Assembly (NCBI RefSeq): GCF_000731315.1
Contig: NZ_HG938353.1
Span: 3,224,001 to 3,288,000 of the forward strand
Direction of reading: 5' to 3'
Length of the DNA: 64,000 nucleotides
Source: Neorhizobium galegae bv. orientalis str. HAMBI 540
GTDB lineage: Bacteria; Pseudomonadota; Alphaproteobacteria; Rhizobiales; Rhizobiaceae
Below are positions 1-64,000 of the stretch, piece after piece; the first letter of the stretch is position 1; each line of letters opens with the position of its first letter. The position numbers and the translations under genes were made by a program. Under the pieces are notes generated by a model. That model saw only the letters and a program-made list of their open reading frames with translations, did no database searches and had not been told where the DNA came from.

Positions 1-120
1 TGCACTCCGCCAGAAACTCTCCTGTTGGCTTCCGGTTCAACCGCGTGCAGGCTGCAATCCGGCGGCTGACGAACCGCTCAATTTTTGCCTCGGCTGATAT
101 GTTTTTTGGATTTGTTCGGA

Positions 121-1875
121 ATGATCTCTTTTATCGTCCGGCTCAGAAGCCGCGCACATTTCATCGTTGGGAGCAAGGTCGGTGCGAGAAACGCGACCTT
201 CATGGGCGCAAGCGCACGCCGGAAAAAAGAGGCAAGGCAAAGGCTCGGGATCCTGATCGCCAGCTTTCTTGCGGTCTATTTCATCGTCGGCGCGCGCCTT
301 GTCCAATACGGTCTTGCCGAACCGGCCGCGACGGGAGCGATTTCCAGCAACACCATCGCGTCCAGGCCGGACATCGTCGACCGCAACGGAGCACTGCTGG
401 CCACCGACCTCAACATGATCTCGCTCTATGCCGACCCGCGCAGGATCGTCGATGCGGACGAAGTCGTCGAGAAACTTGCCTTCGTCATCCCCAACCTCGA
501 CTGGAGCGAAACCCACAAAAGGCTGAGATCGCGGACCGCATTCCAGTGGCTGAAGCGGCAACTCACCCCGAAACAGCAAGCGGATATCCTGGCGCTCGGA
601 ATTCCCGGCATCGGCTTCAGACCGGAAAAACGCAGGTTCTATCCAGGCGGTGCGACCGCCTCTCACATCGTCGGCCATGTGAATGTCGACAACCAGGGCC
701 TCGCCGGAATGGAGAGGCACCTGGATCAGCAGGGTCTTGGCGATCTTCGCCTGGCCGGGCTGACCGGCGGGGTCCCGCTCGAACCCGTCAGGCTGTCCAT
801 CGATCTCCGCGTCCAGAATATCGTCCGCCAGGTCGTCGCGAACGCGATGACTGCCTACAAGGCCGAAGCCGCAGGCGCCGTGGTCCTCGATGTCAATACC
901 GGCGAGGTTCTGGCGATGGCATCCGTGCCCGACTACGATCCGAACGAACCGTCCCGGATGCTGCCTGACGGTAGTGTCGATAAGGACTATGAAAAGGGCT
1001 GGTTCAACCGGATAAGCAATGCCACGTTCGAGATGGGCTCGACATTCAAGAGCTTCACCCTGGCGATGGGGCTGGACGAGGGCAAGATCACCCTGAACTC
1101 CGTCGTCGATGCATCCCGGCCGATCCGCATGGGCGGCTTCACGATCAAGGACTTCCGCGGAAAGAACCGGCCACTGACGATCTCCGAAGTCTTCCAGTAT
1201 TCATCGAACATCGGCACTGCGGCGGTCGCGGACAAGGTCGGCATCGAGGGTCATCGGCAATTCCTCACGAAGCTCGGGCTTCTTTCCAGGATGGAAACCG
1301 AGATGCCGGGCGTGGCGACGCCAACCCAACCGAAGACATGGAAGAAGATCAACTCGGTCACCATCTCGTTTGGCCATGGCGTGGCAACCACTCCGCTGCA
1401 GACCGCGGTTGCCGCCGCCGCTCTGATCAACGGCGGAAGCCTCGTTCCTCCGACCTTTCTTCCCCGTTCACGGGAAGAGACCAAGCTGGTTTCCCGCCCG
1501 GTGATAAAGCAGGGCACGAGCATCGACATGCGTTACCTGTTCACCTGGAACGGCGTGAAGGGCTCGGGGCGCGGCGCGCAGGTCGAAGGTTTCCAGGTCG
1601 GCGGCAAGACAGGCACGGCCGACAAGGTGATCAACGGACGTTATGCCAAGGACATCAATTTCAATGCCTTCGTCGCAGCCTTCCCGATGGACAAGCCGAA
1701 ATACATCGTGCTTTCGATAATCGATGCGCCGCTGACAGGCGAACACGGCGGACGGACGGCAGCATCCACCGCCGCGCCTATGATCAAGGAGATTATCGGT
1801 CGATCAGCGCCATTGCTCGGCGTACAGCCCCGTTTCGGATCCCCGGACGCGCCGCATTTGCTGGAGAACTACTAG
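121..1875 (+). CDS. ftsI: FtsI/PBP3-type peptidoglycan transpeptidase
   Basis: Class B penicillin-binding protein of 584 aa that cross-links peptidoglycan on the periplasmic side of the inner membrane, in the family used for septal synthesis. One membrane anchor lies near residues 45-67 (ILIASFLAVYFIVG). A dimerisation domain follows, then the transpeptidase domain with all three active-site motifs: S307-T-F-K, S361-S-N and K496-T-G. I chose the ATG at 121 over the upstream TTG at 85 because the N-terminus then reads RLRSRAHF, as I recall it in rhizobial FtsI proteins. No mraY, mur or ftsW neighbour is seen, and the downstream gene is convergent. It could be the main FtsI or an accessory paralog; the sequence alone does not decide. 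Confidence 0.9.
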   Translation: MISFIVRLRSRAHFIVGSKVGARNATFMGASARRKKEARQRLGILIASFLAVYFIVGARLVQYGLAEPAATGAISSNTIASRPDIVDRNGALLATDLNMISLYADPRRIVDADEVVEKLAFVIPNLDWSETHKRLRSRTAFQWLKRQLTPKQQADILALGIPGIGFRPEKRRFYPGGATASHIVGHVNVDNQGLAGMERHLDQQGLGDLRLAGLTGGVPLEPVRLSIDLRVQNIVRQVVANAMTAYKAEAAGAVVLDVNTGEVLAMASVPDYDPNEPSRMLPDGSVDKDYEKGWFNRISNATFEMGSTFKSFTLAMGLDEGKITLNSVVDASRPIRMGGFTIKDFRGKNRPLTISEVFQYSSNIGTAAVADKVGIEGHRQFLTKLGLLSRMETEMPGVATPTQPKTWKKINSVTISFGHGVATTPLQTAVAAAALINGGSLVPPTFLPRSREETKLVSRPVIKQGTSIDMRYLFTWNGVKGSGRGAQVEGFQVGGKTGTADKVINGRYAKDINFNAFVAAFPMDKPKYIVLSIIDAPLTGEHGGRTAASTAAPMIKEIIGRSAPLLGVQPRFGSPDAPHLLENY

Positions 1876-1965
1876 ACTGCAGGGTGCTTCACCGCGGTTG
1901 CGATAACCCCAAATACGCTGGAACGGCCGTGGAAGCGCCGGGTGGTGCAACGCCGCGTTGGCCCC

Positions 1966-3558
1966 CTACGCCATTCCCCGCAACTCATCCCGATGCCGGA
2001 CCATCGCCAGGAACCGCCGGTAATCCAGACCGTATTGCTCGGCCCGTGTCGGGTCCGGCAGCCACTCCGTCCCGCCGGCATCCATTGCCTGGCCCGCTTC
2101 GAACAGCGAACCAAACATCCCGCCGGCAACAGCGGCAGCCATCGCCGTGCCGAGCAGCACCGCGTCGCGGTTTTCCGGGATCACCACCTTGCGGCCGGTG
2201 ACGTCGGCGTAGAGTTCCACCAGCAGCGGGTTGTTGACGTGGCCGCCGGTGACATGGAGGGTTTCGAAGCGGTAGCCGTAGCCCGAAAGCGCATCAAGAA
2301 TGTGCCTGATGCCAAGGGCAATCGAGACGCAGGTGCGCCAGTAGAGCCGGCAGAGGCCGTCGAAGGAGGTGTCCAGCGTCAGCCCGCTGATGACGCCGGT
2401 CGCGTGCGGGTCGGCAAGCGGCGAGCGGTTGCCGTGGAAATCCGGCAGGACGTGGAGGTTCGGGGCGATATCGCCCTCGGTCTCGGTGCGCAGCTCGCCG
2501 ACGCGGGCGATGATGCGGCCATGCAGCTCCGCCGTCGGTTCGCCGCCGGCCGCGTGCATCAGCACGATATGGTCGAGCAACGCGCCCGCCGCCGACTGGC
2601 CGCCTTCGACCAGCCAATGGCCCGGCAGGATCGCCTCGTAATAGGGTCCCCAGAGGCTGCGGCCAGGTTTGGAATCCCTGGTGAAGGCGACGATGCAGCT
2701 CGACGTGCCGCCGATCAACGCCACGCTGGTTTCGAGCTTCGAGCCTTCGGACACGCCGCCGGAAACCCCGCCGAGGACGCCAAAGGCGCCCGCATAGGCG
2801 TCGATCATGCCAGGAGCCACCTGCACCTGGCTATCGAGGCAAAGCTCTTCGGCTGCCCTGCGGCTGAGGCTTCCCAAACTTGTCCCAACGCCGATCGTCT
2901 CGTCCGGCAGTCCGCCCTTTTCGAGCAGGTCTTCGAGGCCGGCGAGCGCCAGATAATCGGCGCTCCAGCCGGGATTTTCGTGGGCGAGATAGTTCCATTT
3001 GGCGGTCAGCGTGCAGCGGGAACGGGCGAGCGAGCCGGTAGCCTTCCAGGTGAGGAAATCGGCAAGATCGAAGAAATAACCCGCCTTCGCCCAGCTTTCC
3101 GGCAAATGCTGCTTCAGCCACATCAGCTTCGGCATTTCCATCTCCGGCGACAGCGAGCCACCGGAAAATTCCAGCACCTTATGGCCGGTGGCGGAAAGCT
3201 GCTCGGCTTGTTTGATCGCCCGATGGTCGAGCCAGACGATGGTGTCCTGGTTGACCTTGCCGGTCGTGGAAACCGTAAGTGGCCTGCCCTCGCGGTCGCG
3301 GGCGACGAGCGAACAGGTGGCATCGAAACCGATCGCGGCGATACGGTCCGCGGCGATCCCGGTCTCCGCCATCGCCTCCCTTACCGCGCGGCAGGTGGCG
3401 GCCCAGATGTCCTCGGAATCATGCTCGGCGTGATTTTGTTTGGGACGGAACATCGCGATCGGATGTTTCGCCTTGGCAAGCAGCCGCCCGCCGCGATCAA
3501 AGACGCCGGCGCGGGCGCTGCCGGTGCCGATATCGACCGCAACGAGGTGATCACGCAT
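1966..3558 (-). CDS. FGGY-family pentulokinase, D-ribulokinase type
   Basis: Sugar kinase of 530 aa, last gene of the polyol operon. The N-terminus (AVDIGTGSARAGVFD) is the FGGY phosphate-binding loop. The TGGHVNNPLL stretch near the C-terminus belongs to the second ATPase-fold domain. The GFDATCSLV and WLDHRA stretches resemble the D-ribulokinase (YDR109c-like) branch more than XylB xylulokinases. It would phosphorylate the ketopentose made by the dehydrogenase at 4329-5810. I start it at the ATG at 3558, preceded by AGGAAA at good spacing, rather than a TTG 13 codons upstream. Substrate (D-ribulose or D-xylulose) is inference. Confidence 0.88.
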   Translation of the reverse strand: MRDHLVAVDIGTGSARAGVFDRGGRLLAKAKHPIAMFRPKQNHAEHDSEDIWAATCRAVREAMAETGIAADRIAAIGFDATCSLVARDREGRPLTVSTTGKVNQDTIVWLDHRAIKQAEQLSATGHKVLEFSGGSLSPEMEMPKLMWLKQHLPESWAKAGYFFDLADFLTWKATGSLARSRCTLTAKWNYLAHENPGWSADYLALAGLEDLLEKGGLPDETIGVGTSLGSLSRRAAEELCLDSQVQVAPGMIDAYAGAFGVLGGVSGGVSEGSKLETSVALIGGTSSCIVAFTRDSKPGRSLWGPYYEAILPGHWLVEGGQSAAGALLDHIVLMHAAGGEPTAELHGRIIARVGELRTETEGDIAPNLHVLPDFHGNRSPLADPHATGVISGLTLDTSFDGLCRLYWRTCVSIALGIRHILDALSGYGYRFETLHVTGGHVNNPLLVELYADVTGRKVVIPENRDAVLLGTAMAAAVAGGMFGSLFEAGQAMDAGGTEWLPDPTRAEQYGLDYRRFLAMVRHRDELRGMA

Positions 3559-3605
3559 CCGGATTTGTTTCCTGTCCCTGTCGCCCGGCAGTTTCAAGGA
3601 TCGCG

Positions 3606-4322
3606 CTAAAGCGTGGTCGAAGAAACGGAGCCGTTGCGACCCTCCATATGTTTTTGGACAAGGTGGATCAAATCCGGCATCGCGTCAAACACGACTTCCG
3701 GCGAAAGCATATCGATCCGCTCCCGGTAACCGGGAACCGAGGCATGCGAACCGCCGACGAAGGCGAAGACCGACATGCCGGCGCTGTGGCCCGCCTCGAT
3801 GCCGGCGGGGCTGTCCTCGATGACGATACAGTCTTTGGGATCGGCGCCCATTTCGCTTGCCGCATGCAGGAAGAGATCCGGCGCCGGCTTGCCACGCTTG
3901 ACCATGGCGGCGGAAAAGATGTTCGGCTCCAGCTTGTCGATCAGGCCGGTCAGCGTCAACGACAGGCGGATGCGCTCCGGTTGGCTGGACGAGGCGACGC
4001 AACGGCGAAAACTCAAGGCATCCAACGCTTCGGTTATGCCAGGCATCGGCTGCAATTCGGCGCGGAACCGGGCATAGAGATCGCGGCGCATGTCTTCGAG
4101 AAACGTATCGTCGGCCTCGATGCCGAATTCCTCGCGCATCGTCTTGGTGACGGTGCCGAGGCTGCGGCCGAGGAAGCGACGATAGGCCTCCGCCGCATCC
4201 ATCTCGACGCCCTTGCGGCGCAACGCATCGACAAGCACGCGCACGGAGACGGGTTCGCTATCGACGAGAACCCCGTCGCAATCAAAGATCACCAGTGGTC
4301 CCGCCGCCTGTTGCACATCCAT
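3606..4322 (-). CDS. HAD-superfamily hydrolase, beta-phosphoglucomutase-like
   Basis: Cytosolic HAD phosphatase or phosphomutase of 238 aa. Motif I is DCDGVLVDSE with nucleophile D14 and general acid D16. Motif II is the ASSSQP serine, motif III the lysine in RGKPAPD, and motif IV IEDSPAGIEAG. The helical cap after motif I is of the PGMB type. It starts 6 nt after the dehydrogenase stop, so it is co-transcribed with the polyol genes. A sugar- or polyol-phosphate phosphatase role is inferred from context; the substrate cannot be read from sequence. Confidence 0.85.
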   Translation of the reverse strand: MDVQQAAGPLVIFDCDGVLVDSEPVSVRVLVDALRRKGVEMDAAEAYRRFLGRSLGTVTKTMREEFGIEADDTFLEDMRRDLYARFRAELQPMPGITEALDALSFRRCVASSSQPERIRLSLTLTGLIDKLEPNIFSAAMVKRGKPAPDLFLHAASEMGADPKDCIVIEDSPAGIEAGHSAGMSVFAFVGGSHASVPGYRERIDMLSPEVVFDAMPDLIHLVQKHMEGRNGSVSSTTL

Positions 4323-4328
4323 TCCCCG

Positions 4329-5810
4329 CTATTTGACCAGTTTGCCGCCGAGATAAAGCTCGAGCGTCTTTGCCGTCCCCTGCTCCCAGAGCGTCTTCAG
4401 CGAATGCGCAAAGCGGGTGCGGAACAGCTCGGATTTCGCAACGTCACCAAAAATATCGCCGAGCGCAAGGAAGGCGTCCGGGTTATCCTTAGCTTTCAGC
4501 GCGGCGGCGTTCAGGCGGTCGGCGCTGGCGTCGTTGAAGACGATCTCCTTGCCGCTGTCGGAGGTGCCGGCGAAATAGCGGCACCACAGCGCCGAGACCA
4601 GCGACAGGCCGATGATGTCCTGTCCCTTGGCGAGCCGGTCGGCGGTCGAGGGCAGGATGAATTTCGGCTGGCGGTTGGAACCGTCCTGCGCCAACCGAGG
4701 GATCGTGTCGCCGATCTTGGGGTTTGAGAAGCGTCGCTCGATCAGCTTGTAGTAGTCGATGAGGTTGGTATTCGGCACCGGCGGGATGACCGGAATGATC
4801 TCGTCCTTCTCCAATTTTTCGAGGAAGCCGCGGATCAGCTTATGCTCCATCGCCTCGTGCACGAAATGGATGTCGAGAAGGGCGGCCGGATAGGCGATCG
4901 CCGCATGGCCGCCGTTGAGGATGCGCAGCTTCATCAGCTCATAGGGCGCCACGTCGGGCACAAACTGGACGCCGACCTCTTCCAGCCGAGGCCGGCCGGC
5001 GGGGAACTTGTCCTCCATCACCCACTGCTTGAATTCTTCGCAGAACACCGGCCAGTTGTCGTCAATGCCGAAATCGTTTTTGAGGATATCGATCTCGCGG
5101 CTACCCGTCGCCGGCGTGATGCGGTCGACCATCGAGCTCGGGAACGCGACGTTCTCGTGGATCCAGCGGGCGAAGTCAGGGTCGGAAAGCTTGGCGAGCC
5201 CGATGACGGCGTTCTCCGTCACCTCGCCGTTTCCGGGAATGTTGTCGCAGGACATGATGGTGAACGGGGCGATCCCCCGCGCCTTGCGCTCCTTGAGGCC
5301 GGCGAGGATCAGGCCGAAAACGGTCTTCGGGTTCTGCGGGTTCCGACCGTCCTCGGCAATCGCCGGGTGGGCGGGGCTGAATCGGCCGGAAGCGTCGATG
5401 AAATAGCCGCCTTCGGTGATCGTCATCGAAACGATACGGATCTTCGGGTCTGCCAATGTCTCGATTACGGTCGCGACGTCGCCAGGAGCGATGATGTCGA
5501 TCATCGGCGCGGTCACGCGGGCGGCGGTCCTGTTATTATCCTGCTCGACGACGGTGGTCAGAAAATCCTGGGCCTTCAGCTTGTCACGCATGGCGCCATC
5601 AGATGGCATCACGCCGGCGCCGACGATCGCCCAGTCATGCGCCTTGCCAGTATTGAACAGGTCGTCGAGATAGATTGCCTGGTGGGCGCGATGGAAATTG
5701 CCGACGCCGAAATGCAAGATGCCGGCAGTCAGGCTCTTCGGATCATAGGCCGGCACGGCGGCGGTGGCCGCAGCGTCACTCAAGCTCGCCAGCGAAAGCT
5801 TCACAGTCAT
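4329..5810 (-). CDS. mtlK: Mannitol dehydrogenase-family polyol 2-dehydrogenase
   Basis: NAD-dependent long-chain polyol dehydrogenase of 493 aa, oxidising a hexitol or pentitol to the 2-ketose. The nucleotide-binding N-terminus shows GILHFGVGNFHRAHQ. The active-site signature KLRILNGGH supplies K294, N299 and H302, the catalytic lysine and its partners in this family. Length is typical of MtlK, mannitol 2-dehydrogenase and arabinitol dehydrogenases. It lies 23 nt after the transporter ATPase gene in the same operon. Mannitol, arabinitol and sorbitol are all possible; the adjacent pentulokinase argues that a pentitol is at least one substrate. Confidence 0.9.
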   Translation of the reverse strand: MTVKLSLASLSDAAATAAVPAYDPKSLTAGILHFGVGNFHRAHQAIYLDDLFNTGKAHDWAIVGAGVMPSDGAMRDKLKAQDFLTTVVEQDNNRTAARVTAPMIDIIAPGDVATVIETLADPKIRIVSMTITEGGYFIDASGRFSPAHPAIAEDGRNPQNPKTVFGLILAGLKERKARGIAPFTIMSCDNIPGNGEVTENAVIGLAKLSDPDFARWIHENVAFPSSMVDRITPATGSREIDILKNDFGIDDNWPVFCEEFKQWVMEDKFPAGRPRLEEVGVQFVPDVAPYELMKLRILNGGHAAIAYPAALLDIHFVHEAMEHKLIRGFLEKLEKDEIIPVIPPVPNTNLIDYYKLIERRFSNPKIGDTIPRLAQDGSNRQPKFILPSTADRLAKGQDIIGLSLVSALWCRYFAGTSDSGKEIVFNDASADRLNAAALKAKDNPDAFLALGDIFGDVAKSELFRTRFAHSLKTLWEQGTAKTLELYLGGKLVK

Positions 5811-5833
5811 TGTCTTTACTCCGATATGGCCCG

Positions 5834-6838
<1,005 letters not shown>

Positions 6839-6849
6839 GTCCGTTTTCC

Positions 6850-7674
6850 TTACTTAACCGCGCCAAACGTGAGGCCGCGAACGAGTTGTTTCTGTGAGAA
6901 CCATCCGAGGATGAGGATCGGCGCGATTGCCATGGTCGAGGCGGCCGAGAGTTTTGCCCAGAACAGGCCTTGCGGGCTGGAGAACGAGGCGATGAAGGCC
7001 GTCAGCGGCGCCGCATTGGTGGTCGACAGCCGGATCGTCCAGAACGACTCGTTCCAGGCAAGGATGATGTTGAGGAGCAGCGTCGAGGCAATGCCCGGCA
7101 CCGCCATCGGCGTCAGCACGTAGACGATCTCCTGCCAGAGCCCCGCTCCGTCCATCCGCGACGCTTCCAGGATCTCGCCGGGGATTTCGCGGAAGTAGGT
7201 ATAAAGCATCCACACCACGATCGGCAGGTTGATCAGCGTCAGCATCACCGTCAGACCGATGCGGCTGTCGAGCAGGCCGAAATCGCGGAACAGAAGATAG
7301 ATCGGCACCAGAACCGCGACCGCCGGCATCATCTTGGTGGAAAGCATCCACATCAGGATGTCCTTGGTCCGCTTGGTCGGCGAGAACGCCATCGCCCAGG
7401 CGGACGGGATCGCGATGATCAGCGCCAGGATGGTGGAGCCGACCGACAGGATCACCGAATTCATGAACGGCTTCAGGTAATCGCGCTGGGTCTGGACGGT
7501 AATGTAGTTCTCGAACGTGCCGGACGGCCACAGGCTGAAACCCGCGATCGCTTCCGGCTCCGTCTTGATGCTGGTGATGATCGTATAGAGGATCGGGAAG
7601 AAGATAATCAGCGCGACGATCCAAGCGGCGACCGTGGCGGTGATCTTGTGTCTTGTCGTAACGTTGCGTGCCAT
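6850..7674 (-). CDS. smoG: Polyol ABC importer permease (SmoG type)
   Basis: Inner-membrane permease of 274 aa with about six membrane segments, MalG-like. The N-terminus has a hydrophobic helix ([19 protein letters not shown]). The cytoplasmic EAA loop reads [20 protein letters not shown]. It pairs with the permease ending 9 nt upstream and with the ATPase downstream. No unusual features are seen. Confidence 0.9.
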
Positions 7675-7683
7675 GATCTTCTC

Positions 7684-8556
7684 CTACCGGTCCAGGTTCT
7701 TGCCGACGGCGCGCATCAGGAAGAAGGCGACGATATTGGCGAGCACGACTGCGATAATGCCGCCTGCCGAGGCGCCGCCGACGTCATAGCCGAGGAGCGC
7801 CGTGCGGTAGATCAGGAAGGCGAGGTTGGTGGAGGCGTAACCGGGGCCGCCATTGGTGGTGACCAGGATTTCCGCATAGACGCCGAGCAGGAAGATCGTC
7901 TGGATGAGGATGACGACCGTGATCGACCGCGCGAGATGCGGCACCACCAGGTAGATGAAGCGGTTGAGGAAGTTGGCGCCGTCCATCTCGGCCGCTTCCT
8001 TCTGTTCCCCGTCGAGCGACTGCAGCGCGGTCAGCAGGATGAGTGTTGCGAACGGCAGCCACTGCCAGGCAACGATGATGACGATCGAAAACAGCGGATA
8101 TTGCGCGAACCAGTCGATCGGCCGTAGCCCGAAGAATTTCGAGATGTCGGCAAATACCCCGTAGCTCGGGTTCATGATCATGTTCTTCCACACCAGCGCC
8201 GCAACCGGCGGCATGACGAAGAAAGGCGAGATGATCAGGATGCGGACGATGCCTTGCCCGAAGATGGGCTGGTCGAGGAGGAGCGCGATGGCGATCCCGC
8301 CGATGACGGTGATCAAGAGCACGCCGCCGACGATGACCAGCGTGTTCCAGATCGACTGGAAGAAGGCGGGGTCAGTATAGAAGAACTGGTAGTTGAAGAG
8401 ACCCGTGAAGCTGACATTGGACGGATCGAGCAGATTGTAGTTCTGGAACGAGAACCACAGCGTCATCGCCAGTGGCACGATCATCCAGATGAGAAGAAGC
8501 AGAACGGAGGGCGCCATCATCAGGCGCGCCAACGTCTTGGTATTTTGCGTTGCCAT
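7684..8556 (-). CDS. smoF: Polyol ABC importer permease (SmoF type)
   Basis: Inner-membrane permease of 290 aa, MalF-like, with about six membrane segments and the coupling loop EAAEMDGANFLNRFIYLVVPH. It is the first permease after the binding-protein gene. A 215-nt spacer with a strong hairpin separates it from that gene, so it is probably expressed at a lower level than the binding protein. Confidence 0.9.
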   Translation of the reverse strand: MATQNTKTLARLMMAPSVLLLLIWMIVPLAMTLWFSFQNYNLLDPSNVSFTGLFNYQFFYTDPAFFQSIWNTLVIVGGVLLITVIGGIAIALLLDQPIFGQGIVRILIISPFFVMPPVAALVWKNMIMNPSYGVFADISKFFGLRPIDWFAQYPLFSIVIIVAWQWLPFATLILLTALQSLDGEQKEAAEMDGANFLNRFIYLVVPHLARSITVVILIQTIFLLGVYAEILVTTNGGPGYASTNLAFLIYRTALLGYDVGGASAGGIIAVVLANIVAFFLMRAVGKNLDR

Positions 8557-8729
8557 ATCAGACGCCCTCCCGTGGAACGTAGTCGTTCCAGTTATCCCGC
8601 GCCTTTTTCTTTGGGGAAGGAGACGGACGCAGGATGCAGGTTCTTGTTGTTATCTGGTTGTTACCGGATTGCCTTGCCTGATCACCGACCCGCCCACATC
8701 TTCAAGGCGGGTGATCTCGGCCAAGATCC

Positions 8730-8758
8730 GGCTGCCCGGCGCAGGATGCCGGACAGCC
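8730..8758 (-). terminator. Hairpin between binding-protein and permease genes
   Basis: Read on the minus strand, an 11-bp stem with one G-U pair (8730-8740 with 8748-8758) and a 7-nt loop lies just after the binding-protein stop. No T-run follows, so it fits a leaky terminator or 3-prime mRNA stabiliser better than a full stop. Confidence 0.65.
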
Positions 8759-8771
8759 GTGGCTCTGGAGG

Positions 8772-10097
8772 TTACTTCGGATAACCGGCGCGCTTCATTT
8801 CGCGCGCCGTAGCCGTCTGGGCCTGGGCAAGCGCATCGGCGACCGTGGACTGGCCGGCGACGACCGCCGAGAACAGCTGGCCGATATTCGTTCCGATCGC
8901 CTGGAATTCAGGGATCGCCACGAACTGGCCGCCGGTATAGGGCACCGGCTTGACGGTCGGCTTGGTGATGTCGGCGGCGTTCATCGCGGCAAGCGTCGGA
9001 ACCGCGAAGGCAGCAGCCTTCTTGTAGTCCTCGTTGTTATAGAGCGAGGTGCGGGTGCCCGGAGGAACGTTGGCCCAGCCCTCCTTGGAGGCGACGAGCT
9101 GGGTATATTCCTTGCTGGTTGCCCAGGAGATGAACTTCTGCGCCGAGTCAGCCTTTTTCGAGGAGTTCGGAACAGCAAGGTTCCAAGACCACAGCCAGTT
9201 GCCGTGGTTCTTCATCTCTCCCTTCACCGGGAAGAGGGCGTAACCCACCTTGTCGGCAACCTTGGAATCCTTCGGGTTGGAGACGAAGGAGGCAGCCACG
9301 GTGGCATCCATCCACATGCCGCATTTGCCCTGCTGGAACAGCGTCAGGTTTTCGTTGAAGCCGTTCGAGGAAGCGCCCGACGGGCCGGCATCCTTCATCA
9401 GGTCCACATAGAACTGCAGCGCAGCCTTCCATTCCGGCTGGTCGAACTGCGGGGCCCACTTTTCGTCGAACCAGCGGCCGCCAAACGAATTGGTAAGCGC
9501 CGTGATGAACGCCATGTTCTCGCCCCAGCCGGCCTTGCCGCGCAGGCAGATGCCGTTCACGTCGGTCTTGCGGTCGGTGATCTTGCGAGCCGCATCGCCG
9601 ATGAATTCCCAGGTCGGGTTTTCCGGCATCTTGAGGCCGGCCTTCTCGAACAGGTCCTTGCGATACATGATCATCGCCGACTCGCCGTAGAACGGCGCAG
9701 CATAAAGCTTGCCGTTGACCGTCAGACCGCCCTTGATCGCCGGCAGGATGTCGTTGGTGTCGTACTTGTCGCCAAGCTTGTTCAGCTCGAGCAGCCAGCC
9801 CTGCTTGGCCCAGATCGGAACTTCGTAATTGCCGATCGTCAGGATGTCGTATTGACCGCCCTTGGTGGCGATGTCGGTGGTGACGCGCTCGCGCAGCACG
9901 TTTTCTTCAAGCGTGACCCAGTTGATCTGGATATCCGGGTTCGCCTTGGTGAACTCGGAGGTCAGGCCCTGCATGCGGACCATGTCGCCGTTGTTGACAG
10001 TCGCGATGGTGAGGGTTTCAGCCGAAGCCGCGGTGGAGAAAAGGCCGGCAAGCGCCAGCGCCGAGCAGGCGCCCAGCAAAATCGTCTTCAATGTCAT
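8772..10097 (-). CDS. smoE: Polyol ABC importer substrate-binding protein (SmoE type)
   Basis: Periplasmic solute-binding protein of 441 aa, extracellular-binding family 1. The N-terminus MTLKTILLGACSALALAGLF followed by STAASA is a signal peptide with cleavage near residue 26. The mature part begins ETLTIATVNNGDM and has the usual two-lobed length. An ideal ribosome site (GGAGGAAG, 4 nt before ATG) indicates high translation. It is the first structural gene after the SorC regulator. The substrate is inferred to be a sugar alcohol from the dehydrogenase and kinase downstream. Confidence 0.9.
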   Translation of the reverse strand: MTLKTILLGACSALALAGLFSTAASAETLTIATVNNGDMVRMQGLTSEFTKANPDIQINWVTLEENVLRERVTTDIATKGGQYDILTIGNYEVPIWAKQGWLLELNKLGDKYDTNDILPAIKGGLTVNGKLYAAPFYGESAMIMYRKDLFEKAGLKMPENPTWEFIGDAARKITDRKTDVNGICLRGKAGWGENMAFITALTNSFGGRWFDEKWAPQFDQPEWKAALQFYVDLMKDAGPSGASSNGFNENLTLFQQGKCGMWMDATVAASFVSNPKDSKVADKVGYALFPVKGEMKNHGNWLWSWNLAVPNSSKKADSAQKFISWATSKEYTQLVASKEGWANVPPGTRTSLYNNEDYKKAAAFAVPTLAAMNAADITKPTVKPVPYTGGQFVAIPEFQAIGTNIGQLFSAVVAGQSTVADALAQAQTATAREMKRAGYPK

Positions 10098-10114
10098 ATC
10101 TTCCTCCCAGAAGA

Positions 10115-10157
10115 TGAGTAACGAGCATTCGCTTTGCTCATGGGCAATTACTCGTTA
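10115..10157. promoter_or_regulatory. Nested inverted repeats, candidate SorC operator
   Basis: Within the 146-bp gap between the SorC gene and smoE, the 17-bp element 10123-10139 has 5-bp arms GAGCA/TGCTC. It sits inside a wider inverted repeat TAACGAG (10119-10125) and CTCGTTA (10151-10157). The two outer arms lie about three helical turns apart, which suits binding by an oligomeric SorC protein just upstream of the smoE ribosome site. Confidence 0.5.
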
Positions 10158-10243
10158 AACGGCGTAAAAAGTCAATCGCCATTCGTCGCTGCAGCGCAGC
10201 AGACAAAGGTCATGTCGTTGATCTGGTTATGGATAATTTTTGC

Positions 10244-11197
10244 TCAGCGACCGAGCAATTGCTCTGCAGTCGCTTCATCGGTGATCACACCGTTGATGAT
10301 ATTGCCCTTGAGCGCGGCGGAAATCGCCTGGAATTTCTTGCGCCCCAGCGCCAGTCCGATGACGGAGGAGGTCTCCCGCGAAGGGATCGGTACACTGGCG
10401 ACGCGGTCGTTGATGGAATTGGCGAGAAGCTTGCCCTGGTTGTCATACACCCAGCCGCAGATCTCGCCGGCAGCGCCTTCCCGGACGAGTTTCTGCATTT
10501 CCTCCTTGGCCAGGAAGCCGTCGACGCAGAGCGGGCCATCCGGCCCGAGTTCGCCGATGCCGACGAAGGTAACATCCGCCTGCGCGCCGAGCTCGAGCGT
10601 CGAGCGCACTAGCGCCTGGTCGTGCAGGGTTTCGCGCTCTTCGGCCGAGGAACAGAGAACCGGCAGCGGCATAGGAAAATGCCGCGCCTTGATTGCGTCC
10701 GCCATCGAGAAGATGACGTTATAGAAGGCGGCCGATCCGTCCGGCCCGATATTGCCGGTCAGCGACACGATCCGGTGCTGCGGACATTCCATCGGCGGCA
10801 GCTGATCGACGGCGGCTTTCAGCGTGCGGCCCGTGCCGACCGCGATGACGATCGGGTCCGGCCGCTTCAGCCAGCGCTCGATTTCGGCCGCCCCGGCTTC
10901 GGCAATCCCGACTGTGCTGGAACTCCCTGCCGGATCGCTCGGCACCACTTCGACATGTTTGAGATCGTATTTCTTGCGCAACGCCTCGGCGAGTTCCAGG
11001 CAGGCGGCGATCGGATGGTCGAGGCGCACCTTGATCAGCCGTTCGGCAACCGCGAGCGACACTAGCCGCTGCGCCGATTGCCGCGAAATGCTCATGGCCG
11101 CGGCGATCTCGTCCTGGGTCCGCCCCGCGACGTAATAGAGCCAGCCGGCCCGCGCCGCATCGTCGAGCCGCCCTTGCGTATCAGACCGTTTTGCCAT
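10244..11197 (-). CDS. smoC: SorC/DeoR-type sugar-responsive regulator (SmoC-like)
   Basis: Transcription regulator of 317 aa. An N-terminal helix-turn-helix (RTQDEIAAAMSISRQSAQRLV, about residues 26-46) precedes a sugar-phosphate-binding domain of the SorC family (AVGTGRTLKAAVDQL, VSLTGNIGPDG, VTFVGIGELGPDG). It is the first gene of the polyol operon on the same strand and is expected to control it through the inverted repeats just downstream. Start ATG has GGAGGAG about 10 nt upstream. The effector is presumably a polyol or ketose phosphate. Confidence 0.9.
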   Translation of the reverse strand: MAKRSDTQGRLDDAARAGWLYYVAGRTQDEIAAAMSISRQSAQRLVSLAVAERLIKVRLDHPIAACLELAEALRKKYDLKHVEVVPSDPAGSSSTVGIAEAGAAEIERWLKRPDPIVIAVGTGRTLKAAVDQLPPMECPQHRIVSLTGNIGPDGSAAFYNVIFSMADAIKARHFPMPLPVLCSSAEERETLHDQALVRSTLELGAQADVTFVGIGELGPDGPLCVDGFLAKEEMQKLVREGAAGEICGWVYDNQGKLLANSINDRVASVPIPSRETSSVIGLALGRKKFQAISAALKGNIINGVITDEATAEQLLGR

Positions 11198-11407
11198 GGC
11201 AGAAATTCTCCTCCACCTGTTGCTGCCATGGTTTCGGATGGTCTGTCAAACGGCCGGAAGAACCACATGGTAGGTATTAGGAGAGGAATTGTTGCATCAT
11301 CAAAATCCATAGCGGCCGCATTGCGCCTGCATCGTCGCCGCGTCTACCCACGGGTGACCGTTGCGCTGCCTTTGAGCCCGCTGAGAAATGATATAGGCTG
11401 AAGAAGA

Positions 11408-11752
11408 ATGGTAATAGCCGGGAACTCGTGCATGAACCGGATGGAAGCGCTGATCGAACGTCGAGCGGAAACGCGACATAAAACCGCGTCGGCTCGTGCT
11501 GAACGCATACTTGAAGATGCCCGCAAGCACGGTGTCGAGATGCGCATCATCGGCTCCTTGGCGAAGCGCAGTTTTCATTTACATTCTGATGTCGACCTCC
11601 TGGTGAGCGGCCCGGTCGACCCTGCGCGCAGACTTTTTATCGAACGACTCGTCGCTGGTCACATGCGAGGGACAGATATTCCCTACGATCTGATCTTCGA
11701 GGCCGATATGACCGCCGGCAGGGTACAGGAGCTTCTAGATGGCTGCGTTTAG
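11408..11752 (+). CDS. MntA-type minimal nucleotidyltransferase (antitoxin partner)
   Basis: Small nucleotidyltransferase of 114 aa. The G49-S50-X10-D61-V-D63 motif is the catalytic signature of the MNT family, and a further acidic region (IPYDLIFEAD) supplies the likely third carboxylate. In MntA/HepT modules this protein AMPylates the HepT toxin to silence it. The HepT-like gene overlaps its end by 14 bp, the standard arrangement. The start could instead be ATG 11432 (MNRMEALIERR), which resembles family N-termini. Confidence 0.78.
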   Translation: MVIAGNSCMNRMEALIERRAETRHKTASARAERILEDARKHGVEMRIIGSLAKRSFHLHSDVDLLVSGPVDPARRLFIERLVAGHMRGTDIPYDLIFEADMTAGRVQELLDGCV

Positions 11753-12257
11753 CCTTCCGGCTTTTTCACGCTTGTCACCAAAGATCGCGCGCGCGGAACG
11801 GGAGCTGGAACAGCTCGAAATCTTTTTCGCGCGACATTCCCAGGAGGTTTCCGATAGAGAATGGGGCGCACTGTCAGCCATCTCATTGGGTATCCATAAC
11901 GTCTATAACGGCATTGAGGACAGTCTTCTGAGCCTGGCACGGGACGTGGACGCTCTCGTTCCCAGCGGACCGACAATGCATCAGGACGTTCCAGATGTCG
12001 GCCGAAATCGACGGCATACGGCCGTCCGCTATCGACACGGAGCTATACGAATCTCTGACGGAAGTGAAAGCCTTCCGCCATCTCGTCGGCACCGATACGG
12101 GTTCGACCTGAAAGCCGACAAGGTGATCGAGAACCTGGATCGAATTCGGGAAGCATTTCCATCATTCGTGGATGCCGTTGTCCGGCTGGAAAAAACGATG
12201 GCCGCTGAAGATACGGATGACGACGGCGATGGAACAGCCGGCACCCCTGGTCGGTAA
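11739..12257 (+). pseudogene. HepT-like toxin with two compensating frameshifts
   Basis: Open frame of 172 codons. Residues 1-83 (helical, YNGIEDSLLSLARDVDALVPSG) and the C-terminus (RHRYGFDLKADKVIENL) look like a HepT/HEPN ribonuclease of the MNT module. The middle, about residues 84-116, does not. In the +1 frame, nt 11992-12084 encode the expected family sequence (QMSAEIDGIRPSAI then AFRHLV). A shift near 11990 and a 1-nt loss near 12086 therefore scramble about 33 residues and remove the arginine of the R-X4-6-Y motif while leaving the frame open. Either a degraded toxin or two sequencing errors. Confidence 0.65.
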
Positions 12258-12281
12258 CCCGCACGATCCGGATCGTGCGGG
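12258..12281. terminator. Perfect 24-bp palindrome, bidirectional terminator
   Basis: A perfect palindrome (11-bp arms CCCGCACGATC/GATCGTGCGGG around CG) starts 1 nt after the hepT-like stop and is followed by GGTTTG. It lies between two convergent genes and would stop transcription from both sides. Confidence 0.65.
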
Positions 12282-12322
12282 GTTTGATGTCACGAGCACA
12301 AGCTCTCAACCGCCTCGATGTG

Positions 12323-14170
12323 CTACGCCACCTGCACCACATGCCCCGCGGAAACCTCCCGATACTCCCGCTTTGGCGGCACGTAGTTGACCGGGCGGAT
12401 CGGGCTCTTGATCTCGTCGGTCGACATGTTGCGCTTGATCCGCCGGCGGGACGGATCCGGGACCGGCACGGCCGACATCAGCTTCTTCGTATAAGGATGC
12501 TGCGGGTTCTCGAACACTGCCGCCCGCGGGCCGATTTCGACGATCTCGCCGAGATACATCACAGCGACCCGATGGCTGACACGCTCGACGACGGCCATGT
12601 CGTGGCTGATGAACAGGAAGGCGAGATTGAGGCTCTGCTGCAGGTCGAGGAGCAGGTTGCAGACCTGCGCCTTGATCGACACGTCGAGAGCTGAAACCGC
12701 CTCGTCCGCGACGATGATCTTCGGGTCGAGCATCAAGGCGCGGGCGATCGCGATGCGCTGGCGCTGGCCGCCGGAAAACTCGTGCGGGAAACGCTTCATC
12801 ATGTCGGCGGAAAGGCCGACCTTCTCCATCAGGCTCGCTGCCTTGTCGCGGGCCTGTTGCTTGGTGCCGAGGCTGTGCTCGACATAGGGCTCCATGACAG
12901 CCGAACCGACGCTCATGCGCGGGTTCAATGAGGCGAACGGATCCTGGAAGACCATCTGGATCGACCGGCGCATCTGGCGCAGCGTCGGCTGGTCGAGCTT
13001 CATGACCTCATAACCATCGAGAGTGACCTCGCCGCTGGTCGGCGTGATCAGGCGGGTGACCGATCGGCCGGTGGTCGACTTGCCGCAGCCCGATTCGCCG
13101 ACGAGCGACAGGGTCTCGCCCGGGAACAGATCGAAGGAGACCTTTTCGACCGCATGGACCGCCCCGGACTTGCGACCAAACAGGCCGGAATGGATGTCGA
13201 ACCGGGTGGTCAGGTCCTTGACGTCGAGGATCGGCGTCTTGCCCTTGCCGACCGTGTCGGTGACGTCGGCAAGCGGCATCTGCTCGCCGGTCTTGATATC
13301 GACGATCGGGAAGCGGAGCGGAAGCTTGCGCTCGCCCATCGAGCCGAGACGCGGCACGGCGGAGAGAAGTGCACGGGTATAGGGATGCTGGCCGCGGTGA
13401 AAGATGTCGCCGGTCTCGCCCGTCTCCACCGCATCGCCGCGATACATGACGATGGTGCGGTCGGCGACTTCGGCCACCACGCCCATGTCGTGGGTGATGA
13501 AGAGGACCGACATGCCCTCCTCTTCCTGCAGCACCTTGATGAGGTCGAGGATCTGGCCCTGAATGGTGACGTCGAGCGCGGTGGTCGGCTCGTCGGCGAT
13601 CAGCAACTTAGGTCTCGCCGCCAGTGCCATGGCGATCATAACGCGCTGGCGCATGCCGCCGGAAAACTGGTGCGGATATTCGTCGAAACGCGACGAGGCG
13701 TTGGGGATACGCACCTTTTCGAGCAGGCGGATGACTTCCTTCTTCGCATCGGCATTGCTGATGTCGGTATGGACCGTCAGCGCCTCGGCGATCTGCTTGC
13801 CAATTGGAAAAATTGGGTTGAGCGAGGTCATCGGCTCCTGGAAGATCATCGAGATGTCTTTGCCGCGCACGCGGCGCATCTGCTCTTCCTGCAGCGACAG
13901 CAATTCGCGGCCGTTGAGGAAGACCTGGCCTTCGATCCTGCTCGAATTCTTCGGCAGCAGCCGCATGATCGACAGCGAAGTGACGCTCTTGCCCGAGCCC
14001 GATTCGCCGACGATCGCCACCGTCTCGCGCGGCGCCACGTCGAACGAGATGTTGCGCACCACGGTGCGCCATTCGTCGTTCACCCGGAACGAGGTGGAAA
14101 GATTGCGGACAGACAGGACCGGGGTTACCGAACCACCGCCCTGCTCCATGGAAGTGCCGGAAAGCAGCAT
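12323..14170 (-). CDS. Dipeptide-type ABC importer, fused double ATPase (DppD-DppF)
   Basis: Both ATP-binding subunits of a peptide/nickel-class importer in one polypeptide of 615 aa. The first domain has Walker A GESGSGKS at about 55-62, a signature FSGGMRQR and Walker B LLIADEP. A C-terminal oligopeptide-type extension (HPYTRALLSAVP) follows. The second domain has Walker A GESGCGKS near 356, signature FSGGQRQR, and ends with HPYTKKLMSAVP. The start is ATG 14170 with AAGGAG upstream; the longer open frame further upstream is non-coding. It lies 16 nt after an M20 amidohydrolase gene. Its permeases and binding protein are on the opposite strand at 15686-19402. Confidence 0.9.
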   Translation of the reverse strand: MLLSGTSMEQGGGSVTPVLSVRNLSTSFRVNDEWRTVVRNISFDVAPRETVAIVGESGSGKSVTSLSIMRLLPKNSSRIEGQVFLNGRELLSLQEEQMRRVRGKDISMIFQEPMTSLNPIFPIGKQIAEALTVHTDISNADAKKEVIRLLEKVRIPNASSRFDEYPHQFSGGMRQRVMIAMALAARPKLLIADEPTTALDVTIQGQILDLIKVLQEEEGMSVLFITHDMGVVAEVADRTIVMYRGDAVETGETGDIFHRGQHPYTRALLSAVPRLGSMGERKLPLRFPIVDIKTGEQMPLADVTDTVGKGKTPILDVKDLTTRFDIHSGLFGRKSGAVHAVEKVSFDLFPGETLSLVGESGCGKSTTGRSVTRLITPTSGEVTLDGYEVMKLDQPTLRQMRRSIQMVFQDPFASLNPRMSVGSAVMEPYVEHSLGTKQQARDKAASLMEKVGLSADMMKRFPHEFSGGQRQRIAIARALMLDPKIIVADEAVSALDVSIKAQVCNLLLDLQQSLNLAFLFISHDMAVVERVSHRVAVMYLGEIVEIGPRAAVFENPQHPYTKKLMSAVPVPDPSRRRIKRNMSTDEIKSPIRPVNYVPPKREYREVSAGHVVQVA

Positions 14171-14186
14171 GGAAATCTCCTTCGGA

Positions 14187-15350
14187 TCAGGCGGCGAGCG
14201 CGGTTTCGGCGAGCGTGACCCAATAGCTGACGCCAAAGGGAATTGCCTCGTCGTTGAAGTCGTAGGCAGCGTTGTGGAGGTTGGCGGTATCGCCGTTGCC
14301 GATGAAGATGAAGGCGCCGGGGCGCTTCTCCAGCATGTAGGAAAAATCCTCCGCGCCCATATGCGGCGCCATGCCGGTCTGCACCGACTTGGGACCGGCG
14401 ACCTTGGCCGCGATCTCGATGGCAAAATCCGTCTCGTTGTCGTGGTTGAAGGTGACCGGATAACCGCGGCGATACATGACATCAGCCGTCGCGCCATGGG
14501 CGATCGCGGTTGATTGAGCCACTTCGCTCAGACGCTTCTCCGCAAAATCGCGAGTTTCCGGCAGCAGGGTGCGCACCGTGCCGGTCATCTTGACATAGGC
14601 CGGAATAACGTTGCTCGCCTCGCCGCCGTGGATCGAGGCGACAGTGACGACCAGCGACTTCAGGGGGTCGGTCTCGCGCGAAACGATGGACTGCAGCGCC
14701 AGCACGATATGTGAGGACACCAGGATCGGATCGATCGAATTGTGCGGCTGCGCGGCATGGCTGCCGCGGCCGTGGATGGTGATTTCGAACGTGTCGGCCG
14801 CCGCCATGATGCCGCCCTTGCGGGTGGAGAAACTGCCGACCGGAAGCCGCGGCTCGTTATGCATGCCGTAGACTTCCTTGATGCCGAACTTCTCCATCAT
14901 GCCGTCGTTGATCATCGCCAGCGCGCCCGCGCCGCCCTCCTCCGCCGGCTGGAAGATCAGCGCGACCGAACCTTTGAAATTGCGAGTCTCGGCAAGGTAT
15001 TGCGCAGCACCCAGCAGCATGGCGGTGTGGCCGTCATGACCGCAGGAATGCGCCTTGCCGGGCGTCTTGGACGCCCAGGGTTTGCCGGAGGTCTCGAGGA
15101 TCGGCAGCGCGTCCATATCGGCGCGGAAACCAATGACCGGACCATCGCCCTGGCTGCCCTTGATGATTGCGACGACGCCGGTTCTGCCGATGCCGGTCTC
15201 GACGACGTCGCAGCCGAAGGCCCGCAGTTTTTCGGCGACGAATTTCGAGGTCTCGTGGACGTCGTAGAGCAGCTCAGGATTCTCGTGCAGATGGCGCCGC
15301 CATTCAGCGACCTGATCCTGCATTTCGGCGACGCGATTGATGACCGGCAT
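14187..15350 (-). CDS. M20-family amidohydrolase (hippurate/acyl-amino-acid hydrolase type)
   Basis: Zinc-dependent M20 peptidase/amidohydrolase of 387 aa, probably cytosolic. The metal-binding signature is visible: FRADMDALP, HSCGHDGHTAM, then EEGGAGA, and HMGAEDFSYML near the C-terminus. A cysteine before the GHDGH motif is typical of the hippurate hydrolase/IAA-amino-acid hydrolase branch. I start at ATG 15350 (MPVINRVAEMQDQ), as upstream sequence lacks protein character. Pairing with the ATPase gene suggests it cleaves the N-acyl amino acid or dipeptide taken up by the importer. Confidence 0.88.
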   Translation of the reverse strand: MPVINRVAEMQDQVAEWRRHLHENPELLYDVHETSKFVAEKLRAFGCDVVETGIGRTGVVAIIKGSQGDGPVIGFRADMDALPILETSGKPWASKTPGKAHSCGHDGHTAMLLGAAQYLAETRNFKGSVALIFQPAEEGGAGALAMINDGMMEKFGIKEVYGMHNEPRLPVGSFSTRKGGIMAAADTFEITIHGRGSHAAQPHNSIDPILVSSHIVLALQSIVSRETDPLKSLVVTVASIHGGEASNVIPAYVKMTGTVRTLLPETRDFAEKRLSEVAQSTAIAHGATADVMYRRGYPVTFNHDNETDFAIEIAAKVAGPKSVQTGMAPHMGAEDFSYMLEKRPGAFIFIGNGDTANLHNAAYDFNDEAIPFGVSYWVTLAETALAA

Positions 15351-15685
15351 AGTGATAACCCCGTTGTTTTTTTCATATTTCCACTCTGCCAAGGGTGGAT
15401 GTCGGGCGGATATTGCGACGCGAAGACACGATTTTGCAAGCTTCAATTTTCCGGCTTGAACGGAAAATAGGCCTATGCTTAGATGGCTCAAAATTTGATC
15501 ATGCTCGCCAAAAGCGGCAGGATGTAACTTGTTCTTAAGGTAGTTTCGGAGGAGGAACCGACAGGAAATACGCTGCGAAGTCAATAAGTTGAGGAAGGCG
15601 ACTTCGCAGTCCCGAGGCACAAAAAGCCGGCTCGACCGGCAGGCCCAACCACAACTCATAAGAGAACGACAAGGGGAATAGCAGC
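15351..15685. promoter_or_regulatory. Divergent intergenic region, candidate operator and 5-prime leader hairpins
   Basis: This 335-bp gap separates the amidohydrolase/ATPase unit (minus) from the binding-protein/permease unit (plus). It holds an inverted repeat ATTTTCCG/CGGAAAAT with a 7-nt spacer (15446-15468), a candidate operator for both units. A 10-bp stem CTGCGAAGTC/GACTTCGCAG lies at 15573-15609, and a short hairpin GCCGG/CCGGC at 15626-15640, both in the presumed leader of the binding-protein gene. No small ORF is evident. Confidence 0.5.
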
Positions 15686-17395
15686 ATGAAAAACCTCAAA
15701 CTTCTTTTGGCCGGCACAGTCGCCGCCCTCACCTTCGCCGGCGCCGCCGCGCATGCCGAACGGGGCACGGACGGAGATCTGAAGATCCTGTTCTGGCAGG
15801 CCGTTTCGACGATGAACCCCTACCTCTCCGGCGGCACCAAGGAAGTCTACGCGTCCTCGATGGTCATCGAGCCGCTCGCCCGCTACGACGAGAAGGGTGG
15901 TCTCGTGCCGATGCTGGTCACCGAGATTCCGACCGTCGAGAACGGCGGCGTCGCCAAGGACCTGCTCAGCATGACCTGGAAGATCAAGCCGGGCGTCAAA
16001 TGGTCGGACGGCACGCCTTTTACGGCTGACGACGTCATCTTCACCTGGAAATACTGCATCGCGCCGGACGGCGGTTGCGCCCAGGCCGCCCAGTACGAGG
16101 GCGTCAAAAGCGTCGAGGCTCCGGATCCGCAGACGATCAAGATCACCTTTACCGAACCGAAGCCCTATCCCTACAGCGCTTTCGTCGGCGCCCAGTCGCC
16201 GGTCATCCAGAAGAAGCAGTTCGAAAACTGCGTCGGCGCCAAGGCTCCGGGCTGCACCTCGGCCAACTTCGGCCCGATCGGCACCGGTCCGTTCGTCGTC
16301 AAGGAATTCAAGCCGAACGACGTCATCACGCTGACCGCCAACACCAATTATCGCGATGCGGCAAAGCCTGCCTTCGCAACCGTGACCCTCAAGGGCGGCG
16401 GCGACGCTGCGTCGGCGGCCCGCGCCGTGCTCGAAACCGGCGAATACGATTATGCCTGGAACATGCAGGTAGAGCCGGAAATCCTCGCCAAGATGGTCGC
16501 CGCCGGCAAGGGCAAGCTGGAAACGGCATTCGGCACCCAGGTCGAACGTATCAACCTCAACCACTACAATGCCGATCCGTCGCTTGGCGCAAAACGCTCC
16601 ACCAAGGACGCCGGCCCGCATCCTTCGCTGTCCGATCCGGCAGTCCGCCGCGCGCTTTCGCTCGCCATCGACCGCGACATCATCGTCGAGGCAGGATACG
16701 GCGCAGCCGGCAAGGCGACTTGTAACATCGTGCCCGCGCCAGCCGCCGTCGCTTCCACCAAGAACGACAGCTGGTGCCTGAAGCAGGATCTTGCGGCCGC
16801 CAACAAGCTGCTTGACGACGCCGGCTGGAAGAAAGGCCCGGATGGCATCCGCGCCAAGAACGGCGTGAAGCTCTCCTACCTCTACTCGACCTCCACCAAC
16901 TCGGTTCGCCAGGCGACCCAGGAACTGGTGAAGGACATGTGGTCGCAGATTGGCGTCGGTGCCGAACTGCGCAACGCCAGCGCCTCGGTCTTCTTCGGCG
17001 GCGATCCGGCAAGCCCCGACACCTTCCAGAAGTTCTATGCCGACGTCGAAATGTACACCAACAACTTCGACGGCACCGATCCGGAAAAGTATCTCGCAGA
17101 GTGGCTGTGCGACAAGGTTCCCGGCCCGGCGAACGGCTGGCAGGGCCAGAACATCCCGCGTTACTGCAACCCGGCCTATGACAAGCTGCTCGGCGAACTT
17201 TCGAAGACCGCCGAGCTCGACAAGCGCGCAACACTTGCCAAGCAGCTCAACGACATGCTGACCGAGGAAGGCGCGCATATCCCGCTCGTCCACCGCGGTA
17301 GCGTCTCCTCGCATTCTCTCAAGCTCGCCGGCGTGAAGATGAACGCCTGGGATAGCGAGCTGTGGAACGTCGCCGACTGGTCGCGCACGAAGTGA
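15686..17395 (+). CDS. Dipeptide-type ABC importer substrate-binding protein
   Basis: Periplasmic family 5 solute-binding protein of 569 aa. Signal peptide MKNLKLLLAGTVAALTFAGA is followed by AAHA, with cleavage near residue 24. Family motifs include VKWSDGTPFTADDVIFTWKY and FGPIGTGPFVVKEF. It has eight cysteines, spaced so that several disulfides are possible (KYC-GGC, NCVGAKAPGC, TC/WC, LC/YC). AGGGGAATAGCAGC precedes the ATG. Permease genes follow after a strong hairpin. The ligand is unknown; a peptide or N-acyl amino acid is suggested by the divergent amidohydrolase. Confidence 0.9.
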   Translation: MKNLKLLLAGTVAALTFAGAAAHAERGTDGDLKILFWQAVSTMNPYLSGGTKEVYASSMVIEPLARYDEKGGLVPMLVTEIPTVENGGVAKDLLSMTWKIKPGVKWSDGTPFTADDVIFTWKYCIAPDGGCAQAAQYEGVKSVEAPDPQTIKITFTEPKPYPYSAFVGAQSPVIQKKQFENCVGAKAPGCTSANFGPIGTGPFVVKEFKPNDVITLTANTNYRDAAKPAFATVTLKGGGDAASAARAVLETGEYDYAWNMQVEPEILAKMVAAGKGKLETAFGTQVERINLNHYNADPSLGAKRSTKDAGPHPSLSDPAVRRALSLAIDRDIIVEAGYGAAGKATCNIVPAPAAVASTKNDSWCLKQDLAAANKLLDDAGWKKGPDGIRAKNGVKLSYLYSTSTNSVRQATQELVKDMWSQIGVGAELRNASASVFFGGDPASPDTFQKFYADVEMYTNNFDGTDPEKYLAEWLCDKVPGPANGWQGQNIPRYCNPAYDKLLGELSKTAELDKRATLAKQLNDMLTEEGAHIPLVHRGSVSSHSLKLAGVKMNAWDSELWNVADWSRTK

Positions 17396-17402
17396 TGCCG
17401 AT

Positions 17403-17433
17403 CACCGGGCCTGCCCTTGCGGCAGGCCCGGTG
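17403..17433 (+). terminator. Hairpin between binding-protein and permease genes
   Basis: Perfect 13-bp stem (17403-17415 with 17421-17433) and loop CTTGC, followed at 7 nt by TTTTCTTC. It lies between the binding-protein stop and the permease start and probably acts as a partial terminator or mRNA stabiliser favouring the binding protein. Confidence 0.75.
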
Positions 17434-17472
17434 CCCGCATTTTCTTCTCCGCGCTAGTCTGGAGACTTATTG

Positions 17473-18483
17473 ATGTTCACCTACACCTTGCGACGATTGC
17501 TCTTCGCAATCCCGACGCTGCTGATCATCAGCTTCGTCATTTTCGCGCTACTCGATCTTGCCCCCAACGATCCGACCGGCGACCTGCCGTTGACGATCCC
17601 GCCGGAGGTCCGCGAACAGATCCGCGCATCGCTCGGCCTCGATCAGCCATTCTTCTTCCGCTACCTCTACTGGCTGCAGCAATTCTTCATCAACGAACCT
17701 CTCAACATCCTCGAACGCCTGACCGGCTGGCAATTCGGCGATGGCACCCGCATGCGGGTGCTGTCCTGGGCGACCCGCAGCCCGGTGGTCGACCTGATCG
17801 TCCAGCGCCTGCCCCAGACGCTATGGGTCGTTGGTCTCGCCTACGTGTTCGGGGTGATGATCGCCGTTCCGATCGGCGTCATCTCCGCCTACAAGCAGTA
17901 CTCGATCTTCGACCAGATCGGCACGTTCCTGTCGATGGTCGGATACTCGGTGCCGACCTTCTTCACCGGCGTGCTGCTGGTCGTCATCTTCTCCTCCTGG
18001 CTGCAATGGTTCCCGTCGGTCTATGACACCAACCTGGTCGTCAACGACTTCTCGAGCTTCCTGCAGCAGATCAAGCAGATGGCCTTGCCGGTCACCGTTC
18101 TGTCGCTTTTCAACGCCTCGCAGATCACCCGTTTCGTGCGGGCCTCGATGCTCGACAACCTGCACCAGGACTATGTACGCACCGCGCGTGCCAAGGGCGT
18201 CAAGGAAAAGTCGGTTCTGCTCATCCATGTGCTGCGCAACAGCCTGATCCCGGTCGTCACCGTGATCGCGCTCGGCGTGCCGACGATCTTTTCGGGCGCC
18301 ATCATCACCGAGCAGATCTTTCGCGTGAACGGGCTTGGCCAATTGCTGATCATCGCGGTTCAGGGCGCCGATATCCCACTCGTCCAGACCCTGACCTTCA
18401 TCTTCGCGGTGCTGATCGTGCTCTTCAACCTCATCGCCGACGTGCTTTACGGCATTCTTGACCCGAGGATCCGTTATGACTGA
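17473..18483 (+). CDS. Dipeptide-type ABC importer permease (DppB-like)
   Basis: Inner-membrane permease of 336 aa. The N-terminal helix MFTYTLRRLLFAIPTLLIIS is typical of DppB/OppB proteins. The C-terminal half has the coupling motif ARAKGVKEKSVLLIHVLRN. The start is ATG 17473, preceded by GGAGA, rather than the TTG directly before it. It overlaps the next permease gene by 8 bp, indicating coupled translation. Confidence 0.9.
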   Translation: MFTYTLRRLLFAIPTLLIISFVIFALLDLAPNDPTGDLPLTIPPEVREQIRASLGLDQPFFFRYLYWLQQFFINEPLNILERLTGWQFGDGTRMRVLSWATRSPVVDLIVQRLPQTLWVVGLAYVFGVMIAVPIGVISAYKQYSIFDQIGTFLSMVGYSVPTFFTGVLLVVIFSSWLQWFPSVYDTNLVVNDFSSFLQQIKQMALPVTVLSLFNASQITRFVRASMLDNLHQDYVRTARAKGVKEKSVLLIHVLRNSLIPVVTVIALGVPTIFSGAIITEQIFRVNGLGQLLIIAVQGADIPLVQTLTFIFAVLIVLFNLIADVLYGILDPRIRYD

Positions 18484-19402
18484 TGCGACGCTTACAACCG
18501 CCCCGCCCGCCAAGGCGGCAACTCCCACCAGGTCGGCGCTCGCGGATATCTGGCGTCAGTTCCGTTCCCACAAGGGCGGAGTAGTCGGATTGATCGTGTT
18601 CACGTTCATCGTGCTGGCGGTGTTCGTAGGCCCGTATATCCACCGGGTGGCCCCGAACGCCATCAATATCCGCGACAAGAACCAATGGCCCTCCTGGGCA
18701 CATCCGTTCGGCACCGATAACCTCGGCAAGGACATGCTTGCCCAGGTGCTCGCCGGCGGCCGCATCTCGCTTGCGGTCGGTATTACGGCGATGCTGCTGG
18801 CGCTTTTCCTCGGAACCCTGGTGGGGGTAGTCTCCGGCTATATCCGCAGGCTCGACGGTCCGCTGATGCGCGTCACCGACCTGTTCCTGGCCCTGCCGCT
18901 CCTGCCGCTGCTGCTCGTCATCCTGATGCTGTTTCGCGATACCTTGCGGGCGGCATTCGGACCGGAGACCGGCATCTTCATCCTGATCGTCTTCGTGATC
19001 GGAATCACCAGCTGGATGCACACCGCCCGTATCGTGCGCGGCGATGTGCTGGCCGTCAAAAGCCAGGAATTCATCCTGGCGGCGAAGGCGAGCGGCATGC
19101 GGGAGTATCGCATCATCCTCAGGCACATCCTGCCAAACGTGCTGAGCTCGATCATGGTTTCGGCGACATTGGGCATCGCTTCGGCGATCATCACGGAATC
19201 GGCGTTGAGCTTCCTGGGCCTCGGCTTTCCTTCGGATTTCCCGACCTGGGGACGGCTGTTGTTCGACGGCGCCAACTTCCTGCAGTTGACACCCTCGCGC
19301 GTGCTCTGGCCGGGCCTGGCGATCTCGCTGACTGTACTCAGCGTCAACTACATGGGCGATGCGATCCGCGACGCGCTCGATCCGAGAGCGCTGAAACACT
19401 GA
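18476..19402 (+). CDS. Dipeptide-type ABC importer permease (DppC-like)
   Basis: Second permease, 308 aa. It has the OppC N-terminal region (IWRQFRSHKGGVVGLIVFTF), the HPFGTDNLGKDML motif of DppC proteins, and the coupling loop ARIVRGDVLAVKSQEFILAAKASG. Start ATG 18476 has GAGGA upstream and lies inside the 3-prime end of the preceding permease gene. It forms the membrane pore with that permease; the ATPases are most likely supplied by the fused protein encoded at 12323-14170. Confidence 0.9.
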   Translation: MTDATLTTAPPAKAATPTRSALADIWRQFRSHKGGVVGLIVFTFIVLAVFVGPYIHRVAPNAINIRDKNQWPSWAHPFGTDNLGKDMLAQVLAGGRISLAVGITAMLLALFLGTLVGVVSGYIRRLDGPLMRVTDLFLALPLLPLLLVILMLFRDTLRAAFGPETGIFILIVFVIGITSWMHTARIVRGDVLAVKSQEFILAAKASGMREYRIILRHILPNVLSSIMVSATLGIASAIITESALSFLGLGFPSDFPTWGRLLFDGANFLQLTPSRVLWPGLAISLTVLSVNYMGDAIRDALDPRALKH

Positions 19403-19425
19403 GCCCGCCACACGGGCCCGATCGG

Positions 19426-19449
19426 AATGGCGGCTGCAAAGCCGCCATT
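19426..19449 (+). terminator. Terminator-like hairpin after the permease operon
   Basis: Perfect 9-bp stem AATGGCGGC/GCCGCCATT with loop TGCAAA, 23 nt after the DppC stop. The T-content downstream is weak (CTTCACTC), so termination may be partial or Rho-assisted. Confidence 0.6.
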
Positions 19450-19510
19450 CTTCACTCACCAGCCCAAAAAAAAGACCGCTGAAAAAAATTCAAAAAAGTT
19501 TGGAACTGCT

Positions 19511-19535
19511 GGAACCTATTCCCGAGGCGCCCGTT
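19511..19535 (+). promoter_or_regulatory. EcfG-type promoter GGAAC-N16-CGTT
   Basis: GGAAC at 19511-19515 and CGTT at 19532-19535 with a 16-nt spacer match the general stress response sigma factor promoter exactly. It points into a stretch without protein genes, toward the small-RNA candidate. Confidence 0.75.
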
Positions 19536-19541
19536 ATGTGA

Positions 19542-19664
19542 GTGTTCGAAGGCGACCCCCCCGTCCCCCGCCCTACAAAGCCTTCGGACATACTCTTCAA
19601 TCCCCCTCGAAGAGACGAACTGGCTCGGCTCCGTCAACCGGAACCGGGCCAGCTCAGTTTTGTG
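19542..19664 (+). ncRNA. Candidate GsrN-like stress-induced small RNA
   Basis: Predicted ~120-nt transcript starting about 7 nt after the EcfG-type promoter. Hairpin 1: CGAAGGC (19547-19553) pairs with GCCTTCG (19580-19586), and its 26-nt loop is almost all C (seven, then five, then three C). Hairpin 2: CTCTTC (19593-19598) pairs with GAAGAG (19609-19614), with TCCCCC in the loop. Hairpin 3: CTGGCTCGG (19620-19628) pairs with CCGGGCCAG (19644-19652), and TTTT follows four nt later, a terminator. C-rich loops that pair with Shine-Dalgarno sequences, an EcfG-family promoter and proximity to nepR-ecfG are known for Caulobacter GsrN; homology here is inference. Confidence 0.6.
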
Positions 19665-19670
19665 GGGTAT

Positions 19671-19751
19671 GGTGAGTAATGGCGCTGCGAGCGAGCTTTT
19701 CGCAAAGGCTCACGTCGCGGGGGCCATCAATGAGCTGGAAAGCTACTCACC
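19671..19751. repeat. Long nested inverted-repeat structure
   Basis: Four nested arm pairs: GGTGAGTA/TACTCACC (19671-19678, 19744-19751), ATGGC/GCCAT (19679-19683, 19723-19727), GCGA/TCGC (19687-19690, 19715-19718) and GAGC/GCTC (19693-19696, 19708-19711). It lies 12 bp past the kinase stop. It could be a terminator for the kinase, a second structured RNA, or a protein-binding site; no T-run is present on either side. Confidence 0.5.
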
Positions 19752-19763
19752 AACGACTATCCT

Positions 19764-20810
19764 TCAATCCCCGCCGCTCTCCAGCGGGAATACCAGCCGA
19801 TAGCTGATGCGGTCGCTGGAGATGACATATTGCGCCTTGCCGTTGACCGAGGCGGGCACGACGCGTTCCAGCACGGTGCTGCCGAAATGCGCCTTCAGCG
19901 AGTCCTCGGTATCTTCGGAGCTCCGGCTGGCATCCAGCACTTCGTCCCAGATCATCTCGAGCGAGTCATGGCCGTTGAGGTGCATGCGGGTGCAGGTGAC
20001 GTTGATCACCCGGCCGCTGCGCAAAAGCGAACCGTGGCTGACCGCGTTGACGATCAGCTCGTGCAGCGCCAGCCCGATATGCAGCGAGGCGTTCGGCGTC
20101 AGAAGGATGTTGTCCCCGTGGACGCGCACGAGATGCTTGTTCTCGGGCAGGTACTTTTCCGTCTGCTGCTGCACCAGTTCGAAAAAATAGGCGCCGCGCC
20201 AGCTGGAATCGGTGATCAGGTCCTGGCTCTGCGAGAGTGAATAAAGCCGCCCCCGGAACTTGTGCAAAAACAGTTCCAGCGAGCCTGAATAACGGGCCGT
20301 CTGCAGCGCAATACTCTGGATGATGGCGAGTAGGTTCTTGGAACGGTGGCTGACCTCGCGCAGCAGCGCACGCAGCAGCCGCTCGCGATGACGTTCCTCG
20401 GAACGGTCGATGATGGTGGTGACGAAATGCAGGCCGCCATTGGAAAATTCCACCGTCTGGACGCGGAACTCGTAGATCTGCTCGGTGCCGATGGTAATCT
20501 CGATATGGCCTTTGCGACCCGCTTCCGTCATGCCGTCTTTGAGGGTCGCGAGCTTTGCCCCGACCTCGTCGCCGAACAGGCTGACATCGGTGGGTGTCCT
20601 GACATGCTCGACCGCCCAGACCTCCGGAAGATGAGTGACGAAGAGATAATTGCGGCCTGCGTCCTGGATCATGATGCTGGCGCCGAGATCCACCAGCGCC
20701 GGCATGAAAAATTCGCGTAACTTGTCATCACTCTGACCAGCCTGCTGCCATGTCAGGGGATTCACCAAGTTACTCACTCCGTCTGCGGGCTTGCTGGGGA
20801 AACCGGGCAC
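19764..20810 (-). CDS. PhyK-like sensor histidine kinase (PAS plus HisKA_2/HWE type)
   Basis: Soluble sensor kinase of up to 348 aa. A PAS-like sensor spans about residues 38-135 and the phosphoacceptor box REVSHRSKNLLAII follows, with H155. The ATPase domain has an N-box ELIVNAVSHG and FGSTVLERVV, but the glycine-rich G-box is poorly conserved. As the only kinase beside phyR it is the best candidate to phosphorylate PhyR. The 5-prime end is uncertain: GTG at 20810 gives this length, while GTG 20777 or GTG 20765 (VNPLTWQQ) would be shorter. It may be co-transcribed with the DUF1328 gene upstream and so lie under stress feedback. Confidence 0.83.
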   Translation of the reverse strand: MPGFPSKPADGVSNLVNPLTWQQAGQSDDKLREFFMPALVDLGASIMIQDAGRNYLFVTHLPEVWAVEHVRTPTDVSLFGDEVGAKLATLKDGMTEAGRKGHIEITIGTEQIYEFRVQTVEFSNGGLHFVTTIIDRSEERHRERLLRALLREVSHRSKNLLAIIQSIALQTARYSGSLELFLHKFRGRLYSLSQSQDLITDSSWRGAYFFELVQQQTEKYLPENKHLVRVHGDNILLTPNASLHIGLALHELIVNAVSHGSLLRSGRVINVTCTRMHLNGHDSLEMIWDEVLDASRSSEDTEDSLKAHFGSTVLERVVPASVNGKAQYVISSDRISYRLVFPLESGGD

Positions 20811-20868
20811 CTGCTGCGCGCAGAAACACCTGGATTTATGAGTATGATTATCCGACTTTTATAGGACG

Positions 20869-21033
20869 TCAAACACGCCGGAACAACCCGACCACCAGCG
20901 ATATCAGCAACAGTGCGAGAAACAGGAAAAACAGGAGCTGCGCGAGGCCGGTTGCCGTTCCTGCAATGCCACTGAAGCCGAGCGCACCGGTGAAGATCGC
21001 GACGAGCAGGCAGACAAGAGCATAATACAACAT
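20869..21033 (-). CDS. DUF1328 small membrane protein
   Basis: A 54-aa protein of the YtjA/DUF1328 family, almost entirely two membrane helices ([20 protein letters not shown] then [19 protein letters not shown]). The start ATG 21033 is fixed by GAGGAAAG at good spacing; longer upstream readings are not convincing. An exact EcfG-type promoter lies 26 bp upstream. Function is unknown; related genes in alphaproteobacteria are often stress-induced. The sensor kinase gene follows on the same strand. Confidence 0.88.
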
Positions 21034-21058
21034 GGGCTTTCCTCTTCGGATGCGCCAG

Positions 21059-21083
21059 AACGCTACCCGTTGCATTTTGTTCC
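21059..21083 (-). promoter_or_regulatory. EcfG-type promoter before the DUF1328 gene
   Basis: On the minus strand GGAAC (21083-21079), a 16-nt spacer and CGTT (21062-21059) match the stress sigma factor consensus exactly. The expected start point leaves a leader of about 20 nt. Confidence 0.8.
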
Positions 21084-21114
21084 GGCCTGCTCCGCTCGCC
21101 CGCCGCCCATGGGA

Positions 21115-21909
21115 TCAAGCGGCGGCCTTTACGGCTTCGTTGAAGAACAGCGCCTGGCTGATCAACGCCTTCACCATGTCCGGGTTGAACGGCTTGGTAA
21201 CGAGGAAGGCCGGTTCCGGGCGTTCGCCGGTCAGAAGCCGCTCCGGGAAGGCGGTAATGAAGATCACCGGCACGCTCGAAGACTTCAAAATTTCGTTGAC
21301 CGCGTCGATACCGGAGCTGCCGTCGGCGAGCTGGATATCGGCGAGCACCATTTTCGGGTGCGAGGACTGGAAGAGCGACACCGCTTCCTTATGGGTGCGG
21401 GCGATGCCGGTGACGCGGTGGCCGAGATCCTGCACCATCTGTTCGATGTCGAGCGCGATCAGCGGCTCATCCTCGATAATCATGATGTCGGTCGCGACCT
21501 GCCGCGAGATTTCCCGCGTCGCATCGTCGAGCAGACGGTTCACTTCAGCGGCGCTGACATCCAGGACTTCCGCGGCTTCATCGATGCTGAAACCCTCCAC
21601 CGAGACAAGCAGGAATGCATGCCGCGACTGGGAGGGAAGCATCGAGAGATTGGCCGCCGCGCGCTGCTCCCAGGCAAACGGCGATTCGATCGGGCGAATC
21701 TCGATGTTCGTGGAACCAAAAATTGTAACAAAGAGTTTATAGAGCGAAACACGGTCCTTGGACGTTTCGGGGAATATCGAAACGTCTGCGATCAAAGCTT
21801 CCAGGACCGCGGCAACATAGGCGTCTCCCGAGGTCTGTGATCCGGTGACGGCGCGAGCATACCGACGCAGATATGGAAGGTGAGACGCAACGCGTGTGGT
21901 GAGTGACAT
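21115..21909 (-). CDS. phyR: PhyR, sigma-mimic response regulator of the general stress response
   Basis: Anti-anti-sigma response regulator of 264 aa. The N-terminal half (about 1-125) is an EcfG-like sigma domain that cannot bind DNA but mimics the sigma factor. The C-terminal receiver (about 140-255) has E146/D147, phosphoacceptor D191 in MVLADIQLADG, and K239 in VTKPF. Phosphorylated PhyR binds NepR and releases EcfG. I start at ATG 21909 with GGGAG upstream. It is divergent from nepR-ecfG and its own promoter matches the EcfG consensus, giving positive feedback. Confidence 0.95.
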   Translation of the reverse strand: MSLTTRVASHLPYLRRYARAVTGSQTSGDAYVAAVLEALIADVSIFPETSKDRVSLYKLFVTIFGSTNIEIRPIESPFAWEQRAAANLSMLPSQSRHAFLLVSVEGFSIDEAAEVLDVSAAEVNRLLDDATREISRQVATDIMIIEDEPLIALDIEQMVQDLGHRVTGIARTHKEAVSLFQSSHPKMVLADIQLADGSSGIDAVNEILKSSSVPVIFITAFPERLLTGERPEPAFLVTKPFNPDMVKALISQALFFNEAVKAAA

Positions 21910-21952
21910 ACAAAATCTCCCTCGGTGCCCGGTGGGCAATTGACCTGTTATG

Positions 21953-21977
21953 AACGTGGGCCTTGAAAAAAAGTTCC
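21953..21977 (-). promoter_or_regulatory. EcfG-type promoter of phyR
   Basis: Minus-strand GGAAC (21977-21973), 16-nt spacer, CGTT (21956-21953): an exact match. Its -35 element is one arm of the palindrome shared with the nepR promoter. Confidence 0.82.
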
Positions 21978-21997
21978 GCAAGAGTGGAACTTTTTTT
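21966..21997. repeat. Perfect palindrome carrying both divergent -35 elements
   Basis: Arms AAAAAAAGTTCC and GGAACTTTTTTT (12 bp each) with an 8-nt centre GCAAGAGT. Each arm contains the outward-facing GGAAC of one promoter, phyR on the left and nepR on the right. Confidence 0.8.
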
Positions 21998-22010
21998 GCC
22001 GCCAGGAATT
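21986..22010 (+). promoter_or_regulatory. EcfG-type promoter of nepR-ecfG, relaxed -10
   Basis: GGAAC at 21986-21990 followed 18 nt later by TT (22009-22010) fits the looser GGAAC-N18-TT form of the consensus. The -10 reads AATT instead of CGTT, so this promoter is expected to be weaker than the phyR one. Confidence 0.6.
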
Positions 22011-22047
22011 CCTTTGCCCGACGATATCGCAACAGGCTGCCCGCGTG

Positions 22048-22260
22048 ATGAGTGACGACAACAGAAAAAAAGAAGAGATGACAGCAATCCAATCCCAAGA
22101 AGTCCGACCCGGAGCGGTGCCGCCGAATGCATCCATATCCCGCAAGTTACGGGACTTCTACGACGCGGTACAGGAAGAAGGGATTCCGGATCGTTTTCTC
22201 GATCTTCTCGAGCGCCTGGAACAGGCTGAGAAGAACGCCAAACCGGTGAACGCAAAATGA
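22048..22260 (+). CDS. nepR: NepR anti-sigma factor
   Basis: Small anti-sigma factor of 70 aa that holds EcfG inactive until PhyR-P binds it. The conserved core ISRKLRDFYDAVQEEGIPDR with FLDLLERLE covers the two helices that grip the sigma factor. The N-terminal third is polar and variable, as usual. ATG 22048 is taken as start; a GTG lies directly before it. The stop overlaps the ecfG start by ATGA, coupling the two at equal dosage. Confidence 0.92.
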   Translation: MSDDNRKKEEMTAIQSQEVRPGAVPPNASISRKLRDFYDAVQEEGIPDRFLDLLERLEQAEKNAKPVNAK

Positions 22261-22823
22261 GTAAGGAAGACGAGATCGACGATCGCGGCTTCAAGCGCGA
22301 CCTTCTCGCGTCGCTGCCCAATCTGCGTGCCTTCGCGGTATCCCTGACAGGCCGGCACGACAAGGCGGACGACCTTGTGCAGGATACAATCATGAAAGCC
22401 TGGGCCAACCAGACCAGCTTCACCGCCGGCACCAACATGCGGGCATGGCTGTTCACCATCCTGCGCAACGAATTCTACAGCCAGATGCGCAAGCGCGGAC
22501 GCGAGGTGCAGGATAGCGACGGCCTGTTCAGCGAGCGTTTCTCGGTCCATCCGGAACAGTACGGCAGGCTCGACCTGCAGGATTTCCGCAAGGCGCTCGA
22601 CAAGCTGCCCGACGATCAGCGCGAAGCGATCATCCTCGTGGGTGCTGCCGGTTTCGCCTATGAGGAGGCGGCAGCGATCTGCGGCTGCGCCGTTGGCACC
22701 ATCAAGAGCCGCGTCAGCCGCGCCCGCGCCCGCCTGCAGGAGCTGCTGGGCGTTTCCGGCGAGGGCGACTACGGCCCCGATGCAGGCGATGCCGCGATCA
22801 CCTCACGTGCTTTTGGCAGCTGA
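22257..22823 (+). CDS. ecfG: EcfG (RpoE2-like) general stress response sigma factor
   Basis: ECF sigma factor of 188 aa. Region 2 (about 12-80) contains DDLVQDTIMKAWANQ and the -10 recognition helix TNMRAWLFTILRNEFYSQMRKR. Region 4 (about 105-165) contains LPDDQREAIILVGAAGFAYEEAA and the -35-binding helix VGTIKSRVSRARARL. It directs RNA polymerase to GGAAC-N16-CGTT promoters, several of which lie in this window. Translation is coupled to nepR. Confidence 0.95.
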   Translation: MSKEDEIDDRGFKRDLLASLPNLRAFAVSLTGRHDKADDLVQDTIMKAWANQTSFTAGTNMRAWLFTILRNEFYSQMRKRGREVQDSDGLFSERFSVHPEQYGRLDLQDFRKALDKLPDDQREAIILVGAAGFAYEEAAAICGCAVGTIKSRVSRARARLQELLGVSGEGDYGPDAGDAAITSRAFGS

Positions 22824-22849
22824 TCCTGAAAAATCTGAGGAAACGCCGC

Positions 22850-23188
22850 TCACAACTGGGCGGCGTTCTTGACGGCTTCAACGAGGTGGTGGTCGTTGAA
22901 CGGTTTGGCGACGACGGTTATTCCGTCCCAGCCCTTCAGACCATCCATGTCCTCGACGTTGAGCGTGGTGAACACCAGACCCGGGCCTGAAGCTCTCAGC
23001 CGAAGCCCAGCCTCTCCACCAATCAGCCCTGAATCGATGACGATAACGTCAAACCAACCGCTTTCCAGTTCCACGATATAGGTGTGTGGCGTGGCGACCT
23101 TGACCTCGCAGGCAAGCGCCTCGGTGAGCACGGTCTCCACTTCCATGGCCACCAAGAATTCCCGATCGACAACGAGGATTCGCAACAA
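22850..23188 (-). CDS. Single-domain response regulator (atypical receiver)
   Basis: Receiver domain of 112 aa with no output domain. The start must be one of two consecutive TTG codons, as an in-frame TAA lies directly before them; a GGGCGGAC stretch upstream may serve as ribosome site. The phosphoacceptor region FDVIVIDSGLIGG (D53) and lysine in VVAKPF are present, but the acidic pocket reads VVDRE, with arginine where a second acidic residue is normal. It is convergent with ecfG. It could be a phosphate sink or partner of the nearby kinase; this is inference. Confidence 0.75.
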   Translation of the reverse strand: MLRILVVDREFLVAMEVETVLTEALACEVKVATPHTYIVELESGWFDVIVIDSGLIGGEAGLRLRASGPGLVFTTLNVEDMDGLKGWDGITVVAKPFNDHHLVEAVKNAAQL

Positions 23189-23339
23189 TTAAGTCCGCCC
23201 GAGATTCGACAACGAAATTCGGCTAGACCATCGAAAGAACGCCCGGTCATTTACAAAAGACACAGGGCGGTCGCAAACCGCCTGCTATTGTTCGCGAAGC
23301 CCGCTTTCGTCGAGAGCAGGCCCCAGCACAACGCGGAAT

Positions 23340-23368
23340 ACGGCCGCCCGCGCGAGGCAGGCGGCCGT
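23340..23368 (-). terminator. Hairpin after the holin-like envelope gene
   Basis: Stem ACGGCCGCC/GGCGGCCGT (23340-23348, 23360-23368), 9 bp, loop 11 nt, 28 bp past the stop at 23397. It probably ends transcription of the DUF883 pair. A smaller hairpin GGCGGT/ACCGCC lies at 23266-23282; I see nothing else in the 208-bp gap. Confidence 0.5.
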
Positions 23369-23396
23369 TGATAGGTCGGGCGGCCGAAAAATCCGC

Positions 23397-23852
23397 TTAT
23401 TCGGCCGGCTCGGAATATCGGCGGTTCGAAGTGCTCATGGACTTCGCCGCGAGGAAGCCAAGACCGCCGACCACCGCGACGAGCAGCAGCGGACGTGATT
23501 TGACCAGCAGCGGCAATGCCGTCAGAGCCGCCGTCATCATCAACGCCTTGGAACTGTTGGAGGCCGCGGCTTCCCGCTTGCGGCGCTGTTCGGCGCCGTT
23601 GGCGATGACCACGCAGAGATACAGGATCAATGCCAGCAAGAGCGCACCGCCGGCGACTGCAAGCAGCGCGATCGGCGGTCCCCAGATGCCGGCGAGATAG
23701 ACGGCAAGCGCCGCCACCGCCAGCCCATAGGCCGTCAGCAGGAAAAGCAACACGAAAGCATAGAAGATCGCGTTTCTTTTGAGCTTGCGCGTCAACGCCG
23801 CGATGTCCATCGCGGCGAGCGAAGCCAAAAGGGGGCCAAGGCCTGTCATCAT
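23397..23852 (-). CDS. Holin-like envelope protein (phage holin/DUF1469-type)
   Basis: Membrane protein of 151 aa with two hydrophobic helices in the middle (FYAFVLLFLLTAYGLAVAAL, IALLAVAGGALLLALILYL) and a third weaker one near the C-terminus (RPLLLVAVVGGLGFLAAK). It resembles the phage-holin superfamily partner commonly found after DUF883 genes in proteobacteria, not an actual lysis gene. Start and stop overlap the upstream gene (TGATG). Probable role is at the envelope under stress; function not established. Confidence 0.8.
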   Translation of the reverse strand: MMTGLGPLLASLAAMDIAALTRKLKRNAIFYAFVLLFLLTAYGLAVAALAVYLAGIWGPPIALLAVAGGALLLALILYLCVVIANGAEQRRKREAAASNSSKALMMTAALTALPLLVKSRPLLLVAVVGGLGFLAAKSMSTSNRRYSEPAE

Positions 23853-24199
23853 CAGCGACGCGTCAGCAGCGCGAAGAGGAATCCGACCCCGGCGGCGATG
23901 GCGACGGCCTGGATAGGGTTGGTGCGGATCTGGCGTTCCAGATCCTTTTCCATCGACAGGGCCTGGTCGCGGGCGGCTTCCACCATCTGCATCGAAGCAT
24001 CTGCAGCGTCGTTGGCGACCCGGCGGGCCTTGCCCTTGTATTCGCTGGCTTTGTCGTTGCCGACGGCGGCAACGCTGCGGGCGAGCGCTGCGATATCGTC
24101 CCGAAGCTGCTGGATCTGGGCTTCGACATCCTTGCTGGCTGCCGAGTTCTGGCCGGTGCCATTGCGGGTGAAGTCGGTCGTTGGGTTGGCTGCGGGCAT
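23852..24199 (-). CDS. DUF883 (YqjD/ElaB-like) membrane-anchored protein
   Basis: Protein of 115 aa with a long helical, probably coiled-coil region (VEAQIQQLRDDIAALARSVAA to MEKDLERQIRTNP) and a C-terminal membrane anchor (AVAIAAGVGFLFALLTRR). This is the YqjD/ElaB layout; E. coli YqjD tethers ribosomes to the membrane in stationary phase, but that role is not shown here. Start ATG 24199 has AGGAG 6 nt upstream. An exact EcfG-type promoter lies about 150 bp upstream, so the pair is likely in the stress regulon. Confidence 0.85.
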   Translation of the reverse strand: MPAANPTTDFTRNGTGQNSAASKDVEAQIQQLRDDIAALARSVAAVGNDKASEYKGKARRVANDAADASMQMVEAARDQALSMEKDLERQIRTNPIQAVAIAAGVGFLFALLTRR

Positions 24200-24346
24200 A
24201 TCGATCTCCTGTTTTGCGAACCTTAGAGGACGCGAGCCGCGGAAGGCTTTGCGCGGAATCAAACGGCTTCAGAAACGTGGAACGGGATCGGTCTCCCGAG
24301 CGAGCGACGCACGTTACCCGCTTCACGCTTCCTGTCGCCGCCGGTG

Positions 24347-24371
24347 AACGCAGCAACAGCGCGATTGTTCC
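24347..24371 (-). promoter_or_regulatory. EcfG-type promoter before the DUF883 pair
   Basis: Minus-strand GGAAC (24371-24367), 16-nt spacer, CGTT (24350-24347). The predicted leader to the DUF883 start is about 140 nt. The promoter lies just after the stop of the amidase gene on the same strand. Confidence 0.7.
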
Positions 24372-24419
24372 CCAGCGCGGTTGCACCCAGGCGGAAATAG
24401 CCGGAAAGGTTCGGAGGAG

Positions 24420-25814
24420 TCAGGCGGCCGGCGGCTCCGGCCAGGCCGAAATGCCCCCGGTCCATTGCTCGAAGGCCCTGGAGAGTTTCAGCACCAGCAG
24501 GTCGTCATAGCGCGGGCCGACGATCTGCAGGCCTATCGGCATGCCGGTTTTCGAAAAGCCGCAATTGATCGACGAGGCCGGTTGTTCCGACATGTTCCAC
24601 GGCACGGTGAAACCGATATGTTCGAAGGGCAAAGCCGGATCATTGGTGGGCGAGGCCCACTCCGCCGGATAGGAGACGATCGGATTGGTCGGCGAGATCA
24701 CCGCGTCGACGGTCGTGAACAGCCGTCCACAGGCCTTGCGCATCTCGATCGTCTGGTTAAAGCCGCGCACCGCTTCGATACCGGAAATGTAAGTGCCGCC
24801 TTCCGCCCATTGGTAGATATAGGGCAGGATCAGCGCCCGGCGCTCTTCCGGCATTTTCTCGATATCGCCCCAGAACCGCGAGCGCCAGAAACTGTCGAGC
24901 CCGTCGAGCATGATGCGGTTCATGACCGGTTCGACGGGAATGATGATCGCCCCAGCCTCCTCAAAGCGCTTGGCGGCGGCCACGACCGCATCGCGGACGT
25001 CGTCCTCGACTGCAAGGCCGATGCCGGCATCGAGCATCAGGCCGATCTTCATCCCCTTCACGTCGATATCGAAATTAAGCCAGTCGAAATCGTTGGGCGG
25101 CAGCGAGGTGCCGTCACGCCAGTCCGGACGCGACAGCGTCGCCATGGAAAAGGCCGCATCTTCGACCGTGCGGGTCATCGGCCCCGCGCAACGGCCGACA
25201 TAATAGGGATCGACCGGGATACGGCCCTGGCTCGGCTTAAAACCGAACAGCCCCGTCCAGCCTGCCGGCAGGCGCACAGAGCCGCCGATATCCGTGCCGA
25301 TATGCAACGGGCCAAAACCGGCGGCGCCGGCGGCCGCCGCGCCGGCGCTCGATCCGCCGGGGTTCTGGGTCAGATCCCAAGGATTGCGGCTGAGGTGATG
25401 GAAGCTCGACAGGCCAGACGAGAGCATGCCGTAATCCGGGCACGTGGTCTTGGCAAAGATCACTGCGCCATCTTCGCGGCAGCGCGCGGCGATCGGTGCG
25501 TCTTCGGCGGCAGGCACCAGTTCGACGGCCGCCGTGCCGAGCGGCACCGGCTGCCCCTTGGTGGCGATCAACTCCTTCAGCGTCACCGGAATGCCGTCGA
25601 GCGGCCCAAACGTCGCGCCCTTCATCCAGCGATCGGTGGAGGCTGCGGCCTGCGCCCGGGCGCTCTCGGGATCGTAGAGATAGAGCGCCTGCACATGCGG
25701 CTCGAAGGCGGCGACGCGATCCTCGACCGCCAGCCAGTATTCCGAGGGCGAGAGCTTCCTGGCCGAATAAAGGTCGAGCAGCTTGCGGATCGTCAATTTC
25801 AAGAGGTCATTCAT
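24420..25814 (-). CDS. Amidase-signature family hydrolase
   Basis: Cytosolic amidase of 464 aa. The Ser-cisSer-Lys triad is visible: lysine in VTLKELI, the glycine/serine loop NPGGSSAGAAAA, and the nucleophile in GTDIGGSVRLPAG. The C-terminal stretch CGFSKTGMPIGLQIVGP is standard. It is the last gene of an ABC-importer operon, 21 nt after a DppC-type permease, so it probably hydrolyses the imported amide. The substrate is not deducible. Confidence 0.88.
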   Translation of the reverse strand: MNDLLKLTIRKLLDLYSARKLSPSEYWLAVEDRVAAFEPHVQALYLYDPESARAQAAASTDRWMKGATFGPLDGIPVTLKELIATKGQPVPLGTAAVELVPAAEDAPIAARCREDGAVIFAKTTCPDYGMLSSGLSSFHHLSRNPWDLTQNPGGSSAGAAAAGAAGFGPLHIGTDIGGSVRLPAGWTGLFGFKPSQGRIPVDPYYVGRCAGPMTRTVEDAAFSMATLSRPDWRDGTSLPPNDFDWLNFDIDVKGMKIGLMLDAGIGLAVEDDVRDAVVAAAKRFEEAGAIIIPVEPVMNRIMLDGLDSFWRSRFWGDIEKMPEERRALILPYIYQWAEGGTYISGIEAVRGFNQTIEMRKACGRLFTTVDAVISPTNPIVSYPAEWASPTNDPALPFEHIGFTVPWNMSEQPASSINCGFSKTGMPIGLQIVGPRYDDLLVLKLSRAFEQWTGGISAWPEPPAA

Positions 25815-25835
25815 GGCAATATCTTCGTTTCGAAA

Positions 25836-26654
25836 TCAGGAATTGTCGCGGGGATCGAGAAGGTCTCGCAGGCCGTCGCCGAGCATGTTGAGGCCAAGCA
25901 CGGCGAGCGCGATCGCCAGCCCCGGCATCAGCGCCAGCCAGGGCGCCTGGCCGAGAAAAGTCTGCGCATCGGCCAGCATCCGCCCCCAGGTGGGCGTTGG
26001 CGGCGGCATGCCGAGGCCGAGGAACGAGAGGCCTGCCTCGGTGAGGATCGCGAGGCCGAGCTGGATCGTCACCTGCACGATGATCTGGTTGGCGATGTTC
26101 GGCAGCACATGCACGAGTGTGATTTTGCTTTTCGGCCGGCCCATGCTGACGGCGGCGGTAACATAATCCCGCGTCCATACCTGCAGGGCAGCGCCGAGCG
26201 CGAGCCGCGCAAAAACCGGCACCATGAACACGCCGATGGCGAAGATCGCCGTGAACCGGCCCGATCCGATGAAGGCGCCGAGCATCATCGCCGAGAGGAT
26301 TGGGGGAACGGCGAAGACGATGTCGCAGCCGCGCATGACGACGAGTTCCAGCCAGCCTCGCCGCATGGCGACGACGACGCCGACCGCGGTGCCGACGCTT
26401 GCGCCAAGAAGTACGGCAAGGATGGAGGTCGACAGCGAGTTCCAGGCGCCAACCATCAGCATCGAGGCAACGTCGCGGCCGAACTGGTCGGTGCCGAGAA
26501 GGCCGAAATCGAGCGGGGCCTTGAGTTTGTGGACGATGTTCATCTTGGTGGGCAGAAACGGCGTCCAGACGAGCGACAGCAGCGCCACGGCAAACAACGC
26601 GAGCGTGATGACGAGCCCGATGAGAAAGACGGGGCGGCGAAGGACCTTGATCAT
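25836..26654 (-). CDS. Dipeptide-type ABC importer permease (DppC-like), system B
   Basis: Permease of 272 aa with the DppC motif LLGTDQFGRDV and the coupling loop ARLALGAALQVWTRDYVTAAVSMG. Five to six membrane helices. It overlaps the preceding permease by 4 bp (ATGA). System B contains a binding protein, two permeases and the amidase but no ATPase gene of its own. Confidence 0.9.
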   Translation of the reverse strand: MIKVLRRPVFLIGLVITLALFAVALLSLVWTPFLPTKMNIVHKLKAPLDFGLLGTDQFGRDVASMLMVGAWNSLSTSILAVLLGASVGTAVGVVVAMRRGWLELVVMRGCDIVFAVPPILSAMMLGAFIGSGRFTAIFAIGVFMVPVFARLALGAALQVWTRDYVTAAVSMGRPKSKITLVHVLPNIANQIIVQVTIQLGLAILTEAGLSFLGLGMPPPTPTWGRMLADAQTFLGQAPWLALMPGLAIALAVLGLNMLGDGLRDLLDPRDNS

Positions 26655-27601
26655 TGGGCGCCGGCCCTCAGACGCGGATCGACCACCAGATAGGCAAGAT
26701 CCACCAGGAAATTCATCAGGATCACCAGGGCAGAGAAGAACAGCACGACATCCTGCATGACGATGATGTCGCGCTGGGAGAGTGCCTGATAGGCAAGCCG
26801 CCCGAGGCCCGGCAGGTTGAAGACGTTCTCGACCAGCACCGCACCGGCGATCAGGAAGGTGAATTGCAGGCCGAGCATGGTGAACACCGGCACCAGCGCA
26901 TTCGGCACCGCATGCCGCCAGATGGCGACGCCCTCGCTCAGGCCCTTGGCGCGGGCGGTGCGCACAAAGTCCTCATTCATCACCTCCAGCACCGCAGCCC
27001 GCGCCACCCGCGTCAGCACGCCGGCCTGCGGCAGGGCGAGCGCCACGGCCGGCAGGAGGAGCGCCTTGAGGCCGGCAAGAAACCCTGCGTCCCAGCCGGG
27101 AAATCCGCCCGCCGGCATCCAGCCAAGCATGGTGGAAAACAGGATGATCAGCAGCAGCCCGACCCAGAAGGCCGGCACCGCAATGCTGATATAGGAGAAC
27201 AGGCCGGCGACGAAATCGAAGAGCCCGTTGTGCTTGCGCGCCGCCTGAACGCCGAGAGGAATGGCAATCGCCACCGACAGAAAGATCGCAATCAACGCCA
27301 GCGGCAAGGTGACGATGAGCCGCTCGCCAATCAGCCCCGCGACCGGCACGCCATAGGTATAGGACTGCCCGAGATCGACCCGGAAGACCCCGGCGAGCCA
27401 GGCGAGGTAACGCACGGGGAGCGGCTGGTCGAGACCCAATTGTTTCTGGAGTGCGGCAAGCGTTTCCGGGCTCGCCGAGGTGCCGAGCATGATCGCCGCC
27501 GGATCGCCGGGCAGCAGGTCCATGACGGTGAAGATCAGCAGCGAGACGATGAGCAGCGTCACGGCAAGGCTCAAGGTTCGGCGAATGAGGATGGAGATCA
27601 T
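26651..27601 (-). CDS. Dipeptide-type ABC importer permease (DppB-like), system B
   Basis: Permease of 316 aa with the typical N-terminus MISILIRRTLSLAVTLLIVS and the coupling loop ARAKGLSEGVAIWRHAVPNA. It has about six membrane helices. A 220-bp gap with a palindromic repeat separates it from the binding-protein gene, so binding-protein and permease levels may differ. Confidence 0.9.
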   Translation of the reverse strand: MISILIRRTLSLAVTLLIVSLLIFTVMDLLPGDPAAIMLGTSASPETLAALQKQLGLDQPLPVRYLAWLAGVFRVDLGQSYTYGVPVAGLIGERLIVTLPLALIAIFLSVAIAIPLGVQAARKHNGLFDFVAGLFSYISIAVPAFWVGLLLIILFSTMLGWMPAGGFPGWDAGFLAGLKALLLPAVALALPQAGVLTRVARAAVLEVMNEDFVRTARAKGLSEGVAIWRHAVPNALVPVFTMLGLQFTFLIAGAVLVENVFNLPGLGRLAYQALSQRDIIVMQDVVLFFSALVILMNFLVDLAYLVVDPRLRAGAQ

Positions 27602-27638
27602 GAGTGAGGCTCCATGCCGGTGCCGCAGGCTCCCGCTG

Positions 27639-27778
27639 ATCTCCCCCCTTGAGGGCGAGATGTCACCAAAGGTGACGGAGGGGGGTAGCGACGGTGCGGC
27701 AAACCCAATGGCTCAAGAATATGCCAGGAGGTTACCCCCCTTTGCCCTGCCGGGCATCTCCCCCTCAAGGGGGGAGAT
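27639..27778. repeat. Rhizobial-type palindromic intergenic repeat
   Basis: A 140-bp element bounded by perfect 17-bp inverted repeats, ATCTCCCCCCTTGAGGG (27639-27655) and its complement (27762-27778). An internal hairpin GTCACC-AAA-GGTGAC sits at 27662-27676. The C-rich stretches and GCCGGGCATCTCCCCC resemble the short mosaic palindromes scattered through rhizobial genomes. It separates binding-protein and permease genes of system B. Confidence 0.7.
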
Positions 27779-27821
27779 CGGTCTGCCGCAAGCGCGCCAC
27801 TCCAATTCATCGCGTGAAACT

Positions 27822-29351
27822 TCACTCTACCCAATGAACATCCGTCAGGACGTTCGAAGGGATCGGTTCGTTTTCCCACAGACCCTTCACCTTGCCGTCC
27901 CAGACGCCGAGCTTCGGCATGACGAACAGGAAGAGCGCCGGCACGTCGTTGGCGAGGATGGTCTGTGCCTCGCCGTAGAGCTTTTCCTGTCCGGCGGCAT
28001 CGGAGGTCATCTCGACCTTTTTCAGCACGTCGTTGAAGGCAGGGTTCTTGTAGTTGAAGTAGTAGGGATCGCGGGAATAGATGTCGATGTCCATCGGCTC
28101 CGCATGGGCGACGATGGTCATGTCGTAATCGGCGGCCTTCAACACGTCGGCCACCCATTTCGCCGGGAATTCGGTGGTCTCGATGTTCATCGTCACGCCG
28201 ATTTCCGCAAACATCGCCTGCAGCACCTGCGAGGTGCGCTGCGCATAGGCCATCTGCGGCGCCTTGATGGTGAAGGTGAAGCCGTTCGGGAAGCCGGCCT
28301 CGGCCAGCAGCGCCTTCGCCTTGGCGGCATCATAGGGATAGACGCCGGTCAGGTCCTTGTAGCCGCGGTCGTTCGGCGTGTAGTGGCTGCCGATCGGCGT
28401 GCCGAAACCGGACCAGGCGCCTTCGACGACGGTAGCGCGGTCGACCGCCATCATCAGCGCCTGACGCACCTTCTTGTCGCTGAACGGCTTGCGGGTGTTG
28501 TTCATGCCCGCGACGACCTTGAGCTCGGTATTGCCGATGACGGTCGTCAGCCGCTTGTCGCCCTCGAAGGACTTGATCAGTTCGGGCGCACCGAATTCCG
28601 GGAAGGCATCGACGTCGCCGGCCTTCAGCGCCGCGGCCTGGGCCTGCGGATCGCTGATGAAACGGAAGGCCGCGGTATCGAGCTTCAGCGAGACGGCCTT
28701 GTTCCAGTAGTCGGCATTCCTGGCGAGATCGACCTTGGAACCCTTCGACCAGCTGACAAACTTGAACGGGCCGGTGCCGATCGGGGTGGTCTTGTTGTCG
28801 GCGGCCGACTTCGGCTCGACGATGCTGGAAGACGGCCAGCCGAGCCAATAAAGCAGGCTGCCGGCCGGCTGCTTGAGCTTCAGGACCAGCGTTGAAGCAT
28901 CCGGCGTCTCGACCGTGTCGATCGAGGCGAAATACCGCTTCTGCGGGTTGATCGAGTCCGCACCGCGGGCGCGATCGATCGAGAACTTGGCAACCGAACT
29001 GTCGAAGGCGACGCCGTTATGGAACTTGACGCCCTGGCGGAGCTTGAACGTGTAGGTCAGGCCATCCGGCGAGATCTGCCAGCTTTCGGCAAGCTGCGGC
29101 TTGATCTTGCCGTCCTTGTCGATGGTCGTCAGCCCTTCGAAGATGTTCTGCCAGGTCACCTGGCCGATCGCGACAGGTGCGGCGACCGTCGGGTCGAGCC
29201 CGGCCGGCTCGATCGCCATGCCGACTGTGATCGCGGTCTTCGCCGCCGCCTCGGCACTTGTCTGGCCCAAAAGCAGGCCCGCGCTGATCGCAAGGCCAAA
29301 AGCTGCACTCTTCAATGTAGTAGCAGAGCCCAGAAACGTCATCCTGCCCAT
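27822..29351 (-). CDS. Dipeptide-type ABC importer substrate-binding protein, system B
   Basis: Family 5 periplasmic binding protein of 509 aa. A signal peptide ends at about residue 35 (SAGLLLGQTSAEAAA). Family signatures are LAESWQISPDGLTYTFKLRQGVKFHNG and TTPIGTGPFKFVSW. ATG 29351 follows a GGGG stretch; ATG 29342 is a possible alternative. It is the first gene of system B after the LysR gene. Confidence 0.9.
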   Translation of the reverse strand: MGRMTFLGSATTLKSAAFGLAISAGLLLGQTSAEAAAKTAITVGMAIEPAGLDPTVAAPVAIGQVTWQNIFEGLTTIDKDGKIKPQLAESWQISPDGLTYTFKLRQGVKFHNGVAFDSSVAKFSIDRARGADSINPQKRYFASIDTVETPDASTLVLKLKQPAGSLLYWLGWPSSSIVEPKSAADNKTTPIGTGPFKFVSWSKGSKVDLARNADYWNKAVSLKLDTAAFRFISDPQAQAAALKAGDVDAFPEFGAPELIKSFEGDKRLTTVIGNTELKVVAGMNNTRKPFSDKKVRQALMMAVDRATVVEGAWSGFGTPIGSHYTPNDRGYKDLTGVYPYDAAKAKALLAEAGFPNGFTFTIKAPQMAYAQRTSQVLQAMFAEIGVTMNIETTEFPAKWVADVLKAADYDMTIVAHAEPMDIDIYSRDPYYFNYKNPAFNDVLKKVEMTSDAAGQEKLYGEAQTILANDVPALFLFVMPKLGVWDGKVKGLWENEPIPSNVLTDVHWVE

Positions 29352-29495
29352 CCGTCATCCCCTTTTTTGGAACGAGACCCGCCTGATCGGCACCTGCGGG
29401 ATCGTCGATTGCCAAAAGTGTGTCATTTCGCAGGTGCACACACAATGCAGAATTTTGTGTTCTCCGTGTAGCCAAAAACGCTACACAGGACGCAA

Positions 29496-30425
29496 TTAGG
29501 CGCTTGCTCTTTTAGGGGCCGATTTGCGCGCATCGGCGCCGCGCATGAAGCGCTCGATGAAATCGACGAGCTTACCCGCCGCGAACGAGAGCTGGCGGTC
29601 CGGCGCGACGCAGAGATCGATCGGCGTGCGCACCTCCTTGCCGGCGGCGATCGGCACCGCCGCAAGCTGGCCGGCGTCGATTTCGCGCTGCACCGCGAGC
29701 GCCGGCAACAGCGTAACCGCTGCGCGGCGCAGAACCAGTTCCTTCAGCATTTCCAGGGAACCGGTGACGAAGACCGGATCGAGCTCCAGCCCGTCCTTGG
29801 CGAACAGTTCCTCGAAGGCCTGACGCGCGCCGAAATTCTTGTCGGGAAGAGCAAGCGGCATGTGGACGAGATCGCGCAATGTCAGTTCCCTGGCACCGGC
29901 GGACGGATGGTCGGCGGCCATGATGACGTCATAGGTGATCTCGGAGCGCAGCCGCACCTTCACCCCGGATATCTTTGGTGCAAACAGCGTCACCACCAGA
30001 TCGGCCTCGGCGCCGGCGAGCGCCTCGACCGCCTCGCGCGCGCTGGTGATCGCCACCTCGAACCGCAGCTTCGGATAACGCAGGCTGAATTCCGCAAGCA
30101 CCGGCGCGATCAGGTTGGCGACCGTCGCGCCGTTGGCATAGATCACCACCTTGCCACGCTGCAGGCCCTGGAGATCGTCGATCAGCTGGTGGACATGTTC
30201 GAGCTCGCGCAACGTCCGCCCTGCCCGCGCCGCCAACAGTTCGCCGGCGGCAGTCAGCTTGATGCCACGATTGCTGCGCTCGACGAGCGGCGTTCCGAAA
30301 TAGTGTTCGAGGTTCTCGATCTGGCGGGAGACGGCGGTGGCCGCCACATTCAAGTTCTCGGCCGCCGCCCGCATCGAATTGGTGCGGACCAGTTCGTCGA
30401 AATACATGAGGGCCCGAAGCTGCAT
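29496..30425 (-). CDS. LysR-family transcription regulator
   Basis: Regulator of 309 aa. The winged helix-turn-helix is at about residues 1-60 (MRAAAENLNVAATAVSRQIENLEHYFGTPLVERSNRG), followed by a two-lobed co-inducer domain. It sits between importer systems C (upstream) and B (downstream), all on the minus strand. It starts 84 bp after the last gene of C and ends 144 bp before the binding-protein gene of B. It most likely controls B, possibly both. Confidence 0.88.
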   Translation of the reverse strand: MQLRALMYFDELVRTNSMRAAAENLNVAATAVSRQIENLEHYFGTPLVERSNRGIKLTAAGELLAARAGRTLRELEHVHQLIDDLQGLQRGKVVIYANGATVANLIAPVLAEFSLRYPKLRFEVAITSAREAVEALAGAEADLVVTLFAPKISGVKVRLRSEITYDVIMAADHPSAGARELTLRDLVHMPLALPDKNFGARQAFEELFAKDGLELDPVFVTGSLEMLKELVLRRAAVTLLPALAVQREIDAGQLAAVPIAAGKEVRTPIDLCVAPDRQLSFAAGKLVDFIERFMRGADARKSAPKRASA

Positions 30426-30509
30426 GCGAAAGCGATCCTGCGCAAAGCATGTCGCCCGAAAATGGAAGCAGATCCGGGACGCGACATGCGCAAAAATAGA
30501 CGGCGCCCG

Positions 30510-31259
30510 TCAGCCGCGGCGGAAGCCTTCGCTGGCGACGAGCAGTTGGCGGGTATAATCAGCTGAAAACTCGCGGTTTTCCAGCGCTTTCCGCGGCACC
30601 GTCTCGACCACCTTGCCGTTTTTCATCACAGCCAGCCGCTCGCACATATGGCTGATGACCCCGAGATCGTGGCTTACCATCACGAACGTGAGGTTGCGGT
30701 CGCGGCGCGCCTGTTCGAGCAGATTGAGGATTTCCGCCTGGATCGACGCATCGAGAGCCGAGGTCGGCTCGTCGAGCAGGAGGATTTTCGGCTCCAAGAT
30801 CAGCGCCCGGGCGATCGCGATGCGCTGCCGCTGGCCGCCGGAAAGCTGATGCGAATAACGGAAGCGGAAGCCAGACCCGAGACCCACCTCGTCCAGCGCC
30901 CGGTTGATGCGCGTCTCGATATCGGTGAAACCGTGGATGACGAGCGGTTCCAGCAGCAGCCGGTCGACCGTCTGGCGCGGGTGCAGCGAACCATAGGGGT
31001 CTTGGAACACCATCTGGACGGTGCGGTAGAACTCCTTGTCACGCTTGCGGCCGGAATAGGGGCGGCCGTTGACGCTGAGCGTGCCCTGGTCGAACGACGC
31101 AAGACCCGAGACGGCACGCAAAAGGGTCGATTTGCCGGAACCGGATTCCCCGACGATGCCGAAGGATTCGCCCGTGCCTATATCGAAGTTGACATGATCG
31201 AGTGCCGCAAACTCATCGTATGTGACGACCATGTCGCGGATGGAGAGAGCCGATGTCAT
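30510..31259 (-). CDS. Dipeptide-type ABC importer ATPase (DppF-like), system C
   Basis: ATP-binding subunit of 249 aa. Walker A GESGSGKST is at about 37-45, signature LSGGQRQR, Walker B ILLLDEPTSALD, then the H-loop VSHDLG. It lacks the C-terminal peptide-class extension, making it slightly short. Start ATG 31259 overlaps the previous stop by ATGA, which decides against ATG 31268. It pairs with the ATPase encoded directly upstream. Confidence 0.88.
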   Translation of the reverse strand: MTSALSIRDMVVTYDEFAALDHVNFDIGTGESFGIVGESGSGKSTLLRAVSGLASFDQGTLSVNGRPYSGRKRDKEFYRTVQMVFQDPYGSLHPRQTVDRLLLEPLVIHGFTDIETRINRALDEVGLGSGFRFRYSHQLSGGQRQRIAIARALILEPKILLLDEPTSALDASIQAEILNLLEQARRDRNLTFVMVSHDLGVISHMCERLAVMKNGKVVETVPRKALENREFSADYTRQLLVASEGFRRG

Positions 31260-32101
31260 AGCGTCCACTCCGGCTTGCGGTCGAGGACGGGCAGCGGATG
31301 CCGGTCGGAACCGATGGTCGGCAGGCAGTTGAGCAGCCCGCGCGTATAGGGATGCTGCGCGTCGGCAAGATTGGCGGCCGGCAGTTCCTCGACGATCCGG
31401 CCGGCATACATGACGATGACGCGGTCGCAGAAGGAAGAGACGAGCCTGAGATCGTGGGAGATGAAGATCAGCCCCATGCCCCGGTCCGCCACCAGCTTGT
31501 CGAGGATATCCAGCACTTCGAGCTGCACGGTGACGTCGAGCGCCGAAGTCGGCTCGTCGGCGATCAGCAGTTCCGGGCCGCAGACCAGCATCATGGCGAT
31601 CATCGCCCGCTGGCCCATGCCGCCGGAAACCTCGTGCGGATAGAGCGAGAAGACCCGTTCAGGATCGCTGATCTGCACCGCCTCCAGCATGGCGAGCGCC
31701 CGCGCCTTGGCCTTCGAGGTCGAGATGTTCTCGTGCGTCCTCAATGTCTCGACGATCTGCCGGCCGATCGTCATCACCGGGTTCAGCGAATATTTGGGGT
31801 CCTGCAGGATCATCGCCACCTGCTTGCCGCGCAGATGTCGCCGCTCGCGGGCCGGCATGGTCAGGAGATCCCGGTCGCCGAGAGCCAGCTTTCGTGCGCT
31901 GATCCTGGCGTGACCGGGGGTCAGACCCATGATCGCGCGCCCGGTCTGCGACTTGCCGGAGCCGGATTCGCCGACGATGCCGAGCCGTTCGCGGCCGAGC
32001 GCAAAGGACACGCCGCGCACCGCCTGCACGTCGCCGGTGCGGGTCGGGAAGGTGACACGCAAATCCTCGACCGTCAGGAGTGGCTTGACTGGCACCGTCA
32101 T
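31256..32101 (-). CDS. Dipeptide-type ABC importer ATPase (DppD-like), system C
   Basis: ATP-binding subunit of 281 aa. Walker A GESGSGKS is at about 43-50, signature VSGGMGQR (slightly unusual G for R), Walker B LLIADEPTSALD. The C-terminal HPYTRGLLNCLP is the peptide-class motif. Start ATG 32101 overlaps the upstream permease stop by 4 bp; the longer open frame upstream is not protein-like. Confidence 0.9.
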   Translation of the reverse strand: MTVPVKPLLTVEDLRVTFPTRTGDVQAVRGVSFALGRERLGIVGESGSGKSQTGRAIMGLTPGHARISARKLALGDRDLLTMPARERRHLRGKQVAMILQDPKYSLNPVMTIGRQIVETLRTHENISTSKAKARALAMLEAVQISDPERVFSLYPHEVSGGMGQRAMIAMMLVCGPELLIADEPTSALDVTVQLEVLDILDKLVADRGMGLIFISHDLRLVSSFCDRVIVMYAGRIVEELPAANLADAQHPYTRGLLNCLPTIGSDRHPLPVLDRKPEWTL

Positions 32102-33030
32102 TGGCCTGCCTCCTTCGGATCGAGCGCATCGCGCAGGCCGTCGCCGAGCAGGTTGAAGCCGAGGCTGACGATCAGGATCGCAAACCCCGGCATGGCGGCG
32201 ACCCACCATTGATCGAGGATGAAGCGGCGGCCCGAGGCGATCATCGCGCCCCATTCGGGAAGCGGCGGCTGGGCGCCGAGACCGAGGAAGCCGAGGCCCG
32301 CGGCGGTAAGGATGATGCCGGCCATGTCGAGCGTGACGCGCACGATCAGCGACGAGACGCAGAGCGGCATGACGTGGCGCAGCACGATGCGGAAGGGCGA
32401 AGCGCCCATCAGCTTCACCGCCGAGATGAATTCCGAGTTGCGGAAGGTCATCGTTTCGGCCCGTGCGATACGGGCATAGGGCGGCCAGGAGGTGACGGCG
32501 ATGGCGAGGATGGCGTTCTCGATGCCGGGACCGAGGGCTGCGACCAGCGCCAGCGCCAGCACGAGTTTCGGGAAGGCGAGGAAAATGTCGGTGATCCGCA
32601 TCAGCACTGCATCGACCCAGCCGCCGGCATAACCGGAGACCGTGCCGACGATCAGCCCGATCGGGGCTGCGATGATCGCCACCAGCACGACGACCAGCAG
32701 CGTCAGCCGCGACCCGTAGATGAGGCGCGAGAGGATATCGCGGCCCTGATCGTCGGTGCCAAGCAGATAACCCGGCGAACCGAGCGGCAAGAGGCGGGAA
32801 TTGCGCAGGTCGCCGACAACGGGATTGTGCGGGGCCAGAACGCCCGCCAGTGCGGCAACAAATATAAGCACCAGGATGATGGCCAGCCCGACCAGCGCCA
32901 GCCGGTTTTCGGCAAACCGGCGCCAGACGATATACGCCCGGCCGAAACGCGCCTGCTTGCGCGATGTCGGCCGGTCGGAGAGCAGCCATTCGCGGCTATA
33001 GGGTTTGAGAGAGGTTTCGGCGGCACTCAT
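32098..33030 (-). CDS. Dipeptide-type ABC importer permease (DppC-like), system C
   Basis: Permease of 310 aa. The cytoplasmic N-terminus (WRRFAENRLALVGLAIILV) and LLGTDDQGRDILSRLIYGSR are DppC hallmarks. The coupling loop is ARIARAETMTFRNSEFISAVKLMG. It overlaps both neighbouring genes by 4 bp, so the whole B-C-D-F row is translationally coupled. Confidence 0.92.
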   Translation of the reverse strand: MSAAETSLKPYSREWLLSDRPTSRKQARFGRAYIVWRRFAENRLALVGLAIILVLIFVAALAGVLAPHNPVVGDLRNSRLLPLGSPGYLLGTDDQGRDILSRLIYGSRLTLLVVVLVAIIAAPIGLIVGTVSGYAGGWVDAVLMRITDIFLAFPKLVLALALVAALGPGIENAILAIAVTSWPPYARIARAETMTFRNSEFISAVKLMGASPFRIVLRHVMPLCVSSLIVRVTLDMAGIILTAAGLGFLGLGAQPPLPEWGAMIASGRRFILDQWWVAAMPGFAILIVSLGFNLLGDGLRDALDPKEAGQ

Positions 33031-34094
33031 CGGCTACGCGTCCTCGGGTCCAAAGTCCGATAGAGAAGATCGGAGAAGATGTTGATGCCGACGAAGACCG
33101 CCCCGATCACCAGCGTGCCGCCGAGCACCGCATTCATGTCGGCATTCTGCAGCGAGTTGGTGATGTAGAGGCCGAGCCCCGGCCATGAGAAGATGGTCTC
33201 GGTCAGCACCGAACCTTCGAGCAGGTTTGCGTAGGACAGCGCAATCACCGTCACCAGCGGCACCGCGGCGTTGCGCAGCGCGTGGAACCAGATGATCCGG
33301 GTTTCTGACAGACCCTTCGCCCGCGCCGCCACCACATATTCCTGGCTGAGTTCGTTCAGCATGAAAGAGCGGGTCATGCGGCTGATATAGGCGAGCGAGA
33401 AATAACCGAGCAATCCGCCCGGCAGCGCGATGTGCCGGAACAGGTCCCACATCACCTCCCACTGGCCCTGCATGGCGGCATCCAGAAGATAGAAGCCGGT
33501 CTGCGGCGAGAAGCTGTATTCGTAGACGATGTCAACGCGACCCGGGAAGGCGACCCATCGGAGCTGCGCGTAAAACAGCACCAGCGCCAGCAGCCCGAGC
33601 CAGAAGATCGGCACCGAATAGCCGATCAGGCCTATGACGCGGACGATCTGGTCGGCAATGCTGCCGCGCCGGACCGCCGCCAGCACCCCGAGCGGGACAC
33701 CGACGATCGAGCCGATCAACGTGCCGATCGTGGCGAGCTCCATGGTTGCCGGAAAGACGCGCCGGATATCCTCCAGAACGGGATTGCTGGTCAGCACCGA
33801 CGTGCCGAAATTGCCGGAAAGCGCCTGTTTCGCATAGATAAAGAACTGCTGGTAGATCGGCAGGTTCAGGCCGAGCTCGATCCGGGTTCGCTCATAGAGG
33901 TGCGCCGGCGCCCGGTCACCGACGATCGCCAGCACCGGGTCGATGGGGATGACCCGGCCGATGAAGAAAGTGACGACCAGCAGGCCGAATATGGTCGTGA
34001 CCACCGTCACCACGAAACGCAGGACGGAGGTCGCGAAGGACGATGCACGGCGCCGATTGCGCCGTGTCGCCACGGAGGTTTCAGGTAAGGTCAA
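33027..34094 (-). CDS. Dipeptide-type ABC importer permease (DppB-like), system C
   Basis: Permease of 355 aa, slightly long because of an arginine-rich N-terminal tail (MTLPETSVATRRNRRRASSF). The first helix is VVTVVTTIFGLLVVTFFIGRV and the coupling loop ARAKGLSETRIIWFHALRN. It starts 39 nt after the binding-protein gene. Confidence 0.9.
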   Translation of the reverse strand: MTLPETSVATRRNRRRASSFATSVLRFVVTVVTTIFGLLVVTFFIGRVIPIDPVLAIVGDRAPAHLYERTRIELGLNLPIYQQFFIYAKQALSGNFGTSVLTSNPVLEDIRRVFPATMELATIGTLIGSIVGVPLGVLAAVRRGSIADQIVRVIGLIGYSVPIFWLGLLALVLFYAQLRWVAFPGRVDIVYEYSFSPQTGFYLLDAAMQGQWEVMWDLFRHIALPGGLLGYFSLAYISRMTRSFMLNELSQEYVVAARAKGLSETRIIWFHALRNAAVPLVTVIALSYANLLEGSVLTETIFSWPGLGLYITNSLQNADMNAVLGGTLVIGAVFVGINIFSDLLYRTLDPRTRSR

Positions 34095-34133
34095 GGAATT
34101 TGCCTTTCGGACTCAGGGCCTGCAACCGGACCC

Positions 34134-35741
34134 CTATTCCTTGGAGACGTTGAACACGTAGTTCGTATCGAAGGTCGGGCCGAGCTTGTAGCTCTTCACG
34201 CCCTTGGCCACGCCTGCGACTTCCGTCTGCTGGAAGACCAGCACGAACGGTCCGCTCTGCAGCACCTTTTTCTGCAAATCCTCGTAGATTGCTGCGCGTT
34301 TGGCCGAATCCCGTTCCAGGAAACCGGTCTTGGTTTCCTTTGTCAGCTCCGGGACATCCCAGGCATTGCGCCAGGCGAGCGTCTTCGTGGTGCCGTCGTC
34401 GGCATTGTTCGGGTTCGACGTGAAGGTTTCCGCGTTGGAGTTCGGATCCCAGTAGTCGACGCCCCAGTAGCCGATATAGATGTCGTGGGTGCGGGCGCGG
34501 TATTTGGTCAGCGTCTGCTTGCCGTCGCCAGGAATGATTTCCATCTTGATGCCGGCCTGGGCGAAGGTCTGCTGGATCGACTGCGCGATGCCGGTGGTCG
34601 GCTCGTTGTTGCGCACGTCCATGGTCACCGAGAAGCCGTCCTTGAGGCCGGCCTTGGCAAGCAGGTCCTTTGCTTTGGCGACGTCGAGTTTGTAGGGTTT
34701 GTCGTCGAGCGAACCGAGAATACCTTTCGGCAGGAAGGTCTGGTGGATCTGGCCGACGCCCTTGATCAGGGTCGAGCCGATCGCGTCATAGTCGACGAGG
34801 TATTTCATCGCCTCGACGACTTCCGGCTTCTTCAGGTTGGGGTTCTTCTGGTTCAGGCTGAAATAGAAGACCGAACCCTTCGGCGTGCTGGTGACCGCCG
34901 TGCCCTTCTTGGAAACCGCGTCGATATCGTTCGGCTCGAGGTTGCGCGCGACGTCGATATCGTTGTTATCCAGCGCCAGGCGCTGTGCCGCGCTTTCCTT
35001 CATATGGCGGTAAATAACGCGGTTGAGCGGCGGCTTCTCGCCCCAGTAATTGTCGTTGCGCTCCAGCACGACCACTTCGTTGGCGCGCCATTCGCGGATC
35101 TTGTACGGGCCGGAACCGGCGAAATTTGTCTTCAGCCAGGCATTGCCGTAGTCGTCATTGGTGACGTGCTGCGAAACGACCTTCTTGTCGACGACGGCAG
35201 CGACCGTAGCCGTCAGGCAGTTCAGCACGAAGGACGGGGCGTAGGACTGATCGACGGTCAGCACGAAAGTATTGGCGTCCTTGGCGACGGCCTTGCTCGC
35301 GATATTGTCCTTCTTCAGGCCGAACTGGTTGAGGATGAAGGCCGGCGGGCCGTCGATCTTGACCGAGCGCTCGAACGAATAGGCGACGTCTTCCGCGGTG
35401 ATCGGGTTGCCGGAGGCGAACTTCAGGCCCTGCTTGATCTTGAACGTGTAGGTCATGCCGTCATCGGAGACAGTCCAGCTCTCGGCAAGGTCCGGCTTGA
35501 CTTTGGACGTGTCGGCGATGTCCAGGCGCACCAGGCGGTCATAGCTGTTGCCGTTGATCTCGCCGGCCGAGAATTCGAAAGCCTGGCCCGGGTCGAGCGT
35601 GATGATGTCGTCGAAGGCAAGCCCGATGACGAGCGTGTCCTTCGGCGTCACCGCGAAGGCCTGCGGCGCGGCAAGCAGCATGAGCGACAGCGCCGCGCTC
35701 GCGGACAGCAGACGGACTCGTCCCTGAAGTGCGTGAATCAT
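34134..35741 (-). CDS. Dipeptide-type ABC importer substrate-binding protein, system C
   Basis: Family 5 periplasmic binding protein of 535 aa. Signal peptide MIHALQGRVRLLSASAALSL continues as MLLAAPQAFA, with cleavage near residue 30. Family motifs are LAESWTVSDDGMTYTFKIKQGLKFASGNPITAEDVAYSFER and FAGSGPYKIREW. Start ATG 35741 has AGGGGA upstream. The neighbouring dipeptidase suggests di- or oligopeptides as ligand. Confidence 0.9.
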   Translation of the reverse strand: MIHALQGRVRLLSASAALSLMLLAAPQAFAVTPKDTLVIGLAFDDIITLDPGQAFEFSAGEINGNSYDRLVRLDIADTSKVKPDLAESWTVSDDGMTYTFKIKQGLKFASGNPITAEDVAYSFERSVKIDGPPAFILNQFGLKKDNIASKAVAKDANTFVLTVDQSYAPSFVLNCLTATVAAVVDKKVVSQHVTNDDYGNAWLKTNFAGSGPYKIREWRANEVVVLERNDNYWGEKPPLNRVIYRHMKESAAQRLALDNNDIDVARNLEPNDIDAVSKKGTAVTSTPKGSVFYFSLNQKNPNLKKPEVVEAMKYLVDYDAIGSTLIKGVGQIHQTFLPKGILGSLDDKPYKLDVAKAKDLLAKAGLKDGFSVTMDVRNNEPTTGIAQSIQQTFAQAGIKMEIIPGDGKQTLTKYRARTHDIYIGYWGVDYWDPNSNAETFTSNPNNADDGTTKTLAWRNAWDVPELTKETKTGFLERDSAKRAAIYEDLQKKVLQSGPFVLVFQQTEVAGVAKGVKSYKLGPTFDTNYVFNVSKE

Positions 35742-35788
35742 AGTCGTTTTTCCCCTTTTGGTTATTTGACCTCTGGGGAAAACCAGCC

Positions 35789-36838
35789 TTATTCGTGCCA
35801 GGCCTTCCCCAAAACTCTGAGCCAGTTTTCCCGGCATAGCTTTTTCAGCTCTGCGTCAGCGTAGCCCGCTCCCTTGAGCGCCGCAACCAGATTTTGATTT
35901 CCTGCAGCATCATGTATTTCTTCGGGAATCGAGGCGCCGTCGAAGTCCGATCCGAGCGCCACGTGATCGATGCCCATGCGCTGCACCAAGTGGTCGATAT
36001 GGCGCACCATGTCCGAAAGCGGCGTGGCGACATTGTCGCGTCCGTCGGGGCGCAGCATGGTCACCGCATAGTTGAGGCCGACGAGACCGCCGCTCTCCTT
36101 GACCGCGTCGAGCTGGCGGTCGGTGAGGTTGCGGGCGACCGGCGTCAGCGCATGCGCGTTCGAATGGCTGGCGATCAGCGGCTGGTCGGACGTCTTTGCG
36201 ACATCCCAGAAGCCCTTCTCGGTGATGTGGGCGAGATCGATCAGGATGCCGAGCGTGTTGCAGGCCTTGACCAGTTCGAAGCCGTGATCCGTCAGGCCCG
36301 GTCCGGTGTCGGGCGACATCGGATAGGCGAAGGGCACGCCGTGGCCGAAGATGTTGTGGCGGCTCCAGACGGGCCCAAGCGAACGCAGGCCGGCCGCGTA
36401 GAAGACTTCGAGATTGTCGAGATCCGCATCGATCGCCTCGCAACCTTCCATATGCATGACGGCGGCGAAACGGCCGGCGTCCATCGCCTTGCGGATGTCG
36501 GAGGTCGAACGGCAGAGCTGCCAGGCGCCGGCGCGGTCGAGGCGAAGCGCAATCGACGCCATTTCGAGCGCGGTCGTCAGCGACGGAAGATGATCGAGCG
36601 GGACGGACAGCGGCGTGACGTAGTGACCGTTCTGATCGGGTTCCTTCAGAACCAGTTCGCCGGACGGGATATAGATGGCACAGAGGCCGCCGGCGAGACC
36701 GCCGGCCTTGGCGCGCGGTCCATCGATATGGCCGTTCGGCGTGCCGTTTACAAACTCGGCAATCGGGTCGCCACCCGCCTTCATGTTCCGCCAGAGCCGC
36801 AGGAGCACGTCGTTATGGCCGTCGAACACCAGTTCCAT
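35789..36838 (-). CDS. Membrane dipeptidase-family (M19) peptidase
   Basis: Zinc dipeptidase of 349 aa, renal-dipeptidase family. Metal ligands are visible in FDGHNDVLLRL (HxD), MHMEGCEA (glutamate), DLAHITEKGFWD and ASHSNAHALTP (two histidines), and ALGSDFDG. No signal peptide, so it should act in the cytosol on dipeptides delivered by the importer encoded 47 nt downstream. It is the first gene of system C. Confidence 0.9.
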   Translation of the reverse strand: MELVFDGHNDVLLRLWRNMKAGGDPIAEFVNGTPNGHIDGPRAKAGGLAGGLCAIYIPSGELVLKEPDQNGHYVTPLSVPLDHLPSLTTALEMASIALRLDRAGAWQLCRSTSDIRKAMDAGRFAAVMHMEGCEAIDADLDNLEVFYAAGLRSLGPVWSRHNIFGHGVPFAYPMSPDTGPGLTDHGFELVKACNTLGILIDLAHITEKGFWDVAKTSDQPLIASHSNAHALTPVARNLTDRQLDAVKESGGLVGLNYAVTMLRPDGRDNVATPLSDMVRHIDHLVQRMGIDHVALGSDFDGASIPEEIHDAAGNQNLVAALKGAGYADAELKKLCRENWLRVLGKAWHE

Positions 36839-36930
36839 GAAGTCTATTCCCGATTTTCTTGTGAAAGTTCCAAGGTGAGCAATGCGCCGATCCTAGCCAG
36901 CCGCTCCTCTTTCGCAAGCCGGAAAACGCG

Positions 36931-37608
36931 TCAGGCCATCCAGCTCCCCTCGCCCGCCTTCTTCAGCATCGGGGTCCTGAAACCGCTTGTCACACGCGGC
37001 CGCCATTCTACGCCGAACGCATCGAGCTTGTCGTGCCAGCGCTCCGATTGCAGCATGGCCGCACCGACGACCACCGGCTCGATGTTAAGCGAAGCCATCA
37101 GCGTCAGGCCGGAGACGATCGAGGTGCCGCTGGAAATCACGTCGTCGATAAGCGCCACGCGCTTGTCCTTTATCAGCGGCAGCATGCGTGGATCGACATA
37201 GAGGCGCTTCTGCTGTTCCGGTGTGGTGATCGAGGAAAGCGGCACCGACAGGTTTTCGTCGTACCAGAACTTTCGCGAGGTCCCGAGCGGCACGTAGCGC
37301 AGGTGACCGAGCGCGCGGGCGACGGCAGCCGCAAGCGTCAGGCCCAAAGTCGGCAGGCCGACGATGACTTCCGGACGAAAGGCGGCGATCTTCGGCGCAA
37401 GGTCAGCGGCAAGCGCGTCCTGCACATCGAAACTCGCCTGGTTGATGATCAGGGAGGCGAGCGCGTGCTCCCCGTCTGCAAGCGGCCGGATCGGCAGCCT
37501 GATCTGGCTGCCGTCATCAAGTGTTGCCGGGAAGAAGCTGGAAAACGGCCCTGCCCGATCGAACGAACCTGCCGGATGGACGTCCTGCCAGAAATCATGC
37601 GGCTGCAT
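36931..37608 (-). CDS. Phosphoribosyltransferase (purine salvage type)
   Basis: Type I phosphoribosyltransferase of 225 aa. The PRPP-binding motif is VALIDDVISSGTS (about 150-162), preceded by the flexible-loop region. It lies 9 nt after the adenine deaminase gene in the purine operon. It probably converts hypoxanthine, xanthine or adenine released by the upstream enzymes to the nucleotide. It is longer than Apt or Hpt and has its own N-terminal ~50 residues; base preference cannot be read. Confidence 0.83.
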   Translation of the reverse strand: MQPHDFWQDVHPAGSFDRAGPFSSFFPATLDDGSQIRLPIRPLADGEHALASLIINQASFDVQDALAADLAPKIAAFRPEVIVGLPTLGLTLAAAVARALGHLRYVPLGTSRKFWYDENLSVPLSSITTPEQQKRLYVDPRMLPLIKDKRVALIDDVISSGTSIVSGLTLMASLNIEPVVVGAAMLQSERWHDKLDAFGVEWRPRVTSGFRTPMLKKAGEGSWMA

Positions 37609-37617
37609 TCGCTTTTC

Positions 37618-39405
37618 CTATTCGAGAATTTCGAGGATCGGCGATTCCAATAGCGTGCCAGTGGCAACGTCGGCAATGCCACGATCCGTCTGGTGCGGGC
37701 CGGGATTGCAGGCAAGCGTCGCGCCAAAACAGGCCTTGAACACGAGATAGGGCGGCTGCCAGTCGACGAGGCGATCCATGGCAGCGCGGATTTTCCGGAA
37801 ACCTTCGGCCACCTCCACCATCGGCGCCTCCGAGACGAGGCCCGAAAGCGGCAGCGGCAACAGGACTTCGACCTTGCCGCCGGTTGCCACCGCCATGCCG
37901 CCACCGGCTTCGATCACCGCATTGGCGGCCGCAGCCATGTCGGCCGGGTCAGACCCGAAGACGGTGAGGTTATGGCTGTCATGGGCAAGCGTGGTGGCGA
38001 ATGCGCCCTTCCAAGTGCCCCAGCCGGTCAAGAACCCAAGACGGGTGCGGCTGTCGGCCCGGCCGTGGCGGTGGGTCACGGCGATCAACGTCGTGCCCTC
38101 CGGGGGTACCACGTAACCATCGACGACATCCGCATCCGTCTGCCCCCAGTTCGTGAAGCGCGGACGATCGATCGTCGCGAGCCTGACTTTGCGGCCCGTT
38201 GCGGGCAATTTGAAATCTTGCGTCTGAAGCGGCTTGAGCTTCACCGAATCCTGCAGAACGCAGGGGTCGGTCGCATGGAGTTCGACCGTCATGACGCCGT
38301 CACGCGCAATCAGCGTGCCGCTGGCAAAGACGTGGCGGGCACGGAAATCCGCGAGGTCCTCAAATAGGACGATATCGCCTCGCCGACCGGCGGCGATCAG
38401 GCCGAGATCGGCACGGCCGATGCGGACGGAAGCATTGAGCGTGGCCGCCTGCAGCGCCCATTCCGGTTTCATGCCGTAACGCACCAGCCGGCGCACCACG
38501 TCGTCGAGGCCGCCGCCCTGAACGAGGTCGTCCGGAAAGACGTCGTCGGTGCAGAGCGTCACCGTCTGCGGCAGACGGCCAAGCGCGTTGAGCGCCTCGA
38601 CGAATTCCGGCAGCAGGTGATCGTGCGAACCGCGCATCTCGATGGTCAGGCCGGCACGCAGCTTGGCCATCAGGTCGGCAGCGGAGACAAGCTCGTGGTC
38701 GGAGGTGATGCCCGACGCCATGAAGGCCGCAAGGTCCGGCCCAGCCAGGCCGCGGGCGTGGCCGCAGACCAGCTTTTCAGATACCAGCGCCGCCTGCACG
38801 ATGCCGCTCATGCGCGGATCGCGGTCGATGACGCCGCGCATGTTCATGACCTCGGCAAGCCCGCCGATCTTCGGCCAGAACAGCATTTCCTCGATCGTCG
38901 CCGCATCGAAATCGGCCCCGGCCATTTCGAGGCCGGGCGCCGACGGCACGCAGGACGGCGCCAGAACGACGGCACGCAGCGGCAGCGGCTTCACCGCTTC
39001 GAGCGCCCACGCGACACCCTCGGTCCCGTGTACATTGCCGAATTCATGCGGGTCCCAGACGACCGTCGTCACCCCGCGCGGCAGCACCGCACCTGCATAG
39101 GTCGCCGGCGTCACCATCGAACTTTCGATATGCATATGCGTGTCGATGAGACCCGGCGAGATGAACGTACCCGTCGCGTCGATGATCTCCGCGGCATCCG
39201 AACGGGAGCCGGTCTCATGGACGCTGGCGATTACCGGCCCGACGAGGCCGATATCGGCCGGGCGCAACTCGCCGGTCACCATGTCAACCAGCGTGCCGCC
39301 CGATATCAGGATGTCGAACGGAGCATCGCCGCGCGCCGCCGTGACGGCGCGGTCACGTAAGCCCGGTTCGGTGAATTCCTGTACGCTCGAGATGATACTC
39401 TTCAC
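37618..39405 (-). CDS. ade: Adenine deaminase
   Basis: Metal-dependent adenine deaminase of 595 aa, turning adenine into hypoxanthine and ammonia. The amidohydrolase metal motif ISPGLIDTHMHIESSM is at about 82-97. VVWDPHEFGNVHGTEG follows, with the ade-type insertion ITSDHELVSA and metal-ligand aspartate in TLCTDDVFPDDL. The C-terminal glycine-rich segment ANAVIEAGGGMAVA is typical of Ade proteins. It overlaps the nucleoside hydrolase gene by 4 bp. Confidence 0.92.
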   Translation of the reverse strand: MKSIISSVQEFTEPGLRDRAVTAARGDAPFDILISGGTLVDMVTGELRPADIGLVGPVIASVHETGSRSDAAEIIDATGTFISPGLIDTHMHIESSMVTPATYAGAVLPRGVTTVVWDPHEFGNVHGTEGVAWALEAVKPLPLRAVVLAPSCVPSAPGLEMAGADFDAATIEEMLFWPKIGGLAEVMNMRGVIDRDPRMSGIVQAALVSEKLVCGHARGLAGPDLAAFMASGITSDHELVSAADLMAKLRAGLTIEMRGSHDHLLPEFVEALNALGRLPQTVTLCTDDVFPDDLVQGGGLDDVVRRLVRYGMKPEWALQAATLNASVRIGRADLGLIAAGRRGDIVLFEDLADFRARHVFASGTLIARDGVMTVELHATDPCVLQDSVKLKPLQTQDFKLPATGRKVRLATIDRPRFTNWGQTDADVVDGYVVPPEGTTLIAVTHRHGRADSRTRLGFLTGWGTWKGAFATTLAHDSHNLTVFGSDPADMAAAANAVIEAGGGMAVATGGKVEVLLPLPLSGLVSEAPMVEVAEGFRKIRAAMDRLVDWQPPYLVFKACFGATLACNPGPHQTDRGIADVATGTLLESPILEILE

Positions 39406-40325
39406 CAGCTTGCCTCTGCCCGCAGTGTTTCAAGAATGACGGCTCTCGCCTTTTCGACGTCGATCTCGACGCCATAGGCCGCGTTGAATTCGCCTCGGCC
39501 GGTGCGCGTCTCGACGACGGTGCGGCCGCGCGTCAGCGTGCCCGAAAGTTCGACATCGATGCGCGCCTCGCGCCAGGTGACGTGTTCGGGAAAAACGAAG
39601 GCGACGGCCGCGACCGCATCGTAAAGCGCCATGGCCGGACGGCCGCGGCTGGTGGCGATCGCCACGAACCCGGCCAGCAGGTCGGCGACCAGTTCCGCAT
39701 TACGCCCGCCCGCAGCCCGGATCGGAGCGACGTCGTCGGGAGCGCAAAGCACCTTGCGGCAGAGATCGAGATCGATCATCCGGAACGGGATATTGTGGGT
39801 GAGCACGATCGCCAGTGCTTCCGGATCGGCAAAGGCGTTGAACTCAGCGGATGCGGTATGGTTGCCGGTGGTGACCCCGCCGCCCATCCAGGTGAGGTCA
39901 GTGATCTTTGCCGCAAGATCCGGCCGGGCGAGGGCCACCGCCGCGATGTTGGTGAGCGGTCCGAGCGCCATGATGCGACGTTCGCCCTCGCCCTTTTCGA
40001 GCCAGGCACAGAGCGCTTCGAATGCGTCGGTATGAAACGTGTCCGGGGCTTCCGGCAGGGCCTGGCCGGCGGTCGGGATGCCGGTCTTGCCGAGAATGTT
40101 GGTCGCGGTCTCCAGCCTGGCCAGCACCGGTGCGGCACGGCCGACATGCACCGGGAAAGGCCATACGAAAGCGGAGGCCGCGCCGGCTGCATTGCGGCGA
40201 ACATGCTCGATAGGCGCGTTGCCGAAGACCAGCGAAACGCCGTCGACGCCGAGCCCCGCATGCGCCGCGACCATGATCGCAGCGATGTCGTCGAAGCCCA
40301 TGTCGGTGTCGATCCAGATTCCCAT
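39402..40325 (-). CDS. Inosine/uridine-preferring nucleoside hydrolase family protein
   Basis: N-ribosyl hydrolase of 307 aa that splits nucleosides to base and ribose. The calcium-binding N-terminus reads IDTDMGFDD, with M where the family usually has P. MALGPLTNIAAVALARPDL and WMGGG are family hallmarks. It lies 12 nt after the ATPase gene and is coupled to adenine deaminase, giving a nucleoside to adenine to hypoxanthine path. Confidence 0.9.
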   Translation of the reverse strand: MGIWIDTDMGFDDIAAIMVAAHAGLGVDGVSLVFGNAPIEHVRRNAAGAASAFVWPFPVHVGRAAPVLARLETATNILGKTGIPTAGQALPEAPDTFHTDAFEALCAWLEKGEGERRIMALGPLTNIAAVALARPDLAAKITDLTWMGGGVTTGNHTASAEFNAFADPEALAIVLTHNIPFRMIDLDLCRKVLCAPDDVAPIRAAGGRNAELVADLLAGFVAIATSRGRPAMALYDAVAAVAFVFPEHVTWREARIDVELSGTLTRGRTVVETRTGRGEFNAAYGVEIDVEKARAVILETLRAEASW

Positions 40326-40337
40326 GTCAGCCGCTCC

Positions 40338-41387
40338 TTACACGAACCGCAAGAGCGGTGCAGCTTTTTCGGCCGGCAGATCGAAGGTGAGAGCATCACC
40401 CAGCGCATGCGCCGGCTGGCTCGCCTCCACCTCGGCCTTGATCGGGCCAAGCGCGGTATCGAGCAGGTACTCACGGCTGTCACCGGCAAAGGAAGTACCG
40501 CGCACGGTGCCCTGGAAAGGACCTGTCCCCAGGGTCACCATACGCGGCCGCCAGGCAAGGCCCGCCGCTGAAGGGGCCCCGCTGGAAAGATGACTTGAAA
40601 GATCGCCCGAGAGATCGATGAGACCTGCACCGGTCTTCATCTTTCCGTTTTCGAGCGGGAAAATGTTTTCGAACCCGACGAAGTCCGCAACGAAGGACGA
40701 TGTCGGGCGGTTGTAGATATCTTCCGGCGAACCGATCTGCTCTATCTTACCGCTCTTCATGACCACAATGCGGTCGGCGAGCGCCAAAGCTTCGGCCTGG
40801 TCGTGGGTGACGAAGATCATCGTCACGCCGGTCTCCTTCTGGACACGCTGCAGCTCGGTGCGCATGTCGAGGCGAAGGCGGGCGTCGAGGTTGGAGAGCG
40901 GCTCGTCGAGCAGCAGCACCTTCGGCTCCATCACCATCGAGCGGGCAAGCGCGACGCGCTGCTGCTGGCCGCCGGAAAGCTCGGCCGGCTTGCGGTTGGC
41001 GAAGGTCGAGAGGCCAACGGACTTGAGGCCGGACTGGACCTTGGTATCGAGCTCGGTGCCGCGCATGCCCTTGAGCTTCAGCCCGAAGGCGACGTTCTCG
41101 TAGACCGAGAGATGCGGGAACAGCGCATAGGACTGGAACATCAGACCGACGGCGCGTTTGTTGGCGGGCACGCGGGTGATATCGGTGCCGTCGAGGCGGA
41201 CATGGCCGCTTTTCACCGCCAGCAGGCCGGCAATCGCCCGCATCGTCGTCGTCTTGCCGCAGCCGGATGGGCCGAGGAGCGCGATCAGCTCGCCCTTGCG
41301 GATATCGAGATCGAGGTTCGCGACGGCGACGGAATCGCCATAGGCGAGCGTCAGCTTTTCGAGCGAGAGGTAGGACGCGTCAGACAT
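40338..41387 (-). CDS. Pot-type ABC importer ATPase of the purine operon
   Basis: ATP-binding subunit of 349 aa of the polyamine/iron class. Walker A GPSGCGKTT (about 39-47), signature LSGGQQQR, Walker [13 protein letters not shown]-loop VTHDQ, then a TOBE-like C-terminal domain. ATG 41387 overlaps the upstream permease by 8 bp; the open frame before it is non-coding. By homology alone it would be called spermidine/putrescine; its context suggests nucleoside or base import. Confidence 0.88.
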   Translation of the reverse strand: MSDASYLSLEKLTLAYGDSVAVANLDLDIRKGELIALLGPSGCGKTTTMRAIAGLLAVKSGHVRLDGTDITRVPANKRAVGLMFQSYALFPHLSVYENVAFGLKLKGMRGTELDTKVQSGLKSVGLSTFANRKPAELSGGQQQRVALARSMVMEPKVLLLDEPLSNLDARLRLDMRTELQRVQKETGVTMIFVTHDQAEALALADRIVVMKSGKIEQIGSPEDIYNRPTSSFVADFVGFENIFPLENGKMKTGAGLIDLSGDLSSHLSSGAPSAAGLAWRPRMVTLGTGPFQGTVRGTSFAGDSREYLLDTALGPIKAEVEASQPAHALGDALTFDLPAEKAAPLLRFV

Positions 41388-42162
41388 AGCGGGAGAACCC
41401 CAGGAAACGTTCGGCAATGAAGACGATGCCGATGGAGAGGAAGGCGAGCAGCGAAGAGAGCGCTGCGACGGAGGGATCAAAGACGATTTCCATATAGGCG
41501 ATCATGTCGACCGGCAGGGTGCGTACGCCAGGCCCCGAGAGGAACAGCGAGACCGGCACCTGGTTGAAGCTGGTGACGAAGCCGAGGATGAAGGCCGACA
41601 TGATGCCGCCGCGGATGTTCGGCATCACCACCCGGAAGAAGGCGCCGAGACGAGAAGAGCCGAGCAGTACCGCCGCTTCCTCGATATCGGAGCGCAGATT
41701 GTCGAGGCTGGCCGAGACGACGCGCACCGCATAGGGAAGCACCAGCGCGGTGTGGGCGAGGAACAGCGCCAGCGTGATGCCGACCTGGAAGGGCACGACG
41801 ATATAACGCAGCAGCGCCAGGCCGACGATGATGCCCGGCACGATGATCGGCGCCGAGACTATCGTGCGGACGATTTCCGCCCCCGGCAGCTTATAGCGCG
41901 ATAGGGCATAGGAGGCCGGGATGCCGAGGATGAGCGCCGCCGCCGTACCGCCGATCGCCAGGAACAGCGACATGCCGAACGAGGCGCGGAAACTCTCGAC
42001 CGTGAAGACTTTCGCGATCCAGCGCAGCGAAAATCCCTGCGGCGGGAAGGCAAGCGTCTCGCCGGCCGAGAAGGAGGCGGCGACGATGATCAGGAACGGC
42101 CCGATCAGGAAGGCGATCACCAGCAGCAGCGTGATCGGAATGAAGAGGCTGCGCGCGGTCAT
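41380..42162 (-). CDS. Pot-type ABC importer permease (PotC-like)
   Basis: Permease of 260 aa with six predicted helices. The N-terminal helix is FIPITLLLVIAFLIGPFLII. The coupling loop is DIEEAAVLLGSSRLGAFFRVVMPNI. It overlaps the upstream permease by 4 bp and the ATPase gene by 8 bp. Confidence 0.9.
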   Translation of the reverse strand: MTARSLFIPITLLLVIAFLIGPFLIIVAASFSAGETLAFPPQGFSLRWIAKVFTVESFRASFGMSLFLAIGGTAAALILGIPASYALSRYKLPGAEIVRTIVSAPIIVPGIIVGLALLRYIVVPFQVGITLALFLAHTALVLPYAVRVVSASLDNLRSDIEEAAVLLGSSRLGAFFRVVMPNIRGGIMSAFILGFVTSFNQVPVSLFLSGPGVRTLPVDMIAYMEIVFDPSVAALSSLLAFLSIGIVFIAERFLGFSRYV

Positions 42163-43001
42163 GCCTGGCTCCTCTGCTTGTTGCGCGCCGTGGCGACCCG
42201 CTTGAGGAGGATGTTGGCGGCAAAGCTCATGACGATCAGGATGAAGGCGATGACGCTCGCTGCGACGAAATTGTTGGAGACCGCAACCTGCTGGTAGAGC
42301 AGCGTTTCCAGCATCAGCACCTTGGAACCGCCGAGGATGGCCGGGGTGATATAGGCGGTCAGCGAGCCGGTGAAGACCAGCGTGCCGCCGATGACGAGGC
42401 CTTCCTTGGTGAGTGGCAGCACGACCTTCCAGAACACCTGGAACCAGTTGGCACCGAGCACCCGGGCCGCCGGAATGGCGTCCTTCGGCATGTTTTCGAG
42501 CGCCGAGATCAGCGAGATGATCATCAGCGGCAGGAAGAGCTGCAGCAGGCCGATGAAGATCGCCGTCTCGGAGAACAGGATACGCAGCGGCGCTTCGGTG
42601 ATGCCGAGCGCCTGAAAAGCCTGATTGACGATGCCCGTGCGGCCGAGGATGACGATCCAGGCATAGGTGCGGGCGACCGGCGAGATCATCAGGGGCAGCA
42701 CGACGAGGCCCGTGACCTTGCCCTTGGCACCGGGCTCCAGGCTGACGATCGCGAACGCCGCCGCATAGCCGATCACCGCCGAGGCGACCGTGACCAGTGC
42801 GCCGAGCCTGAGCGTGCGCAGAAAGACGGCCTGGTTGAGCGAATTGGAGAAGAAGTCCGTATAGGCGGAAATCGTCCAGCCGCCGGTCGGCACGCGAAAT
42901 CCATCCGACAGCAGGATCACCACAGGCACGAGAAACACCGCCGCCGCGAAGATCGCGGCCGGCAGCGCAAGTGCCAGCGCTTCAGCCCTGTTCTGGAACA
43001 T
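42159..43001 (-). CDS. Pot-type ABC importer permease (PotB-like)
   Basis: Permease of 280 aa with six predicted helices. The first is ALALALPAAIFAAAVFLVPV and the coupling region is IPAARVLGANWFQVFWKVVLPL. It is separated from the binding-protein gene by 100 bp containing a 13-bp hairpin. Confidence 0.9.
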   Translation of the reverse strand: MFQNRAEALALALPAAIFAAAVFLVPVVILLSDGFRVPTGGWTISAYTDFFSNSLNQAVFLRTLRLGALVTVASAVIGYAAAFAIVSLEPGAKGKVTGLVVLPLMISPVARTYAWIVILGRTGIVNQAFQALGITEAPLRILFSETAIFIGLLQLFLPLMIISLISALENMPKDAIPAARVLGANWFQVFWKVVLPLTKEGLVIGGTLVFTGSLTAYITPAILGGSKVLMLETLLYQQVAVSNNFVAASVIAFILIVMSFAANILLKRVATARNKQRSQA

Positions 43002-43027
43002 GGTGGTTCGATCCTGTTCAACTAGTC

Positions 43028-43064
43028 GGGATACGGGCAGGCATTCGCGCGCTGCCCGTATCCC
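43028..43064 (-). terminator. Hairpin between binding-protein and permease genes
   Basis: Perfect 13-bp stem (43028-43040 with 43052-43064), 11-nt loop, between the Pot-type binding-protein stop and the first permease. No strong T-run; probably a partial terminator or stabiliser. Confidence 0.7.
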
Positions 43065-43101
43065 TCAGCCTTGGGAGGTTATTCCGTGGTTGCGTTGGCT
43101 C

Positions 43102-44136
43102 TTACTGGCCGACCTTCTCGTTCCAGGTCTTGATCCAGCCGGCACGGTTGTCGAGTGCGACGGCGGACGGGATCAGTTTCAGGCTCTTTGCCGTTTCCTC
43201 GCCATAGGTGAGGTTGTTGGCAATCGCTTCGGGAAGCTTGACATCCTTGTTGGACGGGCTGTCGATCAGCTTTTCGGCGAGCTTGGTCTGGACTTCGGTC
43301 GAGAGCCAGAAATCCATGAACTGCAGCGCGAGGTCGCGGTTCTTGGAGCCCTTGGTGACGGTCATGACGTTCATGCCGCCCGTCTGGCCTTCCTTCGGCG
43401 TGGCCCAGGCGATCGGGAAGCCGAGCTTGGTGAAGGGCGCCCAGGTGAAGCGGCCGATCGGCGCTGCCCAGATTTCTTCCTGCTGCATCAGCTGCACTAG
43501 CTGCGACGACTTCTCGTAGAAGGTGACGATCTCGCCCTTCTTGGCGCCGACCGCTTCGATCGGAGCCTTCAGGTCCGGGGTGTCCTTGGCAAGCGCCAGG
43601 CCCAGCATGTAAAGCGCCGGCGGCCCCTGGTTGGTGGTGACGTTCGGCCATGCGACGTGGCTTGCATATTCCGGCTTCAGCAGATCGGCCCAGCTGTCGA
43701 TCTTCATCTTGTCCGAACGGTAGGCGATCGAGGTGGCATAGAACGTATAGCCGACGCTCATGCCGTCGCCGTTCGGATCCTTGGCAACGTCATAGAGCTT
43801 GCTGAAGTTCGAGAGCTTGGAGGTATCGATCTTGTCGGTCAGGCCGGCGCGCGAGGCGGCGAGCGCATCCGCCATCGAGATGACGGCCATGTCGACCACC
43901 GGGTTGGCCTTGTTGGCCTCCATCTTGGCGAGGCGCTCGACGCTGTTGCCGGTCTCGACGACCAGCTTGCAGCCGCAGATCTTCTGGAAGGGATCGTAGA
44001 CGATCTGCTTGTATTCGTCCTGGGCCAGCGCATAGACGGAAATCGTCAGCGTCTTTTCCTGGGCCAGCGCCGGGGTTTGCGCGGCACCCATGGTGAGCAT
44101 CAGGGCGGCGCCCGACGCAAGAATGACCTTGTTCAT
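43102..44136 (-). CDS. Pot-type ABC importer substrate-binding protein
   Basis: Periplasmic binding protein of 344 aa, family 1/PotD-like. The signal peptide ends at about residue 25 (AAQTPALAQ). The mature start EKTLTISVYALAQDEYKQIV is typical, and a cysteine pair ICGC follows. It overlaps the regulator gene by 4 bp (ATGA). Together with the purine enzymes a nucleoside or purine ligand is plausible; a polyamine remains the alternative. Confidence 0.88.
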   Translation of the reverse strand: MNKVILASGAALMLTMGAAQTPALAQEKTLTISVYALAQDEYKQIVYDPFQKICGCKLVVETGNSVERLAKMEANKANPVVDMAVISMADALAASRAGLTDKIDTSKLSNFSKLYDVAKDPNGDGMSVGYTFYATSIAYRSDKMKIDSWADLLKPEYASHVAWPNVTTNQGPPALYMLGLALAKDTPDLKAPIEAVGAKKGEIVTFYEKSSQLVQLMQQEEIWAAPIGRFTWAPFTKLGFPIAWATPKEGQTGGMNVMTVTKGSKNRDLALQFMDFWLSTEVQTKLAEKLIDSPSNKDVKLPEAIANNLTYGEETAKSLKLIPSAVALDNRAGWIKTWNEKVGQ

Positions 44137-45230
44137 GATGTGATTTCTCCTGCTGTCGGCTTGTTGGGGGTTTGGACATGCAAATTCGAAATGCCACCGG
44201 CCTGCGGGACGGCCGTCGACTGGCGCACGATGAGCTGCATCGGGACTCGGTCCGTCTCGGAGATAACGTTGCCGGTCGAAGCCTCCTCGGCTCCGTTCTC
44301 GGCCTCTCCCTCAGGCTCGATCGCACGGATGAGCGCGGCAATCGCCAGATCGGCGATGGTGGCCATGTCCATGCGTACCGTGGTGAGCGCCGGCGTGACC
44401 ACCGCCGACCAGATGAGATCGTCGAAACCGGTGACGCTGACCGTTTCCGGCACGCCGATGCCGGCGCGCTGCAGTTCCGTCAGCGCCCGAAGCGCCGAAA
44501 GATCGGAGACAGCCGCAAAAGCCGTAAAACCCGCCCTGGCCTTGTCCGCCAGACCGAGCGGGCAGCCTTCGCCCGAAACTGCCTCGACCTTCTCGATCCA
44601 CATCGTATCGCATTCGACCTGCGCGCCGAGGCCAGCCTTCAGCCCGCCGATACGGTCGTTCTGCACGTTCGAGGAGGCGCTGGTGCCGATCAGCAGGACC
44701 TTGCGGTGACCAAGCTCTGCAAGATGGCGACCCATCTGGCTGCCACCATCCCAATGGTCGGCCGAAACGGTATTGCCGGGCGTGGAGGGCGTATCGATGA
44801 CGGCAACGGGGCAGCCGACATCGGCGATCCGCGTGCCGCGCCGGGGAACGATGACCATGCCGTCGACGCCGCGTTCCAGAAGCCGGCCGATCGCCTCGGT
44901 CTGCGCCGCGATATCGCCGCGGGAGTCGGCGATGAGCACGCCGTAGCCGGCATTCGAGGCGGCGTTCTCGATCGCCTGGGCAATCTGCGGGAAGAGCGGG
45001 TTGGCGATATCCGGGAGGACAAGGCCGAGCACGCCGGTGCGGCCGGTGCGCAGCGCCCGGGCGGTCAGGCTCGGCACATAACCGAGCTCGCTTGCCTTGG
45101 CCCGAACCTTCTCGATAAGCTCCGGCGACACGCGTCCCTTGCCGGAAAGCGCATTCGACACGGTCGCCGCCGACACGCCAAGGGCGGCAGCGATGGCGCT
45201 CATGTTCGGTCCGGGACGGGGTGAAGCCAT
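44133..45230 (-). CDS. LacI-family regulator of the purine operon
   Basis: Repressor of 365 aa. The DNA-binding helix-turn-helix MSAIAAALGVSAATVSNALSGKGRVSPELIEKV with the LacI hinge helix (LTARALRTG) spans residues 10-66. The periplasmic-binding-protein-like effector domain follows (TGVLGLVLPDIANPLFPQI). It is the first gene of the operon and is translationally coupled to the binding protein, an autoregulated arrangement. A perfect palindrome sits 13 bp before the start. Confidence 0.9.
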   Translation of the reverse strand: MASPRPGPNMSAIAAALGVSAATVSNALSGKGRVSPELIEKVRAKASELGYVPSLTARALRTGRTGVLGLVLPDIANPLFPQIAQAIENAASNAGYGVLIADSRGDIAAQTEAIGRLLERGVDGMVIVPRRGTRIADVGCPVAVIDTPSTPGNTVSADHWDGGSQMGRHLAELGHRKVLLIGTSASSNVQNDRIGGLKAGLGAQVECDTMWIEKVEAVSGEGCPLGLADKARAGFTAFAAVSDLSALRALTELQRAGIGVPETVSVTGFDDLIWSAVVTPALTTVRMDMATIADLAIAALIRAIEPEGEAENGAEEASTGNVISETDRVPMQLIVRQSTAVPQAGGISNLHVQTPNKPTAGEITS

Positions 45231-45242
45231 ATCATGCTCTGA

Positions 45243-45254
45243 TTAAACGTTTAA
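45243..45254. promoter_or_regulatory. LacI-type operator palindrome
   Basis: TTAAACGTTTAA, a perfect 12-bp palindrome with the central CG typical of LacI-family sites. It lies immediately after a candidate -10 and before the lacI-type gene, so binding would block transcription of the whole purine operon. Confidence 0.7.
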
Positions 45255-45257
45255 GCA

Positions 45258-45286
45258 CGAATACTTTGATCAATGGCTTTTGTCGA
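45258..45286 (-). promoter_or_regulatory. Candidate housekeeping promoter of the purine operon
   Basis: Minus-strand TCGACA (45286-45281), 17-bp spacer, TATTCG (45263-45258). The match is moderate, supported by the adjacent operator. Confidence 0.45.
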
Positions 45287-45382
45287 GTCGTTTGTAAATG
45301 CCAGTCCGGATATCCCCATATGCGGCCTTGACTTCCTCGCCCCGACCTGTGGAAATCCTCGGGTATTCATGAGGAAACAGTG

Positions 45383-46810
45383 ATGCAGGACGACGAGATA
45401 ACCGGCCTTTCCGCCACGGAACTTTCGGAAGCGATCCATGACGGCCGGGCCTCCTGCGCCGAAGTGATGACGGCCTATCTCGAACGGATCGACAGGTTCA
45501 ACCCCGCAATCAACGCGATCGTCAGCCTGCGCAGCCGGGAAGAGCTTCTGGCCGAGGCTATGGTACGCGACGCAGAGCTTGGCTCAGGCAAATCGCGCGG
45601 CTGGATGCATGGCATGCCGATCGCCATCAAGGATCTCTGCGAAGTGAAGGGCATCCGCTGCACCTATGGCTCGCCGATCTTTGCCGATTTCGTGCCTGAG
45701 AAGGACGAGGTGATGGTCGAGCGCATTCGCGCGGCCGGCGCGATCATCATCGGCAAGACCAACACGCCCGAACAGGGGCTCGGCTCGCAAAGCTACAATC
45801 CTGTGCACGGTGTCACCAGGAACCCCTACGACCTGACCAAGACGGTCGGCGGCTCGAGCGGCGGTGCGGCAGCGGCCCTTTCGGCACATCTCCTGCCGGT
45901 CGCGGATGGCGGAGACATGATGGGCTCGCTGCGCAACCCCGCGGCCTTCAACAATGTCGTCGGCTTCCGCCCGAGTTTCGGCCGCGTCCCCTCCTCCCTG
46001 AAGCTGGAGAACTTCATGGGCCAGCTCTCCGTTCTGGGACCGATGGGCCGCACGGTGCGCGATGTCGCCGCCCTGCTTTCGACCCAGGCCGGTTACGATC
46101 CGCGCGATCCGCTATCCTTGCCGACCGAGGACCTGACGCCGCAAGAGGACCGCGATTTTTCGGGCACCCGTATCGCCTGGCTCGGCGATCTCGGCGGTTA
46201 CCTGCCTTTCGAACCCGGCGTGCTGGAACTCTGCCGGGCGACGCTTCCGGTCTTCGAACGGATCGGCTGTGCGGTGGACGAATTCGTTCCGGACTTCGAC
46301 ATGGACGACCTCTGGCGCTCCTGGACGACGCTGCGCAGTTGGCTGACCGCGAGCGGCATGCGTGACAACTACGACGATCCGGAAAAGCGCGCCAAGATGA
46401 AGCCCGAGATCATCTGGGAAATCGAGCGCGGGCTCGACATGACGGCGCGCGAGGTGCATTTCGCCTCAAAACGCCGCAGTGCCTGGTATCAATACCTGCT
46501 GACCGTGTTCGACCGGTACGATTACCTGATCCTGCCCTCCGCCCAGGTCTTCCCCTTCGACGCTGAAACCCACTGGCCGAAGGAGATCGGCGGCCGGACG
46601 ATGGACACCTATCATCGCTGGATGGAAGTGGTGGTCCCGGCCTCGATGGCCGGCCTTCCGGTCGCCGCCATGCCCGCCGGCTTTGGCAAAAACGGCCTGC
46701 CCGCCGGCATCCAGATCATCGGCCGCCCGCGCGCCGACAAGGCGGTGCTGGAGATTGCGCTTGCCTATGAAGCGGCCACGGATTGGTTGGGGCGGAGGCC
46801 GAAGCTTTAG
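45383..46810 (+). CDS. Amidase-signature family hydrolase
   Basis: Amidase of 475 aa. Catalytic lysine in AIKDLCE, cis-serine in GGSSGGAAAA, nucleophile in GGDMMGSLRNPA. The C-terminal LPAGIQIIGRPRAD is usual. ATG 45383 has GAGGAAACA upstream; a GTG precedes it. It is divergent from the purine operon and alone in its unit. The substrate could be a short amide; nothing around it decides. Confidence 0.88.
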   Translation: MQDDEITGLSATELSEAIHDGRASCAEVMTAYLERIDRFNPAINAIVSLRSREELLAEAMVRDAELGSGKSRGWMHGMPIAIKDLCEVKGIRCTYGSPIFADFVPEKDEVMVERIRAAGAIIIGKTNTPEQGLGSQSYNPVHGVTRNPYDLTKTVGGSSGGAAAALSAHLLPVADGGDMMGSLRNPAAFNNVVGFRPSFGRVPSSLKLENFMGQLSVLGPMGRTVRDVAALLSTQAGYDPRDPLSLPTEDLTPQEDRDFSGTRIAWLGDLGGYLPFEPGVLELCRATLPVFERIGCAVDEFVPDFDMDDLWRSWTTLRSWLTASGMRDNYDDPEKRAKMKPEIIWEIERGLDMTAREVHFASKRRSAWYQYLLTVFDRYDYLILPSAQVFPFDAETHWPKEIGGRTMDTYHRWMEVVVPASMAGLPVAAMPAGFGKNGLPAGIQIIGRPRADKAVLEIALAYEAATDWLGRRPKL

Positions 46811-46833
46811 GCGAGGCGGAGCGGCGTTTTTAA

Positions 46834-46925
46834 CCCTCCCCTTGTGGGGAGGGTGGCCGGCAGGCGGAGGGGCCTGAATACGGAGCGAAGTCCCCTCCCC
46901 AACCCCTCCCCACAAGGGGGCGGGG
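46834..46925. repeat. C/G-rich palindromic intergenic repeat
   Basis: Hairpin CCCTCCCC-TTGT-GGGGAGGG at 46834-46853, followed about 50 bp later by its inverted copy CCCTCCCCACAAGGGG (46904-46919). The CTCCCCTTGTGGGGAGGG core is a short repeat seen widely in rhizobial intergenic DNA. It lies between convergent genes and may also act as terminator for both. Confidence 0.65.
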
Positions 46926-46940
46926 CTCCACACACCCGCT

Positions 46941-47873
46941 CTACCAGCCCACAACTTCTTCCCTGTACCGCCCGACCTCCTCGATCAGCCACGCCCGAAA
47001 CGCCACCACCGGCCGAAAATCGACCTTGCTGAGCGGGGCCACCGCATAATAGGCGCTGGGGCTCGTCACCTGATGCGGGAACGCTTCGACAAGCTGGCCG
47101 CCCGCCAGTTCCGAGTCGATCAGGAAAAGCGGCATCAGCGCAACCCCGAGGCCCGCAATGCAGGCTTGGGCAACGTTGCCGAACTGTTCGAAGCGCATGC
47201 CCTGCGACGGCGTGCCGATGATCCCGAGGCTTTCGAACCAGTGGTTCCAGGCGCCCGGCCGCGAGGCCATGTGCAGCAGCGGCAGGCGCATCAGGTCCTC
47301 GGCCTTTTTGATCGGGTGCAAGGCGAGGAATGCCGGCGATGAGACCGGCGCCACCATTTCCTCCATCAGGAAGGTGCATTCCGCGCCCGGCCAGTCCGGC
47401 CCCTTTTCACGCCTAGGCCCTATGTGGATCGCCATATCGATGCCGTCGCGGTCGAAATCGAAGACCCCGATGCGAGTGGCGAAATTGAGCGTGATCTCCG
47501 GATGCCTTGCGACGAATTGCGGGATGCGCGGCATCAGCCAGCGGGTGCCGAAAGTCGGCAGGATCGCGAGGTTCAACTGGTCGCTATGCCGTTTGGTCAT
47601 GACGGCCAGCGAAGCCGAGCGAATTTGCGACAGTGCGATCGCCACTGCCTTGGCGTAGTCCGCACCGGCGTTGGTGAGCATGACCCCACGGCTGGTGCGG
47701 TCGAACAACTGGATGCCAAGCTGCTCTTCCAGCCCCGAAACCTGCCGGCTGATCGCCCCCTGCGTCAGCGACAGCTCTTCCGCCGCGCCTGAGAAACTGC
47801 CGAGCCGGGCGACGGAATCGAAGGCCGCGAGCGCGGAGGTGGAGGGGAGCAGTTTTCGCGAGAGGCTGACCAT
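46941..47873 (-). CDS. LysR-family regulator, GcvA-like, probable regulator of gcdH
   Basis: Regulator of 310 aa. The DNA-binding domain (about 12-70) is TSALAAFDSVARLGSFSGAAEEL then LTQGAISRQVSGLEEQLGIQLFDR. The effector domain shows NLAILPTFGTRWLMPRI and FDFDRDGIDMAIHIG, as in GcvA/AmpR-type members. It is divergent from glutaryl-CoA dehydrogenase with 114 bp between, the layout expected of a dedicated activator. Confidence 0.88.
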   Translation of the reverse strand: MVSLSRKLLPSTSALAAFDSVARLGSFSGAAEELSLTQGAISRQVSGLEEQLGIQLFDRTSRGVMLTNAGADYAKAVAIALSQIRSASLAVMTKRHSDQLNLAILPTFGTRWLMPRIPQFVARHPEITLNFATRIGVFDFDRDGIDMAIHIGPRREKGPDWPGAECTFLMEEMVAPVSSPAFLALHPIKKAEDLMRLPLLHMASRPGAWNHWFESLGIIGTPSQGMRFEQFGNVAQACIAGLGVALMPLFLIDSELAGGQLVEAFPHQVTSPSAYYAVAPLSKVDFRPVVAFRAWLIEEVGRYREEVVGW

Positions 47874-47987
47874 TGCCTATTACTATAGATCATGGCTTGA
47901 TGAGTAAACGGTGCTTGCTCTCGGGCGCTGTGCTGGCGATAATTCTTTAAACTTCAATTTGCCAGATTTCAAACCGGAGGCAGACCC

Positions 47988-49163
47988 TTGGCTTTTTCCT
48001 GGAACGATCCCTTACTTCTCGAAGAGCAGCTGACCGACGAGGAGCGGATGATCCGTGACGCGGCTGCCGCCTTCGCCAAGGCCGAGCTCCTGCCGCGCGT
48101 CCAGGAAGCTTATCTCGACGAGACGACCGACAAGGGCCTGTTCAAGCTGATGGGCCAGACCGGCCTGCTCGGCGTGACTCTGCCGGAAGAATACGGCGCA
48201 GCCAACGCCTCCTACGTCGCCTACGGCCTCGTCGCCCGCGAGATCGAGCGCATCGACAGCGGTTACCGCTCGATGATGAGCGTCCAGTCCTCGCTGGTCA
48301 TCTATCCGATCTTCGCCTACGGCTCCGACGAGCAGAAGAAGAAGTACCTGCCCGGCCTCGTCTCCGGCGAACTGATCGGCTGTTTCGGCCTGACCGAGCC
48401 CGACGCCGGCTCCGATCCCGGCGGCATGAAAACGCGTGCTGAAAAAATCGAAGGCGGTTATCGCCTGCGCGGCTCCAAGATGTGGATTTCCAACGCGCCG
48501 ATCGCCGATGTCTTCGTCGTCTGGGCAAAGTCGGAAGCCCATAACAACGAGATCCGCGGCTTCGTGCTCGAAAAGGGCATGAAGGGCCTCTCGGCGCCCA
48601 AGATCGGCGGCAAGCTCTCGCTGCGCGCCTCGATCACCGGCGAGATCGTCATGGACAGCGTCGAAGTCGGCGAGGATGCGATCCTGCCGAACGTTTCGGG
48701 CCTGAAAGGCCCCTTCGGCTGCCTCAACCGCGCCCGCTATGGCATTTCCTGGGGCGTCATGGGCGCCGCCGAAGACTGCTGGTTCCGCGCCCGCCAGTAC
48801 GGTCTTGACCGCAAGCAGTTCGGCAAGCCGCTTGCCGGCATGCAGCTCTACCAGAAGAAGCTCGCCGACATGCAGACCGAAATCACCCTCGGCCTGCAGG
48901 CTTCGCTCCGCGTCGGCCAGCTGATGGACCAGCACAAGATGGCCCCGGAAATGATCTCCATCGTCAAGCGCAACAATTGCGGCAAGGCGCTCGATATCGC
49001 GAGGCAAGCCCGCGACATGCACGGCGGCAACGGCATCCAGATCGAGTATCACGTCATGCGCCATTCGCAGAACCTGGAGACGGTCAACACCTACGAAGGC
49101 ACGCACGACGTCCACGCGCTGATCCTGGGCCGCGCTCAGACGGGTATCCAGGCGTTTTTCTGA
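47988..49163 (+). CDS. gcdH: Glutaryl-CoA dehydrogenase
   Basis: FAD acyl-CoA dehydrogenase of 391 aa that oxidises and decarboxylates glutaryl-CoA to crotonyl-CoA in lysine/tryptophan degradation. Family markers are [40 protein letters not shown], and the catalytic glutamate in [17 protein letters not shown]. These match GCDH more closely than other acyl-CoA dehydrogenases. The start is a TTG at 47988 with GGAGG 7 nt upstream. An intrinsic terminator follows. Confidence 0.92.
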
Positions 49164-49189
49164 GCGGAAACTCTACAACTTCGACAAAT

Positions 49190-49219
49190 AAGCCCGGCCG
49201 CCGCCAGCGCGCCGGGCTT
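49190..49219 (+). terminator. Intrinsic terminator of gcdH
   Basis: Stem AAGCCCGGC/GCCGGGCTT (49190-49198, 49211-49219), 12-nt loop, running into TTTTA. Classic Rho-independent form, 26 bp past the gcdH stop. Confidence 0.85.
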
Positions 49220-49263
49220 TTATATCTCGATCTCGGCGTTTCAGCCGAATGGCGGTCGCGGAT

Positions 49264-49758
49264 TCACACGCGCGCGCCCAGGGTGACGAGAAGTTCATCC
49301 AGCTGCCCGAACTGTTCGGGTATCGCACCTTCCATGCCGGCGCAGGATTCGTCGGCCGCTTCCTTGGAAGGATAGAGCTCATGCAGGACCAGCAGCGTCC
49401 TGCCGTCCTCCTCCTCCTCGAAGGTGACCGTGGTGACGGAGCCGTTTTCGCTTTCGTCATTGGTCCAGACGAGGCGCGATGGCGGCGACACTTCGAGATA
49501 TTTTCCGAAGAAGGTCATTGAGTTTGCGGCGTCCTGTCCGAACGTGACGCTATAGCCGCCTCCGGTGCGCACATCCATCTCGCAGGAAAGAAGCGGGACG
49601 CCGCTGGACTTGGGCGCCCACCACTGCTTGAACAATTCGGGCTTGGTCCATGCATCGAACACCAGGCGAACCGGGGCGTCGAAGCTGTGCGTCACGACCA
49701 GTTCGCGCTCCGATCCCCGTTCGACCGCCGTGCGGCCATTGCTCATTTTTTTGTCCAT
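49264..49758 (-). CDS. SRPBCC (AHSA1-like) domain protein
   Basis: START/AHSA1-fold protein of 164 aa with the family markers FDAPVRLVFDAWTKPELFKQWWAP, GGGYSVTFG and PPSRLVWTND. Such proteins bind hydrophobic ligands; no enzymatic role is assigned. It follows the VOC-family gene by 12 nt, a pair often found together. ATG 49746 is an alternative start. Confidence 0.82.
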   Translation of the reverse strand: MDKKMSNGRTAVERGSERELVVTHSFDAPVRLVFDAWTKPELFKQWWAPKSSGVPLLSCEMDVRTGGGYSVTFGQDAANSMTFFGKYLEVSPPSRLVWTNDESENGSVTTVTFEEEEDGRTLLVLHELYPSKEAADESCAGMEGAIPEQFGQLDELLVTLGARV

Positions 49759-49770
49759 TGGTTGTCTCCC

Positions 49771-50244
49771 TTAGCCACGCCGGGCAGCTTCGATTGCCGC
49801 AACGTCGATCTTCTTCATGGTCATCATCGCATCGAAGGCACGTTTCGCCTCGCCGCCGCCGACAGCCAGGGCTTCGATGAGGACACGCGGCGTGATCTGC
49901 CAGGAGACGCCCCATTTATCCTTGCACCATCCGCATTCGCTTTCCTGACCGCCGTTACCGACGATGGCGTTCCAGTAGCGATCGGTCTCTTCCTGGTCTT
50001 CGGTCGAAATCTGGAAGGAAAACGCTTCGTTGTGCTTGAAGATCGGGCCGCCGTTCAGGCCGATGCATGCCACTCCGGCAACGGTAAATTCCACCACGAG
50101 CACATCCCCCTGCTTGCCGTCCGGGTAATCGCCGGGCGCGCGCGTTGCGGGGCCGACCTTGCTGTCCGGAAAAGTCTCGGCATAGAAGCGGGCAGCCTCC
50201 TCGGCATTCTTGTCGAACCATAAGCAGATTGTGTTCTTCGCCAT
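49771..50244 (-). CDS. VOC-family protein (PhnB/UbiG-like)
   Basis: A 157-aa protein of the vicinal-oxygen-chelate/PhnB-like group, often mislabelled 3-demethylubiquinone methyltransferase. Features are ICLWFDKNAEEAARFYAETF, FKHNEAFSFQISTEDQEETDRYWNAI and CKDKWGVSWQI. ATG 50244 is chosen, with GGGAGAA upstream; the 219-bp gap before it shows no gene. No clear metal-binding triad, so the function is unknown. Confidence 0.85.
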   Translation of the reverse strand: MAKNTICLWFDKNAEEAARFYAETFPDSKVGPATRAPGDYPDGKQGDVLVVEFTVAGVACIGLNGGPIFKHNEAFSFQISTEDQEETDRYWNAIVGNGGQESECGWCKDKWGVSWQITPRVLIEALAVGGGEAKRAFDAMMTMKKIDVAAIEAARRG

Positions 50245-50463
50245 TGCATTTCTCCCTTTCGATCCTGGTTGCGCGGTCGTCGATGGCGACCATATCTTAA
50301 AGACGCACGTGCTTTCGCTAATCCGACATCCAGCCGAAAAAACTTGCATTCACTCACCAACCGCGCCGTTTTTCGTCATTGGAGAAATTCCCGCCTTCGG
50401 TGTATCAGTGAAACGCTGCCGTGATCGGCGGCGAGGAAATGAAACAAAAGGTCGTTTTGAAGA

Positions 50464-51045
50464 ATGCACGCCATGGAGAATGCGGCGGAAGGGGCCGGTG
50501 GCGGTTTCAATGTCGGCGAGCGTCTTTGCCTGGTGCGCAAGCAGCACGGCCTGTCGCAGCGGGCGCTGGCGGTCAAGGCGGGTGTCACCCATTCCCTCGT
50601 GTCGCTGATTGAGAAGAACAAGGTCAGCCCCTCGGTCGCCTCGCTGAAGAAGATCCTCGAGGCAATCAACTATCCGCTGACCGACTTCTTCGCGTTGACC
50701 CTGCCGCCGGTCGACCAAGTGTTCTACCGCGCTGATGAACTGACGCCGCTTTCGACCGGCGCTTTGACGCTGCTGCAGGTCGGCGACGCCAAATCCCACA
50801 GCGTCCAGATTTTCCACGAGTTCTACGAGCCTGGCGCCGATACCGGCGAGACCATGCTGCAGCATGAGGCGGAAGAAGGCGGCGTGGTCGTCGCCGGCGC
50901 ACTGGAACTGACCGTCGGCAGCCAGACGCGCATCCTCAAAAAGGGCGACGCCTTCCTCTTCGACAGCCGCCAGCCGCACCGATATCGTAACGTCGGAACC
51001 GAGCGCTGCGAGGTGGTAAGTGCCTGCACGCCACCCTATCTTTAA
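50464..51045 (+). CDS. XRE-family regulator with cupin domain (PuuR-like)
   Basis: Regulator of 193 aa. An N-terminal XRE helix-turn-helix (VRKQHGLSQRALAVKAGVTHSLVSLIEKNKVSPSVASLKKI, about 24-65) is followed by a C-terminal cupin domain (about 115-185: EEGGVVVAGALELTVG, KKGDAFLFDSRQPHRYRN). PuuR, which controls putrescine catabolism, has this layout. The semialdehyde dehydrogenase downstream on the same strand fits polyamine or GABA catabolism. ATG 50473 is an alternative start. Confidence 0.88.
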   Translation: MHAMENAAEGAGGGFNVGERLCLVRKQHGLSQRALAVKAGVTHSLVSLIEKNKVSPSVASLKKILEAINYPLTDFFALTLPPVDQVFYRADELTPLSTGALTLLQVGDAKSHSVQIFHEFYEPGADTGETMLQHEAEEGGVVVAGALELTVGSQTRILKKGDAFLFDSRQPHRYRNVGTERCEVVSACTPPYL

Positions 51046-51186
51046 GAAGAGCGAAGCCCGGATTTCATTCAGCACCTTTCGAACATTGCCAATGAACGTT
51101 GATTGTTGCTGTCAATTATTTTAGGTCAGACCCGATATTTCCGCACCCTCTCCCAACGCCTTTAAAACGGCGTATCCAGCCTTGAA

Positions 51187-52638
51187 ATGAAAGTGGACAC
51201 CATGCACAGCTATCCCGACGTCAAGCTTTTCATCAACGGCGAATGGCGCGATGCCATCGGCGGCGAAACCATCGATGTTTCCGATCCCGCGACGGAAGAA
51301 GTGATCGGGAAAATAGCCCATGCCCGCAAGGCGGACCTGGACCTGGCGCTGGAAGCCGCCGAAAAGGGCTTCAAGATCTGGCGCGACACCTCGCCCTTCG
51401 ACCGCTCGAAGCTGATGCGCAAGGCCGCCGACCTGCTGCGCCAGCGCGTCGACCAGATCGCCTATTACATGACCCGCGAACAGGGCAAGCCGCTCGCCCA
51501 GTCGAAGATGGAAGTCATGGGCGCCGCCGACACGATCGACTGGTTCGCCGAAGAAGCCCGTCGCACCTATGGCCAGATCATCCCGGCCCGCATGAGCGGC
51601 GTCTCGCAGATGGCGATCAAGCTGCCGGTCGGCCCTGTCGCCGCCTTCACGCCCTGGAACTTCCCGCTCAACCAGGTGGTCCGCAAGCTCTCCGCAGCTC
51701 TTGCGACCGGTTGCTCGATCATCGTCAAGGCGCCTGAAGAAACGCCCGCTTCGCCGGCCGAGCTGATCCGCGCCTTCATCGATGCCGGCGTGCCCGCGGG
51801 CGTCGTCAACCTCGTCTACGGCATTCCGGCCGAGATTTCCGAGTACCTGATCCCGCATCCGGTCATCCGCAAGATCTCGTTCACCGGCTCCACCCCGATC
51901 GGCAAACATCTGGCGGCCCTTGCCGGCAAGCACATGAAGCGCGCCACGATGGAACTCGGCGGCCATGCGCCGGTGATGATCTTCGATGATGCCGATCTCG
52001 AAAAGGCGATCGAAGTGACCGCCATGTCGAAATTCCGCAATGCCGGCCAGGTCTGCGTCGCCCCGACCCGCTTCCTCGTGCAGGACGGTATCGCCGACAA
52101 GTTCACCGCCGGTTTCGTCAAGGCGGCACAGGCGATCAAGGTCGGCAACGGCCTGGAAGACGGCGTGACCATGGGTCCGCTCGCCAACGAGCGCCGCATC
52201 CCCGCCATGGAAGCTTTGATCCAGGACGCCATCACCCATGGCGGCGAGCTGAAGACCGGCGGCCACCGCATCGGCAACAAGGGCCACTTCTTCGAGCCGA
52301 CGGTGCTCTCCGAAGTGCCGACATCGGCCAAGATCATGAACGACGAGCCCTTCGGCCCGATCGCAATCATCAACCGCTTCTCGCATTACGACGATGCGAT
52401 CGCGGAAGCCAACCGCCTGCCCTTCGGCCTCGCCTCCTACGCCTTCACCGGCTCGGTTAAGACCGCCCATGCGCTCAGCCGCCAGGTGGAAGCCGGCATG
52501 CTGACCATCAACCACAACGGTCTGGCCCTGCCGGAAGTACCGTTCGGCGGCATCAAGGACTCTGGCTACGGCACGGAAGGCGGCTCGGAAGCCACCGAAG
52601 CCTATCTCGAAACCCGCTTCGTCAGCCAGATGAGCTGA
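51187..52638 (+). CDS. NAD(P)-dependent succinate/glutarate-semialdehyde dehydrogenase
   Basis: Aldehyde dehydrogenase of 483 aa. The active-site pieces are [10 protein letters not shown] (catalytic asparagine), [21 protein letters not shown] (general-base glutamate) and [11 protein letters not shown] (nucleophilic cysteine). It is close in pattern to GabD and alpha-ketoglutarate-semialdehyde dehydrogenases. Upstream lies a PuuR-like regulator and, further, glutaryl-CoA dehydrogenase, so succinate semialdehyde or glutarate semialdehyde are both candidates. ATG 51202 is an alternative start. Confidence 0.88.
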
Positions 52639-52669
52639 TCTGACGGCTTCTTAGAACCTAGTTCTCGAC

Positions 52670-52697
52670 GCCGGTCGGTGCCCCTGCACCGGCCGGC
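52670..52697 (+). terminator. Intrinsic terminator of the semialdehyde dehydrogenase gene
   Basis: 12-bp stem with one G-U pair (52670-52681 with 52686-52697), 4-nt loop, followed by GTTTTCTTTT. Confidence 0.85.
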
Positions 52698-52770
52698 GTT
52701 TTCTTTTGCGCTTGCCGGTTTCACCCGAGTCAAATACCAAAAACAAACAGTGAACATCGGATGAAGCGCC

Positions 52771-53871
52771 ATGGCCGAGACTGAAGCAGCACCGCTCCTG
52801 AAGGAAATCTTCAACCGAGATCGCCTCCGGCATTTTACGGCGGAGACCCAGGCCATCCATCCCGGTTTCGATGGCGAGCGCTTTCTGACGCTCACTTCTG
52901 CCGGTCTCGATGATCTGAGCATCATGCAGCGCCTGCGTCAGATCGCCATCGCCTACCACGCGGTCCTGCCGGGCGGCTTCGAAAAGAATATCGACATCCT
53001 GCGGGCACTGGCACCGCGCATCAACCACGGCTTCGCCTCCATCGTGCTGCCGGAATATGTGGCGCTCCACGGCCATGACCATTTCGACCTGTCGATGGAG
53101 GCGCTCGCCTTCTTCACCCGCTTCGGCTCGTCGGAATTCGCCATCCGGCATTTCCTCCTGAAGGACCTCGCCCGGACACTGAAAGTGATGGAGACGTGGT
53201 CCCTCGACGACAACGAGCACGTGCGCCGGCTTTCGAGCGAAGGCTGCCGTCCGCGCCTGCCCTGGTCATTCCAGCTGAAAGAACTGATTGCCGACCCCTC
53301 GCCTGTCGCACCGATCCTCGAAAATCTGAGAAGCGACCCGAGCCTTTACGTGCGCAAATCCGTCGCCAACCATCTGAACGACATCACCAAGGACCATCCT
53401 ACCTGGGTGTTCGACAGGATCGCCGACTGGCCGAAGGACGACCCGCGCACCGCCTGGATCATCAAACAGGCGCTGCGCACGCTGATCAAGAAGGGTGATG
53501 CGAAAGCGCTGCACCATCTCGGCGCCGGCGAGAAGGCGGAAGTAAAGATCGACAGTTTCACGGTGACGCCGTCGTCGCTGAAACTCGGCGGCGCGGTGAA
53601 GATATCGGCCAGGATGGTGTCGACCGCGTCGGCGCCGCAGAAGCTGGTCGTCGATTATGCAGTCCACTACGTGAAGAAGGCCGGCGGCACCTCGAAGAAG
53701 GTCTTCAAGTGGAAGGAGATCACGTTTGGTGCTGGCGAAATCTGCGAACTCACGATGAGCCGCGCCATCCGCGACTTCACCACCCGCGTGCATTATGCAG
53801 GGCGGCATCCGGTCGAGCTGATCGTCAACGGCGAGGTGCTGGCCGAGGATGCGTTTGAACTGACGACTTAG
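52771..53871 (+). CDS. AlkC-type DNA alkylation repair glycosylase with C-terminal Ig-like domain
   Basis: DNA repair protein of 366 aa. Residues ~5-250 form a HEAT-like helical repeat array ([60 protein letters not shown]). The last ~100 residues are beta-rich ([25 protein letters not shown]) and look like the Ig-like domain reported for some AlkC enzymes. AlkC excises cationic alkyl bases such as 3-methyladenine. Its stop codon overlaps that of convergent cysA by 4 bp. Confidence 0.83.
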
Positions 53872-54887
53872 AGCGCAAACACCTTTGCCCGTCGCAGCGT
53901 CACAAAACCACCCTCGCCCGCCTTCACTGCCCGCTCCGGCTCGACGTCGAATTCCAGCTGTTCGCCGGTCTCGGTGGTCGCCAGCACCCGCCGGCCGTCC
54001 GGGCGGTCGAGCACGCGGGTGATGCTGGCCGGAATGCCCGGCCCCTGCGCGGACCAGTCGAGATCGGCGGGGCGGGCGTAGAGTTCGGCCTTGCCGTCCG
54101 CCATGCCGGAAACGTCGATCGCAGCACCGCTTGCATAAGCCTTGCCGTCGCGCACTTCCGCGGCGAGCACGTTGGCGTCGCCGAGAAACTTCATCACGAA
54201 GGCGGATTGCGGATTGCGGCAGACTTCTTCCGCCGTGCCCTGCTGGATGATGTGGCCGTCTTTCAGGATGACGACGCGATCCGCGAGATCCAGCGCCTCC
54301 TCCTGGTCGTGGGTAACGAAGATCGTGGTGATGCCGAGCTCGCGGTGGATCTCGCGCAGCCAGCGGCGCAGGTCGTGGCGCACATTGGCGTCGAGCGCCC
54401 CGAACGGCTCGTCGAGCAGCAGAACCTTGGGATCGACCGACAGCGCCCGGGCCAGCGCCACGCGCTGCCGCTGACCGCCGGAAATCTGCGCCGGGAACCG
54501 GTCGCCGAGACCTTCCAGGCGCACCAATCTCAGCAGCTCTACGACACGCGCCTCGATCGCCGCTTTCTCGCGCTTCACTTTCGAGACCTTCATGCCGAAG
54601 GCGATGTTTTCCGCCACCGTCATATGCGGAAACAGCGCGTAATGCTGGAAGACGAAACCGACGCCGCGGTCGCGCACCGGAATGTCGGTAGCGTCCTGGT
54701 CGCCGAAATAGATGTGGCCGCCATCGGCATATTCGAGACCGGCGACCATGCGCAGGATGGTCGTCTTGCCGGAACCGGACGGGCCGAGCAGCGCGACGAG
54801 CTCGCCGCTTTCGATCTCCAAGGAAACATCCCGCACGGCACGGAAGGTCTCGAAGGTTTTGACGACGTTTTCGAGGCGGATTTTCAT
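53868..54887 (-). CDS. cysA: Sulfate/thiosulfate ABC importer ATPase
   Basis: CysA of 339 aa. Walker [10 protein letters not shown] (about 35-43), signature ISGGQRQR, Walker [17 protein letters not shown]-loop [17 protein letters not shown]-terminal TOBE-like regulatory part follows. ATG 54887 overlaps cysW by 4 bp; the long open frame upstream belongs to another frame of cysW. It is the last gene of the sulfate operon. Confidence 0.92.
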
Positions 54888-55777
54888 TGGGTTTTCTCCG
54901 CGGGATTGGCGACCAGAGCCGGGCGACGGACGCGGCCGGCACCCTGGCGCTCCAGCGCCACCTTGGCGATGATGGTGAAGACGGCGATGAGCGCCAGGAT
55001 GGAGGCCGCGGCAAAGGCGCCTGCCGCCTGGTAGTCGTGATAGAGCAGCTCGATATGCAGCGGCAGCGTATTGGTCTGCCCGCGAATATTGCCGGAGACC
55101 ACCGAGACCGCCCCGAACTCGCCCATGACGCGGGCGTTGCAGAGCACGACGCCGTAAAGCAGCGCCCATTTAATGTTCGGCAGCGTCACCGAGAAGAAGG
55201 TCCGCCAGCCGGACGCGCCGAGCGAGGTCGCGGCTTCTTCGAGATCGCGGCCCTGCGCCTGCATCAGCGGGATAAGTTCGCGGGCGACGAAGGGGGCGGT
55301 GACGAACATCGAGGCGAGGATGATGCCAGGGATCGCAAACAGGATCTTGACCCCGTATTCATCCAGCGTCGGACCGAAGACGCCCTGCAGGCCATAAACG
55401 AAGAGATAGGCGACACCCGCGACGATCGGCGAGACCGAAAACGGGATCTCGATGACGACCAGCAGGAAGCGCCTGCCCCAGAAGTCGAACTTGGTGATCG
55501 ACCAGGCGGCTGCGATCCCGAAAGCGGTGTTGACTGGCACGGCGACGATTGCCGCAAACACCGTGAGCCCGATCGCATGCAGCGTATCCGGGTGAATGAT
55601 CGTGTCGCGATAGACAGCCCACCCCTTCGAAAAAGCCTCGACGCCGATGACCACCAGCGGCGCGACGATCAGCAGGGCGACGATCACCAGAACGATGCCG
55701 ATCAGCATCCGGCGGAAGAGCGGCTGGTCGCCGACGCGCGGCGGCTTTCTGCCTGTACGGGCCGCACCCATGGTCAC
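54884..55777 (-). CDS. cysW: Sulfate ABC importer permease CysW
   Basis: Permease of 297 aa with six helices. Recognisable CysW features are [23 protein letters not shown], the [25 protein letters not shown] coupling loop, and [21 protein letters not shown]. It overlaps cysT and cysA by 4 bp each. Confidence 0.92.
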
Positions 55778-56595
55778 CCCCTCACCGTGTAGCGAAGCGC
55801 CCGCGACTGCATCCAGTTGGTCAGCGCGAGCATGACGAAGGCGGCAATCAGCAGCACGGAGGCGATGGCGGCGGCGGCCTGGTAGTCGTATTCCTCAAGC
55901 CGGATGAAGACGAGAAGTGCAGTGATCTCCGTCGACATCGGCTGATTGCCGGCGATGAAGATGATCGCACCAAACTCACCGAGCGAGCGGGCAAAGGAGA
56001 GCGATACGCCGGCCAGAAGCGCCGGGGTCAGAAGCGGCAGGATGACCTTGCGGAAGATTGTCCAGTCCGAGCCGCCGAGCGACTGCGCCGCCTCTTCCAG
56101 CGCCGGATCCAGATCTTCCAGCACCGGCTGCACGGTGCGTACGATGAACGGCAGCGAGGTGAAGCACATCGCGATCATGATGCCGAGTGGCGTATAGGCG
56201 ACCTTGATGCCGAGGTCGGCGAGGATAGAACCGAACCAGCCGTTGGTGGTGAAAAGCGCCGTCAGGGCAATGCCGGCCACCGCCGTCGGCAGCGCGAAGG
56301 GCAGATCGACCATGGCGTCGACGATCCGCCAGCCCGGGAACCGATAGCGCGTCAGTACCCAGGCGAGCGCCAGGCCGAAGAACAGGTTGAAGGTGGTGGC
56401 GCCGAGCGCCGAAAGCACGGTGACGCGGTAGCTCGCGAGCGCCCGCGACGAGGAGACGATCCGCCAGTAATCCTCCGGGCCGAGGCTCGCGGCCTTGAAG
56501 ACCAGAGCTGCCAGGGGCAGGACCACGATCAGCCCGACATAAAACAGCGTCACCCCCAGCGACAGGCGTAACCCGGGCAGGACATTGCGTCTCAA
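55774..56595 (-). CDS. cysT: Sulfate ABC importer permease CysT
   Basis: Permease of 273 aa. Features are NVLPGLRLSLGVTLFYVGLIV, FALPTAVAGIALTALF, EEAAQSLGGSDWTIFRKVILP and ARSLGEFGAIIFIAGN. The start is most likely TTG 56595, with GAGGAAA 7 nt upstream; in-frame upstream sequence runs through the hairpin and into the end of the binding-protein gene and is not protein-like. Confidence 0.88.
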   Translation of the reverse strand: MRRNVLPGLRLSLGVTLFYVGLIVVLPLAALVFKAASLGPEDYWRIVSSSRALASYRVTVLSALGATTFNLFFGLALAWVLTRYRFPGWRIVDAMVDLPFALPTAVAGIALTALFTTNGWFGSILADLGIKVAYTPLGIMIAMCFTSLPFIVRTVQPVLEDLDPALEEAAQSLGGSDWTIFRKVILPLLTPALLAGVSLSFARSLGEFGAIIFIAGNQPMSTEITALLVFIRLEEYDYQAAAAIASVLLIAAFVMLALTNWMQSRALRYTVRG

Positions 56596-56622
56596 GCGGT
56601 CGTTTCCTCTTTGCACGGCAAA

Positions 56623-56648
56623 GCCCGGCGAACTTTCGTTCGCCGGGC
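56623..56648 (-). terminator. Hairpin between sulfate-binding protein and cysT
   Basis: Perfect 11-bp stem GCCCGGCGAAC/GTTCGCCGGGC with loop TTTC. It lies 27 bp past the binding-protein stop and before the cysT ribosome site, again a partial-terminator or stabiliser position. Confidence 0.7.
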
Positions 56649-56675
56649 GAGGCTTGGTTGAAGTCCAGTCTGCGC

Positions 56676-57674
56676 TTAGCGGCTGCCGTACAGCTTGTCG
56701 AGGGTGCCGCCGGAGGCGAAGTGATCCTTCTGGATCTTGTCCCAACCGCCGAAGACGTCGTCGACCTTGACGAGGCGGATCGCCGGGAACTGATCCTTGA
56801 ACTCGCCGGCGACCTTCTCGTTGTTGACGCGATGGCCGAACTGGGCAGCGATCCGCTGCCCTTCTTCCGTGTAGAGGAAGTCGAGATAGGACTTCGCGAG
56901 GGCTTCTGTGCCGTGCTTCTTGGCAACCTTGTCGACCACCGCGACCGGGAATTCGGCGAGCAGGCTGACCGACGGGATGACGCTCTGGACCTTGTCGGCG
57001 CCGTACTGCTTGACGATGCCGCGGGTCTCCGCCTCGAAGGTGATCAGCACGTCGCCGGTTTCACGCTCGACGAAGGTAGTGGTGGAGGCGCGACCGCCGG
57101 TATCGAAGACCGGCACGTTGTCGAAGATCTTGGTGATATAAGCATCGACCTTCTCTTCGTCGCCCTTATAGGCTTCCTTGGCCCAGGCGTAGGCGGCGAG
57201 ATAGGTGTAGCGGGCGTTGCCCGAGGTCTTCGGGTTCGGGAAAACGGCATGCACGTCAGCGCGAGCCAGATCGGCCCAATCCTTGATGTTCTTCGGATTG
57301 CCGGCGCGCACCAGGAACGACGGGAAGGAATAGAAGGGCGAGGCGTTATTGGCATACGCCTTTGTCCAGTCCTTGGCGACGAAGCCGTTCTTGGCGAGGA
57401 AATCGATGTCCGTCGACTGATTGAAAGTCACGACGTCGGCTTCGAGGCCTTCGAGGATCGAGCGGGCCTGCTTCGAGGTGCCTGCATGCGACTGGTCGAT
57501 GGTGACGCCCGGATGGCCCTTGATGAAGGCTTCGTTCTCGGCGACGAACAGTTCGCGCGACACGTCGTAGGAAGCGTTGAGCAGTTTCGTCGGCGACTGG
57601 GCCAGCGCGGGGGTGACGAAAAGCGCGGCCAAGGGAGCAATAAGGGCGGTGCCGAGGATCAGGAGGCGGTTCAT
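56676..57674 (-). CDS. Sulfate-binding periplasmic protein
   Basis: Sulfate-binding protein (Sbp/CysP class) of 332 aa. The signal peptide ends at about residue 25 (LAALFVTPALAQ). The family signatures are LLNASYDVSREL, SHAGTSKQARSI, FNQSTDIDFLAKNG and NPKTSGNARYTYLAAYAWA. Upstream is a 209-bp gap with the probable sulfate-starvation promoter; I see no clear operator in it beyond a short GGAGC/GCTCC hairpin at 57796-57816. Confidence 0.92.
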   Translation of the reverse strand: MNRLLILGTALIAPLAALFVTPALAQSPTKLLNASYDVSRELFVAENEAFIKGHPGVTIDQSHAGTSKQARSILEGLEADVVTFNQSTDIDFLAKNGFVAKDWTKAYANNASPFYSFPSFLVRAGNPKNIKDWADLARADVHAVFPNPKTSGNARYTYLAAYAWAKEAYKGDEEKVDAYITKIFDNVPVFDTGGRASTTTFVERETGDVLITFEAETRGIVKQYGADKVQSVIPSVSLLAEFPVAVVDKVAKKHGTEALAKSYLDFLYTEEGQRIAAQFGHRVNNEKVAGEFKDQFPAIRLVKVDDVFGGWDKIQKDHFASGGTLDKLYGSR

Positions 57675-57883
57675 GCAAGTCTCCGGTGTTCGATGGTGAC
57701 GATGAAACTACCGGTACGTCCATCAAACCGCGAGGAACCCCGCACCCTGCTTTGTGAGCGCCTTAGAAATTTTGTCCATTTTTCGCCATGTTGGCGGAGC
57801 TTTTCGCTCAAGCTCCAGAGAAGCGCTCCCACCGTCGAAGGAGGAAGCGCCGTCTAAGCCACGGCAACTCGATTACGGATACC

Positions 57884-58087
57884 TCACGCGACACTGCGCG
57901 ACGGTTCCATCTCGTGGATGACCTTGGTGATTTCCGAACGGAACTCCGGCGTATCCTGATGACCGTGTACGGTAATGGCGTGCTGTACCGCAGCGTTGAC
58001 GAGTTCGTCCATGCTGTCGGCCGAGATGGCTACGGTGCATTTCATCTCGCTCGGAAACTCGCGGCAATCGATGTATTGGCGTCCCAT
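57884..58087 (-). CDS. DUF1059 small protein
   Basis: A 67-aa protein of the DUF1059 family. MGRQYIDCREFPSEMKCTVAISADSMDELVNAAVQHAITVHG shows the conserved cysteine pair and the VxHxxxxHG-like region. Start ATG 58087 is fixed by GGAGG. It lies upstream of the sulfate genes on the same strand but 209 bp away, so it need not be in that operon. Function unknown. Confidence 0.85.
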   Translation of the reverse strand: MGRQYIDCREFPSEMKCTVAISADSMDELVNAAVQHAITVHGHQDTPEFRSEITKVIHEMEPSRSVA

Positions 58088-58185
58088 GTCTGCCTCCATC
58101 ACAAGCTCTGAACCGATTGGCCAGAGGACGGGAATTTACTCCCTTTGCGCAGAGGAAACAAACACCGCCTGCCTGATCAATCGGC

Positions 58186-59079
58186 CTAGCTCGTCCCGCT
58201 CGCCTTCCCCCGCAGCATCTGGATGATGGCGGAAAAATCGTCCGCGCCGTGCCCCGTCTTTTCAAACTCGGCATAAAGCTCGGCCGCGTGGGCGCCGAGC
58301 GGCGTCGCTGCACCGGACTGTTTTGCGGCCTCCTGCGACAGCGTCAGGTCCTTCAGCATCAGCGCTGCGGCAAAACCCGGTTTGTAGTCGTTGTTGGCGG
58401 GTGAAGTCGGCACCGGACCCGGCACCGGGCAATAGGTGGTGAGCGACCAGCACTGGCCGGACGAGGTGGAGGCAACGTCGAACAGCGCCTGATGCGAAAG
58501 ACCGAGCTTTTCCGCCAGGCCAAATGCTTCGCAGACGCCGATCATCGATATGCCCAATATCATGTTGTTGCAGATTTTTGCCGCCTGGCCGGCGCCGGCG
58601 TCGCCGCAATGGACGATCTTCTTTCCCATCGCCTCGAGGATCGGCTTGCCCAGGGCGAATGCTTTTTCCGAACCGCCGACCATGAAGGTCAGCGTGCCGG
58701 CCGCCGCCCCGCCGGTGCCGCCGGAGACGGGTGCATCGAGCGAGATGCAGTTCATAACGTCGGCCAGTTCATGCGCCTTGCGGGCGTTTTCCACATCAAT
58801 GGTCGAGCAGTCGATGACGAGAGTGCCCTCGGGGATGAGCGTAGTGAGATCGGTCCACACGGCCGTGACGTGCTGCCCCTTCGGCAGCATGGTGATGACA
58901 CATTCCGCATCGCTGACGGCTTCCGCCAGCGCTCCGGAGGCCTTCACGCCCGTCTCGGCGGCTGCCTTTACGGACGTTTCCGACAAGTCGAAGCCGCGCA
59001 CTTCATGGCCTGCTTTCACAAGATTGGCGGCCATCGGCCCGCCCATATTGCCAAGGCCCACGAAAGCGATCTTGCTCAT
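58186..59079 (-). CDS. mmsB: 3-hydroxyisobutyrate dehydrogenase
   Basis: NAD-dependent beta-hydroxyacid dehydrogenase of 297 aa in valine degradation. The N-terminal Rossmann motif KIAFVGLGNMGGPMAANLVKAGHEV, the substrate loop DAPVSGGTGGAAAGTL, the catalytic lysine region GAGQAAKICNNMILG, and the HIBADH-type NDYKPGFAAALMLKDL identify it. ATG 59079 has GGAGGAAG upstream. Last gene of the operon that includes the hydrolase and GMC oxidoreductase. Confidence 0.92.
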   Translation of the reverse strand: MSKIAFVGLGNMGGPMAANLVKAGHEVRGFDLSETSVKAAAETGVKASGALAEAVSDAECVITMLPKGQHVTAVWTDLTTLIPEGTLVIDCSTIDVENARKAHELADVMNCISLDAPVSGGTGGAAAGTLTFMVGGSEKAFALGKPILEAMGKKIVHCGDAGAGQAAKICNNMILGISMIGVCEAFGLAEKLGLSHQALFDVASTSSGQCWSLTTYCPVPGPVPTSPANNDYKPGFAAALMLKDLTLSQEAAKQSGAATPLGAHAAELYAEFEKTGHGADDFSAIIQMLRGKASGTS

Positions 59080-59105
59080 GTCTTCCTCCCCTCCTCGTTG
59101 TTGCT

Positions 59106-60185
59106 TTAAAGTCTGTGATCCGGAAACAGAACCGGATGCCGCGCAGCAAAATAGCGGTCGAGATCCGTATCCGCGACCTCCTCCAGCGTTGCCGGAGACC
59201 ATTTGGGATTGCGGTCCTTGTCGATGATCGCGGCGCGCACGCCCTCGTAGAAATCGTGGTTGTGCAGGATTTCAGCGCCGGCGGTGAATTCCCGCTCCAG
59301 GCATTCGACAAGGCTCGAACTTTCGCGGCCGCGCCTGACAAGCCGAAGCGCGAGCTTGAGGCTGGTCGGCGACCGCTTGGCGATAATGTCGCGCGTCCTG
59401 ATGGAGAATTCATCATCCTCTCTATTCAGGGCTTCGACAACCTCCTCGACCGTATCGAAGCGAAAAACCCGGTCGATCAGGTCGCGATGGGCTTCGAGCG
59501 GGCTTTCGCCCGGCGTAACGGCGAAACGATCGATCACCGCCCGCACCTGCTCGTCGGACGCGCCGCCCTTCAGTTCTCCCAGCGCCTTGACAAGCGGGCC
59601 GAGCCGCTCCGATGGCACGTTCACATCGGCAAGATTGGCATAGATGGCGTCCGCCGCGCCAATCACCTCCCCTGTCAGCCCTATCCAGGTGCCGGTCTCG
59701 CCAGGCGCGCGGGGAAGCAGCCAGGTGGCGCCGACATCGGGCACGTAGCCGATGCCGGTCTCGGGCATGGCGAGACGGGTCCGTTCCGTGACGATCCGAT
59801 GTTTCCCATGCGAAGCGATCCCGACGCCGCCGCCCATGACGATGCCGTCCATCAGCACCACATACGGCTTCTCGTAACGAGAGATCATGTAGTTGAGGGG
59901 AAACTCCTCCCGCCAGAACCGGGTGACCTCCGGATCGTCCGATTTGCCGCTCTCGTAGATGACGCGGATATCACCGCCAGCGCAGAGGCCACGCTCCCCC
60001 TCGCCCTTGACGACGACACAGGAAATTTCCGGATTGCCGGCAAATTCCTCCAGCGCGGCCTTCATCGCTCGCACCATGGCGGAATTCAAGCTGTTCAGCG
60101 CCTTCGGCCGGTTGAGCAGAAAGACGGCGGCCGAACCGATGCGGTCGATGAGGACTTCGTCGCTCAGGATGGAGGTATCGGGCAT
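59106..60185 (-). CDS. 3-hydroxyisobutyryl-CoA hydrolase (enoyl-CoA hydratase family)
   Basis: Crotonase-fold protein of 359 aa; the length and pattern fit HIBYL-CoA hydrolase, which releases 3-hydroxyisobutyrate from its CoA ester in valine degradation. Markers are LNRPKALNSLNSAMV, GEGERGLCAGGDIRVIYE, MDGIVMGGGVGIASHG and MPETGIGYVPDVGATWLLPR. It is followed after 26 nt by 3-hydroxyisobutyrate dehydrogenase, the next step. Confidence 0.9.
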   Translation of the reverse strand: MPDTSILSDEVLIDRIGSAAVFLLNRPKALNSLNSAMVRAMKAALEEFAGNPEISCVVVKGEGERGLCAGGDIRVIYESGKSDDPEVTRFWREEFPLNYMISRYEKPYVVLMDGIVMGGGVGIASHGKHRIVTERTRLAMPETGIGYVPDVGATWLLPRAPGETGTWIGLTGEVIGAADAIYANLADVNVPSERLGPLVKALGELKGGASDEQVRAVIDRFAVTPGESPLEAHRDLIDRVFRFDTVEEVVEALNREDDEFSIRTRDIIAKRSPTSLKLALRLVRRGRESSSLVECLEREFTAGAEILHNHDFYEGVRAAIIDKDRNPKWSPATLEEVADTDLDRYFAARHPVLFPDHRL

Positions 60186-60198
60186 GCGTTTCTCCGGT

Positions 60199-61794
60199 CT
60201 ACCGATTGTCTGCCAGGATCATCTCCGCCGCCTTTTCAGCGATCATGATCGTCGGCGAGTTGGTGTTGCCGGAGACTATATTAGGCATGATCGAGGCATC
60301 GGCGATACGCAGCCTTCCGACTGCGCGCATTTTGAGGCGGGGATCGACGACGCTGTCCGGATCGGATCCCATCCGCGCGGTGCCGACCGGATGGAAGATC
60401 GTCGTGCCGATGTCGCCGGCTGCCTTTTCGAGGTCCGCATCGGTCTCGTAGGACGGACCCGGCTTGTATTCCTCCGGATGATAGCGCGCAAACGCCGGCT
60501 TTTTGACGATCTCGCGGGTGATCCGGATCGACTTGACGGCAACGTCACGGTCGGCCGCGGTCGACAGGTAATTCGGATGGATGCCCGGCACTGCCGCAAA
60601 GTCTGGGCTTTTCAAATGCACGGAACCGCGGCTCTCGGGACGAAGATTGCACACACTGGCAGTCATTGCCGGGAACGAGTGGACCGGCTCGCCGAACTTG
60701 TCGAGCGAGACAGGCTGGACGTGGTATTCGAGATCCGGCGTCTCCTTGTCGGGACCGGATTTGGTGAAGATGCCGAGCTGGCTCGGCGCCATCGACATCG
60801 GCCCGGAGCGCTTCAGCGCATATTCCAGCCCGATCGACGCCTTGCCGATCAGGCTCGAGGCCTTTTCGTTGAGGGTCGGAACGCCGGTCACCTTGTAGAC
60901 GAGGCGGAGCTGCAGGTGGTCCTGCAGGTTCTCGCCGACGCCCTTCACTTCCTTGACCACCTCGACGCCCGCGTTTTGCAGGACATCGCCGCGGCCGATG
61001 CCGGAGAGCTCGAGGATATGCGGCGTGCCGATCGCGCCGGCGCTGAGCACGGTTTCCCGTTTGGCATAGGCCTTCTTCGCCACCCCATCATGCTGGAACT
61101 CGACGCCCCTCACCTCGCCGTTTTCGATGATCAGCTTTCGAACGTGCGCCTTGGTGAGCACGGTGAGGTTCGGCCGCTTCATCGCCGGGCGCAGGAAGCC
61201 CTTCGATGTGTTCCAGCGGATTCCGGAGCGCTGGTTGACGTCGAAATAGCTGGAGCCTTCGTTATTGCCGCGATTGAAGTCGTCGACGATCGGAATGCCG
61301 GCCTCTTCGGCGGCCTTCTGGAAGCTGTCGAGCACGGCCCAGCGCACCCGCGACTTCTCGATGCGCCATTCGCCACCGGCACCGTGCATGTCGTCGGCGC
61401 CCTTGTAGAAATCCTGGGATCTCTTGAAGATCGGCAGCACATCGTCCCAACCCCAGCCGGTGCAGCCCATCTGGCGCCACATGTCGTAGTCGTAAGCCTG
61501 GCCGCGCATGTAGATCATGCCGTTGATCGACGAGCAGCCGCCGAGGATCTTTCCACGCGGGTAGGAGAGCGAACGACCGTTCAGCCCCTCTTCCTTCTCG
61601 GTCGTAAAACACCAGTCGGTGCGCGGATTGTTGATGCAGTAGAGGTAACCGACGGGAATATGCACCCAGTGATAGTTGTCGTTGCCGCCCGCTTCGAGGA
61701 TCAGTACGCGGTTGCCGGGATCCTTCGATAGCCGATTGGCGAGGACGCAGCCGGCGCTGCCCGCCCCGATGACGATGTAGTCGTAATTTTCCAT
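60199..61794 (-). CDS. GMC-family FAD oxidoreductase (choline/alcohol dehydrogenase type)
   Basis: Flavoprotein of 531 aa. An N-terminal FAD-binding motif YIVIGAGSAGCVLANRL, the GMC signature YPRGKILGGCSSINGMIYMRGQ, and the second signature GAIGTPHILELSGIG are present. The catalytic histidine is in TIFHPVGTARMG and the asparagine in GNTNSPTIMIAE. It resembles choline dehydrogenase and polyol/PEG dehydrogenases. It lies 13 nt before the hydrolase gene and 70 nt after livM, so an alcohol linked to branched-chain metabolism is possible. Confidence 0.88.
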   Translation of the reverse strand: MENYDYIVIGAGSAGCVLANRLSKDPGNRVLILEAGGNDNYHWVHIPVGYLYCINNPRTDWCFTTEKEEGLNGRSLSYPRGKILGGCSSINGMIYMRGQAYDYDMWRQMGCTGWGWDDVLPIFKRSQDFYKGADDMHGAGGEWRIEKSRVRWAVLDSFQKAAEEAGIPIVDDFNRGNNEGSSYFDVNQRSGIRWNTSKGFLRPAMKRPNLTVLTKAHVRKLIIENGEVRGVEFQHDGVAKKAYAKRETVLSAGAIGTPHILELSGIGRGDVLQNAGVEVVKEVKGVGENLQDHLQLRLVYKVTGVPTLNEKASSLIGKASIGLEYALKRSGPMSMAPSQLGIFTKSGPDKETPDLEYHVQPVSLDKFGEPVHSFPAMTASVCNLRPESRGSVHLKSPDFAAVPGIHPNYLSTAADRDVAVKSIRITREIVKKPAFARYHPEEYKPGPSYETDADLEKAAGDIGTTIFHPVGTARMGSDPDSVVDPRLKMRAVGRLRIADASIMPNIVSGNTNSPTIMIAEKAAEMILADNR

Positions 61795-61864
61795 GCTTTA
61801 TGCTCCAGGGAAATGCGCCCCGCGAACCACGTCCGCGGCCGCATCCCTGCGCCCTCCCTCTATC

Positions 61865-62872
61865 TTATCGTCTATGCTCGAAACCGAGCTTCCGGCCGAG
61901 CCGGGAGGCGTAGAATTCCCCGATAATACCCCGCCGGAAGACGAGGACGCAGACCATGAAGATCACGCCGGTGACGATCGTCACCGGAAATTGCGACGTC
62001 GCCAGATAGTTCTGCAGCGTGACCACCAGGCCGGCTCCGAAGATCGGTCCGATCAGCGTGCCGATGCCGCCCAGCAGCGTCATCAGGATCACTTCGCCGG
62101 ACATCTGCCAGGCGACGTCCGTCAGCGTCGCGAACTGGAAGACCAGCGCTTTCAGCCCGCCCGCAAGGCCGGCCAGTGCCGCCGACATCACGAAGGCGCC
62201 GAGCTTGTAGCGGGCGACGGAATAGCCGAGCGAAATGGCGCGCGGTTCATTCTCCCGGATCGACCGGAGGATCATGCCGAAGGGCGAGTTGATGAACCGC
62301 CAGATGATCACCATGCCGATCAGAAACACACCAAGCACGAAGTAATACATGTTGGTCGAGCCGGAGAGATCGATGAAGCCAAACAGATGGCCGCGCGGCA
62401 CCGACTGGATGCCGTCCTCGCCCTGGGTGAACCGCGCCTGCAGGCAGAAGAAAAAGAACATCTGCGACAGAGCCAGCGTGATCATCGCGAAATAGATGCC
62501 CTGCCGGCGGATCGCGAAGAACCCCATGATCAGGCCGAGCAATGCAGCGCCCGCGACGCCGGTCAGGATGCCGAGTTCCGGCGGAAAGCCCCATTCCTTG
62601 ACCACGTGGGCGGTGAAATAGGCCGCCCCGCCGAAGAAGGTCGCATGACCGAAAGAGAGCAGCCCGGTATAACCGAGCAGCAGATTGAAGGCGCAGGCAA
62701 ACAGTGCGAAGCACAAGAGCTTCATCAGGAAGATCGGGTAGAAGAACATCGGCGCGAGGATCAGGGCCACAAGACCGATGATCAGGAAGATCGCATAGGT
62801 TCTGGAAGCGGTGGCCGACCGTTCGATACGCGGCTTGGCAGCGGTTTGGGTCATCTCGCTCATCTCACGCAT
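61865..62872 (-). CDS. livM: Branched-chain amino-acid-type ABC importer permease LivM
   Basis: Permease of up to 335 aa with 8-10 hydrophobic segments. LLCFALFACAFNLLLGYTGLLSFGHATFFGGAAYF is the LivM signature, and SIRENEPRAISLGYSVARYKL is the cytoplasmic coupling loop. It overlaps livH by 8 bp with ATG 62872; ATG 62863 or 62854 are possible starts. Confidence 0.9.
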   Translation of the reverse strand: MREMSEMTQTAAKPRIERSATASRTYAIFLIIGLVALILAPMFFYPIFLMKLLCFALFACAFNLLLGYTGLLSFGHATFFGGAAYFTAHVVKEWGFPPELGILTGVAGAALLGLIMGFFAIRRQGIYFAMITLALSQMFFFFCLQARFTQGEDGIQSVPRGHLFGFIDLSGSTNMYYFVLGVFLIGMVIIWRFINSPFGMILRSIRENEPRAISLGYSVARYKLGAFVMSAALAGLAGGLKALVFQFATLTDVAWQMSGEVILMTLLGGIGTLIGPIFGAGLVVTLQNYLATSQFPVTIVTGVIFMVCVLVFRRGIIGEFYASRLGRKLGFEHRR

Positions 62873-63752
62873 CCCGTCCGAAAAGGCCGGCAGGCCGAAG
62901 CAGAAGTACGATCGCCATGATCACGAAGATCACGATATTGGATGCTTCCGGATAGAACACCTTGGTGAGGCCTTCTGCAATGCCCAGCATGTAGCCGGTG
63001 AGGATGGCGCCCATGATCGAGCCCATGCCGCCGACCACGACCACTGCAAAAACGACAATGATGATGTTCGAACCCATCAGCGGCGAGACCTGGTAGATCG
63101 GCGCAGCCAGCACGCCGGCAAAGGCGGCGAGTGCTGCCCCCAGCCCGTAGGTAAGCGTCAGGAGCACCGGCACGTTGACGCCGAAGGCCTGGACCAGGAC
63201 CGGGTTTTCCGTTGCGGCACGAAGATAGGCGCCGAGCTTGGTCTTCTCGATCAGCAGCCATGTGCCGATGCAGGCGACCAGCGACACGACAACCACCCAG
63301 CCGCGATAGATGGGCAGGAACATGAAGCCGAGGTTGGTGCCGCCGGCCAGCTGCGCCGGCACCGAATAGGGCTGGCCCGCGGCACCATAGAGATACCGGA
63401 AAGTGCCCTCGATGGTCAGCGCCAGGCCGAACGTGAAGAGCAGGCCATAAAGCGGATCGAGATTGTAGAGCCGCGACAGCATCGTCCGTTCGATGATGGC
63501 TCCGAACAGGCCGACGACGATCGGCCCGAGGATCAGCGCGACCCAATAGTTGATGCCGAAATATTCCAGCATCAGCATAGCCGCAAAGGCGCCGAGCATG
63601 TATTGCGCACCATGGGCGAAGTTGATGACGCGCAGAAGGCCGAAGATGACCGCAAGGCCGAGGCTCAGGAGCGCGTAGAAGGACCCGTTGATCAGGCCGA
63701 TCAGGAGCTGCCCGAGAAAGGCCTGAAGCGGTATGCCGAAGATCATCGTCAT
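62865..63752 (-). CDS. livH: Branched-chain amino-acid-type ABC importer permease LivH
   Basis: Permease of 295 aa. LIGLINGSFYALLSLGLAVIFGLLRVINFAHG is the LivH signature and AYLRAATENPVLVQAFGVNV the coupling loop. Start ATG 63752 lies 4 nt after the livF stop. The importer class handles branched-chain amino acids but also amides, urea and other solutes. Confidence 0.9.
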   Translation of the reverse strand: MTMIFGIPLQAFLGQLLIGLINGSFYALLSLGLAVIFGLLRVINFAHGAQYMLGAFAAMLMLEYFGINYWVALILGPIVVGLFGAIIERTMLSRLYNLDPLYGLLFTFGLALTIEGTFRYLYGAAGQPYSVPAQLAGGTNLGFMFLPIYRGWVVVVSLVACIGTWLLIEKTKLGAYLRAATENPVLVQAFGVNVPVLLTLTYGLGAALAAFAGVLAAPIYQVSPLMGSNIIIVVFAVVVVGGMGSIMGAILTGYMLGIAEGLTKVFYPEASNIVIFVIMAIVLLLRPAGLFGRDA

Positions 63753-63756
63753 AACG

Positions 63757-64000
63757 TCACACTCCCAGCACTTTATGCAGCATGTCCATCTTCCCCGGCA
63801 GCTCAGCCACCGGGAAATTCGCGACCATCCGCCCATGATCCATCAGATAGAACCGGTCGGCGACGCGGCTCGCGAAGCGGAAATTCTGCTCCACCAGAAG
63901 CACCGTCATGCCACGTTCCTTCAGCGTCTTCAGCACCTCGCCGATCCGCTGCACGATAACCGGAGCCAGGCCTTCGGTCGGCTCGTCCAATATCAGAAGC
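63757..64000 (-). CDS. livF: Branched-chain amino-acid-type ABC importer ATPase LivF (partial)
   Basis: C-terminal ~80 residues of an ATP-binding subunit; the 5-prime part is beyond the window end. The Walker B region LLILDEPTEGLAPVIVQRIGEV and H-loop-like VLLVEQNFRFASRVADRFYLMDHGR are typical of LivF. It precedes livH by 4 nt in the same operon. Confidence 0.88.
   Translation of the reverse strand, partial: LLILDEPTEGLAPVIVQRIGEVLKTLKERGMTVLLVEQNFRFASRVADRFYLMDHGRMVANFPVAELPGKMDMLHKVLGV

What the first reader, a model, noticed from the sequence alone, without database searches (positions are those of the whole stretch)
19511..19664. EcfG-driven small RNA with C-rich loops beside the stress locus, a probable GsrN homolog
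The 361-bp stretch between the permease operon and the kinase has no protein gene but holds an exact GGAAC-N16-CGTT promoter pointing right. About 7 nt later a ~120-nt structured segment begins: a 7-bp hairpin with a loop of nearly pure C, a 6-bp hairpin with TCCCCC in its loop, and a 9-bp terminator hairpin followed by TTTT. Caulobacter GsrN, transcribed by the stress sigma factor, uses a C-rich loop to bind ribosome sites (katG). The same architecture here suggests this locus encodes its own post-transcriptional arm. The homology is inferred, not searched.
Basis: partly seen in the sequence, partly recalled or inferred. Interest (0 to 1): 0.85.

Follow-up and report, generated by a model that had tools for sequence, protein, structure and literature searches.

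The report
Stress-response small RNA beside phyR-ecfG
A soil bacterium appears to carry, next to its general-stress switch, a small non-coding RNA with C-rich loops that its close relatives share; it belongs to an already described kind of stress RNA, but the best-known target of that kind does not look conserved here.

Summary
An exact sigma-EcfG promoter (19511-19535) precedes a three-hairpin, apparently non-coding segment (about 19542-19661) in the 361-bp gap between a peptide-ABC permease and an HWE kinase of the phyR-nepR-ecfG locus. The genome is of the Neorhizobium group. BLAST finds the element in 57 of 57 same-genus genomes. All 60 copies counted have the promoter, and 57 of 60 lie within 1.2 kb of the kinase gene. 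Loop cores are nearly invariant; 16 of 29 base pairs show two-sided change. Look-alikes sit near phyR in 20 of 40 other Rhizobiaceae regions, picked partly by eye, and in Sinorhizobium meliloti. The kind is known: Rhizobium etli ReC64 has the same position and promoter and is EcfG-dependent, and Tien et al. 2018 proposed GsrN homologs here in Rhizobiaceae. Caulobacter GsrN's katG mechanism gets no support: 15 of 57 genomes show no KatG-family match, and 1 of 31 katG leaders beats shuffles for loop 1. Best reading: a ReC64/GsrN-like RNA whose C-rich loops bind G-rich mRNA leaders. Targets are unknown; a G-rich yhhN leader is one unproven lead.

The parts
19511..19535 (+). sigma-EcfG promoter GGAAC-N16-CGTT
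   Evidence: exact match; GGAAC-N16/17-CGTT upstream of 60 of 60 genus copies
19542..19661 (+). predicted small RNA, ReC64/GsrN-like, about 120 nt (start inferred from promoter spacing, end from the T-run)
   Evidence: fold z -4.8; element in 57 of 57 genus genomes; covariation
19542..19591 (+). hairpin 1, 10-12 bp, with large C-rich loop 19554-19579
   Evidence: 6 of 10 consensus pairs with two-sided change; loop core C(3-7)GTC(4-6)GCCC in 60 of 60 copies
19593..19614 (+). hairpin 2, CTCTTC-AATCCCCCTC-GAAGAG; stem the same in all counted copies, loop slightly variable
   Evidence: stem pairs never vary in 38 aligned copies; 60 copies have four loop forms, 36/18/5/1
19620..19661 (+). hairpin 3 plus TTTT, probable (weak) intrinsic terminator
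   Evidence: 10 of 13 pairs with two-sided change; no hit in the terminator scan
19764..20810 (-). HWE histidine kinase of the GSR locus, convergent neighbour
   Evidence: PF07536; homologue within 1.2 kb of 57 of 60 copies
21115..21909 (-). phyR (start inferred inside the longer ORF)
   Evidence: NF006623, PF22029
22045..22260 (+). nepR
   Evidence: PF18557
22257..22823 (+). ecfG sigma factor
   Evidence: PF04542/PF08281, NF009169

Best explanation
The segment is a trans-acting small RNA gene of the general stress response, the Neorhizobium counterpart of R. etli ReC64 and of the GsrN-like RNAs proposed for Rhizobiaceae. Stress frees sigma-EcfG from NepR, EcfG transcribes the RNA from 19511-19535 starting near 19542, and transcription ends after hairpin 3. 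The two unpaired C-rich loops are the contact surfaces that pair with G-rich stretches in mRNA leaders (Shine-Dalgarno or upstream G-tracts), changing translation or stability, probably with Hfq. Shown here: promoter, predicted structure, conservation, covariation, position. From published work on relatives: EcfG-dependent transcription (R. etli ReC64) and C-loop pairing to a G-rich leader (Caulobacter GsrN). Inferred: expression in this organism, Hfq dependence, and targets; katG is probably not the conserved target.
For: Element in 57 of 57 same-genus genomes; 60 of 60 copies with GGAAC-N16/17-CGTT and 57 of 60 near the kinase. In 38 of the 60 copies aligned, 16 of 29 pairs change on both sides and 98.8% of cells pair, against 89.0% in shuffles and 20-50% when slid; loop cores nearly invariant. 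No consistent ORF on the RNA's strand. Reciprocal covariance models: R2, built from 10 other-genus RNAs, was run on 12 of the 60 Neorhizobium-group copies (window included) and hit 9; its 12 best hits in that call all lie on sites chosen beforehand as the RNA. R1 hits 6 of 20 other-genus candidates at E<=0.01, all on the RNA, and a further genome, L066, at 47.7 bits behind GCAAC-N16-CGTT. Named counterpart in S. meliloti Ak57 beside rsiB1, 123 bits with R2. R. etli ReC64: same place, EcfG consensus promoter, 5' RACE start, expression abolished in the ecfG1 mutant.
Against: No transcript data for this organism. One of five covariation measures (further pair types, 29 against 27.3) does not exceed shuffles (114 of 500). 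R2 scores the window only weakly (17.3 bits, E 0.044), misses 3 of 12 Neorhizobium-group sources and 7 of the 10 other-genus candidates not used to build it; R1 misses S. meliloti. Sites without an EcfG promoter reach 29-31 bits with R1 in genome-scale scans. The terminator is weak. Three-mismatch complements in the genome: loop 1, 6 besides self against 9 for the reversed pattern; hairpin 2, 9 against 3, an excess in which no place lies clearly over the start of a likely gene. katG pairing unsupported. The ReC64 sequence was not seen, so the link to it is by position and promoter.
Confidence: 0.8

Rival explanations
1. It is GsrN in the strict sense: an orthologue of Caulobacter GsrN that protects against peroxide by pairing its 5' C-loop with the katG leader.
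For: Same promoter class, C-rich 5' loop, GSR proximity; Tien et al. proposed GsrN homologs in R. etli, S. meliloti and others.
Against: 15 of 57 genus genomes (13 of the 55 rated at least 90% complete and at most 5% contaminated) have no PF00141 match, while BLAST finds the RNA in all 57. Of 31 katG leaders (of 42 genomes with a match) 1 pairs with loop 1 and 0 with loop 2 at p<0.05 (one fixed loop sequence, 150 nt upstream, transcription starts unknown). Tien's own BLASTn hits were limited to Caulobacteraceae.
Confidence: 0.1
2. A leader or read-through element of a neighbouring gene rather than a free sRNA.
For: Weak terminator; about 100 nt separate it from the convergent kinase gene.
Against: The downstream gene is on the opposite strand. 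Three genomes keep a second copy with no kinase hit nearby (L058-L060). ReC64, at the same place in R. etli, is an 88-nt transcript.
Confidence: 0.05
3. The C-rich loops act as a sponge for a G-rich RNA or for a protein instead of pairing with mRNA leaders.
For: Loop cores are nearly invariant over the genus and the hairpin-2 stem does not vary at all, as a fixed binding site might. No exact or 1-2-mismatch complement elsewhere in the genome.
Against: GsrN, the characterised relative in mechanism, pairs C-loop to G-rich leader with compensatory mutants. Loop sequences differ between genera.
Confidence: 0.12

Closest known systems
ReC64, Rhizobium etli (Jans et al. 2013, PMC3892343; section 21 read, passages elsewhere)
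   Same: Intergenic place downstream of the phyR-kinase genes; sigma-EcfG consensus promoter GGAAC-N16-CGTT; trans-encoded ncRNA.
   Different: Expression is shown there, not here.
GsrN, Caulobacter crescentus, and proposed Rhizobiaceae GsrN homologs (Tien et al. 2018, PMC5869019; sections 7, 11, 14 read, passages elsewhere)
   Same: EcfG-type promoter, exposed C-rich 5' loop, GSR-locus proximity in most relatives.
   Different: No support here for katG pairing; BLASTn hits to GsrN limited to Caulobacteraceae. The GsrN fold and sequence are in figures, which I did not see.
GSR-locus RNA of Sinorhizobium meliloti Ak57 (CP090106.1, L256:4940-5070)
   Same: Beside rsiB1 (phyR), GGAAC -35 element, C-rich hairpins, CCCCTC in the hairpin-2 part.
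   Different: Sequence diverged: model R2 gives 123 bits, model R1 (Neorhizobium) no hit; -10 reads CATT (GGAAC-N16-CATT); no kinase gene between it and rsiB1.
Pxr (RF01812)
   Same: Best Rfam resemblance, over the whole model length.
   Different: 22.9 bits against a gathering score of 80; not a member.

Membership tests
ReC64 / GSR-locus RNA of Rhizobiaceae | EcfG promoter GGAAC-N16-CGTT directly upstream | tested here: met
   60 of 60 genus copies
ReC64 / GSR-locus RNA of Rhizobiaceae | Intergenic position beyond the kinase gene of the phyR locus | tested here: met
   (57 of 60 copies)
ReC64 / GSR-locus RNA of Rhizobiaceae | Sequence/structure similarity across genera | tested here: inconclusive
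   reciprocal models hit the right places but weakly (window 17.3 bits, E 0.044); R1 misses S. meliloti; ReC64 letters not available
ReC64 / GSR-locus RNA of Rhizobiaceae | EcfG-dependent transcript | not testable with these tools
   shown for ReC64 only
GsrN (Caulobacter, strict sense) | Exposed C-rich 5' loop and EcfG-type promoter | tested here: met
GsrN (Caulobacter, strict sense) | Sequence similarity to Caulobacteraceae GsrN | not testable with these tools
   no named GsrN sequence in reach; in the paper it is in a figure
GsrN (Caulobacter, strict sense) | C-loop complementary to the katG leader | tested here: not met
   1 of 31 leaders p<0.05 for loop 1, 0 of 31 for loop 2; 15 of 57 genomes without PF00141 match
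GsrN (Caulobacter, strict sense) | Processing to a stable 5' isoform, Hfq stabilisation | not testable with these tools
   needs Northern blots
Rfam families (Pxr and all others) | Score at or above the gathering threshold | tested here: not met
   0 hits in the window; Pxr 22.9 against 80

The most novel reading that the evidence does not exclude
The alphaproteobacterial stress response carries at its core locus a fast-evolving family of C-rich-loop RNAs (hairpin 1 plus a second hairpin with a CCCCUC-type loop) whose targets have been rewired between lineages, away from katG and toward other G-rich leaders such as that of yhhN. In Neorhizobium the second hairpin is nearly frozen as a recognition module, and RNAs of this build may reach as far as a Sphingomonas-like genome, although Tien et al. 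saw no gsrN-like gene in Erythrobacter.
Probability: 0.3. Interest if true: 0.6.

Novelty: new member of a known kind. Interest (0 to 1): 0.42.

Why it matters
It gives an alignment, consensus structure and search models for a stress RNA that no Rfam family matches, lines the R. etli ReC64 and S. meliloti GSR-locus RNAs up with it by position and promoter, and turns 'is katG the conserved target of GsrN-like RNAs?' into a testable question, with a first computed answer of 'probably not' for this genus.

Tried and rejected
Protein gene: the 82-aa ORF 19427-19675 is not conserved; longest overlapping ORFs on the RNA's strand range from 0 to 353 aa at varying positions in 60 copies. Rfam: nothing at gathering, weak resemblances only. 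Family-wide scan with R1 (199 genomes, strict filters, 17 candidates scored each): 7 with a match; besides the own genus (3) only G195 has a promoter; G074, G076 and G077 (29-31 bits) have none upstream and were set aside. Order-wide scan with R2 (297 genomes): genus g30 (3 genomes) is clear; the other seven weak hits lack the promoter. That scan missed the own genome, so its negatives say little. Extended complementarity: see the Against line; of 15 three-mismatch places 3 lie near a possible start; only L232 (yhhN) was followed. katG: not supported (one search was a first script that crashed). A 22-sequence cross-genus alignment (A2) was too poor for a model. L061 and L062 (weak BLAST places) are not copies and were dropped. 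L120 (Clostridia MAG) matched the hairpin-2 pattern, R1 24 bits, no promoter beside it: probably chance.

Selection caveats: the 60 copies were counted by a hairpin-2 pattern, but every one of the 57 main loci met it. The 40 other-genus regions were the stronger PhyR matches, one per genome, not a random draw. The 20 RNAs among them were picked partly by eye with C-rich loops as a criterion, which favours the resemblance; the rule-based count is 13 of 184 exact EcfG sites against 13 of 3000 random positions and 0 of 71 altered-promoter controls. A3 used 10 of those 20. L169's RNA lies 5.8 kb from PhyR and may be something else.

Literature searched for prior description: (listings). I saw no Neorhizobium RNA of this place named there; most subscription papers are not held.

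Full report
Observation. The 361-bp gap 19403-19763 lies between the oppC-type permease (18458-19402, +) and an HWE kinase gene (19764-20810, -). An exact GGAAC-N16-CGTT starts at 19511. The following 123 nt fold to -49.3 kcal/mol, z -4.8, 0 of 200 shuffles as good, as three hairpins: 12 bp with a 26-nt C-rich loop, 6 bp with loop AAUCCCCCUC, and a 9+4 bp hairpin followed after 5 nt by TTTT. The kinase sits beside phyR (21115-21909, -), nepR (22045-22260, +) and ecfG (22257-22823, +).

Identity of the genome. The window lies in a 6.46-Mb, two-contig genome. A scan of named species genomes for the hairpin-2 pattern gave 54 stretches: one Clostridia MAG and otherwise Rhizobiales records, chiefly Neorhizobium, Pseudorhizobium, Endobacterium and Rhizobium species. 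Contig lengths tie some of these names to genomes of the window's genus, for example 244136 (Pseudorhizobium pelagicum, L038) and 39658 (Rhizobium straminoryzae, L055). The copies named Xaviernesmea oryzae and Shinella sp. are identical to genus copies L017 and L030. I call this the Neorhizobium group; the species of the window is not known.

Conservation. BLAST finds the element in 57 of 57 same-genus genomes, own included. Sixty copies (57 main, 3 second copies in G030, G004, G013) all have GGAAC-N16/17-CGTT upstream, and the 57 main copies have a kinase homologue within 1.2 kb. The loop-1 core C(3-7)GTC(4-6)GCCC is in 60 of 60; loop 2 has four forms (36, 18, 5, 1) with one stem. In 38 aligned copies stems 1 and 3 vary with compensation: 16 of 29 pairs have two-sided changes, 98.8% of cells pair, against 89.0% after shuffling and 20-50% when slid; the count of further pair types does not exceed shuffles (29 against 27.3). 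The invariant hairpin-2 stem suggests a sequence constraint there. No consistent reading frame exists on the RNA's strand.

Relatives in other genera. Of 121 sampled family genomes the tool tallies 119 with a PhyR match, but by my count of its table only 98 have E below 1e-60; the rest look like receiver-domain matches. In 40 other-genus PhyR regions, 13 of 184 exact EcfG sites are followed by at least three hairpins with two or more C-rich loops, against 13 of 3000 random positions (some may overlap the RNAs) and 0 of 71 altered promoters. With near-consensus promoters and inspection, 20 of 40 regions have such an RNA. CCCCTC occurs in nt 36-95, the hairpin-2 part, in 12 of 22 RNAs (20 others, S. 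meliloti, window) against 1.33 expected from letter shuffles that ignore relatedness. Model R2, built from 10 of these, hits 9 of 12 Neorhizobium-group sources given and 3 of the 10 candidates not used to build it, and its 12 best hits are all at predetermined RNA sites; the window itself is weak (17.3 bits, E 0.044). R1 returns 6 of 20 at E<=0.01, all on the RNAs; at E<=1 it has 12 hits, 2 of them elsewhere. S. meliloti Ak57 has the RNA between a carbohydrate-kinase gene and rsiB1, 123 bits with R2 and nothing with R1, so the Neorhizobium form has drifted far. Of 10 GSR regions outside the order two sites passed a loose filter: one (L258) runs into a phyR-like coding start, the other (L260, similar to Sphingomonas parapaucimobilis) is an exact EcfG site followed by a C-loop hairpin and a strong hairpin, 19 nt past a 524-aa ORF. 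R1 has its only hit in 168 kb there (23.1 bits, E 3.7e-4), but it covers mainly the second hairpin, and R2 has none; so this is a lead only.

Known kind. Jans et al. 2013 (section 21 read) describe R. etli ReC64: downstream of the phyR-tcrY genes, EcfG consensus promoter, 5' RACE start, 88 nt, expression abolished in ecfG1 mutants and activated by EcfG in E. coli. Tien et al. 2018 (section 14 read) proposed such RNAs of R. etli, S. meliloti, Agrobacterium, Brucella and others as GsrN homologs on position, promoter and C-rich loop. The window RNA is a further member of that kind. In S. meliloti 23 sRNAs have sigma-E2 motifs (passages); which of them is this RNA I could not determine.

Mechanism. 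In Caulobacter the GsrN C-loop pairs with the first nucleotides of katG mRNA, and compensatory mutations restore regulation. Here 15 of 57 genomes have no PF00141 match although BLAST finds the RNA in all, and of 31 katG leaders 1 pairs with loop 1 and 0 with loop 2 better than 95% of shuffles. Conservation through katG is therefore unlikely. Complements of loop 1 and of hairpin 2 occur elsewhere in the genome only with three mismatches: 6 against 9 reversed controls, and 9 against 3. One loop-1 place covers the ribosome site of yhhN (PF07947): GGGUCGGGGACGUGGGGGAAGAG-AUG, -37.9 kcal/mol with loop 1. Homologues were found in 20 of 57 genomes; 18 of 20 leaders keep a G5 or longer run just before the start and 13 of 20 beat shuffles at p<0.05. 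This was found after the fact among 15 places, the GGGGACG part looks like one arm of a local hairpin that varies in step with its other arm (by eye), and 37 genomes show no yhhN match, so it too cannot be the universal target. Pairing of the C-loops with G-rich leaders is the most likely mode by analogy with GsrN; Hfq involvement is inferred.

Verdict. Real, well conserved, and a new member of a known kind; moderately interesting for the family alignment, the absence from Rfam and the katG result. The re-check changed several facts (PhyR count, hairpin-2 loop variation, reach outside Rhizobiaceae weaker, yhhN lead added) and left the odds as they were.

Noticed in passing
L232:841-1494 (-), own genome C1 near 3665580: yhhN-family gene with an unusually G-rich ribosome site that pairs with loop 1 at -37.9 kcal/mol; a G5+ run is kept in 18 of 20 homologues. 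Candidate target, unproven.
   Followed up: partly
window 20869-21033 (-), promoter 21059-21083 (-): A short hydrophobic protein ([22 protein letters not shown]..., looks like the DUF1328 kind, name recalled) between kinase and phyR has its own exact EcfG motif.
   Followed up: partly
window 23852-24262 (-), promoter 24347-24371 (-): A DUF883-type protein (PF19029, below its cut-off) is preceded by an exact EcfG motif; 5 such motifs in the window against 1.07 expected. The one at 5319 lies inside a 493-aa ORF and is probably chance.
   Followed up: partly
L058, L059, L060: Three genomes have a second, diverged copy of the RNA with no kinase hit nearby, also with an exact EcfG promoter.
   Followed up: partly
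L260:10848-10995: A Sphingomonas-like genome has an EcfG promoter and C-loop hairpin just past a 524-aa ORF near phyR.
   Followed up: partly
window 19426-19452: GC-rich hairpin (AATGGCGGCTGCAAAGCCGCCATT) just after the permease gene, likely the end of that operon.
   Followed up: no
window 19671-19751: Inverted repeat GGTGAGTA...TACTCACC between the RNA and the kinase; L013 shows a tandem CACTCAC run near its RNA. Possibly a kinase-side terminator or a mobile repeat.
   Followed up: no
L067, L068, L069: Hairpins in other genera match model R1 at 29-31 bits, in two of the three on both strands, without an EcfG promoter; perhaps a palindromic repeat family.
   Followed up: no
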